The translations under genes were made by a program, and so were the position numbers. The notes under the pieces were generated by a model, which saw nothing but the letters and a program-made list of their open reading frames with translations, ran no database searches and was not told the DNA's origin. From positions 1 to 43,096 of the forward strand of contig CAINCQ010000042.1 in NCBI GenBank assembly GCA_903847095.1: a stretch of DNA of 43,096 nt, read 5' to 3'. Positions 1 through 43,096 of the stretch are shown piece by piece. This DNA is from an uncultured bacterium (GTDB lineage: Bacteria; Patescibacteriota; Minisyncoccia; Minisyncoccales; UBA5738). The number at the start of each line of letters is the position of its first letter. Position 1 is the first letter of the stretch.

Positions 1-130
1 GCTCCTGAACGGGCTCCTGAACGGGCTCCTGAACGGGCTCCTGAACGGGCTCCTGAACGGGCTCCTGAACGGGCTCCTGAACGGGCTCCTGAACGGGCTC
101 CTGAACGGGCTCCTGAACGGGCTCCTGAAC
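1..130 (+). repeat. 12-bp tandem repeat, about 10.8 copies
   Basis: The unit GCTCCTGAACGG is repeated without a mismatch from the first base of the window to position 120, and a partial copy ends at 130. It is in frame in the truncated coding region and encodes Ala-Pro-Glu-Arg. The true copy number is unknown because the array runs off the window edge. Confidence 0.97.
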
Positions 131-339
131 CTCCTGTATTAAGGGAAAGTCCCGAACCGGTCCAATTGCCTCAAGGAAATCATATTTCGTTAAACAGCCT
201 TAATAACGGAACCGTTATGAAGTTTTCGGGCAGGAGGGAAGCGAGCTATCAGGCAAGACCGAAAAAAGAAGTCCAAGTCGATGAGTTGAAAAAAGTCTTG
301 GAAGAAGCGTTAAAAGACAAACCCGGCGAGCAAAAATAA
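1..339 (+). CDS. 3' end of an APER-repeat protein (5' truncated by the window edge)
   Basis: Frame 1 is open from the first base to a TAA at 337-339, giving the last 112 residues of a longer protein. Residues 1-43 are ten perfect copies of Ala-Pro-Glu-Arg plus a partial one, encoded by a 12-bp tandem repeat, and then Pro-Pro. The rest is polar and ends in a lysine/glutamate-rich helix (DELKKVLEEALKDK). The repeat unit is a multiple of three, so copy-number change keeps the frame. The start lies outside the window. Proline/charge repeats of this type usually form extended linkers in surface or scaffold proteins, but nothing here names a function. pgk follows 25 bp downstream. Confidence 0.7.
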   Translation, partial: APERAPERAPERAPERAPERAPERAPERAPERAPERAPERAPEPPVLRESPEPVQLPQGNHISLNSLNNGTVMKFSGRREASYQARPKKEVQVDELKKVLEEALKDKPGEQK

Positions 340-364
340 AATTTTCTAATAAAAAAGCCATAAA

Positions 365-1510
365 ATGAGAACTTTAAAAGATTTTGATTTTGAAAACAAA
401 AAAACGCTCGTGAGATGTGATTTTAACGTTGGCATAGACGACAAAGGAAAAATAACCGATGATTTTCGGATAATAAAATCGGTTCCAACGATCAAATATC
501 TTCTGGAAAAGAAAGCGATAGTGATCCTTATGAGTCATTTGGAGAAAAAGGAAAAATTGGTGAGCCTTAAGGTGGTAGCCGAACGGCTTGAGAATATTCT
601 TGGCCAGAAAGTGAAGTTCGTCCAAAGTTGCGTCGGCTCGGCGGCGTTAAAGGAAACCCGGAAATTAAAGCCTGGTGAAATCGCGCTTTTGGAGAATTTA
701 AGGTTCGAAAAGGGGGAGAAGGCGAATGACGAAAAGTTCGCCAAGGAATTGGCGCAACTGGGCGAAGTCTATGTTGACGAAGCTTTTGCCTGTTCGCACC
801 GCGCTCACGCGTCGATAGTCGGCGTGCCCAAATTCTTGCCTTCATACGCGGGATTATTGATGGAATCGGAGGTTGCCAACCTTTCCCGAATATTGAAAAA
901 CCCGGAGCATCCGTTCATCGTTATTGTCGGAGGAACAAAAGTTGAAACGAAAATAAAAACAATTTTGAATATTTCCCGGCTTGCCGACCACATTCTGTTT
1001 GGTTCCAAGATTGGGGAGATAATTTTGATTCAAAAGCAGATCATGCTGGGACGCGATCTTAGGGTCAAGGAAAAAATGGTGGAAAAGATCGATCTTACCA
1101 ATCCCAAGATCCACCTTCCGGTGGATGGAGTGATGGCTTTAAAGGACTTAAGTGAAGGTTATCTGAGGAAAGCAGCGATCGGCGCGATAAGAATCGAAGA
1201 AGAGGTCTATGACATCGGTCCTGAAACCGTCAAAGTGTTCAAAGAAATAATCAAAACCGCCAAAACCATTTTTTTTAACGGTCCGATGGGTATGTTCGAA
1301 AACCACGAATTCATTAATGGGACCAAAGAGATATTGGGCGCGATCGCCAAGAACCGCGGCGCGTTCAAGGTGGCTGGCGGCGGAGAGACGATCGAGGCCA
1401 TCAACAAGTTCGGGGTAGCGGAGAATTTTGATTTTCTGTCTACCGGAGGAGGGGCGATGCTGGAATTTTTATCCGGCGATGAATTGCCCGGGGTCGAAGC
1501 TTTGAAATGA
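365..1510 (+). CDS. pgk: phosphoglycerate kinase
   Basis: Phosphoglycerate kinase transfers the acyl phosphate of 1,3-bisphosphoglycerate to ADP in the cytoplasm, an ATP-yielding step of glycolysis. The 381 residues cover the whole family length. The N-terminal substrate loop reads RCDFNVG, where the usual motif ends NVP. ENLRF lies near residue 115 and the basic patch reads ACSHRAHAS. The hinge and nucleotide side show AGLLMESE, VGGTKVETK, FNGPMGMFE and the C-terminal STGGGAMLEFL. SHLEKK replaces the usual SHLGRP. These substitutions are mild and the enzyme looks intact. The ATG at 365 fits the start of the fold. Confidence 0.95.
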   Translation: MRTLKDFDFENKKTLVRCDFNVGIDDKGKITDDFRIIKSVPTIKYLLEKKAIVILMSHLEKKEKLVSLKVVAERLENILGQKVKFVQSCVGSAALKETRKLKPGEIALLENLRFEKGEKANDEKFAKELAQLGEVYVDEAFACSHRAHASIVGVPKFLPSYAGLLMESEVANLSRILKNPEHPFIVIVGGTKVETKIKTILNISRLADHILFGSKIGEIILIQKQIMLGRDLRVKEKMVEKIDLTNPKIHLPVDGVMALKDLSEGYLRKAAIGAIRIEEEVYDIGPETVKVFKEIIKTAKTIFFNGPMGMFENHEFINGTKEILGAIAKNRGAFKVAGGGETIEAINKFGVAENFDFLSTGGGAMLEFLSGDELPGVEALK

Positions 1511-1597
1511 GGATTCCGGTAGGTTTATCTTTAAAGTGTTTTGTATCAGGTGGCTCGCGCGGGAAAATATTAACGCCATGGCGAAAAAAATACTGAA

Positions 1598-2764
1598 ATG
1601 ACGGAAAAAATCGAAATCAAAAATATAAGTGAAGCCGCGCGAAGGATATTGCAAGCGGTCGAAAAAAAGGAAAAGATCATTGTTTACGGGGATGCCGATC
1701 TGGACGGGGTTACCGCGGTCATAATTTGCAAGGAAAGCATTGAAAATTTGGGAGGCAAAGTAGCCGCCCTTTATTTTCCGGACAGAGAAATCGAGGGGTA
1801 CGGGATAAACAAGACGGCGCTGAGAAATTTGGAGAAATACGCCCCGGCCTTGATTCTTGCCGTCGATTTGGGCATTGGCAACTTCGAAGAAATAAAAATA
1901 GCCAAGAAACTGGGTTTTAGCGTTGTTGTTGTCGATCACCACGAAATACTGGACGGTCTTCCGGAAGCGGACGTCATTGTCGATCCTAAACAACCGGATG
2001 ATCCATATCCTTTCAAATTCCTCTGTGCCGCCGGGCTTTGTTTTCGGCTGGCCGAAAAACTGTTTAACCGCCAGATGAGCAAAAATTTGCGGGAAAGTTT
2101 TGCCGAACTGGCTGCTTTGGCCACTTTGGCCGATATGATGCCCCGGGAATTCGAGAATATCGATATCATCGAGGAAGGTTTGCGGACGATCGATAATTCC
2201 TTCCGCCCCGGCTTGAGAACTTTTTTTAAAACCGATGTTTTAAATCTTGAATCGGATAATTTCAACCGTCGGATCTCAAAAATAATATCGGTTTTGAACG
2301 TTCGCGATATGAAGGAAGGGATACCGGCTGCGTACAAGCTGTTATGCGCCGAATCCGCGTCAAGCGCCCAGGAATTGATCAGGGAATTCCTGATAATCAA
2401 TCGGGAAAGACGCGACAAGATCAGGGTAGTAACCGAAGAGATAGAAATGAACATCGCGGAAAAAAAAGAACCGATCATTTTTGAAGGAGCGCGCGATTGG
2501 GAGCTTAATTTAATGGGCACGGTAGCTTCCATCATCTGCCAAAAATACGGCAAACCAACTTTCGTCTATAAAACTTTGGAGCAAGAAAGCCAGGGTACCG
2601 TCCGAAGCACCGAAGAGATAAACAGCGTGGCTCTGATGAGGAACTGCAAGGACTTGCTCATGACTTACGGCGGCCATCCCAAGGCCTCGGGCTTCCGTGT
2701 CAAAAACGAAAACCTTGAAAAATTCAAAGCCTGTTTAATAAAAAATTTACCGCAGTCTAAATGA
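1598..2764 (+). CDS. DHH-family phosphoesterase, short RecJ-like
   Basis: This is a DHH/DHHA1 phosphoesterase of 388 residues. Metal-binding motifs are DADLDG near residue 30, AVDLGIG near residue 88 and VVVDHHE near residue 110. The DHHA1 domain carries GTVRSTEEIN and GGHPKASGF near the C terminus. Family members are RecJ-type 5'-3' single-strand exonucleases or nanoRNA/cyclic-dinucleotide phosphodiesterases. The length is well short of classical RecJ (about 550 residues or more) and no OB-fold tail is seen. The substrate is therefore left open, although the GGHPKASGF motif resembles RecJ more than NrnA. The stop overlaps the next start by four bases (ATGA), which implies translational coupling. 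Confidence 0.85.
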   Translation: MTEKIEIKNISEAARRILQAVEKKEKIIVYGDADLDGVTAVIICKESIENLGGKVAALYFPDREIEGYGINKTALRNLEKYAPALILAVDLGIGNFEEIKIAKKLGFSVVVVDHHEILDGLPEADVIVDPKQPDDPYPFKFLCAAGLCFRLAEKLFNRQMSKNLRESFAELAALATLADMMPREFENIDIIEEGLRTIDNSFRPGLRTFFKTDVLNLESDNFNRRISKIISVLNVRDMKEGIPAAYKLLCAESASSAQELIREFLIINRERRDKIRVVTEEIEMNIAEKKEPIIFEGARDWELNLMGTVASIICQKYGKPTFVYKTLEQESQGTVRSTEEINSVALMRNCKDLLMTYGGHPKASGFRVKNENLEKFKACLIKNLPQSK

Positions 2765-3105
2765 CTATGAAAATTAAATCCTATTTAATCGCATTTGTTT
2801 TAGCGGTCATTTTTATTGCGCTCGGAGGGTTTATTGTTTGTTTTGGTTTCCAGGAGAATGCCTCGATGTTTTCGATGGTACCGTCTAATTATTGGGACGC
2901 GCCTCAATCCTATAGTCCGGAAGGAATGGATTCGTATGTCAATAACATGGAAAACGGCTATTTCGTCAGAAGTCTTCCAACGTACGGTATAATGTTTGGC
3001 GTTCCGATTTTTTTGCTGGGATTAACATGTTTATGGCTTGGTTTTGTCTTGCGAGGTCTGGAGAAAAGGATGAAAAAACTGGAAGAGGGGAAAAACAATG
3101 TTTAA
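2761..3105 (+). CDS. small two-TM membrane protein, unknown
   Basis: A 114-residue protein with two hydrophobic segments, about residues 7-28 and 75-98. They flank an extracytoplasmic loop rich in Ser, Tyr, Asn and Pro, and a short charged tail of coiled-coil character follows. It overlaps the DHH gene by four bases, so the two are probably co-translated. I do not recognise a family. The topology suggests an envelope protein with an exposed loop of about 45 residues. Confidence 0.65.
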   Translation: MTMKIKSYLIAFVLAVIFIALGGFIVCFGFQENASMFSMVPSNYWDAPQSYSPEGMDSYVNNMENGYFVRSLPTYGIMFGVPIFLLGLTCLWLGFVLRGLEKRMKKLEEGKNNV

Positions 3106-3112
3106 CCCGATA

Positions 3113-3142
3113 TTGACAGAAGTCCTATAAGTCGGTTAAAAT
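3113..3142 (+). promoter_or_regulatory. rnpB promoter
   Basis: TTGACA at 3113-3118 and TAAAAT at 3137-3142 are separated by 18 bp. Transcription would start near 3150, which is where the first pairing strand of the RNase P RNA begins. Confidence 0.75.
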
Positions 3143-3150
3143 ATATAGGC

Positions 3151-3571
3151 AAAAAACCAAGCAGGTTAGGCAATCGCTCCTCATAGATTTTGGTTTATGG
3201 GGGGAGGAAAGTCCGAACACCCTCCCGGGGCGAAAGCCAAGGGATAAAAAAGTAGAGGGTAATACCCTTCGTCCGCAAGGATCGAGGTGCGAACAGAGAC
3301 GCTCTGAGGCGAAAGCCGAAGAGATCCCGAACCGCAAGGTTTGGGATAGATTCATAGAAATATGGATTGTGAAACGGCTAAATCCTTACTGGGCGCAAGA
3401 GCAACCCGCCCAAATTTTTGTTCTTAACGTAACTTTAGGAACAAAAATTTGGGCGGGAAAAAGTAGCTCGCTTGAGCCCCGCGAGTAATTGCGGGGCCAG
3501 ACAAATGATTGCCTCGTTCCGCATTTTTGCGGAACCAGACAGAATTCGGCTTATTACCTGCTTGGTTTTTT
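3151..3571 (+). ncRNA. rnpB: RNase P RNA, bacterial type A
   Basis: This is the catalytic RNA of RNase P, which removes 5' leaders from pre-tRNAs. The terminal helix P1 pairs AAAAAACCAAGCAGG at the 5' end with ACCTGCTTGGTTTTTT at the 3' end. The universal core GAGGAAAGTCCGAACA starts near 3202, and the 3' core reads GACAGAATTCGGCTTA near 3537. An unbroken 19-bp helix (3405-3423 with 3439-3457) sits where the P15-P17 region with its GGU loop is expected. The 3' end is a U-run and can serve as an intrinsic terminator. Ends are estimated from pairing and the promoter. Confidence 0.93.
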
Positions 3572-3600
3572 GTTGTTTTAAGACCATTTTTCATATCGTT

Positions 3601-5244
3601 ATGTTCGAAAAGATCACGAACTCGAAGATATTAAATTTCCAGACTAAAAAGGTAACTTTTTCGGCCATAATTCTCGCGTTTTCGACGGTAGCCAGCGGGT
3701 TGCTTGGTTTCTTGCGCGATGGTCTTTTGAGCGGAAAATTTGGAGCGAGCCCGGAGCTTGATTCTTATTTTGCCGCTTTCCGAATACCCGATTTTATTTA
3801 CGGTGTGTTGGTGTACGGCGGAATTACCGTGGTTTTTTTGCCTTTTTTCGCCGAGCAATACGCCAAAGGAAAGGACAAGGTTTGGGAATTCGCCAATAAC
3901 GTCCTGAATGTTTTTTTAGCCTTCGTTATTGTGATCGCTACTGTTTGCCTGGTTTTCGCTCCGGCTTTGGTAAGGATTATGGCGCCGGGATTTTCCGGAG
4001 AGCAGCTTGATCAAACGATTTTTTTAACGCGCGTTATGTTAATTAGCCCGATCCTTTTTGGCGTTTCATCGGTTCTTTCGGGTATTCTGCAGTATTTCAA
4101 CCGCTTTTTGGCTTACGGGATCGCCCCGCTTTTATATAATCTGGGAATAATCGCCGGTATCGTTTTTCTTACGCCGCTTTTCGGTATTGCGGGAGTGGCT
4201 TACGGGGTGGTTTTGGGCGCTTTTTTCTATTGCCTGGTCCAGCTTCCGGCGGCGGTGAACGCCGGTTTTAAATACCGTTTTGTTTTTCGTCCCCTCGATC
4301 CAATATTTACGAAGGCCTTTTTTTTGATGTTGCCGCGGGTTTTCAGCGTGGCCGCGATTCAATTGGAATATGTTGTTAATTTGTTCATAGCTTCGAGGTT
4401 GGCCGCCGGATCGGTCACGATTTTTAATTTTACCAACAATATCTATATTCTGCCGGTAAGCGCGATCGGGGTTTCATTCGCGATGGCGGCTTTTCCCGTT
4501 TTTTCCAAGTTGTTCGCTGAATCGAATTTTTCCGAGCTTGGCCGCAAATTTTCTTCAACCTTCCGGCAAGTGGCTTTTATTGTGATTCCTTCCAGTTTTT
4601 TGATGTGGTTATTGCGCGACTCGATTATCGGTTTCATTTATCTCCACGGCCGTTTTTCCTCCGAGGCGGCTCTTTTGATGTCGGCTTCAGTGGCGATAAT
4701 GTGCGTGGTAATTTTATTCTATTCTGAGATCCAGGTGATCTACCGGATGTTTTTTTCTCTAAAAGATACGATCACGCCAACGGTGATTACCGCCATTAGC
4801 GTGATCGCGACCGTTTTTTTAAGTTTCTTATTTGTTGATTTGGCGGGACAGAATCCCTTGGAAGGCATCTTAAAGGATTTGTTTGGCTTTAATCAACTTC
4901 AAGACATCAGAATAATCGGCTTGTCCCTGGCTTTCGCTTTGGCTATTTTTTTCCAGTTTTTGCTGGCCTTTTTTTTCTTGACGAGAAGGGACAATCGGCT
5001 TGTTCCGGCCAAAGAAATCGCGTTGTCGACCGTAAAATCGATCCTCGCCGGGATCGTGATGGCTGTTGCTGTTTATTCGGCGCATGCTAAGATATTTTTT
5101 AGCCAGCCATTTTTTGATCTAGCGGTTTACGGTGTTTTCGGCGCCGTAATTTATCTGGCCATCGCCACGATACTGCGTTGCCGGGAAATGGAGGTGCTCA
5201 AGGAGACGGTCTATAGTTTTCTGAAAAGATTACGGCAGACCTAA
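3601..5244 (+). CDS. murJ: lipid II flippase MurJ
   Basis: MurJ flips the peptidoglycan precursor lipid II across the cytoplasmic membrane. The 547 residues contain about 14 hydrophobic helices of the MOP/MviN fold. The N terminus has the family pattern STVASGLLGFLRDGLL with the conserved arginine, then LDSYFAAFRIPD. Upstream in-frame codons run into the RNase P RNA, so I choose the ATG at 3601, just after the rnpB terminator. lepA follows after three bases, so the two are likely co-transcribed. The gene looks intact. Confidence 0.92.
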   Translation: MFEKITNSKILNFQTKKVTFSAIILAFSTVASGLLGFLRDGLLSGKFGASPELDSYFAAFRIPDFIYGVLVYGGITVVFLPFFAEQYAKGKDKVWEFANNVLNVFLAFVIVIATVCLVFAPALVRIMAPGFSGEQLDQTIFLTRVMLISPILFGVSSVLSGILQYFNRFLAYGIAPLLYNLGIIAGIVFLTPLFGIAGVAYGVVLGAFFYCLVQLPAAVNAGFKYRFVFRPLDPIFTKAFFLMLPRVFSVAAIQLEYVVNLFIASRLAAGSVTIFNFTNNIYILPVSAIGVSFAMAAFPVFSKLFAESNFSELGRKFSSTFRQVAFIVIPSSFLMWLLRDSIIGFIYLHGRFSSEAALLMSASVAIMCVVILFYSEIQVIYRMFFSLKDTITPTVITAISVIATVFLSFLFVDLAGQNPLEGILKDLFGFNQLQDIRIIGLSLAFALAIFFQFLLAFFFLTRRDNRLVPAKEIALSTVKSILAGIVMAVAVYSAHAKIFFSQPFFDLAVYGVFGAVIYLAIATILRCREMEVLKETVYSFLKRLRQT

Positions 5245-5247
5245 TCA

Positions 5248-7059
5248 ATGGAAAATCAAATCGACCAGTCGAAAATAAGGAATTTTGTCATTATCAGCCA
5301 TGTTGACCATGGCAAATCGACCTTAGCCGACCGTTTTTTGGAAATCACCGGAACCATTGCCAAGGATAAGATCGGCGCCCAGTATTTGGATATGATGGAT
5401 TTGGAAAAGGAGCGGGGGATAACTATCAAGCTTCAGCCGGTCCGTATGGAATACAAGGGTTATATTTTAAACTTGATCGATACCCCCGGCCACGTTGATT
5501 TCGGATACGAGGTTTCCCGCAGTTTATTGGCGGTCGAGGGCGCCATTCTTTTGGTGGATGTGGTCCAGGGAATCCAGGCGCAAACGCTGGCGAACCTTGA
5601 TCTCGCCAAAAAACAAGGCTTGGTCATTATTCCGGCCATCAACAAGATAGATCTTGACTATGCCGATCTGCCTAAGGCCAAAAAGGAGCTGGCCGATCTC
5701 TTAGGGGTGGCCAATGAAGAAATCTTTGAGATTTCGGCCCGAAAAGGAACGAATACGGAAAAATTGCTCGAAGCCGTCATCAAAAAAGTGCCCGCGCCCT
5801 CGGGCGATCCGGAAAAACTATTGCGCGCGCTGGTTTTTGATTCCAAATACGACAGTTACCAAGGGGTGATCGCTTTTACGCGCATCGTGGATGGATCGGC
5901 CAAAATTAACGACAAACTATATCTTATCCAGAACAAAGCGGAGGGTTTGGTCAAGGAAACGGGTTATTTTATACCGCAACTGAAAAAATCGGACCATGTT
6001 TCCGCCGGGGAGATCGGATATATCGCGACCGGCATTAAAGATCCGGAAAAAGTGAGAGTTGGCGAAACTATCACGCTGGCTTCCGCTTGGAACGAAAAGA
6101 CCAAGGTTTTGAGCGTTGAACCTTTGCCGGGATACGCGGAGCCAAAGCCCATGATTTTTGCTTCGGTTTATCCGGAAAATCCCGATGATTTCGATTTTTT
6201 GAAAGTAGCGTTGTCCAAATTGAAACTGAACGACGCGGCCTTTTTTTTCGAGCCGGAGATGAAAGAATTTTTGGGACGGGGTTTCCGTTGCGGATTTTTG
6301 GGTACTTTACACGCCGAGATCGTGAGTGAACGGTTGTTCCGGGAATTTTCGCTTAATTTGATCATTTCCCATCCGTCGGTCGTTTATAAGATAATCGATA
6401 CCAGGGGAAAAGAGCGCGTGATCTATACCACCAGTGATTGGCCCAATCCCGCCGAGATCAAAGATACTTTCGAACCCTGGGTGCGTTTGGAAATCGTAAC
6501 ACCTCTTGATTATATGGGTCCGATCTCCGATCTTATGAAAGAATATAAGGGCGAATACATAAATACCGATTATTTCGGGACGGAAAAGCTGCTTTTGATC
6601 TACGAAATACCTATGAGGAAAGTGATCAGCGGGTTTTACGGCGATTTGAAGAACGTGAGCCGGGGATTCGCTTCGATGAATTACGAAGTTCTCGCTTATC
6701 GCAAGGGAAATCTGGTCAAGCTGGAAATATTGATCGCCGGCAAGAAAGAAGAGGCGTTTTCCAAGATCGTTCCCGAAGAAGACGCGCCCTCCGAAGGCCG
6801 GAAGATTGCCGCTAAGCTCAAAGAAGCCCTTCCGTCACAAATGTTTACCTTGGCGATCCAGGCTGTGCTGGGCGGAAAGATAATCGCGCGGGAAACCTTG
6901 GGAGCCAAAAGGCGCGACGTCACCGCTCCGCTTTACGGCGGCGATGTTACGCGGAAAAATAAACTGTTGGATAAACAAAAAGAAGGCAAGAAAAAACTGG
7001 CCGGACGCGCCCAAGTGCGGATACCGTCGAAAGTATTTTTGGATATGTTCAAGTCTTGA
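5248..7059 (+). CDS. lepA: elongation factor 4 (LepA)
   Basis: LepA is a ribosome-associated translational GTPase that acts during initiation or back-translocation. Its 603 residues match the family. GTP-binding motifs are HVDHGKST (G1), DTPGHVDF (G3), NKID (G4) and SARKG (G5). The LepA-specific C-terminal domain shows RRDVTAPLYGGDVTRKNKLL followed by KQKEGKK, which excludes EF-G or TypA. The start ATG at 5248 is three bases after murJ. It is complete, with no odd residues at the catalytic His of HVDHGK. Confidence 0.96.
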   Translation: MENQIDQSKIRNFVIISHVDHGKSTLADRFLEITGTIAKDKIGAQYLDMMDLEKERGITIKLQPVRMEYKGYILNLIDTPGHVDFGYEVSRSLLAVEGAILLVDVVQGIQAQTLANLDLAKKQGLVIIPAINKIDLDYADLPKAKKELADLLGVANEEIFEISARKGTNTEKLLEAVIKKVPAPSGDPEKLLRALVFDSKYDSYQGVIAFTRIVDGSAKINDKLYLIQNKAEGLVKETGYFIPQLKKSDHVSAGEIGYIATGIKDPEKVRVGETITLASAWNEKTKVLSVEPLPGYAEPKPMIFASVYPENPDDFDFLKVALSKLKLNDAAFFFEPEMKEFLGRGFRCGFLGTLHAEIVSERLFREFSLNLIISHPSVVYKIIDTRGKERVIYTTSDWPNPAEIKDTFEPWVRLEIVTPLDYMGPISDLMKEYKGEYINTDYFGTEKLLLIYEIPMRKVISGFYGDLKNVSRGFASMNYEVLAYRKGNLVKLEILIAGKKEEAFSKIVPEEDAPSEGRKIAAKLKEALPSQMFTLAIQAVLGGKIIARETLGAKRRDVTAPLYGGDVTRKNKLLDKQKEGKKKLAGRAQVRIPSKVFLDMFKS

Positions 7060-7136
7060 TGCCGTTACGATCACTAACGCCAAAATCCCATCCCATATCG
7101 GGCCGGAGCTTTACGGAAAGTTTATTTTGTATTAAT

Positions 7137-7229
7137 TTAGAAAAGGGGAGCTACCAGTAAAAGGATGGTGCTTATCGCAACGATAGCCGTAATTACTCCC
7201 CAGATCATTCTTATGGTTTTTGGTTTCAT
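7137..7229 (-). CDS. 30-residue single-TM peptide, putative
   Basis: A leftward reading frame of 30 codons begins MKPKTIRMIWGV, continues as one uninterrupted hydrophobic helix and ends LLLVAPLF. Two or three basic residues precede the helix, as in inside-anchored single-span peptides. It sits convergently in the gap between lepA and the FtsB-like gene. There is no clear Shine-Dalgarno. Short peptides of this build recur in compact CPR genomes, but that is recollection and not shown here. Confidence 0.45.
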   Translation of the reverse strand: MKPKTIRMIWGVITAIVAISTILLLVAPLF

Positions 7230-7309
7230 TTTTTAGTGGCGCTAAAGCGTGAATTAGGATTTTAATAACTTCGACGACCAAATCTATCACCCTTCAAAGG
7301 TTCGATTTA

Positions 7310-7717
7310 ATGGTAGCAATATTTAAAAAAACAAAAAAGAGGAGGTCGTGGCAGACGGTTTTGGTGTCGGCGGTCTTGGGGATCCTATCGCTGGGGTTGA
7401 TCGTTTTTTTGGCTATATCAAATTTTAAGATCAGCGAGAAAAGGAAAGTGCTTAAGGACGAGATCGAACAAACCAAGGCACAGATCGGGATTTTGCAGGA
7501 GCAAAAAGATTCCCTGGCGGCCGGGCTGGACGAATCGGATAAGGCGGATTTTCACGAAGAAAGGATCAGGGATCAAGGTTATAAAAAACCGGGCGAAGAA
7601 GTGATAGCGGTTCTCCAGGACAAAGCTTTGGTCAAGGAAGACCAACAGCCAGTCGTGAAAAAAAGTTTCTGGCTCGATCTCTGGGACAAGATCAAGGGCT
7701 TCGGAGAACTGAAATAA
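7310..7717 (+). CDS. septum formation initiator (FtsB/DivIC) family protein
   Basis: A 135-residue protein with a basic N terminus (KKTKKRR), one transmembrane helix at about residues 17-38 and a coiled coil at about residues 43-75. A short C-terminal region contains RDQGYKKPGEEVI. This matches the FtsB/DivIC architecture, whose members link FtsL and FtsQ at the divisome. The motif GYKKPGEEV corresponds to the family's usual G-x-x-x-P-G-E. In this Gram-type-uncertain bacterium the choice between FtsB and DivIC cannot be made. Confidence 0.8.
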   Translation: MVAIFKKTKKRRSWQTVLVSAVLGILSLGLIVFLAISNFKISEKRKVLKDEIEQTKAQIGILQEQKDSLAAGLDESDKADFHEERIRDQGYKKPGEEVIAVLQDKALVKEDQQPVVKKSFWLDLWDKIKGFGELK

Positions 7718-7769
7718 TAATATTCGAAATCCGAAGCACGAATATTCGAAACAATTTTCGAAATAAGAA

Positions 7770-8126
7770 ATGAAAAAAATGACCGAAACGAATATAAAGG
7801 AATACGATCTGGAAAAAAGAACATTCGAATTTGCGAAGAAGGTGCGGATATTTGTGAAGTCATTGGTAAAAAACGTTGCTAATATTGAAGATGGAAAACA
7901 GCTAATAAGGTCTTCGGGTTCTGTTGGAGCGAATTACATTGAAGCTAATGAAAGTTTGAGTAAGAAAGATTTTTTTATGAGAATCAAAATTTGCCGAAAA
8001 GAGGCGAAAGAGTCAAAGTATTGGTTGGAGTTGATAGAATCCGATAATCCGGAGAAAGAGATCCTTTTTAACGAAGCAAAAGAGCTGACAAACATTTTTG
8101 GCGCAATCATAAGAAATGCAAAGTAA
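7770..8126 (+). CDS. four-helix bundle protein (23S rRNA intervening-sequence type)
   Basis: The 118 residues match the four-helix-bundle family first seen in 23S rRNA intervening sequences. Diagnostic features are LEKRTFEFAKKVR at the N terminus, the central QLIRSSGSVGANYIEA and KICRKEAKESKYWLEL. Family members form pentameric bundles and have no agreed molecular function. A second ATG nine bases in is an alternative start. Both flanks are rich in TTCGAA-containing short inverted repeats (7722-7767 and 8166-8200), unlike neighbouring intergenic DNA, which hints that the unit is mobile. Confidence 0.88.
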   Translation: MKKMTETNIKEYDLEKRTFEFAKKVRIFVKSLVKNVANIEDGKQLIRSSGSVGANYIEANESLSKKDFFMRIKICRKEAKESKYWLELIESDNPEKEILFNEAKELTNIFGAIIRNAK

Positions 8127-8200
8127 GGATTTATATTTATTCTGAACATTTAAATTTAGTAATTAATTTCGAACATTCGAGCTTCGAACATTAGAATATT

Positions 8201-8220
8201 CCCTCCGCCAAGGCGGAGGG
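8201..8220. repeat. 20-bp GC-rich palindrome before tRNA-Gly
   Basis: A perfect inverted repeat CCCTCCGCC/GGCGGAGGG around AA, three bases upstream of the tRNA. It could mark a processing boundary or an inserted palindromic unit. It is not followed by a T-run, so it is not a rightward terminator. Confidence 0.8.
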
Positions 8221-8223
8221 CCC

Positions 8224-8298
8224 GCGGGTGTCGTATAATGGCCATTATGGTTCCTTCCCAAGGAACAGACGAGGGTTCGATTCCCTTCACCCGCTCCA
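8224..8298 (+). tRNA. tRNA-Gly (anticodon CCC)
   Basis: The acceptor GCGGGTG pairs with CACCCGC. The anticodon stem GTTCC/GGAAC encloses the loop TTCCCAA, giving anticodon CCC and glycine codon GGG. The T arm shows AGGG-TTCGATT-CCCT, and CCA is encoded at 8296-8298. Confidence 0.95.
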
Positions 8299-8447
8299 TA
8301 GTGTAACAAAGTCCCTTTTTTGGCTCTAAATTACGGCCTTGTTCAAGATCGTCGATTTTCTTTTCCAGCGGCAGTTTTTTGGTTACAAAAGTATCTGTTT
8401 TAAGGGACTTCGTGTTTTTCACAATGACAGAATTATTTACATTGCTA

Positions 8448-8476
8448 TTGACAAAATATTTTACATTTGGTAGGCT
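8448..8476 (+). promoter_or_regulatory. promoter and possible operator of the Panacea-type operon
   Basis: TTGACA at 8448-8453 is followed after 17 bp by a weak -10 (TAGGCT, 8471-8476), 20 bp before the ATG. Two direct copies of TTTACATT (8436-8443 and 8460-8467) flank and overlap the -35/-10 region. They are placed as an autoregulatory operator for the XRE domain encoded next. The operator role is inferred. Confidence 0.6.
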
Positions 8477-8495
8477 TAATGCATAATACCAATAA

Positions 8496-9272
8496 ATGAT
8501 TTCCCAATTCATCCAAAAATTAAGAACCAATAAGGGTTTGTCGCAAGAGGCGATAGCTCAACAGATCGGTGTTTCGCGGCCTACCTATGCCCAGATAGAA
8601 CAAGGGGAACATGATTTGACCGTTGAAGAAGCAAGGAAACTAGCGGATATTTTCGAGTTGTCCCTTGAGGATTTTTTGGCGGAAAGAATGCCCAATATAA
8701 CTATAAACGTTACGAATGAAACTGATTTTGTGAAAGAAAAAAACAGCAATATCCGTATTAATGTTCCACAGAAAAACCTTAAGAAATTCAAGGAGATCTT
8801 TCTTTACATTCTGACCAAAGTGGGAAGCAAGCCGAATGTGGGGGAAAGTGTTTTAAACAAGATATTATATTTTGTCGATTTTGATTATTACGAAAAATAC
8901 GAAGAGCAGCTAATCGGCGCAACATACATAAGGAACCATTTCGGTCCGACCCCTTGTGAACTCGTAAAAATAGTTGATGAGTTAAAGAAAAATGGGGACA
9001 TCGAAGAGGTGAAAAGCAAATTCTTTAAATTTGAACAGAAAAAATATTTACCTCTGCGTAAGCCAAATCTTGATTTGGTTTCCGCGCGAGAAATCGAACA
9101 TATAGACGACGTGCTGTGCCGTCTTTCAGATAAGAACGCAGCTGAGATCCGGGATTATTCACACGGCGACATTCCCTGGAGGGTTCATAAGGATGGAGAA
9201 CCGATTAGCTACGAGAGTGTTTTCTATCGGGATGAAAAGTACTCAGTAAGAAGCTACGATGATGAACTTTAG
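8496..9272 (+). CDS. XRE-HTH plus Panacea (DUF4065) domain antitoxin
   Basis: Residues 1-62 form an XRE-type helix-turn-helix (LSQEAIAQQIGVSRPTYAQI). After a spacer, residues about 95-240 match the Panacea/SocA-like fold: LNKILYFVDFDYYE, GATYIRNHFGPTPCELV and a C-terminal EIRDYSHGDIPW. Panacea domains are antitoxins that neutralise many unrelated toxins, and the XRE part would bind the operon's own promoter. The next gene overlaps by 14 bases and encodes a RelE-fold toxin, as expected for this arrangement. At 258 residues it is complete. Confidence 0.85.
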   Translation: MISQFIQKLRTNKGLSQEAIAQQIGVSRPTYAQIEQGEHDLTVEEARKLADIFELSLEDFLAERMPNITINVTNETDFVKEKNSNIRINVPQKNLKKFKEIFLYILTKVGSKPNVGESVLNKILYFVDFDYYEKYEEQLIGATYIRNHFGPTPCELVKIVDELKKNGDIEEVKSKFFKFEQKKYLPLRKPNLDLVSAREIEHIDDVLCRLSDKNAAEIRDYSHGDIPWRVHKDGEPISYESVFYRDEKYSVRSYDDEL

Positions 9273-9597
9273 TGAACTACCGGAATTTTCCAAAGAATTC
9301 AAAAGATTTTCGAAAAAATATCCCTCACTTTCTGAAGACTTGGGAGAATTAAAAAAAGTAATTTCCACTGTCCCGCTTGGAACAGGAAAGCATTCTGCGA
9401 TTTTGGTTGCCGCGGAAAAGACTAAAATCATCAAGGCTCGTTTGTTTTGCCGGTATTTAAAGGGTTCGTCGTTACGGATTATATATGCTTATTGCGCGGA
9501 CGTAGAGACGGTCGATTTTATGGAATTATATTCCAAAAACGAAAAGTCACGCGAAGACGCAATAAGAATCAAAGAATATTTAAAAGGTAAAATTTAA
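9259..9597 (+). CDS. RelE/ParE-superfamily-like toxin
   Basis: A 112-residue basic protein starts inside the antitoxin gene, with a 14-base overlap. It has the RelE/HigB layout: two N-terminal helices rich in Lys and Phe (FSKEFKRFSKKYPS), then beta strands KIIKARLFCRYL, SLRIIYAYC and VDFMELYSKN, and a C-terminal helix. Members cleave mRNA at the ribosome (RelE/HigB) or poison gyrase (ParE). I cannot tell which, because catalytic residues in this fold are poorly conserved. Toxicity is inferred from the operon partner. A second ATG three bases in (9262) is an alternative start. Confidence 0.75.
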   Translation: MMNFSELPEFSKEFKRFSKKYPSLSEDLGELKKVISTVPLGTGKHSAILVAAEKTKIIKARLFCRYLKGSSLRIIYAYCADVETVDFMELYSKNEKSREDAIRIKEYLKGKI

Positions 9598-9601
9598 AAA
9601 T

Positions 9602-9718
9602 ATGATTCCGGACATTAATTATCAACAATTGATTAATAGTATGGTAGCTGAAGTTGTATTTGGATTTGAGATTGTTTTTGGCGTTTTCGCTAACTTAATT
9701 TCAGCCATTTTTAAATAG
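9602..9718 (+). CDS. 38-residue hydrophobic peptide, putative
   Basis: An ATG four bases after the toxin stop opens a 38-codon frame starting MIPDINYQQLINSM and ending in a hydrophobic segment FGVFANLISAIFK. It has no recognisable Shine-Dalgarno. Its tight spacing suggests a third member of the toxin-antitoxin operon, or it may be chance. Part of the gene lies antisense to an open frame that belongs to the island-flanking repeat. Confidence 0.4.
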   Translation: MIPDINYQQLINSMVAEVVFGFEIVFGVFANLISAIFK

Positions 9719-9738
9719 TTCATACAAAGTTCTTCTTT

Positions 9739-9874
9739 TATCAAGAATAGCTGATTTAAGCCATTGATCTGCCCCCGACTGAGCTTCGCTTGCCCTTCTG
9801 GAGGGCTCTCCTGCAGGGCGGCGCTCGCAAGGGGGCAGCCGGGCTCGAATCGGGCTCAGGCCAACGCATTTTAG
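9739..9874 (+). repeat. left copy of 136-bp island-flanking inverted repeat
   Basis: This segment matches the reverse complement of 21705-21840 over its full length, about nine bases in ten. The largest difference is one block (TGGAGGGCTCTCCTG here, CGGATTACTATCC in the other). It is GC-rich, and its complement reads as an open frame ending SAILDKRRTLYELFKNG, while the right copy ends SAILDKIGTSLVEDVLQ. The pair brackets hsdRMS and the arsenic operon. A third, partial copy lies at 22424-22490. Confidence 0.88.
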
Positions 9875-9879
9875 TGGCA

Positions 9880-9913
9880 GCGACCGTCGGAAGTCCCGCG
9901 TATTCCCGCGGGA
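9880..9913 (+). repeat. 34-bp palindromic insertion element, copy 1
   Basis: The segment begins GCGACCGTCGGAAGTCCCG and ends CCCGCGGGA. Its second half can fold as TCCCGCG/CGCGGGA. It matches 17532-17565 at 28 of 34 positions. It sits immediately after the left island repeat, where the right repeat instead continues directly into CCGCAGGTGGGGGTAA. The comparison suggests that the element was inserted here. Confidence 0.6.
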
Positions 9914-9953
9914 GTGGGGGTAAGGGGAAAGTATTTTGCATAAAATAATATAA

Positions 9954-10088
9954 ATCGAAGCCAACAGGCTTCGCGAATTTTTGGAAAATATTGAATTGAA
10001 AATTAAGCCTAAAAGAGCTAAATTAAATACAATAAAGCTGGATTTGATTGATTTTTCACGTCTTTATAGAACCGCAAACCAGTATTAA
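9954..10088 (+). pseudogene. C-terminal gene fragment of about 44 codons
   Basis: An open stretch with no start codon reads EANRLREFLENIEL, continues with basic residues (KIKPKRAKL) and ends DFSRLYRTANQY before TAA at 10086-10088. It is bounded upstream by a stop and a short hairpin (CGAAGCC/GGCTTCG). It looks like the tail of a gene cut when the island border formed. I do not recognise the parent family. Confidence 0.4.
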
Positions 10089-10143
10089 TTGAAAAAGCGC
10101 TTACAAAAATCATATATCTCGGTGGCGATTATATATAAAAAAT

Positions 10144-13100
10144 ATGGCTTTTAACGAAAACACACGAGTAAAAATTCCAGCAATCTTACATTTATGCAGG
10201 CTTGGATTTAGTTATCTCTCGCTATCAAAAGCAAAATGGGATGAAAGTACAAACATCTTCACGGATATTTTTTACGAAAGCCTTGTTCGTATTAATGACG
10301 GCATAGAAAAGGACGACATAAAGAGACAATATGAGAAAGTTTCCCTATCCCTTGATAATGAAGATTTGGGACAAGAATTTTATAAAATGCTAACCGCAAC
10401 TTCTGGTGTCAGACTTATTGATTTTCAAAACTTTTCCAATAATTCTTTCCATGTCGTTACTGAGTTACCTTGTAAAAATGGAGACGATGAATTCCGCCCG
10501 GACATTACACTTCTGATCAATGGAATGCCTTTGGCATTTATTGAGGTAAAAAAACCAAACAATCGCGAGGGTATTTTAGCGGAAAGGAATAGGATAAACT
10601 TTCGGTTCAAAAATGAAAAATTCAGAAAATTCATAAATATCTCACAGATTATTGTTTTTTCCAATAATATGGAGTATGACACGGAATCAATTACTCCAGT
10701 TCAAGGTGCATTTTATTCGAGTTCGTCGTATACGGAAGCAAACTTTAATTGTTTTCGCGAAGAAGAAAAATCCAATTTATCAAAAATTATTGGGCCAGAA
10801 GACGAATTACTGGAAAATCTCATTTTGAAAGATAATAATTTATCTTCTATTAAACATTCGCCGGAATTTCAGACGAATAAAGGAATTGATACTCCAACCA
10901 ATAGAATTTTAACATCATTATTTTGCAAAGATAGATTTGCCTTTATTCTTAAATATTGCATTGCGTATGTTAATGAAATAAGCGGGCTGGAAAAGCACAT
11001 CATGCGCTATCCGCAATTTTTTGCGACGAAAGCAATCGAATCGAAATTAGATAAGGGAGTGAAAAAAGGAATTATTTGGCACACGCAAGGCAGTGGGAAA
11101 ACAGCTTTGGCTTTTTATAACGTTCATTTCTTAACTGATTATTTCCAAAAAAAGAAGGTCATCCCAAAATTTTATTTTATCGTTGATCGTATTGACTTGC
11201 TGATCCAGGCATCGCGCGAATTTGCAAGCCGTGGATTGGTTGTGCATACAGTGGACTCAAAAAATGAATTATTGAAAGATTTTAAAAATCCAACAGCTAT
11301 TCATAACTTGCAGGGTCAAAGAGAAATCACTGTTGTTAATATTCAAAAATTCAAAGATGAAGACGATATTTTGCATACAAGCGACTACGATATTAATTCT
11401 CAGAGAATTTACTTCTTAGACGAAGTGCATAGAAGCTATGATCCAGAAGGTAGTTTTTTGGCAAATTTAATGGTATCGGATAGAAATGCAATTATTATTG
11501 GACTCACCGGCACGCCTTTAATTGGCGATAGCCGGCGCTCAAAAGATATTTTTGGCGATTATATCCATAAGTATTATTACAATGCATCTATTTCTGATGG
11601 TTACACTTTAAAATTAATTCGCGAGGGCATTGAAACAAATTACAAAATCCAATTGGAAGAAGCCTTGCGGCAGGTGGAAATACTCGAAGGAGATGTCGAT
11701 AGAAAGATAATTTATTCGCATGAAAAATTTGTCGAGCCAATGCTCGATTATATCGTAGAAGATTTCTTAAAAAGCCGCGTAATGCATGGAGATGATTCTT
11801 TTGGTGGGATGGTTGTTTGTGACAGCGCGGATCAAGCAAGGGAAATGTCAAGAATATTCGCGAAGAAATATTCACATAAACTTAAATATTATTTTGAAAA
11901 AACCGGAAACTATTCCTTGAATAGCAGTGTGGATTTTTCACTCGTAAAGGAGGGCAATGGTTTGGGGGGAGCGCTTATTCTCCATGATTCAGGAAGTAAG
12001 GATGACAGAAAACAAGCTACGGAAGATTTTAAATCCGGCAAAATTGATCTGCTTTTTGTTTACAACATGCTTTTGACTGGTTTTGACGCCAAGAGACTAA
12101 AAAAACTTTATATTGGCCGCGTGATTAAAGACCATAATCTGCTTCAAACGCTTACGCGCGTAAACCGGCCTTATAAAAATTTCCGTTTTGGCTATGTAGT
12201 TGATTTTGCCGATATTCGTAAAGAATTTGATTCCACAAACAAGGCATATTTTGAAGAATTACAGTTAGAATTGGGTTCGGAAATGGAAAATTATTCCAAT
12301 CTTTTCATGTCCAAAGAAGAAATTGAGTTGGAAATTGAAAACATCAAAGACAGGCTGTTTTCTTTTGAGCTCAAAAATTCTGAAATTTTCTCGCAACAAA
12401 TTACGCAGATAGAAGACAAAAAAGCGGTTCTGGAAATCAAAAAAGCTTTGGAAAATGTCAGGAACTTATATAACGTTATCCGTTTACTCGGATATTATGA
12501 ATTACTCGGAAAAATTGACTTCAAAAAGCTGAATGAGCTTTATAACGAAACCACCCATCACTTAGAGCTTCTCAACCTCAAAGAATCTTTGGAAAAAAGC
12601 GTAGATACAACCAATCTGCTTAATGTTGCGCTGGAAAATGTGCTTTTTATGTTCCGTAAAGTTTCCGAAGAAGAATTGGTGATTGCCGACAAACTTAAAG
12701 ACTCACTTCGCAAAACCCGGGAAGAACTGGCAAAGAACTTTGACCCAAAAGACAAAGAATTTATTACTCTTTATGAAGAATTAAAACGATTGTTTGATAA
12801 AAAGAATTTGGATGAAATTACCCAAGAAGAAATGCATCAAAATATTGGTGCCTTGCAGAATATTTATGATCGCATAACCGAATTAAACCGTAGAAACAAT
12901 TTGCTCAAAGCAAAGTACGAAAATGATGAAAAATACGCGAGATTGCACAAGCGAGTGATGGAAAATGGGAATATCCCTAATCGGGAAAGCGTGATTCACG
13001 AAACATTGATGGAGATCAAAAATCAAGCCGATGAGAAAGTTTTGATCAATAGCAGAATGCTCACTAATGAAGGGTATTTCATCCAATTTATGAATCCGCT

Positions 13101-13218
13101 CGTAATAAATGGCTTTGAGAACCACAAAATCAGCCTTGACCCGGAAGCCGCCCGATACATTAACAAATATGTAGTTGATGAATATGTTAATGAATACAGC
13201 GGCAAAAAATATGCTTGA
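10144..13218 (+). CDS. hsdR: type I restriction enzyme R subunit (HsdR)
   Basis: HsdR is the translocase and nuclease of a type I restriction system. The 1024 residues begin with a RecB-like nuclease domain whose motif runs from Asp about 120 (PDITLLING) to IEVKK near residues 133-137. The helicase follows: Walker A QGSGKT near 317-322, DEVH near 426-429 and GLTGTPL near 455. The motif VI region is LLQTLTRVNRPY. The C-terminal third is helical and would contact HsdM. The order R-M-S with short overlaps indicates one operon. The gene looks complete. Low GC and frequent AAA/ATT codons contrast with the core genes and fit horizontal acquisition. Confidence 0.96.
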   Translation: MAFNENTRVKIPAILHLCRLGFSYLSLSKAKWDESTNIFTDIFYESLVRINDGIEKDDIKRQYEKVSLSLDNEDLGQEFYKMLTATSGVRLIDFQNFSNNSFHVVTELPCKNGDDEFRPDITLLINGMPLAFIEVKKPNNREGILAERNRINFRFKNEKFRKFINISQIIVFSNNMEYDTESITPVQGAFYSSSSYTEANFNCFREEEKSNLSKIIGPEDELLENLILKDNNLSSIKHSPEFQTNKGIDTPTNRILTSLFCKDRFAFILKYCIAYVNEISGLEKHIMRYPQFFATKAIESKLDKGVKKGIIWHTQGSGKTALAFYNVHFLTDYFQKKKVIPKFYFIVDRIDLLIQASREFASRGLVVHTVDSKNELLKDFKNPTAIHNLQGQREITVVNIQKFKDEDDILHTSDYDINSQRIYFLDEVHRSYDPEGSFLANLMVSDRNAIIIGLTGTPLIGDSRRSKDIFGDYIHKYYYNASISDGYTLKLIREGIETNYKIQLEEALRQVEILEGDVDRKIIYSHEKFVEPMLDYIVEDFLKSRVMHGDDSFGGMVVCDSADQAREMSRIFAKKYSHKLKYYFEKTGNYSLNSSVDFSLVKEGNGLGGALILHDSGSKDDRKQATEDFKSGKIDLLFVYNMLLTGFDAKRLKKLYIGRVIKDHNLLQTLTRVNRPYKNFRFGYVVDFADIRKEFDSTNKAYFEELQLELGSEMENYSNLFMSKEEIELEIENIKDRLFSFELKNSEIFSQQITQIEDKKAVLEIKKALENVRNLYNVIRLLGYYELLGKIDFKKLNELYNETTHHLELLNLKESLEKSVDTTNLLNVALENVLFMFRKVSEEELVIADKLKDSLRKTREELAKNFDPKDKEFITLYEELKRLFDKKNLDEITQEEMHQNIGALQNIYDRITELNRRNNLLKAKYENDEKYARLHKRVMENGNIPNRESVIHETLMEIKNQADEKVLINSRMLTNEGYFIQFMNPLVINGFENHKISLDPEAARYINKYVVDEYVNEYSGKKYA

Positions 13219-14836
13219 TAAAAATTTTACGTCGCAAACAAAGGAACTTATTGATAATCTCAAAGGAATTTGCGCGTCTTATGGTCTCGGAAATGACGGG
13301 AATGAGTTTAAAATCATCACCCAAGTCTTTTTGTATAAGTTCATGAACGATAAATTCGGCTATGAAGTCAAAAAACTTGATCCAAAACTAAAAAATTCGG
13401 CAAGTTGGGAAAAAACTATTTTGGAATATTCCGACAAAGATTATGAAATGCTTCTTTTGAAATTAAATCCGAACAGCGCCAAGCTCAAACGGGAACATTT
13501 TCTTTCTAATTTACATAATCGACAGAATCAAGAAGAATTCGCGAAATTTTTTGACGATACCTTGCGCGATATCGCTATTTTTAACAACGATATTTTTTCA
13601 GTTAAAACCGGCACCGGCGCGAAAATAATTTTATTCGACGAATTAAGCAATTACATCACCGACAGCTCGCAGCGCGACGCTTTTTGTCGCGCTCTCGTCA
13701 ATCAATTAGTCAAATTCAGTTTTGAACAAATTTTTGACCAGAAGTTTGATTTCTTTTCCACAATTTTTGAATATCTGATCAAGGACTACAACAAAGACGG
13801 CGGCGGTAAATATGCTGAATATTATACGCCCCACGCGGTTGCCAAAATAATGGCGTCGATATTGGTGAACGGGCCAACCCAAAATGTTACTTGTTATGAT
13901 CCCGCAGCCGGTTCAGGGACGCTTCTTATGAATTTGGCGCATGCCATCGGCGAAGATCGCTGCACGATTTATTCCCAAGATATCTCGCAAAAATCTTCGG
14001 GGATGCTTCGGCTCAATTTGATTTTGAATAATCTGGTTCATTCCATTCAAAATATCATTCAGGGCAATACTCTAAAAAGTCCCTATCACAAAATTGGCGA
14101 CCAATTAATGAAATTTGATTATGTTGTTTCCAATCCGCCTTTTAAATTGGATTTTTCCGATTTCAGAAACGATCTGGATACAAAAACAAACAACGAACGT
14201 TTTTTTGCCGGAATTCCCAACGTCCCGAACAAGAAACTGGAATCAATGGCAATTTATTTGCTGTTTATCCAGCATATTATGTATTCGCTTTCCGCCAAAG
14301 GGAAAGCGGCAATTGTCGTGCCGACGGGCTTTATTACCGCTCAAAGCGGAATTGAAAAGAAAATAAGAGAAAAATTAGTAAATGAAAAAATGCTGCGCGG
14401 CGTGGTGAGTATGCCGAGCAATATCTTTGCCACCACCGGTACCAATGTTTCGGTATTGATCATTGATCGCGAGAATACCAATGGCGAAATAGTTTTGATG
14501 GATGCCTCCAAGTTGGGAAAAACAGTAAAAGAAGGCAAGAATAAAAAAACTTTACTTTCGTCGGAAGAAGAACAGCAAATTATTAATACTTTCAACAAGA
14601 GAGAGGTGAAAGAGGATTTTTCCGTGGTGGTTTCGTATGATCAAATTAAAGAAAAAAATTATTCTTTCAGCGCTGGACAATATTTTGAAGTCAAGATTGA
14701 ATACACCGATATCACGCCGGAACAATTTGTGAAGAAAATGGCTGATTACAAAAAAAATCTGAAAGAGCTTTTTGAAGAGTCGAAAGATATGGAGGAGGAA
14801 ATAAAAAAGCAGTTAAGTGGATTGAAATATGAATAA
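13211..14836 (+). CDS. hsdM: type I DNA methyltransferase M subunit (HsdM)
   Basis: HsdM is the N6-adenine methyltransferase subunit. The start is ATG 13211, overlapping the hsdR stop in ATGCTTGA, and gives 541 residues. Upstream in-frame ATGs would extend into hsdR without adding family sequence. YTPHAVAKIMA is followed by SAM motif I DPAAGSGTL near residue 230 and catalytic motif IV NPPF near residue 308. The helical C-terminal region ends KQLSGLKYE. It would pair with HsdS to form the modification enzyme and with HsdR for restriction. Confidence 0.96.
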   Translation: MLDKNFTSQTKELIDNLKGICASYGLGNDGNEFKIITQVFLYKFMNDKFGYEVKKLDPKLKNSASWEKTILEYSDKDYEMLLLKLNPNSAKLKREHFLSNLHNRQNQEEFAKFFDDTLRDIAIFNNDIFSVKTGTGAKIILFDELSNYITDSSQRDAFCRALVNQLVKFSFEQIFDQKFDFFSTIFEYLIKDYNKDGGGKYAEYYTPHAVAKIMASILVNGPTQNVTCYDPAAGSGTLLMNLAHAIGEDRCTIYSQDISQKSSGMLRLNLILNNLVHSIQNIIQGNTLKSPYHKIGDQLMKFDYVVSNPPFKLDFSDFRNDLDTKTNNERFFAGIPNVPNKKLESMAIYLLFIQHIMYSLSAKGKAAIVVPTGFITAQSGIEKKIREKLVNEKMLRGVVSMPSNIFATTGTNVSVLIIDRENTNGEIVLMDASKLGKTVKEGKNKKTLLSSEEEQQIINTFNKREVKEDFSVVVSYDQIKEKNYSFSAGQYFEVKIEYTDITPEQFVKKMADYKKNLKELFEESKDMEEEIKKQLSGLKYE

Positions 14837-16130
14837 GTGCAAATTAGTAAATGTCTCAGACTTAATAACCAAGGGAACAACCCCATCCACCATGGGGTCG
14901 GGTTTTCTTGGCGTTGGAATAAATTTTATACGAGCAGAAAGTCTTATAAACTCAAAGTATTTGGACAAAAAATCATTTGAACATATTGATCAATCTACTG
15001 ATGATAAATTACAACGATCTCGGCTAAAGAGTGGAGACCTATTATTTTCGATTGCAGGTTATCTGGGCAAAGTCGGCGTTGTTAGTGATAGCGATTTACC
15101 AGCCAACACAAATCAAGCAGTTGGGATTGTTCGGATAAATCCAAAAAAGGCAAATGTTGATTATCTTTATTATTTTTTTTCACAAAAATATATCCAGAAA
15201 AGAATAAGTCAGCTCTCGTCCCAATCTGTTCAAGCTAATCTTAATTTGGAATTACTTGGCGCTCTAGAATTTGATAATAAGGATATTAATAAACAAAAAA
15301 AAATTTCCGCTGTTCTTTCCGCACTTGATTCCAAAATCGACCTTAATAATCGCATCAATGCCGAATTGGAAGCAATGGCAAAAACTTTGTATGACTATTG
15401 GTTTGTGCAGTTTGATTTTCCCGATCAAAACGGCCAACCCTACAAAACCAGCGGTGGAAAAATGGTTTGGAGCGAAGAGTTGAAGCAAGATATTCCGGAA
15501 GGGTGGGGAATTGCAAAAATGTCCGAATGGATAAATCTTGATAAGAGCGGTGATTGGGGTAAGGACCAACAAGAAGGTAATTACACAAAAAAAGTAACTT
15601 GCATCCGCGGCGCCGATATAAACGGATTAAACGGATTAGACGAATTAAAACCACCAACTCGATATATTCTTGAAAAAAATACCCTCAAAATTCTTAAATC
15701 CCACGACATAATAATTGAAATTTCGGGAGGGAGCCCGACACAATCGACGGGACGCCTCGCCTTCATAACCAATGCAACGATAAAAAGATTTGAGAATCCA
15801 TTGATTTGCTCAAATTTTTGCAAACCAATTTCAATAATAAACAAAAAACTTTTATATAATTTCGTTTACTACTGGACAAGCCTCTACGATAATGGCATAT
15901 TTTTTGGTTATGAAGGAAAAACAAGCGGTATCAAGAATTTGTTGCTAGATTCTTTTGTAAATTCTTATTTTACGGTTGTTCCAGATGAAAAAATCGTAAA
16001 TCAATTTTACGATATTATGGAAAATATACAAAAGAAAAAACAAACTGTCTTAGCAGAAAATCAAAAACTTGCCGAACTACGCGATTGGCTTTTGCCGATG
16101 TTGATGAACGAGCAGGTAAAAGTGAAATAA
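14829..16130 (+). CDS. hsdS: type I restriction specificity subunit (HsdS)
   Basis: HsdS sets the bipartite DNA target. The 433 residues show the usual two target-recognition domains, each followed by a long helix. TRD1 is about residues 1-150, with the conserved helix QKKISAVLSALDSKIDLNNR and then ALAKTLYDYWF-type sequence (EAMAKTLYDYWFVQF). TRD2 is about residues 215-400, with the second helix near 405-425 and the end ELRDWLLPMLMN. The start ATG overlaps hsdM in ATGAATAA. TRDs are the fastest-evolving part, so the target cannot be read from sequence alone. Confidence 0.94.
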   Translation: MNKCKLVNVSDLITKGTTPSTMGSGFLGVGINFIRAESLINSKYLDKKSFEHIDQSTDDKLQRSRLKSGDLLFSIAGYLGKVGVVSDSDLPANTNQAVGIVRINPKKANVDYLYYFFSQKYIQKRISQLSSQSVQANLNLELLGALEFDNKDINKQKKISAVLSALDSKIDLNNRINAELEAMAKTLYDYWFVQFDFPDQNGQPYKTSGGKMVWSEELKQDIPEGWGIAKMSEWINLDKSGDWGKDQQEGNYTKKVTCIRGADINGLNGLDELKPPTRYILEKNTLKILKSHDIIIEISGGSPTQSTGRLAFITNATIKRFENPLICSNFCKPISIINKKLLYNFVYYWTSLYDNGIFFGYEGKTSGIKNLLLDSFVNSYFTVVPDEKIVNQFYDIMENIQKKKQTVLAENQKLAELRDWLLPMLMNEQVKVK

Positions 16131-16145
16131 GTGATTTGAAGCAAT

Positions 16146-16619
16146 ATGTTTAAAAAATCAAAAGAAGAAGACAGTATTCATATCAGGGCGATAAGATATG
16201 GAGTAAAGTATCCTAATGGTTTTATGTATGCGGATATTAAACATTATTACAGTAAAAGATTATCCGAATGGGCCATAGTAGATGAATTTTTGAATGAAGC
16301 ATGGAATAATAAAAAAGGAGTAACAAATCGCATTACCCCCTTTGTCTTACTTGAAAAGATGGAAAATGGGAATATTGAGCAATCAAAGTACACAGTGAGT
16401 TACGAGGCATATTTTGCCTATCTCCAATATCGCAATGCCAAGGCTGCTCGCTATTGGTCAATTGTTGCCATTGTGATTGCTGCACTTTCAATGCTGGGTT
16501 CCATTGTTTTCTCCATCTTGGAGATTACATCGTGTGCCAAGACTAATATTGGTCGAGAAGTTAAATCTTTTTCGGAACTTAAAAACTATTCTACGCATAG
16601 AAATTACTGGAGACAATAA
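16146..16619 (+). CDS. single-TM protein of unknown function downstream of hsdS
   Basis: A 157-residue protein starts 15 bases after hsdS in the same direction, so it is probably part of the restriction operon. Residues 1-95 are soluble, with aromatic and basic residues (GVKYPNGFMYADIKHYYSK), and might form a small winged-helix-like domain. A single hydrophobic helix spans about residues 103-127, and a short tail follows. I do not recognise the family. A helical-anchor protein beside a type I system could be an effector or a membrane recruiter, but this is inference from position only. Confidence 0.6.
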   Translation: MFKKSKEEDSIHIRAIRYGVKYPNGFMYADIKHYYSKRLSEWAIVDEFLNEAWNNKKGVTNRITPFVLLEKMENGNIEQSKYTVSYEAYFAYLQYRNAKAARYWSIVAIVIAALSMLGSIVFSILEITSCAKTNIGREVKSFSELKNYSTHRNYWRQ

Positions 16620-16640
16620 AAATATTTATTGGAATTTTTT

Positions 16641-17378
16641 ATGAACACTTTCAAAGAATCAGCGATTGAAATATTGAAAAAGGCCAAAAAGCCTTTGCAT
16701 TATACTGAAATTACTCGGCTGGCTTTGGAATCCGGAATATTGGAAACGGAAGGGGCAACGCCGGAAGCTACGATGAATGCGCAAATCGTGGTTGATATTA
16801 AAAATAAAGGAGAAGGATCGGATTTTATCAGAACTGCGCCCGGAACTTTTGAGCTCAATCCCAACAAAAAAGAAATCAAAGAAACGCCGAAGATTCTCGA
16901 GGCGGAAAAAGAGGAAGAAGAAAAGATCGTTATTGCTGGCGGATTTACCGGTAAAGGGGGAGAGCATTTGGTCTGCAGTGAATTGTTGTTCCGCGGTTTC
17001 AACGCCAGCATAATGAGCGTGGACGTGGGAATGGATATTGTGGCGGTTAAAGAAAATCAATTATTCGGTATCCAGGTCAAAACTTCGAATCTCAATAGTT
17101 TTGATACCTATGTTTTTGATATTCGCAAGGTGTCATTTGAGCGGCACAGCAACGGCAATATATATTATATTTTTGTTTTGCATGGCGAAAAGAAAAATGA
17201 TTTTTTAATTTTGCCATTTCATGAAGTTGAAAAGAAAGTTCACGACAGAGCCATTTTAGAAGTAGGACATGGTAAACGATACCGCGTCAATATTAAATTT
17301 AGAAATGATAAAATTTATATGGGGAATATGGATAATGAGATGGGGTATTTTTTAAATAACTGGGAAATTATTAAGTAA
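16641..17378 (+). CDS. HARE-HTH plus PD-(D/E)XK-fold protein
   Basis: Residues about 1-72 match the HARE-HTH (HB1/ASXL-type) winged helix: ESAIEILKKAKKPLHYTEIT, then FIRTAPGTFELN. HARE-HTH domains are often fused to restriction nucleases. After a Glu/Lys-rich linker comes a PD-(D/E)XK-like core from about residue 95: GKGGEHLVCSELLFRGF, the acidic GMDIVAV and the GIQVKTS strand, where Gln takes the place of the usual acidic residue. The ATG at 16641 is preferred to an upstream TTG because the HARE domain begins there. Its position after hsdS suggests an accessory nuclease or regulator of the R-M operon. Confidence 0.7.
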   Translation: MNTFKESAIEILKKAKKPLHYTEITRLALESGILETEGATPEATMNAQIVVDIKNKGEGSDFIRTAPGTFELNPNKKEIKETPKILEAEKEEEEKIVIAGGFTGKGGEHLVCSELLFRGFNASIMSVDVGMDIVAVKENQLFGIQVKTSNLNSFDTYVFDIRKVSFERHSNGNIYYIFVLHGEKKNDFLILPFHEVEKKVHDRAILEVGHGKRYRVNIKFRNDKIYMGNMDNEMGYFLNNWEIIK

Positions 17379-17387
17379 TAAAAAACC

Positions 17388-17648
17388 GTGAATTATTTAG
17401 TTGAAGACCTGCTAAAAATTCATACGCCGCACCATTCACAGATTCAATGGCTCATAAAGAACTATTTTTCGCGTTCGGGCTATGAAGCCCGGACGGAAAA
17501 AGAGGTCTGGCGGAATCGAAAAGGCCGGAACGCGACCGCAGGAAGTCCCGAGTAAACCCGAGGGAATGTGTTTGCCCAGAAGGGCAGCTACTCGGTCGGG
17601 ATCGAGGTCGATGACTGCTCGATCCGAATGAATTCAATCGAAAAGTAA
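17388..17648 (+). pseudogene. disrupted PD-(D/E)XK-type gene
   Basis: A GTG at 17388 opens a frame reading MNYLVEDLLKIHTPHHSQIQ, then SGYEARTEKEVWRNRKGR. The same frame resumes later as VFAQKGSYSVGIEVDDCSIR and ends NSIEK at TAA 17646-17648. GR...VFA...GIEVD is the spacing of a PD-(D/E)XK core. Between GR and VFA sits a 34-bp palindromic element (17532-17565) with an in-frame TAA at 17553-17555, which splits the gene. The C-terminal part of a full nuclease is missing. A shorter relative of the N terminus occurs at 23359-23436. Confidence 0.65.
17532..17565 (+). repeat. 34-bp palindromic insertion element, copy 2
   Basis: The segment begins GCGACCGCAGGAAGTCCCG and ends CCCGAGGGA, matching the copy at 9880-9913 at 28 of 34 positions. 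Here it lies inside a nuclease-like reading frame and contributes its only internal stop codon. Confidence 0.6.
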
Positions 17649-17671
17649 AATATTTCTTTTCCGGAGGTGCT

Positions 17672-17822
17672 CCCCGCATCCTGCGGGGCCAAAGGAGTAT
17701 CCTCCTAAACGATTTAGTAAAATCGTTCCGTAAGTTGGAATCTTCGTTCTTCCGCTTCTCGCGGAAGGAAGCCGAAGGCTTCATATTTTGTGATTCGATC
17801 AAGCCTGGGGTTCACAAAATAT
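17672..17822. repeat. cluster of six consecutive stem-loops
   Basis: Six perfect or near-perfect hairpins follow each other. They are CCCCGCA/TGCGGGG (17672-17688), AGGAG/CTCCT (17693-17706), AACGATTT/AAATCGTT (17708-17727), CTTCCGC/GCGGAAG (17749-17767), GAAGCC/GGCTTC (17768-17782) and ATATTTTGTG/CACAAAATAT (17783-17822). No coding region fits this stretch. It may be a structured RNA or a build-up of small palindromic insertions. Confidence 0.75.
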
Positions 17823-17834
17823 TTAAACGCACTT

Positions 17835-17856
17835 AAACCGTCTTTGGCGGTTTTTT
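17835..17856 (+). terminator. intrinsic terminator
   Basis: AAACCG and CGGTTT pair around TCTTTGG and are followed by a run of T. It would end transcription from the restriction operon before the arsenic promoter. Confidence 0.65.
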
Positions 17857-17922
17857 GATACGTATTAGTATATATTTAAATATATACTTTTTAGAGGGGG
17901 AAGGCGGAGAAGGCCGGATCGG

Positions 17923-17963
17923 AACAAAACAAGCGGATCCTTGCGGTTCCCGCTTGTTTTGTT
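17923..17963. promoter_or_regulatory. 14-bp perfect inverted repeat upstream of the ars promoter
   Basis: AACAAAACAAGCGG (17923-17936) pairs perfectly with CCGCTTGTTTTGTT (17950-17963) across a 13-nt loop, four bases before the arsR -35. The T-rich 3' arm could act as an insulating terminator. A second operator is possible but less likely, because the sequence is unlike the palindrome at the start codon. Confidence 0.6.
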
Positions 17964-17967
17964 AGCA

Positions 17968-18013
17968 TTGACAAAGATTGCAGTAGATATAAAATATCAA
18001 TATAAATTGATAT
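17968..18013 (+). promoter_or_regulatory. ars operon promoter and ArsR operator
   Basis: TTGACA at 17968-17973 and TAAAAT at 17990-17995 are 16 bp apart. A perfect palindrome ATATCAAT-ATAA-ATTGATAT (17994-18013) covers the expected start of transcription and abuts the arsR ATG. This is the typical form and position of an ArsR/SmtB-family operator. Bound repressor would block initiation until the inducer binds. The leader would be only about a dozen bases, with no room for a normal Shine-Dalgarno. Confidence 0.82.
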
Positions 18014-18319
18014 ATGAAACCGGAATGTTGCAAAAATAATCGTCGGAAAGAGGAGATCGCGCAAACCGCGCTGATTTTGAAGTTGCTGGCCGAAGAAAAC
18101 CGGCTTAAAATTCTTTGCATACTGAAAAGCGGAGAACATTGCGCTTGCGAGATCATCAAACATCTTGGTTTGCCGCAAAACTTGGTTTCTCACCATCTTA
18201 ATAAATTGAAAAAAGCGGAATTGATAACCGGCGAGAAGACCGGGGTTTGGATTCATTATTCCCTTACCGAAAAAGGCAAAAAAATCACTGATATGGTTTT
18301 TAAATTAAATCAAAAATAA
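18014..18319 (+). CDS. arsR: ArsR/SmtB-family metalloregulator
   Basis: A 101-residue winged-helix repressor that senses arsenic or a soft metal and controls this operon. The metal-site helix has EHCACEII (Cys43, Cys45), close to the ECVCDL arsenite motif of classical ArsR. The recognition helix is LPQNLVSHHLNKLKKA and the wing is GVWIHYSL. Additional cysteines at 5, 6 and 35 could complete the site. It is the first gene of a six-gene cluster with gaps of 17 bases or fewer, under a palindromic operator. The start ATG directly follows the operator. Confidence 0.92.
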   Translation: MKPECCKNNRRKEEIAQTALILKLLAEENRLKILCILKSGEHCACEIIKHLGLPQNLVSHHLNKLKKAELITGEKTGVWIHYSLTEKGKKITDMVFKLNQK

Positions 18320-18322
18320 TAT

Positions 18323-18622
18323 ATGGCGAACAAAATCACATCTATCGAAGTTATCGGATCGGGTTGTGCCAATTGCAAAAAATTGCACGAATTGGCGGTT
18401 GAGGCGGTTAAAGAGTTAAATTTTAGCGTTGAAGTCGGATATAGTAATGACATTCAAAAAGCTTTGGCTATGGGCGTGATGCAATTTCCAGTGCTGGCGG
18501 TTGATGGTAAGGCGGTTTTGACCGGCGCAACCTCAGATTTGGAGAAAGTGAAAAAAGCTTTAAACGATCAAATCGGTATTTCGGGGTGCTGTCCGTGCGG
18601 CGGAGATTGCGGCTGCCTCTAA
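18323..18622 (+). CDS. arsE: small thioredoxin-fold protein, ArsE-like
   Basis: A 99-residue redox protein of the thioredoxin_3 (MTH895/TM0996) family. The active-site pair is CANC at residues 15-18, and the cis-proline strand reads MQFPVLAVDGK. The C terminus adds a cysteine-rich tail (GCCPCGGDCGCL) unusual for the family, which could bind a metalloid. Small thioredoxins of this kind accompany arsF and arsG in organoarsenical clusters, so ArsE is the likely name. The symbol rests on context as much as on sequence. Confidence 0.7.
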   Translation: MANKITSIEVIGSGCANCKKLHELAVEAVKELNFSVEVGYSNDIQKALAMGVMQFPVLAVDGKAVLTGATSDLEKVKKALNDQIGISGCCPCGGDCGCL

Positions 18623-18636
18623 TCTAAAATATAACT

Positions 18637-19605
18637 ATGGATATTTTTTACCCCGTTAAACTATTTGCCGACTGGCTGACCTATCGGTTTTTTGACATTA
18701 TTCCCGATACGATGCTGGCCAGCGCGGTGAATTTTTTCATTTACGACACCATAAAGATCATTATCCTTTTGGCGGTGATAATTTACGCGGTTTCGCTTAT
18801 CCGTTCTTTTCTGCCGCCGGAAAAGGTTCGCGCCTTGTTGGTGCGCAAAAACAAATATGCCGGGAATGTTCTGGCCTCAATGCTGGGAATCATTACGCCG
18901 TTTTGCACCTGTTCGGCCATTCCGCTGTTCTTGGGATTTGTGCAGGCAGGCGTACCGTTGGGCGTAACCTTTTCTTTCCTTGTTGCTTCGCCGATGATCA
19001 ATGAGGTGGCGTTGGTGATGCTGTGGGGAATGTTTGGTCCAAAGATTGCTTTGATATACATATTCAGCGGCCTTATCATTGCCATAATTTCCGGCATCAT
19101 TATCGGCAAACTGAAAGTTGAAAAATTGCTGGAGCCGTTTGTTTTGGAAACGAAATTGAATGCGGGCGCGAATGCCGCCGCGATGTCTTGGAGGGATAGA
19201 AATATCTATGCTAAAGATTACACCTTGGATATTATTAAAAAAGTTTGGCCTTATGTGGTTATCGGTATAAGTATCGGTGCCTGGATTCACGGCTATATTC
19301 CCGCGGATTTCCTGGCGCAATATGCCGGAAGCGGCAAATGGTATGCCGTGCCACTGGCAACGCTTCTGGGGATTCCGTTGTATTCCAACGCCGCCGGTAT
19401 CATTCCATTGGTAAGCGCACTTACTGAAAAAGGCGTTGCCATTGGCACGACGCTTGCCTTTATGATGGCGGTAACCGGCCTTTCTTTGCCGGAATTTATG
19501 ATCTTGCGCCGGGTGATGAAAACCAAGCTGATTTTAATTTTTGCTTCAATTGTGGGATTAGGGATAATGTTTACCGGATGTTTGTTTAACTTAATTATTA
19601 AATAA
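18637..19605 (+). CDS. arsP: ArsP/DUF318-family permease
   Basis: A 322-residue membrane protein of the permease family PF03773 with about eight to nine helices. The hallmark TPFCTCSAIP lies at residues 87-96 with Cys90 and Cys92, followed by the helix FLVASPMINEVAL. A mirrored second half shows GIPLYSNAAGIIPL. ArsP proteins expel trivalent organoarsenicals. Close relatives (SO_0444 type) move other soft metals, so substrate is inferred from the neighbouring arsR and arsFG. It is complete. Confidence 0.8.
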   Translation: MDIFYPVKLFADWLTYRFFDIIPDTMLASAVNFFIYDTIKIIILLAVIIYAVSLIRSFLPPEKVRALLVRKNKYAGNVLASMLGIITPFCTCSAIPLFLGFVQAGVPLGVTFSFLVASPMINEVALVMLWGMFGPKIALIYIFSGLIIAIISGIIIGKLKVEKLLEPFVLETKLNAGANAAAMSWRDRNIYAKDYTLDIIKKVWPYVVIGISIGAWIHGYIPADFLAQYAGSGKWYAVPLATLLGIPLYSNAAGIIPLVSALTEKGVAIGTTLAFMMAVTGLSLPEFMILRRVMKTKLILIFASIVGLGIMFTGCLFNLIIK

Positions 19606-19614
19606 CAAAAAAAT

Positions 19615-19995
19615 ATGAACTGTTCTTGCCAACCAAATCAGCCGTCAAAAGAAAATAACGCGCAATTTGCCAAATGGCACGGAATTGATCGTAATGCAAT
19701 CGACTGGCAACCGAAAATAGATGAAGCAAAATGCATTGGTTGCGGATTGTGTGCCACGACCTGCGGACGCAAGGTATACAAGTATGATTACGAAAACAAA
19801 AAATCAAAAGTAGTAAATCCGAATAATTGCATGGTGGCCTGCCAGACTTGCGCCAATCTTTGCCCGGCGGGTGCGATAACCTTTGCCGAAGGTGCGGATA
19901 CAAGAGAAAAGGCGCAAAAGATCGTCAGAGAAACAAGAATTTTGCCGGCAATTCAAAAAGAACTTGAAAACAAAAAAGAGGAGTTAAAATTTTAA
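19615..19995 (+). CDS. dicluster 4Fe-4S ferredoxin
   Basis: A 126-residue protein with two cysteine clusters. The first is CIGCGLCATTC in the form CxxCxxCxxxC, and the second is CMVACQTCANLCPAG in the form CxxxCxxCxxxCP. Each can hold a 4Fe-4S centre. The N terminus adds CSC and a short leader (NNAQFAKWHGID). Located between the permease and arsF, it would supply electrons to the thiol/nitroreductase-like partners of this operon. That coupling is inferred from position. Confidence 0.82.
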   Translation: MNCSCQPNQPSKENNAQFAKWHGIDRNAIDWQPKIDEAKCIGCGLCATTCGRKVYKYDYENKKSKVVNPNNCMVACQTCANLCPAGAITFAEGADTREKAQKIVRETRILPAIQKELENKKEELKF

Positions 19996-20000
19996 TCGGT

Positions 20001-20507
20001 ATGAATAAAAAATCCATTACCATGATTTTGGCGGTTTTGGGAATAATTGGGGCTTTGGGAACATTGTCCGCGGTCCCCAAAAAAGACGCGGCCAGCGAAC
20101 AATCGGCAAACTTGGATTCTGCCGCCAAACCGCAAAAAGATACCAGTAATATGTCGATTGCGGTTGCGTCCGCCCAAAAAGTTGAAGTTTTCCTATTCCA
20201 CCGTACGCAAAGATGCACCACTTGCATTGCCATTGGCAAACTAAGCGGCCAAACCGTGGAAGAAAGATTCGGCCAAGAAGTTTTGAGCGGCAAAGTTGTG
20301 TTCCGGGAAGTGAATGTTGACGAACCTCAAAACAAAGAATTGGCGGAAAAATTCAAGGCCAGCGGATCGGCTTTGTTTATCAACGCAATCCGTGGAGGAA
20401 GCGATAACATTCAAGAGGATGTTAATGTGTGGCGTTTGACCGGCGACGAAGCTGCTTTCAAGAATTATCTGGCGGGTAAAATCAACGGCCTGCTGGGAAA
20501 ACAATAA
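20001..20507 (+). CDS. arsF: ArsF-family secreted/anchored redox protein
   Basis: A 168-residue protein with a hydrophobic N-terminal signal anchor (about residues 7-25), a low-complexity linker and a thioredoxin-like domain. The active pair is at Cys72-Cys75 (HRTQRCTTC), the pattern of the family named nitrophenyl compound nitroreductase subunit ArsF. It would act outside the membrane with ArsE and ArsG. The stop overlaps the next start by one base, which implies coupling. The assigned reaction comes from family naming and not from anything visible here. Confidence 0.78.
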   Translation: MNKKSITMILAVLGIIGALGTLSAVPKKDAASEQSANLDSAAKPQKDTSNMSIAVASAQKVEVFLFHRTQRCTTCIAIGKLSGQTVEERFGQEVLSGKVVFREVNVDEPQNKELAEKFKASGSALFINAIRGGSDNIQEDVNVWRLTGDEAAFKNYLAGKINGLLGKQ

Positions 20508-21205
20508 TGGATATTTTAAACGCGCTGATTGATAGCAACACCATTCCCGCGCTGACCGCTTTTTTGCTGGGAATTTTGACGTCGATCAGCCCGTGCCCTT
20601 TGGCGACCAATGTTGCCGCCATCGCTTATCTGTCCAAAAACTTAAAAACGGCAAAGAACACTTTGACCAACGGAGCCTATTACGCTCTTGGCCGCGCGGC
20701 CAGTTACACTTTGCTGGCGATCTTGATCTATTACGGATTATCCGCTTTCCAAATCTCGAAATCCGTCCAAGGCTTGGGCGAAAAATTGCTCGGTCCGCTG
20801 CTTGTACTCATGGGCTTGGCAATGCTTGGCGTTGTTAAAATAAAACTGCCGTCAACCGGCGGCAGATTGGAGAAAATCAAGCTTTGGCTTACAAGCAAGG
20901 GGGGATTTGGAGCGTTCTTGCTGGGAGCGTTGTTCGCCTTAGCATTTTGCCCATACAGTGCCGTGCTTTTCTTCGGGGCGCTGATCCCGCTGGTGATGGA
21001 ATCCTCCGGCGGCTTGCTTTTGCCGCCCTTGTTCGCTTTGGGAACAGGCTTGCCGGTGATCGTTTTTTCTTTCTTAATCGCTTTCAGCGCACAAAAGCTT
21101 CTGACGGCTTTCCAAGCAATGCAGAAAATCGAAAAAGCCATGCGTTACCTCGTAGCCTTTATTTTTCTGGCGATCGGTGCTTATTACCTGCAATTTTTGT
21201 TTTAA
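20507..21205 (+). CDS. arsG: ArsG-family (CcdA/DsbD-like) permease
   Basis: A 232-residue membrane protein with six helices of the CcdA/DsbD superfamily. One cysteine lies in each half: SISPCPLATN (Cys30) and ALAFCPYSAV. This pairing carries reducing equivalents across the membrane in CcdA-type proteins. The ArsG family is described as the efflux permease for aromatic aminobenzylarsenicals. Directly after arsF and close to a thioredoxin and a ferredoxin, it may instead deliver electrons to ArsF. Both readings are open. Confidence 0.78.
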   Translation: MDILNALIDSNTIPALTAFLLGILTSISPCPLATNVAAIAYLSKNLKTAKNTLTNGAYYALGRAASYTLLAILIYYGLSAFQISKSVQGLGEKLLGPLLVLMGLAMLGVVKIKLPSTGGRLEKIKLWLTSKGGFGAFLLGALFALAFCPYSAVLFFGALIPLVMESSGGLLLPPLFALGTGLPVIVFSFLIAFSAQKLLTAFQAMQKIEKAMRYLVAFIFLAIGAYYLQFLF

Positions 21206-21212
21206 CCGGCGA

Positions 21213-21446
21213 AAGGAGGCCGTCCGGCCTTGCGCTCTTTGACGTAAGGAAAAGTGCGTTTTTAAAATTACGCCTTAAAGCGGAATTTTAAAAAGACGGA
21301 CGGCCTCCTTGAGCTGTACCCGGAGCCGGAAATTTCCGGGAAGGCTTTTGCGATTGAGCAAAAGACTTTCGGGAAAAGCGGAGGAGCAAAAACCGTAGAG
21401 GCTGGAGGCGGAAAATATCAAGGTCCGCGATAACGGTACTTGATAT
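21213..21446. repeat. nested stem-loop region downstream of arsG
   Basis: AAGGAGGCCGTCC (21213-21225) and GGACGGCCTCCTT (21298-21310) form a perfect 13-bp stem. Its loop contains an 11-bp stem (TTTTTAAAATT/AATTTTAAAAA) and a small CCTT/AAGG hairpin, as in a three-way junction. Next come the palindrome CCGGAAATTTCCGG (21326-21339), CTTTTGC/GCAAAAG (21345-21364) and ATATCAAG/CTTGATAT (21415-21446). No gene fits. Most of the non-coding 21206-21984 stretch is this region plus the island repeats. Confidence 0.75.
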
Positions 21447-21622
21447 ATGGTGGAGCCGGTTTGCGCCGGAGGCATCGTTAAGCGGTTTTTGCGGGGGAGC
21501 GGTTTCCGGCGGATTTCGCTTGCCAGGCATCCGGTATGGGGCAGCGAGTCGGGCGTTTCGGGGGCAGCCGGACAAGGTCTCAGAGCTTGGATTTGGCACT
21601 TACCTGGGTCGAATTGGGCTCA

Positions 21623-21667
21623 TAAAAACTCGTCCTTCCAGAAGGACGACTCAAGGACGAGTTTTTA
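21623..21667. repeat. 45-bp palindromic insertion element
   Basis: TAAAAACTCGTCCTT (21623-21637) and AAGGACGAGTTTTTA (21653-21667) are perfect inverted arms. An internal alternative hairpin is CGTCCTT/AAGGACG. The element separates TCGAATTGGGCTC from GGCCAACGCA, which are contiguous (apart from two bases) in the island repeat, so it looks inserted into a repeat copy. It ends in T5 and could also terminate transcription. Confidence 0.75.
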
Positions 21668-21704
21668 TCTCGGCCAACGCACACCTTTTTACCCCCACCT
21701 GCGG

Positions 21705-21840
21705 CTAAAATGCGTTGGCCAGAGCCCAATTCGAGCCCGGCTGCCCCCTTGCGAGCGCCGCCCTGGAGGATAGTAATCCGGAAGGGCAAGCGAAGCTCAG
21801 TCGGGGGCAGATCGATGGCCTAAATCAGCTATTCTTGATA
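21705..21840 (-). repeat. right copy of 136-bp island-flanking inverted repeat
   Basis: Reverse complement of 9739-9874 with the same length and scattered differences. On the plus strand the frame through it is interrupted by TAG and TAA, then reads AQSGADRWPKSAILDKIGTS and ends LVEDVLQ at 21878. An extra inverted partial copy lies just upstream (about 21609-21680), so this border is itself palindromic. Confidence 0.88.
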
Positions 21841-21880
21841 AAATAGGTACAAGCTTGGTTGAAGATGTACTCCAGTAAAC

Positions 21881-21906
21881 AAAAAAACGCCAATTGGCGG
21901 TTTTTT
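21881..21906. terminator. bidirectional intrinsic terminator
   Basis: CGCC-AATT-GGCG is flanked by an A-run on the left and a T-run on the right. It closes the island before the next promoter. Confidence 0.8.
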
Positions 21907-21929
21907 GTTATTTAACGAATAATTGAATC

Positions 21930-21958
21930 TTGACATTAGAATAAAAGCAATGTATTGT
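21930..21958 (+). promoter_or_regulatory. promoter of the 21.9-kb unknown gene
   Basis: TTGACA at 21930-21935 and TATTGT at 21953-21958 have a 17-bp spacer. The start of transcription would lie about 20 bases before the coding region. Confidence 0.7.
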
Positions 21959-21984
21959 CTACTCAATAATTCTGAGAAAAGATA

Positions 21985-22365
21985 TTGTGCGGGGTGAATT
22001 TGGTGGATGCAAAAGAAAAATTAACAAACATGCTGTTGATGCTGGGGAAAACGCCTGGCGAGATAAAGGGCGATTGCATACCTTGGTGCGTAATTGAAGG
22101 TATTGCGTATATCACTATATCTTTCATAGAAGGAATCGCGCTAGCCGCTTTTTATAAGGGGAATGCATCGATTCAGTGTCGGCTTCGCGACGAAAATAAC
22201 AGCACGATCTCCTTTGATGAGATGAACTATCTTTTGGAGGTTTTTAACGAAGCCCCCGAAGAAGTCAAGGAAACCATGATTTTGCTTCTCTTGGGAGACG
22301 CGGAAGTGGCTGGACAATTTGTTGCCGCCATCAAAGAGAAATACGGACAAAATTTGACACAATAA
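21985..22365 (+). CDS. unknown protein, 126 residues
   Basis: The frame is open from TTG 21985 to TAA 22365. Candidate starts are TTG 21985, GTG 21994 and GTG 22003, and none has a clear Shine-Dalgarno. A hydrophobic stretch (VIEGIAYITISFIEGIALAAF) is followed by a charged, mostly helical C-terminal half with EVFNEAPEEVKETMILLLLG. A good promoter lies directly upstream. I recognise no family. The low predicted complexity and promoter quality support a real gene, but the start is uncertain. Confidence 0.6.
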   Translation: MCGVNLVDAKEKLTNMLLMLGKTPGEIKGDCIPWCVIEGIAYITISFIEGIALAAFYKGNASIQCRLRDENNSTISFDEMNYLLEVFNEAPEEVKETMILLLLGDAEVAGQFVAAIKEKYGQNLTQ

Positions 22366-22423
22366 TGACCGGTCGTGAACTTGGCCGTCATTAAGTGCCA
22401 AAAAGTAGTCCATTTTTTTTAGG

Positions 22424-22490
22424 AAAGCAGCCCTCCGGAGGGGTCTCCTGCAGGCCGGCGGACGCATTAGGGCAGTCCTAGTGATTAGTT
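22424..22490 (+). repeat. partial third copy of the island-flanking repeat
   Basis: CCCTCCGGAGGGGTCTCCTG, then CAGGCCGGCGGACGCA and GGGCAGTCC, align with the middle of the left island repeat at about 9793-9843 in the same orientation, with several substitutions. Nothing else is evident in the 22366-22560 gap. Confidence 0.6.
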
Positions 22491-22560
22491 TCGTTAAAAA
22501 TTTATGGAATTGAAAGACTAATGAATCCTGGGTCCTATTGATTTTCCATCGCATAAAAAT

Positions 22561-22583
22561 TTGACAACAATCATAACCGATGG
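22561..22583 (+). promoter_or_regulatory. putative promoter of the 22.6-kb gene
   Basis: TTGACA at 22561-22566 is a consensus -35. The sequence 17 bp further on is only TAACCA, so the -10 is weak or non-standard. The ATG follows about 24 bases later. Confidence 0.45.
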
Positions 22584-22607
22584 TAACCATTTGGCAGGTG
22601 ATATTTA

Positions 22608-23312
22608 ATGTCAGAATGGGCTTGGAAGTGTCGTGAAGATGATGAGGAAGAAGAGCGAATGCAAAAACAGTTTGCCAAAGACTTGGAAAAGTCTCGCCAA
22701 ACAGGATGGTTCCTTGTCAAAAGCAAAGTGATCCAAAGCAAGGAACAGAATAAAAAGAAATATTTCTGTTGCCATGAGGTAAAGATTAAGACACCTTTTA
22801 TTCAGGTGATGAGCATAGAGGCAGGCAGTCTTGGCGGAGCAGACGCGCTTACTTACTTAGCGGAAGCTTTATGTGAGACCGGGCCGGAGATTGGAAAGTT
22901 TGCTCGGGGAGCTGACAGTGTTTGGAGATTAAGTTTAGCTATGGAGTGTGCAGAAAGAAACCATCCTCCGCTGGTTATTTGTAACGCTGCCGAATTTCCC
23001 AAATTTTATCCACAATTCATCAAAGCGCCTTCCGCGCCTTACAATGGAAAGATATACGTGCTTACCCTCAAAGCCGAAGATGGCAAAATTGGCAGAGTCT
23101 TTTACAACGCATACGAACGGCTTACAGGAAAAGATCCGAAACCTTTTTGTTCGCCAACCTTTCATGGCCCTTTTGAAGGCTTGATGTCAAGTTATGAGAG
23201 CAATGAGCTGGTTGTGGCCTTCCATGCAGTAGATATTGAGAAGAAATCATCAAAAGCTCCAAAAAAAACCAAGGCAACAACTGTTAAGAAACCTAAAAAT
23301 ACAACAAAGTAG
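22608..23312 (+). CDS. unknown protein with Lys-rich C-terminal tail
   Basis: A 234-residue soluble protein. Residues 1-30 are acidic and helical (CREDDEEEERMQKQF). The core contains VMSIEAGSLGGADALTYLAE and an alpha/beta pattern, with an acidic/aromatic region ending in FHGPFEGLMSSYES. The last 25 residues are Lys/Pro/Thr-rich, like a nucleic-acid-binding tail. No family is recognised. A perfect terminator begins at its stop codon. It lies between the island repeats and dcd and could be resident or acquired. Confidence 0.7.
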   Translation: MSEWAWKCREDDEEEERMQKQFAKDLEKSRQTGWFLVKSKVIQSKEQNKKKYFCCHEVKIKTPFIQVMSIEAGSLGGADALTYLAEALCETGPEIGKFARGADSVWRLSLAMECAERNHPPLVICNAAEFPKFYPQFIKAPSAPYNGKIYVLTLKAEDGKIGRVFYNAYERLTGKDPKPFCSPTFHGPFEGLMSSYESNELVVAFHAVDIEKKSSKAPKKTKATTVKKPKNTTK

Positions 23313-23339
23313 CACAGAACAAGTGCTACAATTTTTTTT
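23309..23339 (+). terminator. intrinsic terminator
   Basis: GTAGCAC and GTGCTAC form a 7-bp stem around AGAACAA, followed by eight T. The stop codon of the preceding gene is inside the stem. Confidence 0.88.
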
Positions 23340-23358
23340 GCGATAAAATTTTACAAAA

Positions 23359-23436
23359 ATGAATTATTTGGTTGAGGACTCGCTAAAAATTTATGTGCCG
23401 TACCATTCGCAGATGAAGCGGTTGGGTTTAGATTAA
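23359..23436 (+). pseudogene. N-terminal remnant of the MNYLVED nuclease-like family
   Basis: ATG at 23359 opens 25 codons reading MNYLVEDSLKIYVPYHSQM and then diverging (KRLGLD). It matches the first 19 codons of the broken PD-(D/E)XK-type gene at 17388 (MNYLVEDLLKIHTPHHSQI). The rest of the gene is absent. It ends three bases before the convergent dcd stop. Confidence 0.6.
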
Positions 23437-23438
23437 GC

Positions 23439-23945
23439 CTATTTTTGAGATTTGAACCGGCCCTTATAAATTGCTTCTCCTTGGCAATATTCGAACACGA
23501 ATTGGCAAATTTTGGTTCCGGGAAAGATCGTGAGGGGGGTCGGGCTTAGGTTGGCAATTTCCAGCACTTCGCGGTTGTTGATGCCGGGCTGCATGAACGG
23601 CGCGGATATGTGCACCATTAACCCCAGGCGCGCGAACCGGCTCCGGCCTTCCAGCCAACCGGCGATATTCGGCGCCAAACTGACGTTTTCCACGGTTGTA
23701 CCCAGCAAAGTTTCTCCGGGCCGCATAGTATAACCGCTTTTATCGATGTCGATCAGCTTGGTCAGGTCGTTATAATCCGCTTTGTCGTCTACCGCGTAAG
23801 CGGTTGGTTTCAAAACAAAGATCCGCAAACTGTTACCTAAGGCCAGGTCATATGACGCCGGACCGAGATTTTTGGCTTCAAACGGAGTTATTTTGATATT
23901 TCCTTTCTTGATTTCCTCCAAAATTACATCATGCGTTAAGATCAT
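23439..23945 (-). CDS. dcd: dCTP deaminase
   Basis: Dcd converts dCTP to dUTP (or, in bifunctional members, to dUMP) for thymidylate synthesis. The 168 residues match the family. Conserved blocks are NLGPASYDLALGNSL, the GRSRFARLGLMVH substrate loop and NREVLEIANLSP, which supplies the catalytic glutamate, followed by FPGTKICQFVF. The leftward ATG at 23945 lies just downstream of a TATAAT box (23970-23975 on this strand) with a poor -35. It is intact and looks like a resident housekeeping gene marking the right limit of the accessory region. Confidence 0.9.
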   Translation of the reverse strand: MILTHDVILEEIKKGNIKITPFEAKNLGPASYDLALGNSLRIFVLKPTAYAVDDKADYNDLTKLIDIDKSGYTMRPGETLLGTTVENVSLAPNIAGWLEGRSRFARLGLMVHISAPFMQPGINNREVLEIANLSPTPLTIFPGTKICQFVFEYCQGEAIYKGRFKSQK

Positions 23946-24320
23946 AATAGTAATTACTAATTTTAGTCCATTATACTACAAAGGAAACATATTGGCATAA
24001 GCCAAACATAATAATTTAAACGGCGCAGATGTAAAGATAAAGATAAAAGGGTGATGCGGGGTGGGATTTTCGCGGCCCGCCAGCAGATGGGACGGAAAGT
24101 CGAACCTCATTATCAAGAAAGTATGCCGGAACTTTTTGGTAGAAACAGTTTTAGTAAACAAAAAACCTTCAATTTGCGGTTTTTGCCTTGCTTCGCCGAA
24201 GCTTTGGCGCAGGTGGGTTTTAAAGGGGCATAAATACAGCTGGAAAAAGACCTATGCCCGGTTTAAGGCGGGTACGATGGATTATCGGGTTGAAATAAAC
24301 TACAATTAATTAATAATTTG
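23946..24320. other. intergenic gap of about 375 bp with possible debris
   Basis: No gene is supported here. At 24157-24185 a weak A/T-rich hairpin (AAAAACC/GGTTTTT) follows the string AGTAAACAAAAAA, which also precedes the terminator at 21881. The gap may contain a decayed copy of the island border. Open frames crossing it lack start signals and family sequence. Confidence 0.5.
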
Positions 24321-25385
24321 ATGTTAAAGAATAATTTCATGAATAAAATTTATTTATTGCTTGTCGGCCTGCTTGTTATAATTTTTGCCGGCGGCGCATA
24401 TACTTATTTTTTATATCAAAATGAATCACAGCCATTAATTTTGCCGCAGGATGCCAATAAGAAGTCGGTTGGAGAAACCGAAAACCTCCCGCCACAGGGT
24501 GATGGAGGACAAGAAACCCGAGAAACAAAAAACGCGGGCTTTGTTCCTTTGTTGGTGCCGCCATTGCCGCCTTTTATTTCCTCTTTAAAAAATACGGACG
24601 ACGTCAAAATAGATTTTCATTATGAGGGAGACTATCCCGAGGAGAGCTGGCAAGAACCGGAATTTTATACTCCCGAGGGCACGGATGAGAAATTTCTGTC
24701 CCTATCCAAACTGAAAGACAGGGAAGGCGAATATGCTTACGGCCAGGAATATCATTCGATATTCAGTTCCGAGGGAAGCCATTGGTATGGAGGATCGCCG
24801 GTTTATCTGTTGAACAAGGATTCAAAATATTCCGTTGCTTACGCCGGTTTTAAAATCAGCGACCGGGAGCTTATCAGCGAGCTAAAAATGGAATTCGGAA
24901 TCGATTATAACGCCGATTTAAGCTTGGAAAAATCGAAATCTTCGCCTTTTTCCTCAATTCTTGGAATCGAACCGGCTTATGCCTGCGGCCCCGGATTGTA
25001 TCTCCGCCCGGTTGGCGACTCCGCTTTGAAATTTGTGGAGGAATCGGGCGGCATAGCATGGTATCGGCTTGAAAAACCAATCGCTCTTTACAACCTCCGT
25101 TTAAGCTATTGCGACCAGGATTGTGCTTCTAAGCCCGCTTATTGCACCAACCTCGCCGATGATCCCGCGGAGTGCGATAATTATTCCTGCTGTTTTTTTG
25201 ACGCGTCAATCCAAACACTGGAGGACGGAAACTTGAGGATGCATGTCCTTTATAAACCTAACGATAAAGAGGGATTTCTCAAGTTTCAAACGGCTAATCT
25301 CATTTTAACCGATTCGGCAGGCGCCAATTACCAGGTAAAGATGGGAGAAGATTTTGACCATTATTACCGCGCTTATCTCCACTAA
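24321..25385 (+). CDS. membrane-anchored Cys-rich extracytoplasmic protein, unknown
   Basis: About 354 residues. A single N-terminal hydrophobic helix (IYLLLVGLLVIIFAGGAY) anchors or secretes the protein. A Pro/Gly/Glu-rich linker to about residue 95 and a globular domain follow. The C-terminal half contains at least nine cysteines (AYACGPG, then YCDQDCASKPAYCTN, then CDNYSCCFF), which suggests disulfides outside the cell. Starts at ATG 24321 or ATG 24339 are both possible; the second gives a tighter signal anchor. The next gene, a GH3 hydrolase, begins three bases after the stop, so the two are probably co-transcribed. Confidence 0.65.
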   Translation: MLKNNFMNKIYLLLVGLLVIIFAGGAYTYFLYQNESQPLILPQDANKKSVGETENLPPQGDGGQETRETKNAGFVPLLVPPLPPFISSLKNTDDVKIDFHYEGDYPEESWQEPEFYTPEGTDEKFLSLSKLKDREGEYAYGQEYHSIFSSEGSHWYGGSPVYLLNKDSKYSVAYAGFKISDRELISELKMEFGIDYNADLSLEKSKSSPFSSILGIEPAYACGPGLYLRPVGDSALKFVEESGGIAWYRLEKPIALYNLRLSYCDQDCASKPAYCTNLADDPAECDNYSCCFFDASIQTLEDGNLRMHVLYKPNDKEGFLKFQTANLILTDSAGANYQVKMGEDFDHYYRAYLH

Positions 25386-25388
25386 TCG

Positions 25389-26510
25389 ATGAGTAAAATA
25401 TCAATCTTTCTTTTTTTGCTCGCAATTTTAGCCATACCATCGATAAGCGGCGAAATAACGGCTTCTCCAAAAAAAGATTACTCCAGCCCGGCTAGCCCGA
25501 TGCCGGCGCGGGAGGAAAAAATTACCTTGCCCTCCGATGATTTGCTGCTTGGGCAAAATTTTGTCGTCGGCATCTATGGTACGTCGTTAGACAACGAAAC
25601 AAAAAAATATCTTTTGCGGATAAAGCCAGCGGGAATTATTCTTTATTCCCGGAACTGCGAGACGCCCAGCCAGCTTAAAAATTTTGTCGCTGAATTGCAG
25701 GAGTTCGCCAAAAGTACGTCCGGTTATTATTACTTTATGATGATTGATGAAGAGCCGGGGGGAGCGTCGCGCCTCAATCTCTTTAGAAACGTTTTTGAAT
25801 TCGGCACGCCCGAATGGGACAAAATAGAACGGGACATAAAAAATATGGCAATGGCGGGAATCAACGTTAATTTGGCGCCGTTGGCTGATTTTCCTTTTAA
25901 CGAAGACACTTTCATTAAAAAAAGGATTCAAGCTCATACGCCGGAAGCTTTAATTGATTTTAACGCGAAGTTTATCGCCTTATCGCAAAAAAACAACGTT
26001 TCCGCGACATTAAAACATTTCCCGGGAATGGGAGTTTTTGTCGATGATCCCCACCAAAAAATTCCATACGTCCGCGCCGGTCAAAAAATCATCGATGAAT
26101 CGTTGGGAATTTTTAAAGGAGGAATTGATGCCGGTGTTGATTTTGTGATGACCGGGCACGGGGTTTATGACGATATCGACTACGACATTCCGGCGACCCT
26201 TTCCGAAAAAATTACGACCGGCATATTGCGGAATACCCTTGGTTTTAAAGGCTTGATCATTACCGATGACCTTTCGGATATGCCCTTTATTGTTGGCAAG
26301 GAAATGAATTTAACGGACGCGACCGCGGAATCGCTGGAAGCCGGGCATGATCTCGTGATTTTCTCGCATAACCAGGACAAGGCGGGAGGCGTATACGAAA
26401 AATTGCTGCAACGCTTAGGGACCGACCAAGAATTGAGATCCGTCGTCGAGAAAAATTATCGCGATATCATTTCTTTTAAAAATAAGCATCCTTTGTCTTC
26501 CGTTCAATAA
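25389..26510 (+). CDS. glycoside hydrolase family 3 protein, NagZ-like
   Basis: A 373-residue secreted or anchored hydrolase with an N-terminal signal (FLFLLAILAIPSISG) and then one GH3 N-terminal barrel. The signature KHFPGMG and DDPHQKIP lie near residues 211-226, as in beta-N-acetylhexosaminidases of the NagZ type. The strand GLIITDDLSDM carries the nucleophile aspartate. Family members release N-acetylglucosamine from cell-wall fragments. The signal sequence indicates action outside the cytoplasm, unlike classical NagZ. Its coupling to the preceding Cys-rich protein suggests a wall-turnover pair. Confidence 0.85.
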   Translation: MSKISIFLFLLAILAIPSISGEITASPKKDYSSPASPMPAREEKITLPSDDLLLGQNFVVGIYGTSLDNETKKYLLRIKPAGIILYSRNCETPSQLKNFVAELQEFAKSTSGYYYFMMIDEEPGGASRLNLFRNVFEFGTPEWDKIERDIKNMAMAGINVNLAPLADFPFNEDTFIKKRIQAHTPEALIDFNAKFIALSQKNNVSATLKHFPGMGVFVDDPHQKIPYVRAGQKIIDESLGIFKGGIDAGVDFVMTGHGVYDDIDYDIPATLSEKITTGILRNTLGFKGLIITDDLSDMPFIVGKEMNLTDATAESLEAGHDLVIFSHNQDKAGGVYEKLLQRLGTDQELRSVVEKNYRDIISFKNKHPLSSVQ

Positions 26511-26652
26511 CGGCGCGCTGGCTTAAGCGGTGGTAATTCGCGAGACGGCTGTTTTCCTGTTTTCGAAATGGATTATGTGTTAAGGGGCCGGTAATTGAAA
26601 AAAGGCCGCAAAAGAGTTAGTTTTAATAGGTAGTGCGCCAAAAACCAAACCG

Positions 26653-28389
26653 ATGAACAGGCAAAAAGATAAAAAAGAAAACAGGAAGGCGCCCAGCCTT
26701 TTTTCGGTAATAAGGCCTTACGGCTGGTTCGTCGCCGGCATTATTGTGTTGACGGTAGCCAGCAGCGCGTTGAGCTTGGTCGTGCCCAAACTGGTCGCGG
26801 CGGCGATCGATGCTTATGGCCGGGGAGGATTCGATTTTCGCGTACTGGCGATCGAATTTTCGCTGGTGGCGGTTTTTGTTTTTATCTTCACTTATTTGCA
26901 GGGTGTGGTCCAAACCTATGTATCCGAGCTGGTGGCGCGGGATTTGCGGACGCGCCTGATAGAGAAGATCGCGGTTCAAAATTATTCTTTTGTCGAAAGC
27001 GTCACTGCGGCGAAGCTTTTGACCAATCTTAGTTCCGACGTCGACGCGGTAAAATCTTTCGTTTCGCTGGTGATCCCATCGCTGGTTTCGTCGGTATTTC
27101 TTATTGTGGGTGCCAGCGCGCTGATGCTCGGCATCGATTCCAATTTGACGCTGGCGGTCATTTCGGTGATGCCGTTCATCGGCCTGGCGTTCTGGCTGGT
27201 ATTGGGGAGGGTGCGCAAATTGTTCACCAAGTCGCAGGAAGCCATCGATTGGCTTAATCGCGTGATCAACGAAAGCATTCTGGGAGCGGCGATCATCAGA
27301 ATTCTTAATTCTCCGCAATACGAATATGAAAAATTCAGCGCGGCCAACGAGGAGTCAAAGAATATCGGTCTGGCCATTTTGAGATATTTTGCCAGTTTGC
27401 TTCCGGTGGTCAATTTTATTGCCAATCTGGCCACGCTGATCATTTTGGGATTGGGAGGACATTTCGTGATCAGCGGTGCGATGAGCTTGGGAAATTTTAC
27501 GGCGTTCAACAGTTACTTGGGGATACTTATTTTTCCGATCATTATCATCAGCTTCATGAGCACGGCCATTGCCCAGGCCGACGCGTCTTACGCGCGCATA
27601 CATCAAGTGCTGACGGCTTCCGAGCCCAAAAAGACCGGAACGCTCGCGCCGGTTTTGCGGGGCGATATCGAAGCGGTTAACATTAATTTGGTTTACGGCC
27701 AGAAATCGGTGCTCAAAGACGTGAGCGTCAAGATAGGCGCGGGCACCAGAACCGCGATCATCGGTCCGACCGCAGCCGGAAAAACCCAATTGGTATATAT
27801 ATTGGTCGGGTTGTTGGAACCAACGTCGGGTACGGTAAATTACGACGGGAAAAATATCAATGAATACGATAAGGCCGCGCTGCACCGGCAGGTGGGTCTG
27901 GTTTTTCAGGACAGCATTATTTTCAATATCAGTTTGCGGGAAAATATCGCTTTTAGCACCGAGATAACCGAGGCAGACATGGAAAAGGCGATAGCGGCCG
28001 CGGAACTCGGTGATTTTATCGAGATGCTTCCGGATAAATTGGATACGATCGTATCCGAGCGGGGGACAAGCCTGTCGGGAGGGCAAAAACAGCGTATTAT
28101 GCTGGCCCGGGCATTGGCACTCAATCCCAAGGTGCTGATACTCGATGATTTTACCGCGCGCGTCGATCCGGACACCGAACAAAAAATATTGAATAATATC
28201 CGTACCCAATATTCCGGTCTTACTTTAGTATCGATAACGCAGAAGATCGAGCCGGTGAAAGATTACGATCAGGTTATTCTCTTAATGGAGGGAGAGGTGC
28301 TGGCGCGCGGCACGCACGGGCAATTGATGGAAACCTCGCCGGAATACGTCCAAATATATAATTCGCAAAAAAGTATAATGTCGGACTGA
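26653..28389 (+). CDS. ABC exporter half-transporter, degenerate ATP site subunit
   Basis: A 578-residue fusion of a six-helix exporter domain (about residues 25-315) and a nucleotide-binding domain. Walker A is GPTAAGKTQ near 373 and the signature LSGGQKQR is canonical. Walker B ends LILDDFTA with Asp where the catalytic Glu belongs, and the H-loop reads SITQKI with Gln for His. This is the non-hydrolysing side of a heterodimeric exporter (TM287/288, BmrCD, TmrAB type). The partner begins 12 bases downstream. The substrate is unknown. Confidence 0.9.
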   Translation: MNRQKDKKENRKAPSLFSVIRPYGWFVAGIIVLTVASSALSLVVPKLVAAAIDAYGRGGFDFRVLAIEFSLVAVFVFIFTYLQGVVQTYVSELVARDLRTRLIEKIAVQNYSFVESVTAAKLLTNLSSDVDAVKSFVSLVIPSLVSSVFLIVGASALMLGIDSNLTLAVISVMPFIGLAFWLVLGRVRKLFTKSQEAIDWLNRVINESILGAAIIRILNSPQYEYEKFSAANEESKNIGLAILRYFASLLPVVNFIANLATLIILGLGGHFVISGAMSLGNFTAFNSYLGILIFPIIIISFMSTAIAQADASYARIHQVLTASEPKKTGTLAPVLRGDIEAVNINLVYGQKSVLKDVSVKIGAGTRTAIIGPTAAGKTQLVYILVGLLEPTSGTVNYDGKNINEYDKAALHRQVGLVFQDSIIFNISLRENIAFSTEITEADMEKAIAAAELGDFIEMLPDKLDTIVSERGTSLSGGQKQRIMLARALALNPKVLILDDFTARVDPDTEQKILNNIRTQYSGLTLVSITQKIEPVKDYDQVILLMEGEVLARGTHGQLMETSPEYVQIYNSQKSIMSD

Positions 28390-28401
28390 CATTGAGTCAA
28401 T

Positions 28402-30165
28402 ATGAATTACGAGCTAAGCGGATCGAAAAACAAAAAACAGAAAGGAGATACGACGCGGGCGTTGAAAAAACTGGCGCCGCTTTTGAATGGAGAAAAACGG
28501 AAACTTGCGTTGGCGATCTCTATGGCCATGATCGGGTCGGCGGCTTCTTTGCTTGATCCGATCATCATTGGCCGGGCCGTTGATCTTTACATTAAAAACA
28601 AAGATTTTCACGGGGTTTTGATCTCGACGGCAATATTACTGGGAGTGTACTTGGTCGGGCTGGTTGCAAGCTACATTCAAACACTGGCTTTGGGCGGCGT
28701 GGGCCGCCGGGTGCTTTTCAGCTTGCGCAACGCGCTTTTTGCCAAATTGCAGGAATTGCCGGCGGCGTTTTTTAACCAGAACAAATCCGGAGATCTGATT
28801 TCCCGGATCAACAACGATACCGACAAGCTTAATCAGTTCATCGGTCAGGCGTTGATGCAATTCATGAGAAGTTTGTTCGTCGTAGCGGGTGCCGGAATTT
28901 TCCTTTTGTCCTTGAATCCGCGCCTGGGCGCGGCGTCATTGATCCCGGCCGCCGTGGTGCTGCTCGCGACGCGATTACTCGCGCCCTGGGTTGAGGCCGC
29001 CAATTTGAAAAGCTTGCAAGCGGTCGGGCAAATGAGCTCGGAGATCCAGGAAAGCCTGGCGAATTTCAAAGTGGTCGCGGCCTTCAACCGTCTTGATTAT
29101 TTCAAAGACCGGTTCAATGGCGTAAACGTGAAAAATTTTTCCGCCTCGGTTAAAGCGGGGATCGCGAGCAATATTTATGCTCCGATATACGGCGTTGCTT
29201 CCACGATGGCGCAGCTGATCATCCTTGGATACGGAACTTATCTCATCACCGCGGGTAACTTTACCATTGGCTTATTGATCGGATATCTGCTGTACGTGGA
29301 CAATTTTTACCGCCCATTGCGGCAATTAGCCACGGTCTGGCCTTCGATGCAGCTGGCTTTCGCGGCCATCGACCGTATTTCGGAAGTGCTGGCCCTCCGT
29401 TCGGACATGGAAATCGTTCAGGATAAATTCGCTGAAGCGAAAACCGATCTGCAGTTGGAATTCCGGGATGTGTCTTTTACTTACCTTGAGGGGAAGACGG
29501 TTTTGAGCAAGGTCAATTTGAAACTCCAAAAAGGAAAAACTTACGCGCTGGTTGGTCCGACCGGCGGCGGAAAAACCACTACCGCTTCTCTGATGGCGAG
29601 ATTGTACGACGCGTCACAAGGCAGTATTTTGTTCGAAGGCCAGGATATCCGTTCCTATTCTCCCGAGGTTCGGTCGCAGAAGATCGGCTTTATCCTGCAG
29701 GAGCCGTTTCTGTTCACCGGCACCATCCGCGACAACATCGTTTACGGCAACCGCGATTATTTGAATTGTACCGACGAACAATTGGCCGGGGCTTTGAACA
29801 GTTCCGGACTTTCCGGATTGATCGCGCGGTTTGGCCAGGGTTTGAAAACCAACATCGCGTCCGGCGGGGATACGATCAGTCTGGGGCAAAAGCAGCTGAT
29901 CGCATTCATCCGGGCGGTTTTGCGGAAACCGGATTTGCTGATCCTCGATGAGGCGACGGCCAATATCGATACGGTGACCGAGCAGCTTTTGGAAGAGATA
30001 ATCAATAAACTGCCCAAAGACACCACCAAAGTCATTATCGCGCATCGCCTAAACACCATCGACAACGCCGATGAGATCTATTTTGTTAATGCCGGAAAGA
30101 TTGTCCTGGCCGGTTCAATGGAGCAAGCGGTTAAAATGCTTACCGGCCAAAAACGCACCAGCTGA
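28402..30165 (+). CDS. ABC exporter half-transporter, catalytic subunit
   Basis: A 587-residue exporter half with the same layout as its neighbour. Walker A is GPTGGGKTT near residue 383, Walker B is LILDEATA with the catalytic glutamate, and the H-loop is IIAHRL. The signature is altered to ISLGQKQL. In the heterodimer the canonical ATP site therefore combines this subunit's Walker motifs with the partner's LSGGQ, while the other site is degenerate on both sides. The start ATG lies 12 bases after the first gene, and the two are clearly an operon. Confidence 0.9.
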   Translation: MNYELSGSKNKKQKGDTTRALKKLAPLLNGEKRKLALAISMAMIGSAASLLDPIIIGRAVDLYIKNKDFHGVLISTAILLGVYLVGLVASYIQTLALGGVGRRVLFSLRNALFAKLQELPAAFFNQNKSGDLISRINNDTDKLNQFIGQALMQFMRSLFVVAGAGIFLLSLNPRLGAASLIPAAVVLLATRLLAPWVEAANLKSLQAVGQMSSEIQESLANFKVVAAFNRLDYFKDRFNGVNVKNFSASVKAGIASNIYAPIYGVASTMAQLIILGYGTYLITAGNFTIGLLIGYLLYVDNFYRPLRQLATVWPSMQLAFAAIDRISEVLALRSDMEIVQDKFAEAKTDLQLEFRDVSFTYLEGKTVLSKVNLKLQKGKTYALVGPTGGGKTTTASLMARLYDASQGSILFEGQDIRSYSPEVRSQKIGFILQEPFLFTGTIRDNIVYGNRDYLNCTDEQLAGALNSSGLSGLIARFGQGLKTNIASGGDTISLGQKQLIAFIRAVLRKPDLLILDEATANIDTVTEQLLEEIINKLPKDTTKVIIAHRLNTIDNADEIYFVNAGKIVLAGSMEQAVKMLTGQKRTS

Positions 30166-30328
30166 AGCTGTCCGGAACCCGCAATGCCGGCTTTTTTGGC
30201 GGTGGAAATTGTTTCCTTCCGGCCGTAATTGATAATTATTCAACCTTACCCGGGGCCTATAGGTCCCGTTTGGTTTGGAAAGGGCGAAGTTGGCCGGCGG
30301 AATAGAGCGTAATAAGGCTATTTGGCTC

Positions 30329-30357
30329 TTGACAAGAATAGTTATGTATGCTATAAT
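30329..30357 (+). promoter_or_regulatory. consensus sigma-70-type promoter
   Basis: TTGACA at 30329-30334, a 17-bp spacer and TATAAT at 30352-30357 make a perfect match. It would start a transcript with an approximately 310-base leader ahead of the GTG at 30675. Confidence 0.88.
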
Positions 30358-30404
30358 TATGGTATACAATTAAGCAAGTACCGTAGAAATTTTGGATTTT
30401 AATC

Positions 30405-30633
30405 GTTGAGCCGCGGTTCGGGCACAGTCCTTAATGATAATCTATCGAAGGACTTCCCGAATCGCCGCTCAACCCGCACTGTCGGGTACCTTGACCGGCG
30501 ATTTGGCGAGCCGTCTGCGCGGCTCCCTAAATTACCGGTCAACTTGGAAAGCAATTTTTCAATTTAATGTGATGGAAGTCTTTGGTGGCGGTTTGGGGGA
30601 TTGTCCTTGATAAAGGACTTCCCAAAACGCCAC
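30405..30633 (+). ncRNA. three-hairpin structured leader RNA
   Basis: Hairpin 1 (30405-30473) pairs GTTGAGC with GCTCAAC, GCGGTTCGGG with CCCGAATCGC (one G-U) and GTCCTT with AAGGAC across a small internal loop. Hairpin 2 (30491-30542) pairs TTGACCGG with CCGGTCAA and GAGCCG with CGGCTC. Hairpin 3 (30585-30633) pairs GTGGCG with CGCCAC, TTTGGG with CCCAAA and GTCCTT with AAGGAC around GATA. Hairpins 1 and 3 share sequence and shape, with one C-G to T-A compensatory pair. No T-run follows, so these are not terminators. Confidence 0.7.
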
Positions 30634-30674
30634 TTAGGGCGATTGTGATCAAGAATCCCAAGGAGGGTGAAAAG

Positions 30675-30956
30675 GTGAAGTTATTAAAGCCAGTGGATGA
30701 GGAGATGTTAAGGGCTATAAAGAACATGGCCCTCATGGCTATGGGAGCCAAAGAGTTGATTAGAAAATACGTGGCAGAGAAAAAACTGTCGGATATTGAT
30801 AGCCTTCTTTTGACAGAAGGTGATGATTTGGTTGAGAGGCTCAAGCACCTAGCAGAGATGGCGCCATTCTATGACGCCGATGGAGAGGGTACCGATAAAA
30901 AGGTGGATTGTCTTCCATCGGGCGGCAGATCTCTGTTATTTGGCCTATTTCAGTAG
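30675..30956 (+). CDS. unknown protein with structured leader
   Basis: GTG 30675 is chosen because AAGGAGG lies eight bases upstream (30660-30666). The upstream in-frame part overlaps the hairpin leader. The product has 93 residues, is mostly helical and charged, and includes MLRAIKNMALMAMGAKELIR and LLLTEGDDLVERLKHLAEMA. The stop TAG (30954-30956) begins the 3' arm of a small hairpin TGGCCTA/TAGGCCA. A second frame (+1) continues from the same area to 31317, so this may be the first part of a longer frameshifted gene. No family is recognised. Confidence 0.65.
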   Translation: MKLLKPVDEEMLRAIKNMALMAMGAKELIRKYVAEKKLSDIDSLLLTEGDDLVERLKHLAEMAPFYDADGEGTDKKVDCLPSGGRSLLFGLFQ

Positions 30957-31317
30957 GCCAGGACAGGGAATTAAGGCAGAGATGTTGCCGGTTAAAGGCA
31001 AGCACTGGGTGAGAGCAATTAAGGTTGCCGGAACCCAGTTATTTAGGGCAGCAGGGGAACTTGTTTCTCCCTATGCCATTGCCGATATAGATGGCAACAT
31101 CCGCATCGGAAACCGCGACCACCTTGATGGCATGCCCGACCTACCGGAAGGGACTTTGCGTGAGCAGAGAGTGCTCGCGAGAGAGGGAATCCGAACGACG
31201 ATGGGAATTGAGGGCCAATATCCGTTCCGGCCCGTTTCCATTTCCGGTCCGATCGAGGGCTGGAGGAAGGCGCTTGAAAGGATTGATCAAAGACTGAAAG
31301 AGAAACGGAATTCCTGA
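30871..31317 (+). CDS. unknown protein in +1 frame, overlapping the previous gene
   Basis: The frame runs from ATG 30871 to TGA 31317, up to 148 residues. A convincing coding stretch starts near RPGQGIKAEMLPVKGKHWV and continues through SPYAIADIDGNIRIGNRDHL to KALERIDQRLKEKR. No good Shine-Dalgarno precedes 30871. ATG 30981 is another possible start. The 86-base overlap with the upstream gene, and an A5 run at about 30896-30900, suggest either a ribosomal or mutational +1 shift or two coupled genes. No family is recognised. Confidence 0.55.
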   Translation: MTPMERVPIKRWIVFHRAADLCYLAYFSRPGQGIKAEMLPVKGKHWVRAIKVAGTQLFRAAGELVSPYAIADIDGNIRIGNRDHLDGMPDLPEGTLREQRVLAREGIRTTMGIEGQYPFRPVSISGPIEGWRKALERIDQRLKEKRNS

Positions 31318-31453
31318 ATCATTCCAAATGGAGAGGGAAGGACTCCAAAACTTAAATTTCTTTCGCAAATAAACCTTGTGGGAAAAGCGCGCCGCGCGGC
31401 ACGAGCCGCCAAAGCGTAATTCCTTCAAGGTTTTTCAATTTTATGGGTCGCAG

Positions 31454-31475
31454 GCGGTTTTAAGAACCGTTTTTT
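31454..31475 (+). terminator. intrinsic terminator
   Basis: CGGTT and AACCG pair around TTAAG and are followed by six T. It ends the preceding transcription unit. A longer AAACCTTG/CAAGGTTT pairing (about 31372-31434) lies just before it. Confidence 0.65.
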
Positions 31476-31509
31476 AGTTACCGCGGACGCCGGGTTTTCG
31501 TAGTTAATC

Positions 31510-31538
31510 TTGACTTTTTATCAAATTAGATTTATTAT
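31510..31538 (+). promoter_or_regulatory. promoter of the 31.6-kb gene
   Basis: TTGACT (31510-31515), 17 bp, TATTAT (31533-31538). A strong Shine-Dalgarno AAAGGAG (31554-31560) precedes the ATG by eight bases. Confidence 0.8.
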
Positions 31539-31568
31539 ATGATAAGTTCTTCGAAAGGAGAGATTTGA

Positions 31569-32204
31569 ATGGAAAAAGAAAAATTGGCGAAAGGGACCGT
31601 TTCGGTCGATTTGTCGAGGCCCGAGGTAAAGATTTTAAGCGCCTATTTCGGAAAAGGTTTTGGAGCGGGTTCTCTGCCGGTCGACATGGACGGCTCGATT
31701 AAGAAAATAATCAAAGCGGCCGAAGACAAGGGCGGAAATGAAACAGCTGCTATGGAATTTAACTTGCTTGACCGAGGCGATCTGGCCGTGGCTATCGGGC
31801 TTCCGTTAATTATTAGGGCGGCTGTCAAGGGATTGACCGATCAAGCTTCGATGACCGGTCAGGTTATAGGCAAGGCAAGCGCGTCTCGGATCACTAAGGT
31901 AATAATCGGATCGCCTGTCTCTGAGCTCGCGATTATAGTCCTTTGTTGCGAGGACAAATTTTTCTCCGCCGCTATTCCAGCCACGTCGGAAACCAAAGAA
32001 TTAGCGGCCAAATTGATCCGCGATGCCGTGGCGGATAAATCCAATCCCGACAATGTAGAGGTGGAGATCGATTTAGAGAACGGTATGGGGCTGCCTTGTT
32101 TGCAGGCTATCCATGAAGCATGCAAGGTTATGGCCGGCGAACTGTTAAGGATATCCGCTAAACTGGGAACAATGATGAGTCCGGTAAAAATGGTCATCTG
32201 CTGA
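31569..32204 (+). CDS. unknown alpha/beta protein, 211 residues
   Basis: The start is supported by a promoter and Shine-Dalgarno. The protein is soluble and alternates helices with strands. A repeated theme is small-residue-rich helices (IGLPLIIRAAVKGLTDQ and ISAKLGTMMSPVK) and beta segments (ITKVIIGSPVSELAIIVL). A Cys-Cys pair occurs at VLCCEDKF and a terminal cysteine ends the chain. No motif names a function. It belongs to the run of short unknown genes between 30.6 and 37 kb, each with its own control signals. Confidence 0.75.
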   Translation: MEKEKLAKGTVSVDLSRPEVKILSAYFGKGFGAGSLPVDMDGSIKKIIKAAEDKGGNETAAMEFNLLDRGDLAVAIGLPLIIRAAVKGLTDQASMTGQVIGKASASRITKVIIGSPVSELAIIVLCCEDKFFSAAIPATSETKELAAKLIRDAVADKSNPDNVEVEIDLENGMGLPCLQAIHEACKVMAGELLRISAKLGTMMSPVKMVIC

Positions 32205-32214
32205 GTTTGCGGAA

Positions 32215-32325
32215 GTGAAAACAGTGATAGCCGAAATAAAGGATCTGATTAAGGAGCTTCGGGCTCTTGAACGATTCCTAAGACTCGGGATCGAGGCGGG
32301 AGTCGAAGCTTGGATGTTTCGCTAA
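32215..32325 (+). CDS. 36-residue helical peptide, putative
   Basis: GTG 32215 opens 36 codons reading VKTVIAEIKDLIKELRALER and ending in GIEAGVEAWMFR. It is amphipathic and coiled-coil-like. GGA lies just before the start, too close for a normal Shine-Dalgarno. It follows the 211-residue gene by ten bases and precedes a strong terminator, so it would be the last member of that transcript. Confidence 0.5.
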   Translation: MKTVIAEIKDLIKELRALERFLRLGIEAGVEAWMFR

Positions 32326-32357
32326 ATAGAGCGGAAGAGTGGAGCTTAAGCAAATAC

Positions 32358-32395
32358 AAAAAAACCTTGCGGAACAAACCGCAAGGATTTTTTTT
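32358..32395. terminator. bidirectional intrinsic terminator
   Basis: CCTTGCGG and CCGCAAGG form an 8-bp stem around AACAAA, with A7 on the left and T8 on the right. It ends both the rightward unit and the convergent leftward redox operon. Confidence 0.9.
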
Positions 32396-32426
32396 ATTCA
32401 GGTATTTTTTTTCGAAAGATCCTGGT

Positions 32427-32648
32427 TTAAAAGAAATAGGCGAGAATACCGAGCAGGCCATGGAGAAGGGCTACGGTGACAGCGGTAAACGCAAGCGTTT
32501 TGTGGACGGTGAAAGGGATTTTGGCCAGGTTATGATGGATCAGGTAACCAACCGTGGCCGTTGAAAGTATCAGGATCAAGGCCAAAAGGCCGCCGTAGGC
32601 GATCAACGGAATCCCATGGATCGGGAGATAAGCGATATTTTGAAACAT
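32427..32648 (-). CDS. small two-helix membrane protein, cytochrome-b-like His pattern
   Basis: Seventy-three residues, nearly all hydrophobic, with two helices (about residues 13-36 and 46-70). Histidines at LPIHGIP, LIHHNLAK, VHKTLAF and ALLHGLLGIL sit near helix ends and could ligate heme. It begins 25 bases after the flavoprotein gene and is the last gene of a leftward redox operon before the shared terminator. A heme or electron-carrier role is inferred from histidine placement and context. No family is certain. Confidence 0.6.
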   Translation of the reverse strand: MFQNIAYLPIHGIPLIAYGGLLALILILSTATVGYLIHHNLAKIPFTVHKTLAFTAVTVALLHGLLGILAYFF

Positions 32649-32672
32649 ATGGATAAATTATTTATCGAAAAA

Positions 32673-33653
32673 TTAATCGGCGGAATTGTCGTAGATCCAA
32701 TCCGCTTCATTTTTTCTTAAGAGCGTGGCCATAGTTATCAGGTTTTTGGCCAAATCGCGCGCTTCTTTTACAAAGGCTTCTCCGGTAAGCAATTTCTTAT
32801 CGGCATACGTTCCGGTAAGAATGGATCCCATGGCGTACATATTTGAGTAGGGAGGGAAAACCAGGCCACAGTGGTTGAGGGTCATAAACAGCTGGGAAAT
32901 GGCCATACTGGCCCCTTCTTCGTGGCCGGTAGCGATGATCCCGGCGGTTTTTCCGGTAAACCGGCGAAGAAATCCGCTGCCCGGAATTTTTTCATCGGCG
33001 TTCAGTTCGATAAACTTGGTATGTTTGATATTGAGATTTTTATTTTTGCTGGCGCTTGGGTCGGCCGGTTCCAGGCTTCCGTCCAGACTGATGCAGCGAT
33101 CGATAAATAAAGCCATCGGCGAAGAAATTTTGAAATAATTCACCGGGGTGGCGAAGACGATGATATCGGCTCCAAGGATTTTGTCGTAAAGGATATTGCT
33201 CATGTCATCGCCCGCGGGTGTGCCTTTCGGATAACAGGAACAATAAAAATGGCAGTGGGCGTTGGTTGTCGAGTAGCAGGCTTTACAGGGCTTGATATCG
33301 TAATCGCGCAAAGCGATCAGCTCGGTTTTAGACCCGAGTCTTGCCAGCTCTTCGAGAGCGGCCCGAAGCAAAAATTCGGAATTGCTGTTTTCGCCCGCGT
33401 TGTCGAATTCGGATCGGCTGGAACCAGAAATTCCCAGCGCGATCATGGGACCGCTTTTTTGCGACCGTGTTTTGGCTTCTTTGATCGTGTTTTCCCGGAT
33501 TTCCTTAAAGCGGTTAAGGATATGGTCGTCGATCTCCAAGAATTTTTTCAGGAATCCGTCGCTTGTTTTGGCTACCAGAAGAGATTGTCCGCAACCGGGA
33601 CAGCGCAAAAGATTTTCCGGCTGGGTCGTTTGGCAGTTTTCGCATATTTTCAT
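32673..33653 (-). CDS. zinc-ribbon plus flavodoxin-like (iron-sulfur flavoprotein type) protein
   Basis: A 326-residue protein. Residues 3-21 form a zinc ribbon (CENCQTTQPENLLRCPGCG). From about residue 70 follows an NADPH-dependent FMN reductase/flavodoxin fold: the FMN loop GISGSSRSE, the cysteine cluster CKACYSTTNAHCHFYCSCYP and VFATPVNYFKISSPMALFID. The cluster resembles iron-sulfur flavoproteins, where cysteines hold a 4Fe-4S centre next to FMN. It probably carries electrons between the cupredoxin/DUF2769 partners and a soluble donor. The N-terminal ribbon is an unusual addition. Confidence 0.8.
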   Translation of the reverse strand: MKICENCQTTQPENLLRCPGCGQSLLVAKTSDGFLKKFLEIDDHILNRFKEIRENTIKEAKTRSQKSGPMIALGISGSSRSEFDNAGENSNSEFLLRAALEELARLGSKTELIALRDYDIKPCKACYSTTNAHCHFYCSCYPKGTPAGDDMSNILYDKILGADIIVFATPVNYFKISSPMALFIDRCISLDGSLEPADPSASKNKNLNIKHTKFIELNADEKIPGSGFLRRFTGKTAGIIATGHEEGASMAISQLFMTLNHCGLVFPPYSNMYAMGSILTGTYADKKLLTGEAFVKEARDLAKNLITMATLLRKNEADWIYDNSAD

Positions 33654-33667
33654 GCCGTGTTTTGTGA

Positions 33668-33898
33668 TCAGCCGGTTTGTTCCGCTGATCCGTTAATACA
33701 ATAATAGTTCGCTTTCAGGCGGTTTTCCTTATGGACCGGGCAAGAGTTGCACGGGCATCCGTTGGTTTTAAAAACGCACGGTCCGGTCCCATTGGCGCAA
33801 AAAAGGTTTTCGTTTTTTTCTTTGGCACAATCGCCGTAAGAGGGACAAATTTTACACGAACACTTGGCGGAATTATCCCGGTTATTTTCTATTTTCAT
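33668..33898 (-). CDS. DUF2769-family cysteine-rich protein
   Basis: A short protein of 76 residues from the internal methionine at 33898 (MKIENNRDN), the preferred start. Cysteines follow the DUF2769 pattern: CSCKICPSYGDC, LFCANGTGPC, GCPCNSCPV and NYYCINGSA. This could bind one or two iron-sulfur or zinc centres. It lies 14 bases upstream of the flavoprotein gene in the same leftward operon and is a plausible redox partner. The molecular role of the family is not established. Confidence 0.8.
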   Translation of the reverse strand: MKIENNRDNSAKCSCKICPSYGDCAKEKNENLFCANGTGPCVFKTNGCPCNSCPVHKENRLKANYYCINGSAEQTG

Positions 33899-33920
33899 GA
33901 TGGGCTTATGGATTTTAATA

Positions 33921-34313
33921 TTACTGGACAATGACTCGGCCTTTCATGCCGGGATGAATGGCGCAAGAATAGTCATATGTTCCTGCCGAGACAAACGTAA
34001 AAGAAAAAGTCTCGCCTTTGGACAGGGCTGATGAATTAAAGGTGTCTGATTTGATCTGATGCGGGGCCGGATCTTCATTGGTCCAGACAACGGTCGTGCC
34101 GGTTTTTATCGTGAGGGCCGGCGGCTGGAAGGAAAAATTGGCGATGGCGATGGCCGCGGTTTCACCTTGGGTTACGGGTTGGGCAGGTTGTCCGTTGCTT
34201 GCGGGCGGGTTGGCGGTGTTTCCTTGAGGTGTTTTTGGATATCCCTGAAAAACATAGTACGCGGTGATCAAGGCAATTACGACCAGGATGGCAATTATGA
34301 TTTTTTGGTTCAT
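33921..34313 (-). CDS. membrane-anchored cupredoxin (amicyanin-like)
   Basis: A 130-residue blue-copper protein. The N-terminal helix (about residues 4-22) anchors it, and a Pro/Gln/Asn-rich linker leads to the cupredoxin domain from residue 52. Copper ligands are His85 (PAPHQIK), Cys117, His120 and Met123 in SCAIHPGMKG. The CxxHPxM spacing is as in amicyanin. It would accept or donate single electrons outside the membrane. It is the first gene of the leftward redox operon. Upstream TATAAT-like boxes lie near 34356-34368 with no strong -35. Confidence 0.88.
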   Translation of the reverse strand: MNQKIIIAILVVIALITAYYVFQGYPKTPQGNTANPPASNGQPAQPVTQGETAAIAIANFSFQPPALTIKTGTTVVWTNEDPAPHQIKSDTFNSSALSKGETFSFTFVSAGTYDYSCAIHPGMKGRVIVQ

Positions 34314-34419
34314 ATTTATTGTTCTTGCTTTGCGGCGGAAGAACTCAGTTAAGATTATATGACTGATTATAACATAAGAACAAGGGGCGAACGTAGCTTT
34401 GGGGGCGTGTCATTAGCCC

Positions 34420-34449
34420 TTGACAAATTATATTTAGTTGTGGTATAAT
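34420..34449 (+). promoter_or_regulatory. promoter of the 34.5-kb gene
   Basis: TTGACA (34420-34425), 18 bp, TATAAT (34444-34449). A small hairpin ACCGG/CCGGT follows in the leader, then GAGGCGAGG before the ATG. Confidence 0.85.
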
Positions 34450-34507
34450 ATTAGCAATTAAAAAATACCGGACAATTTTCCGGTCAAAGGAATTTGAGGC
34501 GAGGAAA

Positions 34508-35176
34508 ATGGAAACGGGAAAGAATGCCAAGAACGCCATGATCGAGGCGTTCAGGAACAGAAACGCTGTATTGACCACAGAGAATCAGAGTCTGCGTGAG
34601 GCTCACGCGGCTGTAATAGTACAACGCAATGAAGCCCTGCAGCTGGCTAAGGAAAGGGGCGAGGCGCTCGAAGCGGCCTATGCCAGAATCAAGGAGTCGG
34701 AGCAGCACCGGGTCGAGGTCAGGAAGATCTCCAAGCCCGCGGTTGTAGCCAGAGTACACGTGAAACCCGTACCCAAGCCGGAAATGGCCCAGGTGTGGGA
34801 GGATCGGAGGCCATTCGGACTTCGCGTCCAAAGCGTGGTGGCTGAGTTCCTCAAGGCTTGGGGAAGAGCTCCTCGCGATCCGCAGCGGATCGCCTGGGAC
34901 AGGGCCTACCACATTAACGGTGCGTTGCTCGATGGAAAAGCCAAGTATTCTCTCGAAGAGATTATGGCCGCTGTAGAGTGGCTGGAGTTCACCCTGGGGG
35001 AGAAGAGGCATTCCGTCGAAGAAACCAGGGAATGGCTCACGATGTTAGTCGAGACCGAGGAAGATGAGCTTTGCCGCAAAGCTGCGTGCGAGCTCGCACT
35101 TCTCAATCAAGTATTCTTGCCAGAGCAAGAACAGCAAAAGGCCGATTTCGAAGGGGAGAGGGCGATTGCCGCCTAA
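34508..35176 (+). CDS. unknown coiled-coil protein, 222 residues
   Basis: Residues about 15-75 form a continuous charged coiled coil (RNAVLTTENQSLREAHAAVI, then EALEAAYARIKESEQ). A basic Pro/Val linker (VHVKPVPKPE) follows. A helical domain from about residue 95 contains AEFLKAWGRAPRDPQ and a Glu-rich tail. Codon choice is richer in CTG, GAG and AAG than in the restriction island. The promoter and Shine-Dalgarno are good. The build resembles a scaffold or nucleoprotein, but no family is recognised. Confidence 0.7.
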   Translation: METGKNAKNAMIEAFRNRNAVLTTENQSLREAHAAVIVQRNEALQLAKERGEALEAAYARIKESEQHRVEVRKISKPAVVARVHVKPVPKPEMAQVWEDRRPFGLRVQSVVAEFLKAWGRAPRDPQRIAWDRAYHINGALLDGKAKYSLEEIMAAVEWLEFTLGEKRHSVEETREWLTMLVETEEDELCRKAACELALLNQVFLPEQEQQKADFEGERAIAA

Positions 35177-35217
35177 ACCTCTTTGAAACAAGGCCTTTTT
35201 TCTTTGGCTTGGCCGTT

Positions 35218-35246
35218 TTGACAAAAAAAGTTGGTTGGGGTAAATA
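35218..35246 (+). promoter_or_regulatory. promoter of the small zinc-ribbon gene
   Basis: TTGACA (35218-35223), 17 bp, TAAATA (35241-35246), about 48 bases before the ATG. Confidence 0.75.
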
Positions 35247-35293
35247 TTAGTTGTTTTCGAAGAATTTTGTAACTTTAAAATGAGGGTTGAGAA

Positions 35294-35557
35294 ATGGATA
35301 AGAAAGATGCGGCCAAAATGATCGTTTTGTATATTTGCCCCAATTGCGCGGCAATATATACGACGCCTAAAACCACTTGCCTTAATAAAAATTGCGCGTT
35401 GCAGTTTGATACCGTCGATGAGCCGCGCGGACTGCGGCTGGTTGAAATAACGGTTAAGGCATACCAGGTAATGGTGGATGTGATGGGAAAAGAATTCGTT
35501 TTTGTCCATTGCGGGTGTTCGGGCGATCATTGTCCGGACTGCGTAACGACTATTTGA
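35294..35557 (+). CDS. small zinc-ribbon-like protein
   Basis: Eighty-seven residues with two cysteine groups. YICPNCAAIYTT and CLNKNCALQF form one CxxC...CxxxxC ribbon, and HCGCSGDHCPDCVTT forms a second near the C terminus. These should bind one or two zinc ions. It has its own promoter, a GAGGGTTGAG leader and a terminator overlapping the stop. The function is unknown. Lone ribbons of this kind are often transcription or translation accessory proteins. Confidence 0.7.
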   Translation: MDKKDAAKMIVLYICPNCAAIYTTPKTTCLNKNCALQFDTVDEPRGLRLVEITVKAYQVMVDVMGKEFVFVHCGCSGDHCPDCVTTI

Positions 35558-35581
35558 AGGGGTTTATAAAGCCTCTTTTTT
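35557..35581 (+). terminator. intrinsic terminator
   Basis: AAGGGG pairs with CCTCTT (one G-U) around TTTATAAAG and is followed by T. It begins inside the stop codon of the zinc-ribbon gene. Confidence 0.7.
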
Positions 35582-35717
35582 GTTGATAAGGCGCTGCCAT
35601 CGGGTTTGCGAAGATCAAACTCATATGTTATTATCTTGTACATCGTCCATCTTTTTTATAGTGTTCCAAGTTTTAGTTTACAAGCTTATTTACTTATTAT
35701 CTTGCTGGCTTGTTTGC

Positions 35718-35793
35718 GCCGAGGTAGCTCAGTTGGCAGAGCGGCGGTATCGTAAACCGCAGGCCGGAGGTTCGACCCCTCTCCTCGGCTCCA
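35718..35793 (+). tRNA. tRNA-Thr (anticodon CGT)
   Basis: The acceptor GCCGAGG pairs with CCTCGGC. The anticodon stem GCGGT/ACCGC encloses ATCGTAA, giving anticodon CGT and threonine codon ACG. The T arm is GAGG-TTCGACC-CCTC, and CCA is encoded at 35791-35793. Confidence 0.95.
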
Positions 35794-35899
35794 TTTACCA
35801 CAAAGTTCGACAGATAGGTTTAGGAGGTTCTGCGCCGGAGGTGTATTTGCCTCGGGAAGAGAACTTTTTTCTCGGCTTCATTAAAATTGTAAGTTTGTC

Positions 35900-35922
35900 A
35901 AACCCGCTCAAAACGGGTTTTT
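35900..35922 (+). terminator. intrinsic terminator after tRNA-Thr
   Basis: AACCCG and CGGGTT pair around CTCAAAA, followed by T. It lies three bases before the next -35. Confidence 0.75.
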
Positions 35923-35924
35923 GC

Positions 35925-35953
35925 TTGACTTTTTTTAATATTTATGTTATTAT
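35925..35953 (+). promoter_or_regulatory. promoter of the 36-kb gene pair
   Basis: TTGACT (35925-35930), 17 bp, TATTAT (35948-35953). Confidence 0.78.
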
Positions 35954-35988
35954 TTTTGGCAGTACCTCAATTTTTTGGAGAAGGAGGA

Positions 35989-36336
35989 ATGGCGCTGAAG
36001 AAAAGAGACGTCTATATTCTGCCCGACGGCAGGGAATTCCATGTTGAAGATTCCAGCCGTCCGGCCGTATTGATCCCGTTCAGCCAAATATTCTGGATGG
36101 GTAATAATACCGGAGTGGTTGTAGGCGATCCCGTTGTTATTCCGGATCCAGAATGGTTTCCGGAAATAATAGCGGAGACAATAGAGGGAAAATCCCGTCT
36201 TTTGCCCGAAGACCAATGGCCAAGGATTCACGCCGAAATGACGCTGGTCCGCGGGTTGGCGGGCGTGGTTGACTGCACCAAAGAAACGATCGAACAGTAC
36301 ATGAACAGACTTCATGTACTGGGAATAGCGGTTTGA
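35989..36336 (+). CDS. unknown protein, 115 residues
   Basis: ATG 35989 is chosen because GGAG (35977-35980) lies eight bases upstream; AAGGAGG also directly abuts the start. The earlier in-frame ATG at 35944 would overlap the promoter. The soluble protein contains VYILPDGREFHVED, a beta-rich region with GNNTGVVVGDPVVIPDPEW and a helical end (ETIEQYMNRLHVLGI). No family is recognised. The gene after it starts 22 bases later, and the pair probably forms one operon. Confidence 0.7.
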   Translation: MALKKRDVYILPDGREFHVEDSSRPAVLIPFSQIFWMGNNTGVVVGDPVVIPDPEWFPEIIAETIEGKSRLLPEDQWPRIHAEMTLVRGLAGVVDCTKETIEQYMNRLHVLGIAV

Positions 36337-36358
36337 CAAAATGAAGGAGAAGGTAGAA

Positions 36359-36982
36359 ATGACAATGGGAATGGGAATGGAAATGCCGGATGAAGAAAAG
36401 CCAAAGACAAAGTTTGTTCGCCAGCCTCCGGACGAAGGCATCGCGGAAGCGTTGGCAGCGACACTAATGTCAAAGTATCCCGATCTGGACCTGAGTGGTC
36501 AGCGGTTGGGTGGTGCCAGTAAAAATGACAGGCCCTATCTGATCGCAGGAAAGTGGGGCGTGGTCGATTTGACCGAGAGTTTTGGGCACGTTATCGTTCA
36601 CGGTTTCGTCAACCGACTGATTTTGAACAGCGCGTCCGGGATTTTTGTTCATCTGGTTGGGGCGTTTGGGTTTGTAGAAGCCCAAAATATAGGTTGTGAT
36701 GACCAAGGTTCCCGTAGCTGGATCGACCTGAATGGCGGTATATTCGAAATCGATCTCCGTGGAAGTTCCACCGAGAGATTGGAGCTGATCCACAGTATTG
36801 CCGAACCCGGTTGCCATCCGCCATTGGAAAAAGCGCGGGCCGGAAAGGTAAAAATCAATCCGTTTGACATCAGGTATGTCATTTCGGAAACTCCCGGCGC
36901 CTGGCGCAAGGCCATTGCCAATAATTGTCTGGAAATCCAAGATAATCTGAATTTATTCGCCAGGCGGGGGATCAAGGAGTAG
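36359..36982 (+). CDS. unknown protein, 207 residues
   Basis: ATG 36359 is preferred, with AAGGAGA (36344-36350) nine bases upstream; ATG 36341 is an alternative. The first residues are Met-rich (MTMGMGMEM). A central beta-rich domain follows (YLIAGKWGVVDLTESFGHVI, then LILNSASGIFVHLVGAFGFV), and a helical C-terminal part ends LNLFARRGIKE. It is in an operon with the 115-residue gene and is followed by a terminator. No motif names a function. Confidence 0.7.
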   Translation: MTMGMGMEMPDEEKPKTKFVRQPPDEGIAEALAATLMSKYPDLDLSGQRLGGASKNDRPYLIAGKWGVVDLTESFGHVIVHGFVNRLILNSASGIFVHLVGAFGFVEAQNIGCDDQGSRSWIDLNGGIFEIDLRGSSTERLELIHSIAEPGCHPPLEKARAGKVKINPFDIRYVISETPGAWRKAIANNCLEIQDNLNLFARRGIKE

Positions 36983-36990
36983 CGAGCATA

Positions 36991-37013
36991 AAGAGGTCAA
37001 AACCCTCTTTTTT
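36991..37013 (+). terminator. intrinsic terminator
   Basis: AAGAGG and CCTCTT pair around TCAAAAC, followed by a T-rich run. Confidence 0.75.
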
Positions 37014-37113
37014 CTTTTAAAACTACAATATTCCCGTTTGAAATCCGAGTGCTTCACTTTTGGCTTTCTTTGTGGTAATTCTTATGTATGGCAGGGTAAG
37101 CGATTCGAGAAAA

Positions 37114-38188
37114 ATGGCTGAATTATCGGAACAAATCGCAGAGCAGCTTGTTAAGCTCCATCAGTTGATGGACTGTCTTTGACTTTTCAGCGAAAAAGTT
37201 GAGACTAAGGGAGTTGGAGGAAGAAATGGCGCGTCCCGATTTTTGGGGATTTCCCGACCAGGCGGCCAAGATAAGCGAAGAATATTCCGATCTTAAAAAA
37301 GAGGTTGGAGAGCTGGATGACTTGGAGACGGAGCTATCCATAATCACCGAAGGCGGGACGGAAGCCGATCTTGACCAATTCAAAATTAAATTCAAGGGAA
37401 AAGAGATCCTTATTTTCCTTAACGGGAAATACGACAAAGAAAACGCTATCCTGACGATTCATTCGGGAGCGGGAGGGTTTGACGCGCAGGATTGGGGTGC
37501 GATGCTGTTAAGAATGTACGAACGCTATTGCCAAAGAAAAGGTTATAAATTTTTCGTTCTCCATGAATCTTTCGGCGAAGGGAACGGCCCGGAAGGGAGA
37601 TCCGGGATAAAGGAAGCGACGGTTTTGATAAAAGGGCCAATGATTTTTGGTTTATTGAAGAAAGAGAATGGCGTGCACCGTTTGGTACGGATGTCGCCGT
37701 TTTCCGCCAAACAGTTGAGGCATACGTCGTTCGCGCTGGTTGAGGTTTTGCCGGAATTTCCGAAAAATCATTTAAAAGAAATGGTTTTGAATCCCGAGGA
37801 TTTGAGGCTGGAATTTTACGGCTCATCGGGACCGGGCGGACAGTACGTGAACAAGCGGGAATCGGCGGTGCGGGTGATCCATATTCCTACCGGTATTTCC
37901 GCTACTTGCCAGGTTGAGCGGCTTCAGGGCCAGAACAAGGAAAGGGCGATCGAACTTTTGAAAATGAAATTGTTCAACTTGATGGAGGAATCCCAGCTTA
38001 AAGAACTTTCAAAGATCAAAGGAGACCGCGTATCGGCCAGCTGGGGGAACCAGATCCGCTCCTACGTTCTTGACCCTTACAAACTGGCCAAGGACCTCCG
38101 GACGGACGTGGAGACGAGCAGTGTCCAGGATGTGCTTGACGGAGATTTGGATGAATTCATTGAAGCCGAGATAAAAATAAAGCAATAA
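37114..38188 (+). CDS. prfB: peptide chain release factor 2 with programmed +1 frameshift
   Basis: RF2 releases nascent chains at UGA and UAA. A 22-codon first frame from ATG 37114 (MAELSEQIAEQLVKLHQLMD) ends at CTT-TGA-C (37177-37183), the classical RF2 frameshift site. A +1 shift joins it to the frame that reads DFSAKKLRLRELEEEM and runs to 38188, about 357 residues in total. The codon-recognition tripeptide is SPF (VRMSPFSAKQLRHTSF) and the peptidyl-release GGQ is in SSGPGGQYVNKRESAVR. The usual AGGGGG stimulator three bases before CTT is absent here (ATGGACTGT). RF2 in working order implies UGA is stop. Confidence 0.95.
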
Positions 38189-38240
38189 ACGTATTGTAGG
38201 CAATCTTTAGGCGGCAGGTCTAACAGACAAAAAGTTCCAC

Positions 38241-38939
38241 ATGATCAGATTTAACGACATTACCAAGATTTACCAGGCGAAAGCCGCGGGCCACAAGCGC
38301 GTGGTGGCTTTGGATGGGGTATCTTTCGGGGTGGAAAAGGGGGAGTTTGTTTCCGTCGTCGGCCGTTCCGGGGCGGGGAAAACCACGCTTTTCAAGCTTT
38401 TGCTGATGGAAGAAAAACCGACCACCGGCAGTGTTTTATATAAAGACCAGAATATTTACAAATTTAAATCAAAACATATCAATAATCTTAGGCGCAGTAT
38501 CGGGGCGGTTTTCCAGGATTACAAGCTGTTGCCGAATATGACCGTTACCGAGAATATTGCGTACGTGATGAAAGTGATCGGCGCGACCGATATGGAAATC
38601 GCCCGGGATGTCCCCAGGATCTTAGAGATAGTGGAGCTTGAAGAGAGAGGCCAGAACTTCCCGGAGGAGCTTTCCGGCGGTGAATGCCAAAGGGCGGCTA
38701 TCGCGCGCGCCCTTATCCACCGGCCCGAAGTGGTGTTGGCCGACGAACCGACAGGTAACCTCGATCCTTACCACACGTTGGACATTCTGAAGCTGTTGCT
38801 TAAGATAAACGAGATGGGCACGACGGTTATTCTCGCGTCCCATAATCGCGAAATAATCAATAAGCTGAAAAAAAGGGTAGTGACTTTGGATAAAGGCAAG
38901 ATCATCCGCGATGAAGCAAGGGGAAGATTTTCACTCTAA
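38241..38939 (+). CDS. ftsE: cell division ATP-binding protein FtsE
   Basis: FtsE is the ATPase of the FtsEX complex, which activates peptidoglycan hydrolases during division. Its 232 residues match the family. Walker A is GRSGAGKTTL, the Q-loop is VFQDYKLLPNMTV, the signature is LSGGECQRAAIARAL and Walker B is VVLADEPTGNLD. The H-loop is LASHNREI. ftsX follows 39 bases downstream. It is intact. Confidence 0.94.
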   Translation: MIRFNDITKIYQAKAAGHKRVVALDGVSFGVEKGEFVSVVGRSGAGKTTLFKLLLMEEKPTTGSVLYKDQNIYKFKSKHINNLRRSIGAVFQDYKLLPNMTVTENIAYVMKVIGATDMEIARDVPRILEIVELEERGQNFPEELSGGECQRAAIARALIHRPEVVLADEPTGNLDPYHTLDILKLLLKINEMGTTVILASHNREIINKLKKRVVTLDKGKIIRDEARGRFSL

Positions 38940-38978
38940 ATTAAAAATGTATTGTTTTTTAAACTTTAATTTTTTTTT

Positions 38979-39887
38979 ATGTTTACTTTACTTAAAAGAA
39001 TAATCGGTTTGGGATGGCAGAACTTGGTTCGCGACGGAGGCATTGCCGTGGCCAATATTTTTATCATGATGATACCGATTTTTTTGGTTTCTTCGATTTT
39101 TTTATTGAAGGATGTGAGCCGCTACATGATTGATGCTCTTCAAGCCAAGGCGGACATTTCGGTTTATTTCAACGAAAACACCAACGAAGACGATATTTTA
39201 AGGATCAAGCAGGCGATAGTCGCGATACCGCAAGTGAACGAAGTGAAGTATGTTTCCAAAGACCAGGCTTTGGCCGATTTTACCGAGCGGCACAAGGATA
39301 GTGCTACATTGATGGAATCGCTACAGCAAGTGAACGGCAATCCTTTTTTGGCTTCCCTGAACATTACCGCCAAGGGTATGAGCGAGTATGACCAAGTAGC
39401 CCAGTTTTTGAACCAGGATCAATATAAGGCCATGGTCAATAAAGTGAATTACAACGAAAAGAAAAGCGTGATCGAAAAGATCTTTTTCCTTACTGCCGGG
39501 GCCAGCAAAGCCGGGCTTATTCTGGCCGGGATCCTGGGATTCGTTTCGATCCTGGTGACGTTTAACACGATTCGTATGGCGATCATCAACCGTAAAAAAG
39601 AGATAGCGATCCAGCGCCTGGTTGGAGCGTCGCGCGTGTTTATCCGCGGCCAGTTTTTTGTCGAAGGCTTGATCTTTGGCCTTCTGGCAGCCATTTTCTG
39701 TTTTTTGATAACGGCCGGGGTTTGCTGGTATGCCAACTCGTCGCTCGAAGCATTGATGCCGGGTTTGAGTCTTTGGAATAATCTCATGGCCAGTGTCGGA
39801 ACGATGTTTTTACTTCAGTTTGCCACCGGTACCGTTTTGGGTATTATTTCAAGCATGATCGCCACCACAAGATATCTGAAGGCGTAA
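38979..39887 (+). CDS. ftsX: cell division protein FtsX
   Basis: FtsX is the membrane partner of FtsE. In 302 residues it has the expected four transmembrane helices: one at about residues 22-42, then a large extracytoplasmic domain with ADISVYFNENTNEDDI and YVSKDQALADF, then three helices in the FtsX/permease domain (FNTIRMAIINRKKEIAIQRL). This is the standard order with ftsE directly upstream. The next feature is tRNA-Gln. Confidence 0.93.
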   Translation: MFTLLKRIIGLGWQNLVRDGGIAVANIFIMMIPIFLVSSIFLLKDVSRYMIDALQAKADISVYFNENTNEDDILRIKQAIVAIPQVNEVKYVSKDQALADFTERHKDSATLMESLQQVNGNPFLASLNITAKGMSEYDQVAQFLNQDQYKAMVNKVNYNEKKSVIEKIFFLTAGASKAGLILAGILGFVSILVTFNTIRMAIINRKKEIAIQRLVGASRVFIRGQFFVEGLIFGLLAAIFCFLITAGVCWYANSSLEALMPGLSLWNNLMASVGTMFLLQFATGTVLGIISSMIATTRYLKA

Positions 39888-39983
39888 CCTTGATTATTTC
39901 TTATTTTAAGCTAAGATTATCGCGTGCTTTTAAGAAATCTTTCGTAGCCCTAAGGCGTTGGCCGAGGGTTTCTCGTTTTTCAT

Positions 39984-40054
39984 TGCGGGATCGTCTAACG
40001 GTAGGACGCATCCCTCTGGAGGATGTTATCTAGGTTCGAATCCTAGTCCCGCAG
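39984..40054 (+). tRNA. tRNA-Gln (anticodon CTG)
   Basis: The acceptor TGCGGGA pairs with TCCCGCA. The anticodon stem CATCC/GGATG encloses CTCTGGA, giving anticodon CTG and glutamine codon CAG. The T arm is CTAGG-TTCGAAT-CCTAG. The discriminator is G and CCA is not encoded (GCCC follows). The 3' part overlaps the end of the leftward serine recombinase gene. Confidence 0.94.
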
Positions 40055-41478
40055 CCCTCGATGGAATCGCAAACTAACGGATTTACGGAAAACGGGCGCA
40101 AGCTCGTTTTTTCGGCGGGAAAATTCGCCGCGCTTCGCGCGGGTGTTCGGCGGGAGGATGTTTCGGCGGGAAATGCGGATTGCCCCTTATTTTCAAGGCA
40201 AAACAGGCTTATTTTAATTTCGTTTTTCGAATAAAGAATACCTTTGAAAAATCTTTTAGCAAGAAGATTTTTCTCGATTTCTTTTTTTCGGCTAAGTTCC
40301 AATAAGAAAGATTGAAGGGTGAAAACTACGTTTTCGGCGGTTATTTCGAGACCTCCCTCCGTTGGTTCGAATCCAGCTCGGCACCCGGAATTTTCGGTGT
40401 GATTTAACCTAAAAACAAGGTTTTCGATATAGTTTTTATCCTTGGAAATCCTATCCAAGCTTTCCAAAACATATCTTTCCAACCGTTCCGCGCTCACTTG
40501 ACGTGTTACGCAAGTATTCCAATCCTTTCCAATCGTGGAAGTGCAGCGATAGTAATGGTATCTTCGCAATTCGCCGTTATTCCTTTTATTCGAAAAAGTC
40601 GGGGTCATATTTGATCCGCAATCTTCGCATTTGATCAAGCCGCCAAAAAGATGGTTTTTGTAAATTTTAAATCTGCGGAATCTTTTTTTGTGAATCTGCT
40701 GGGCAATCTCAAAAATTTCTTCGGAAATTATCGGCTCGTGTATTCCTTGATATATCTGGCCTTTGTAGTTGATCTTTCCGGCGTAAAGGATGTTTCTTAA
40801 TAAATAGGCGATGGCCGTTTTATAAAATGACCGGCCATATTTATTTTTTATGCCGTTATCTTTCAAATAGCCGTAAACTTTTGAAAGCGATCCGGTTTCA
40901 ATATATTTTTCAAAAATCAAACAGACAAGCTCTGCTTCCTTTTTATTGATAAATATCTTCTTATCTTTGCGATCATAACCAAGCGGGGAATTGCCGCCGT
41001 TGCACATTCCTTTTTTGGCGCGTTCCATCATTTTATCTCTGGTGCGCTCGCTCGTAAGTTCGCGCTCAAACTGGGCGAAAGTAAGCATTATATTGCGCAA
41101 TAGACGGCCTGCGGGCGTGGAAGTGTCAAACCGTTCCGTAATAGATATGAAGTCAACGCCAAAGCGATCAAGGGTTTCTATGAGCTGGTAGAAGTCCTTA
41201 GGGGAGCGGGTAAGGCGGTCGATCTTGTAAGATAGGATAATATCAACTTTCTTTTGTCTAATGTCATTTAAAAGCTCCTGCAAGGCCGGGCGGTTGATAT
41301 TTGCGCCAGTATAACCGGCATCCGAATAAACCTTAACAATTTGGAAGTCGTTTTGGCTTTCAATAAAATACTTTATTTTTTCCTCCTGCGCCTCGCAAGA
41401 GGAAAATTCCTTTTCCGCCTGCATATCCGTGGAAACACGGGTATATATAGCGCACCTTTTGAATTGAGTATTGGCCAT
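40030..41478 (-). CDS. large serine recombinase
   Basis: A 482-residue site-specific recombinase. The resolvase/invertase catalytic domain spans residues 1-150 with nucleophile Ser16 in IYTRVSTD, DAGYTGANINRPAL and SYKIDRLTRSPKDFY. The recombinase domain follows (GNSPLGYDRKDKK), and a zinc ribbon (CEDCGSN, then YRCTS and CVTR) precedes a coiled region. The C terminus runs through a half-tRNA-like sequence, the 119-bp repeat arm and the tRNA-Gln 3' end, ending GCGTRIRT. The natural C terminus may be shorter. It probably integrates or inverts its own element at tRNA-Gln. The start ATG 41478 is divergent from the XRE gene. Confidence 0.92.
   Translation of the reverse strand: MANTQFKRCAIYTRVSTDMQAEKEFSSCEAQEEKIKYFIESQNDFQIVKVYSDAGYTGANINRPALQELLNDIRQKKVDIILSYKIDRLTRSPKDFYQLIETLDRFGVDFISITERFDTSTPAGRLLRNIMLTFAQFERELTSERTRDKMMERAKKGMCNGGNSPLGYDRKDKKIFINKKEAELVCLIFEKYIETGSLSKVYGYLKDNGIKNKYGRSFYKTAIAYLLRNILYAGKINYKGQIYQGIHEPIISEEIFEIAQQIHKKRFRRFKIYKNHLFGGLIKCEDCGSNMTPTFSNKRNNGELRRYHYYRCTSTIGKDWNTCVTRQVSAERLERYVLESLDRISKDKNYIENLVFRLNHTENSGCRAGFEPTEGGLEITAENVVFTLQSFLLELSRKKEIEKNLLAKRFFKGILYSKNEIKISLFCLENKGQSAFPAETSSRRTPARSAANFPAEKTSLRPFSVNPLVCDSIEGCGTRIRT
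40087..40205 (+). repeat. left arm of 119-bp perfect inverted repeat
   Basis: Identical to the reverse complement of 42978-43096. It contains three direct copies of TTCGGCGGGA (40111, 40146, 40162) and a CCGCGC/GCGCGG hairpin (40128-40142). It begins 33 bp after tRNA-Gln and is translated as part of the recombinase C terminus. The partner arm ends at the window edge, so the repeat may be longer. Confidence 0.97.
40363..40388 (+). other. half-tRNA-like sequence inside the recombinase gene
   Basis: GTTGG-TTCGAAT-CCAGC makes a standard T stem-loop (one G-U) and is followed by TCGGCACCC, like an acceptor 3' strand. It is on the same strand as tRNA-Gln and antisense to the recombinase, which reads it as CRAGFEPTEGG. 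It may be a remnant of an earlier attachment site. Confidence 0.5.
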
Positions 41479-41520
41479 ATTTTTGTTATTATTTCTTTAA
41501 AGGATATTACTGGTTATCAA

Positions 41521-41533
41521 TATACATTGTATA
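41521..41533. promoter_or_regulatory. palindromic operator in the divergent recombinase/XRE promoter region
   Basis: TATACA-T-TGTATA is a perfect 6+1+6 palindrome, 15 bases before the XRE ATG and 43 bases before the recombinase start, and it overlaps a TATAAA box. It is well placed for the XRE protein to control both directions. Confidence 0.6.
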
Positions 41534-41548
41534 AAAATATAGATAGAT

Positions 41549-41761
41549 ATGTCAAACGAAAACAGCCGTCTAAAAAATATAAAGGCTTTAAGAGAGAAAA
41601 AAGGCTGGACGCAAGAAAAGCTAGCGCAAGAAGCGGGGATTTCTTATCAAACCCTTATTAAGATTGAGCACGGAGGAATCAAAAATCCAAGAATAGAAAC
41701 CTTGATAAAAATTGCCAAATCGCTCGACTCACCGCTTGATAAATTAGTTGAATATGAATAA
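41549..41761 (+). CDS. small XRE-family regulator
   Basis: Seventy residues forming one complete XRE helix-turn-helix: LKNIKALREKKGWTQEKLAQ, then EAGISYQTLIKIEHG and a final helix. It probably binds the palindrome at 41521-41533 and controls the next gene, which it overlaps by eight bases in ATGAATAA. Stand-alone XRE proteins of this size regulate restriction and toxin genes as controllers. That role is inferred from the coupling. Confidence 0.85.
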   Translation: MSNENSRLKNIKALREKKGWTQEKLAQEAGISYQTLIKIEHGGIKNPRIETLIKIAKSLDSPLDKLVEYE

Positions 41762-42962
41762 TGAGAAAGAAATAAAGCCAGATCGCAATGGCCCTTGTCC
41801 CTGCGGAAAGATTAATCCGCAAACCGGCAAGCCAATGAAATACAAGAAATGTTGCTGGTTGAAGCAGGTACCGCCCCCTTCCCAGGAATCAATTAAAGAA
41901 GCAATGGATTTTTTTATGAGAATGGAGGGGGAAAAACGCGATTTACAGGAACGCGGAATTTTCATTAATTATGTTAGACCCTGCCCTTTTCCCGATAAGA
42001 AAACTGGCAAAATGGCAAAAGCTTGGGCCTTAGGTAGTAGGGTATTTTATCCGAGGCCAGAGAATGAAACCTTCCATGAATTCATTATTGATCATTTGAG
42101 ACAAGTAATGGGCAGGGAATGGTGGATGGAACAAGAACAAGCCCAACAACAGCACTTCATTTTTAAATGTTTCTTAAAATGGAACGAATGGATGAAAAAG
42201 AATGCTGTTGAGAAAAATCGGGTAGGCGATAATCTGTGGGTTGCAGATAATGATGGATGGACAAAAACACTAATCTCGTTAGCTTTCGATATATGTTCTC
42301 TTGAGCACACCCTTCAGCTTCCGGATTTTTTACTAAAAAGATTACGAAATCGAGCCGAATATCAAGGTGTTCACTATGAAATTGCAGTTGCTGCTATTTT
42401 TGCAAGGTTAGGTTGTAAAGTAGAGTTCTTGGACAAAACGAAAATTCAAACGCCTCATTGCGAATTTATTGCTACACACAACGAAACGGGTGTTAGTATC
42501 GCGGTCGAAGCAAAGAGTAGACAAAGGCCTGGAGTAAAGCATATGGAAGGAACTGCAAGCCGAGAGCAACTGCTATGCGGAAATGTTAAAAATTTGAAGA
42601 ATTTGATAGATAGAGCTTTTCAGCAGAATCCTAATGATAAATCGTTTATAGTTTTTGTGGATATAAATGCACCGCTTACTCCTGAAATTCCAGTTGATAA
42701 AAAACCATGGTTTGAAGGAGTGCAAAAAATTATGGATGATTATCCGGCTCCAACGCCACAGGATCCCGAAAAATATACGGCAATATTCTTTACAAATTTT
42801 TCTCCTCACTATAATGGCGAAGGAAAATCAGATCCGAATGAATATTTAGCTGTAATACCTCAATTTTCAACTTACCCAATGCCTAATTTTAAATTCGGAG
42901 ATATGTTAATCAAGGCGGTACAAAATTATGGATTTGTTCCCAACATTAAAGAAGAGAAATGA
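41754..42962 (+). CDS. SEC-C motif plus PD-(D/E)XK-like protein
   Basis: About 402 residues from ATG 41754; an upstream TTG adds only two. Residues about 10-33 form a SEC-C-type zinc knuckle, NGPCPCG then KYKKCC, with a longer insert than usual. A helical middle follows. From about residue 203 a PD-(D/E)XK-like core shows YEIAVAAIFARLGCKVEFLD, an acidic CEFIATH and the strand SIAVEAKSRQRPG. The C-terminal region is beta-rich (FIVFVDINAPL, then YTAIFFTNFSPHY). It is probably a nuclease of defence or restriction type. I know no named system with this pairing. Confidence 0.7.
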   Translation: MNNEKEIKPDRNGPCPCGKINPQTGKPMKYKKCCWLKQVPPPSQESIKEAMDFFMRMEGEKRDLQERGIFINYVRPCPFPDKKTGKMAKAWALGSRVFYPRPENETFHEFIIDHLRQVMGREWWMEQEQAQQQHFIFKCFLKWNEWMKKNAVEKNRVGDNLWVADNDGWTKTLISLAFDICSLEHTLQLPDFLLKRLRNRAEYQGVHYEIAVAAIFARLGCKVEFLDKTKIQTPHCEFIATHNETGVSIAVEAKSRQRPGVKHMEGTASREQLLCGNVKNLKNLIDRAFQQNPNDKSFIVFVDINAPLTPEIPVDKKPWFEGVQKIMDDYPAPTPQDPEKYTAIFFTNFSPHYNGEGKSDPNEYLAVIPQFSTYPMPNFKFGDMLIKAVQNYGFVPNIKEEK

Positions 42963-42977
42963 TAATTTTTAAAATGG

Positions 42978-43096
42978 TGTTTTGCCTTGAAAATAAGGGG
43001 CAATCCGCATTTCCCGCCGAAACATCCTCCCGCCGAACACCCGCGCGAAGCGCGGCGAATTTTCCCGCCGAAAAAACGAGCTTGCGCCCGTTTTCC
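42978..43096 (-). repeat. right arm of 119-bp perfect inverted repeat
   Basis: Reverse complement of 40087-40205 with no mismatch. It starts 15 bases after the SEC-C gene stop and runs to the last base of the window. With the left arm it encloses the recombinase, XRE and SEC-C genes. Confidence 0.97.

Follow-up and report, generated by a model that had tools for sequence, protein, structure and literature searches.

Three stem-loops (H1, H2 and H3) that follow one another behind a promoter in the 43,096-nucleotide stretch of DNA analyzed here, which we call the window, appear to be three copies of a modular RNA stem-loop domain from an uncatalogued non-coding RNA family of a small-genome, CPR-like lineage. 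We give a probability of roughly 55% to this reading, in which the three-hairpin RNA is followed in the window by a small, frameshifted and unshared ORF, and in which the hairpins would have a docking or stabilizing role rather than act as a switch for a ligand or for the product of the adjacent gene. Because related stem-loops occur in predicted free-standing non-coding RNAs of relatives, the domain looks like a reusable RNA part and not a switch for its neighbor.

Sequence and fold of the three hairpins

H1 and H3 had been described in a preliminary account of this DNA as related, duplicated hairpins, and they are. They share GCGGTT(C/T)GGG (30413–30422 and 30588–30597), GTCCTT (30427–30432 and 30603–30608) and AAGGACTTCCC (30448–30458 and 30613–30623), and their 3′ arms form a 22-nt direct repeat with 86% identity. 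The region 30360–30690 is predicted to fold with −132 kcal/mol, compared with −95 for shuffled sequences (z = −7.2), and 0 of 100 shuffles were equally stable. With up to three mismatches allowed, the pattern AAGGACTTCCCNAANCGCC is found in the window only at the H1 and H3 sites, against 0.15 matches expected in total, and the exact core has two matches in the 1.35-Mb genome, both of them these same sites. Across GTDB contigs the exact core occurs in at least 116 stretches from unrelated phyla with no common context, which we attribute to chance because the pattern is too short; an AT-rich match in one further genome (G128, L134) lacks the outer helix and was also set aside. At gathering score, the covariance models of Rfam 15 give no match in the window, and at the loci of all homologues, taken up to E 5 or E 1, the tRNA matches alone are convincing.

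Table 1. Features of the hairpin locus in the window
Feature	Position	Strand	Evidence or remark
Sigma-70-type promoter, TTGACA-17-TATAAT with TG extension	30329–30357	+	Consensus match 12/12
H1 stem-loop module	30405–30474	+	Fold; blastn homologues in G001, G003 and elsewhere in G000; model R2, 85 bits; covariation
H1 architecture: outer helix GTTGAGCCGCGGTTCGGG/CCCGAATCGCCGCTCAAC, asymmetric internal loop, inner helix GTCCTT/AAGGAC, AU-rich loop	30405–30474	+	
H2, probable diverged copy	30488–30545	+	Fold; homologues in G001 (C12) and twice in G000 (C24); arm similarity to H1
H2 architecture: outer helix CTTGACCGGCGATTTGG/CCTAAATTACCGGTCAA, GC-rich inner hairpin GAGCCGTCTGCGCGGCTC	30488–30545	+	
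H3, shortened H1 copy with GATA-type small loop	30580–30639	+	R2, 59.5 bits (H3 is itself part of the R2 training alignment); direct repeat with H1
Shine-Dalgarno sequence AAGGAGG before GTG 30675	30660–30666	+	Sequence; unpaired in the predicted fold
Downstream coding region, two overlapping frames (30675–30956, 30871–31317)	30675–31317	+	Frameshifted or two-ORF unit
Terminator-like hairpin AGGCGGTTTTAAGAACCGTTTTTT closing the transcript	31452–31475	+	Number of such hairpins about as expected by chance in shuffles

The hairpin between H1 and H3 had been taken for a third, different one. It is a hairpin, but probably not a different one: from their sequences, H1, H2 and H3 are probably copies of one domain, of which H2 has diverged. 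Of 5000 pairing-preserving shuffles, 3 attained the similarity seen between the H1 and H2 arms, and the models of H1 and H2 cross-match weakly, whereas the H2–H3 arm test alone is weak (78 of 5000). The related genome G004 contains a hybrid hairpin, in which an H2-type outer stem is joined to an H1-type inner stem. Its arm score with H2 is 25 compared with a shuffle maximum of 16, and its inner stem, GACCUU/AAGGUC, equals GUCCUU/AAGGAC after one compensatory swap; against the model it is a weak match (26–29 bits).

A C-G pair in H1 that is T-A in H3 had been read as a compensatory change, and the reading extends beyond these two hairpins. In a six-copy alignment this C/T column and its G/A partner are C-G in three copies and U-A in the other three. 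Overall, 93% of the pairing cells of the alignment are paired, with double changes in 6 of 24 pairs, which 0 of 500 shuffles matched; sliding the alignment by one column lowers the pairing to ~53%. The covariation of H1-type hairpins is built on six or seven copies because the analysis covered only five genomes of the family.

Homologues and the orthologous locus

A blastn query from the window against 147 related genomes detected homologues in a congener (G001; E = 3e-33), in a sister genus (G003; 1e-11), at a second locus in the window's own genome (G000, C24; 3e-8) and at C33 of the congener (2e-8). Model R2, made from six copies, scores these homologues at 80–87 bits and matches G000 and G001 at two loci each, and H2 homologues occur at C12 of G001 and twice at the C24 locus of G000. 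Each genome has the module at few loci, and its orientation is always that of a predicted promoter. Spread through CPR genomes had been anticipated; copies do exist elsewhere, but narrowly, with strong R2 matches among the 247 genomes of the order falling within the window's family of five genomes. The CPR label itself comes from genome size and from the preliminary account. Since covarying homologues occur outside the locus, the motif withstands the earlier proviso that it might have no matches elsewhere, or matches in unrelated coding sequence without covariation. Three other R2 matches were discarded: one in G052 is 23S rRNA, and those in G085 (C10) and G224 lack matching context.

The orthologous locus in G001 keeps the promoter, H1 and H2, with the same promoter ahead of H1 (L131, 7601–7629), and lacks both H3 and the 30675 ORF, which in this comparison are present only in the window. 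The two loci share flanking genes, as 31569–32204 matches a 211-aa protein (E = 1e-10) and 34508–35176 its counterpart at 51% identity, and tRNA-Thr(CGT) and prfB lie downstream in both. Neither has the RNA core described below. The ORFs beside the module are unrelated between loci, and at the C24 locus of G000 and the C33 locus of G001 a start codon follows the H1-type hairpin at a distance of some 40 nt.

In the window, the consensus promoter ahead of the hairpins and the Shine-Dalgarno sequence behind them are present as first described (Table 1). The region 30675–31317, which had been treated as one gene, consists of two segments in different frames, and joining them across their overlap (30871–30956) needs a +1 shift; the overlap could mean that the region is a pseudogene or two genes, that the assembly is in error, or that frameshifting is programmed. 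In 18 other related genomes the protein of this region is without a relative, and Pfam and PHROG give no confident match. Many copies of the motif upstream of homologues of 30675–31317 had been named as what would support a regulatory role, and no match is so placed. Near-identical 15-nt repeats (14/15) at 30555–30569 and 31431–31445 bracket H3 and the 30675 ORF, an arrangement that may be due to chance.

The core RNA that carries the module

In G003 and G004, a hairpin of this kind is a 3′ domain of a predicted free-standing RNA of ~390 nt, which comprises a promoter, a core with a three-way junction, a covarying predicted pseudoknot and a terminator-like hairpin that is reached before any ORF. 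The core is closed by a long helix, P1 (CCUGGGAAAAUGAUGG...CCAUCAUUUUCCCAAG). Just inside P1 lies a purine tract complementary to the loop of a 3′ hairpin, with 10–13 perfect pairs in four genomes; the tract varies by genome (AGAGGAAAGAGUU, AGAAGAGAGA, AGAGGAGAGAG), and in G003 and G004 it has changed while the pairing is kept. ARAGORN finds no tmRNA in the homologous loci.

The core model, R3, matches a single locus per genome in all five genomes of the family, and in four species the module comes after the core, in the same 3′ position; R3 matches in G084 and G238 are of low complexity or unclear and were set aside. In G003, tRNA-Thr(CGT) and prfB come next after the RNA. G002 has the core and a terminator-like hairpin upstream of tRNA-Thr and prfB, without H1, and H1 is therefore an add-on to the core. 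At the C24 locus of G000 and the C33 locus of G001, an H1-type hairpin comes after the core; small ORFs stand next, and then a 3′ region that contains the complementary pyrimidine tract.

In the latter locus, a 147-nt direct repeat (L132, 6488–6634 and 7254–7400; 91% identity) flanks the H1-type hairpin and a 176-aa ORF, which is weakly similar to an upstream 168-aa ORF (E = 0.007); judged from the sequences, this suggests that a unit of RNA and ORF was duplicated in tandem. The two species each encode, farther downstream than the large RNA, a protein of no known family (332/328 aa; L130, 5203–6201, minus strand, and L132, 7805–8791), with 60% identity between them and, for the L130 copy, no match in PHROG.

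Related RNAs in the wider order

Similar RNAs are found in three other families of the order. A core-like element lies upstream of prfB in G053 (E = 5e-6 for the one genome and ~1e-3 over the search, both rough, as the model E-values come from short calibrations), and another lies directly after rnc-rpsP in both G085 and G104. By inspection rather than by model scores, we assigned three more: G117 and G026, reached through the pattern of a CUCUCUC hairpin, have a promoter, a purine box, the CUCUCUC hairpin and a purine-box helix in this order, and G154 has a short form of the arrangement. The purine box lies in a hairpin loop in several of these RNAs. Since the wider-order RNAs lack the H1 module, the latter appears specific to the window's family. 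Searched with one mismatch, the purine-box pattern mostly matches what resembles coding sequence, and only matches with the full architecture were retained.

Repeated GGAGAGAG (or GAAGAGAGAG) purine boxes, together with a hairpin bearing the complement CUCUCUC, are seen at L196 (1340–1790), L197 (1330–1630), L200 (minus strand), L231 and L234 (minus strand), and small unassigned ORFs follow. A kissing-loop or attenuator system is possible for these RNAs. On a broader reading, which we offer tentatively at somewhat less than even odds, the stem-loops of the window would belong, as accessory domains, to a large, modular and hitherto undescribed RNA of a single order of small-genome bacteria. Such an RNA would combine a three-way-junction core with purine boxes of the GGAGAGAG type and a CUCUCUC hairpin or loop complementary to them, and the small ORFs after or between its domains would change from place to place.

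Function and alternative explanations

The order of promoter, long leader, good Shine-Dalgarno sequence and start codon in the window is what one would expect of a cis-regulatory leader of 30675–31317, in which a protein, perhaps the gene's own product, binds the duplicated hairpins to control translation or transcription. The hairpins ~40 nt upstream of start codons at the second loci of G000 and G001 would fit as well. Nevertheless, we regard such regulation as unlikely. The orthologous G001 locus retains H1–H2 without the gene, the downstream ORFs are unrelated from locus to locus or missing, the 30675 gene is frameshifted as well as without relatives in the 18 genomes, and the copies in G003 and G004 precede a terminator-like hairpin, not an ORF. 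The Shine-Dalgarno sequence is unpaired in the minimum-free-energy fold, so no expression platform is visible, and H1–H3 contain no terminator-like site, although alternative folds are possible. Autoregulation by the 30675 product, as raised in the preliminary description, is unlikely on the same grounds, namely the lack of gene association, the orthologue without the gene, the terminator-like end in G003 and G004, and the unpaired Shine-Dalgarno sequence. The more general proposal there, of an undescribed regulatory RNA or protein-binding site, survives in part: an uncatalogued structured RNA is supported by the absence of Rfam matches and by covarying homologues elsewhere, but its link to the downstream gene is not, as no copy lies upstream of a homologue of 30675–31317. 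Transcription attenuators or terminators, which such stable, GC-rich stems so close to the start of the transcript might suggest, are very improbable, given that no U-tract follows H1, H2 or H3 and that a terminator scan returned none of them.

The scatter of copies over unlinked loci raises the question of a REP- or MITE-like palindrome that spreads by copying itself from one intergenic site to another, the pairing being a by-product of palindromic DNA ends. The hairpin is present in the G003 RNA and absent from the G002 RNA at the same tRNA-Thr–prfB site, and the 147-nt repeats around the H1+ORF unit in G001 and the 15-nt near-repeats around H3 and the ORF in the window (the latter perhaps fortuitous) would be in accordance with mobility. 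We nonetheless find this account doubtful, as there are only two or three loci per genome, copies invariably lie on the sense strand and have a fixed position behind the RNA core, they differ by compensatory changes, and no target-site duplication is evident around H1 itself. Dispersal of a palindrome could still be the route by which copies reached new loci, which is compatible with a later function. Integron attC sites have outer boxes ordered RYYYAAC...GTTRRRY; H1 reads GTTGAGC...GCTCAAC, the opposite order, and other copies have not retained its outer boxes, so it was not assigned to this class.

Under the modular-domain reading, the window hairpins would form the 5′ part of a transcript able to act as a small structured RNA, to which H3 and the 30675 ORF may have been added downstream in the window's species. 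The hairpins might dock a partner, protein or RNA, that they have in common with the large RNA, or they might stabilize the transcript; this role, suggested by their shape and reuse, is the weakest step of the proposal.

Comparison with known RNAs

We found no account of such an RNA in Patescibacteria among the open-licence papers searched, and to our knowledge few regulatory RNAs from small-genome candidate-phylum bacteria have been described. The large structured RNAs GOLLD, ROOL and OLE are non-coding and contain pseudoknots or kissing loops, and GOLLD and ROOL are phage-borne and often near tRNAs (PMC12286853). The present family resembles all three in its predicted pseudoknot pairing, and GOLLD and ROOL in having one locus beside tRNA-Thr, whereas its RNAs match no Rfam model. 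The pairing may form within one RNA or between two, and no sign of multimers was seen. The G003/G004 RNA is also shorter than GOLLD and ROOL, at ~390 nt, and a phage origin was set aside, with no blastn match in phage records and no viral relatives for two neighboring proteins.

Hairpins with asymmetric internal loops ahead of a Shine-Dalgarno sequence and start codon recall autoregulatory protein-binding leaders, such as those of ribosomal proteins, but here no downstream gene is conserved and the module is also present in RNAs that lack an ORF. With REP/BIME elements it shares the character of a repeated imperfect palindrome in intergenic DNA; it differs from them in its two or three loci per genome, its fixed strand and position in an RNA predicted to be transcribed, and its covariation.

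For the interpretation of such loci, the window offers a caution, in that a structured leader ahead of an ORF need not regulate that ORF. Within the family, the module can be traced from a bare core (G002) through a core with a hairpin (G003 and G004) to a hairpin with small ORFs (G000 and G001), and this series provides a testable case of a structured RNA gaining domains and neighboring small genes.
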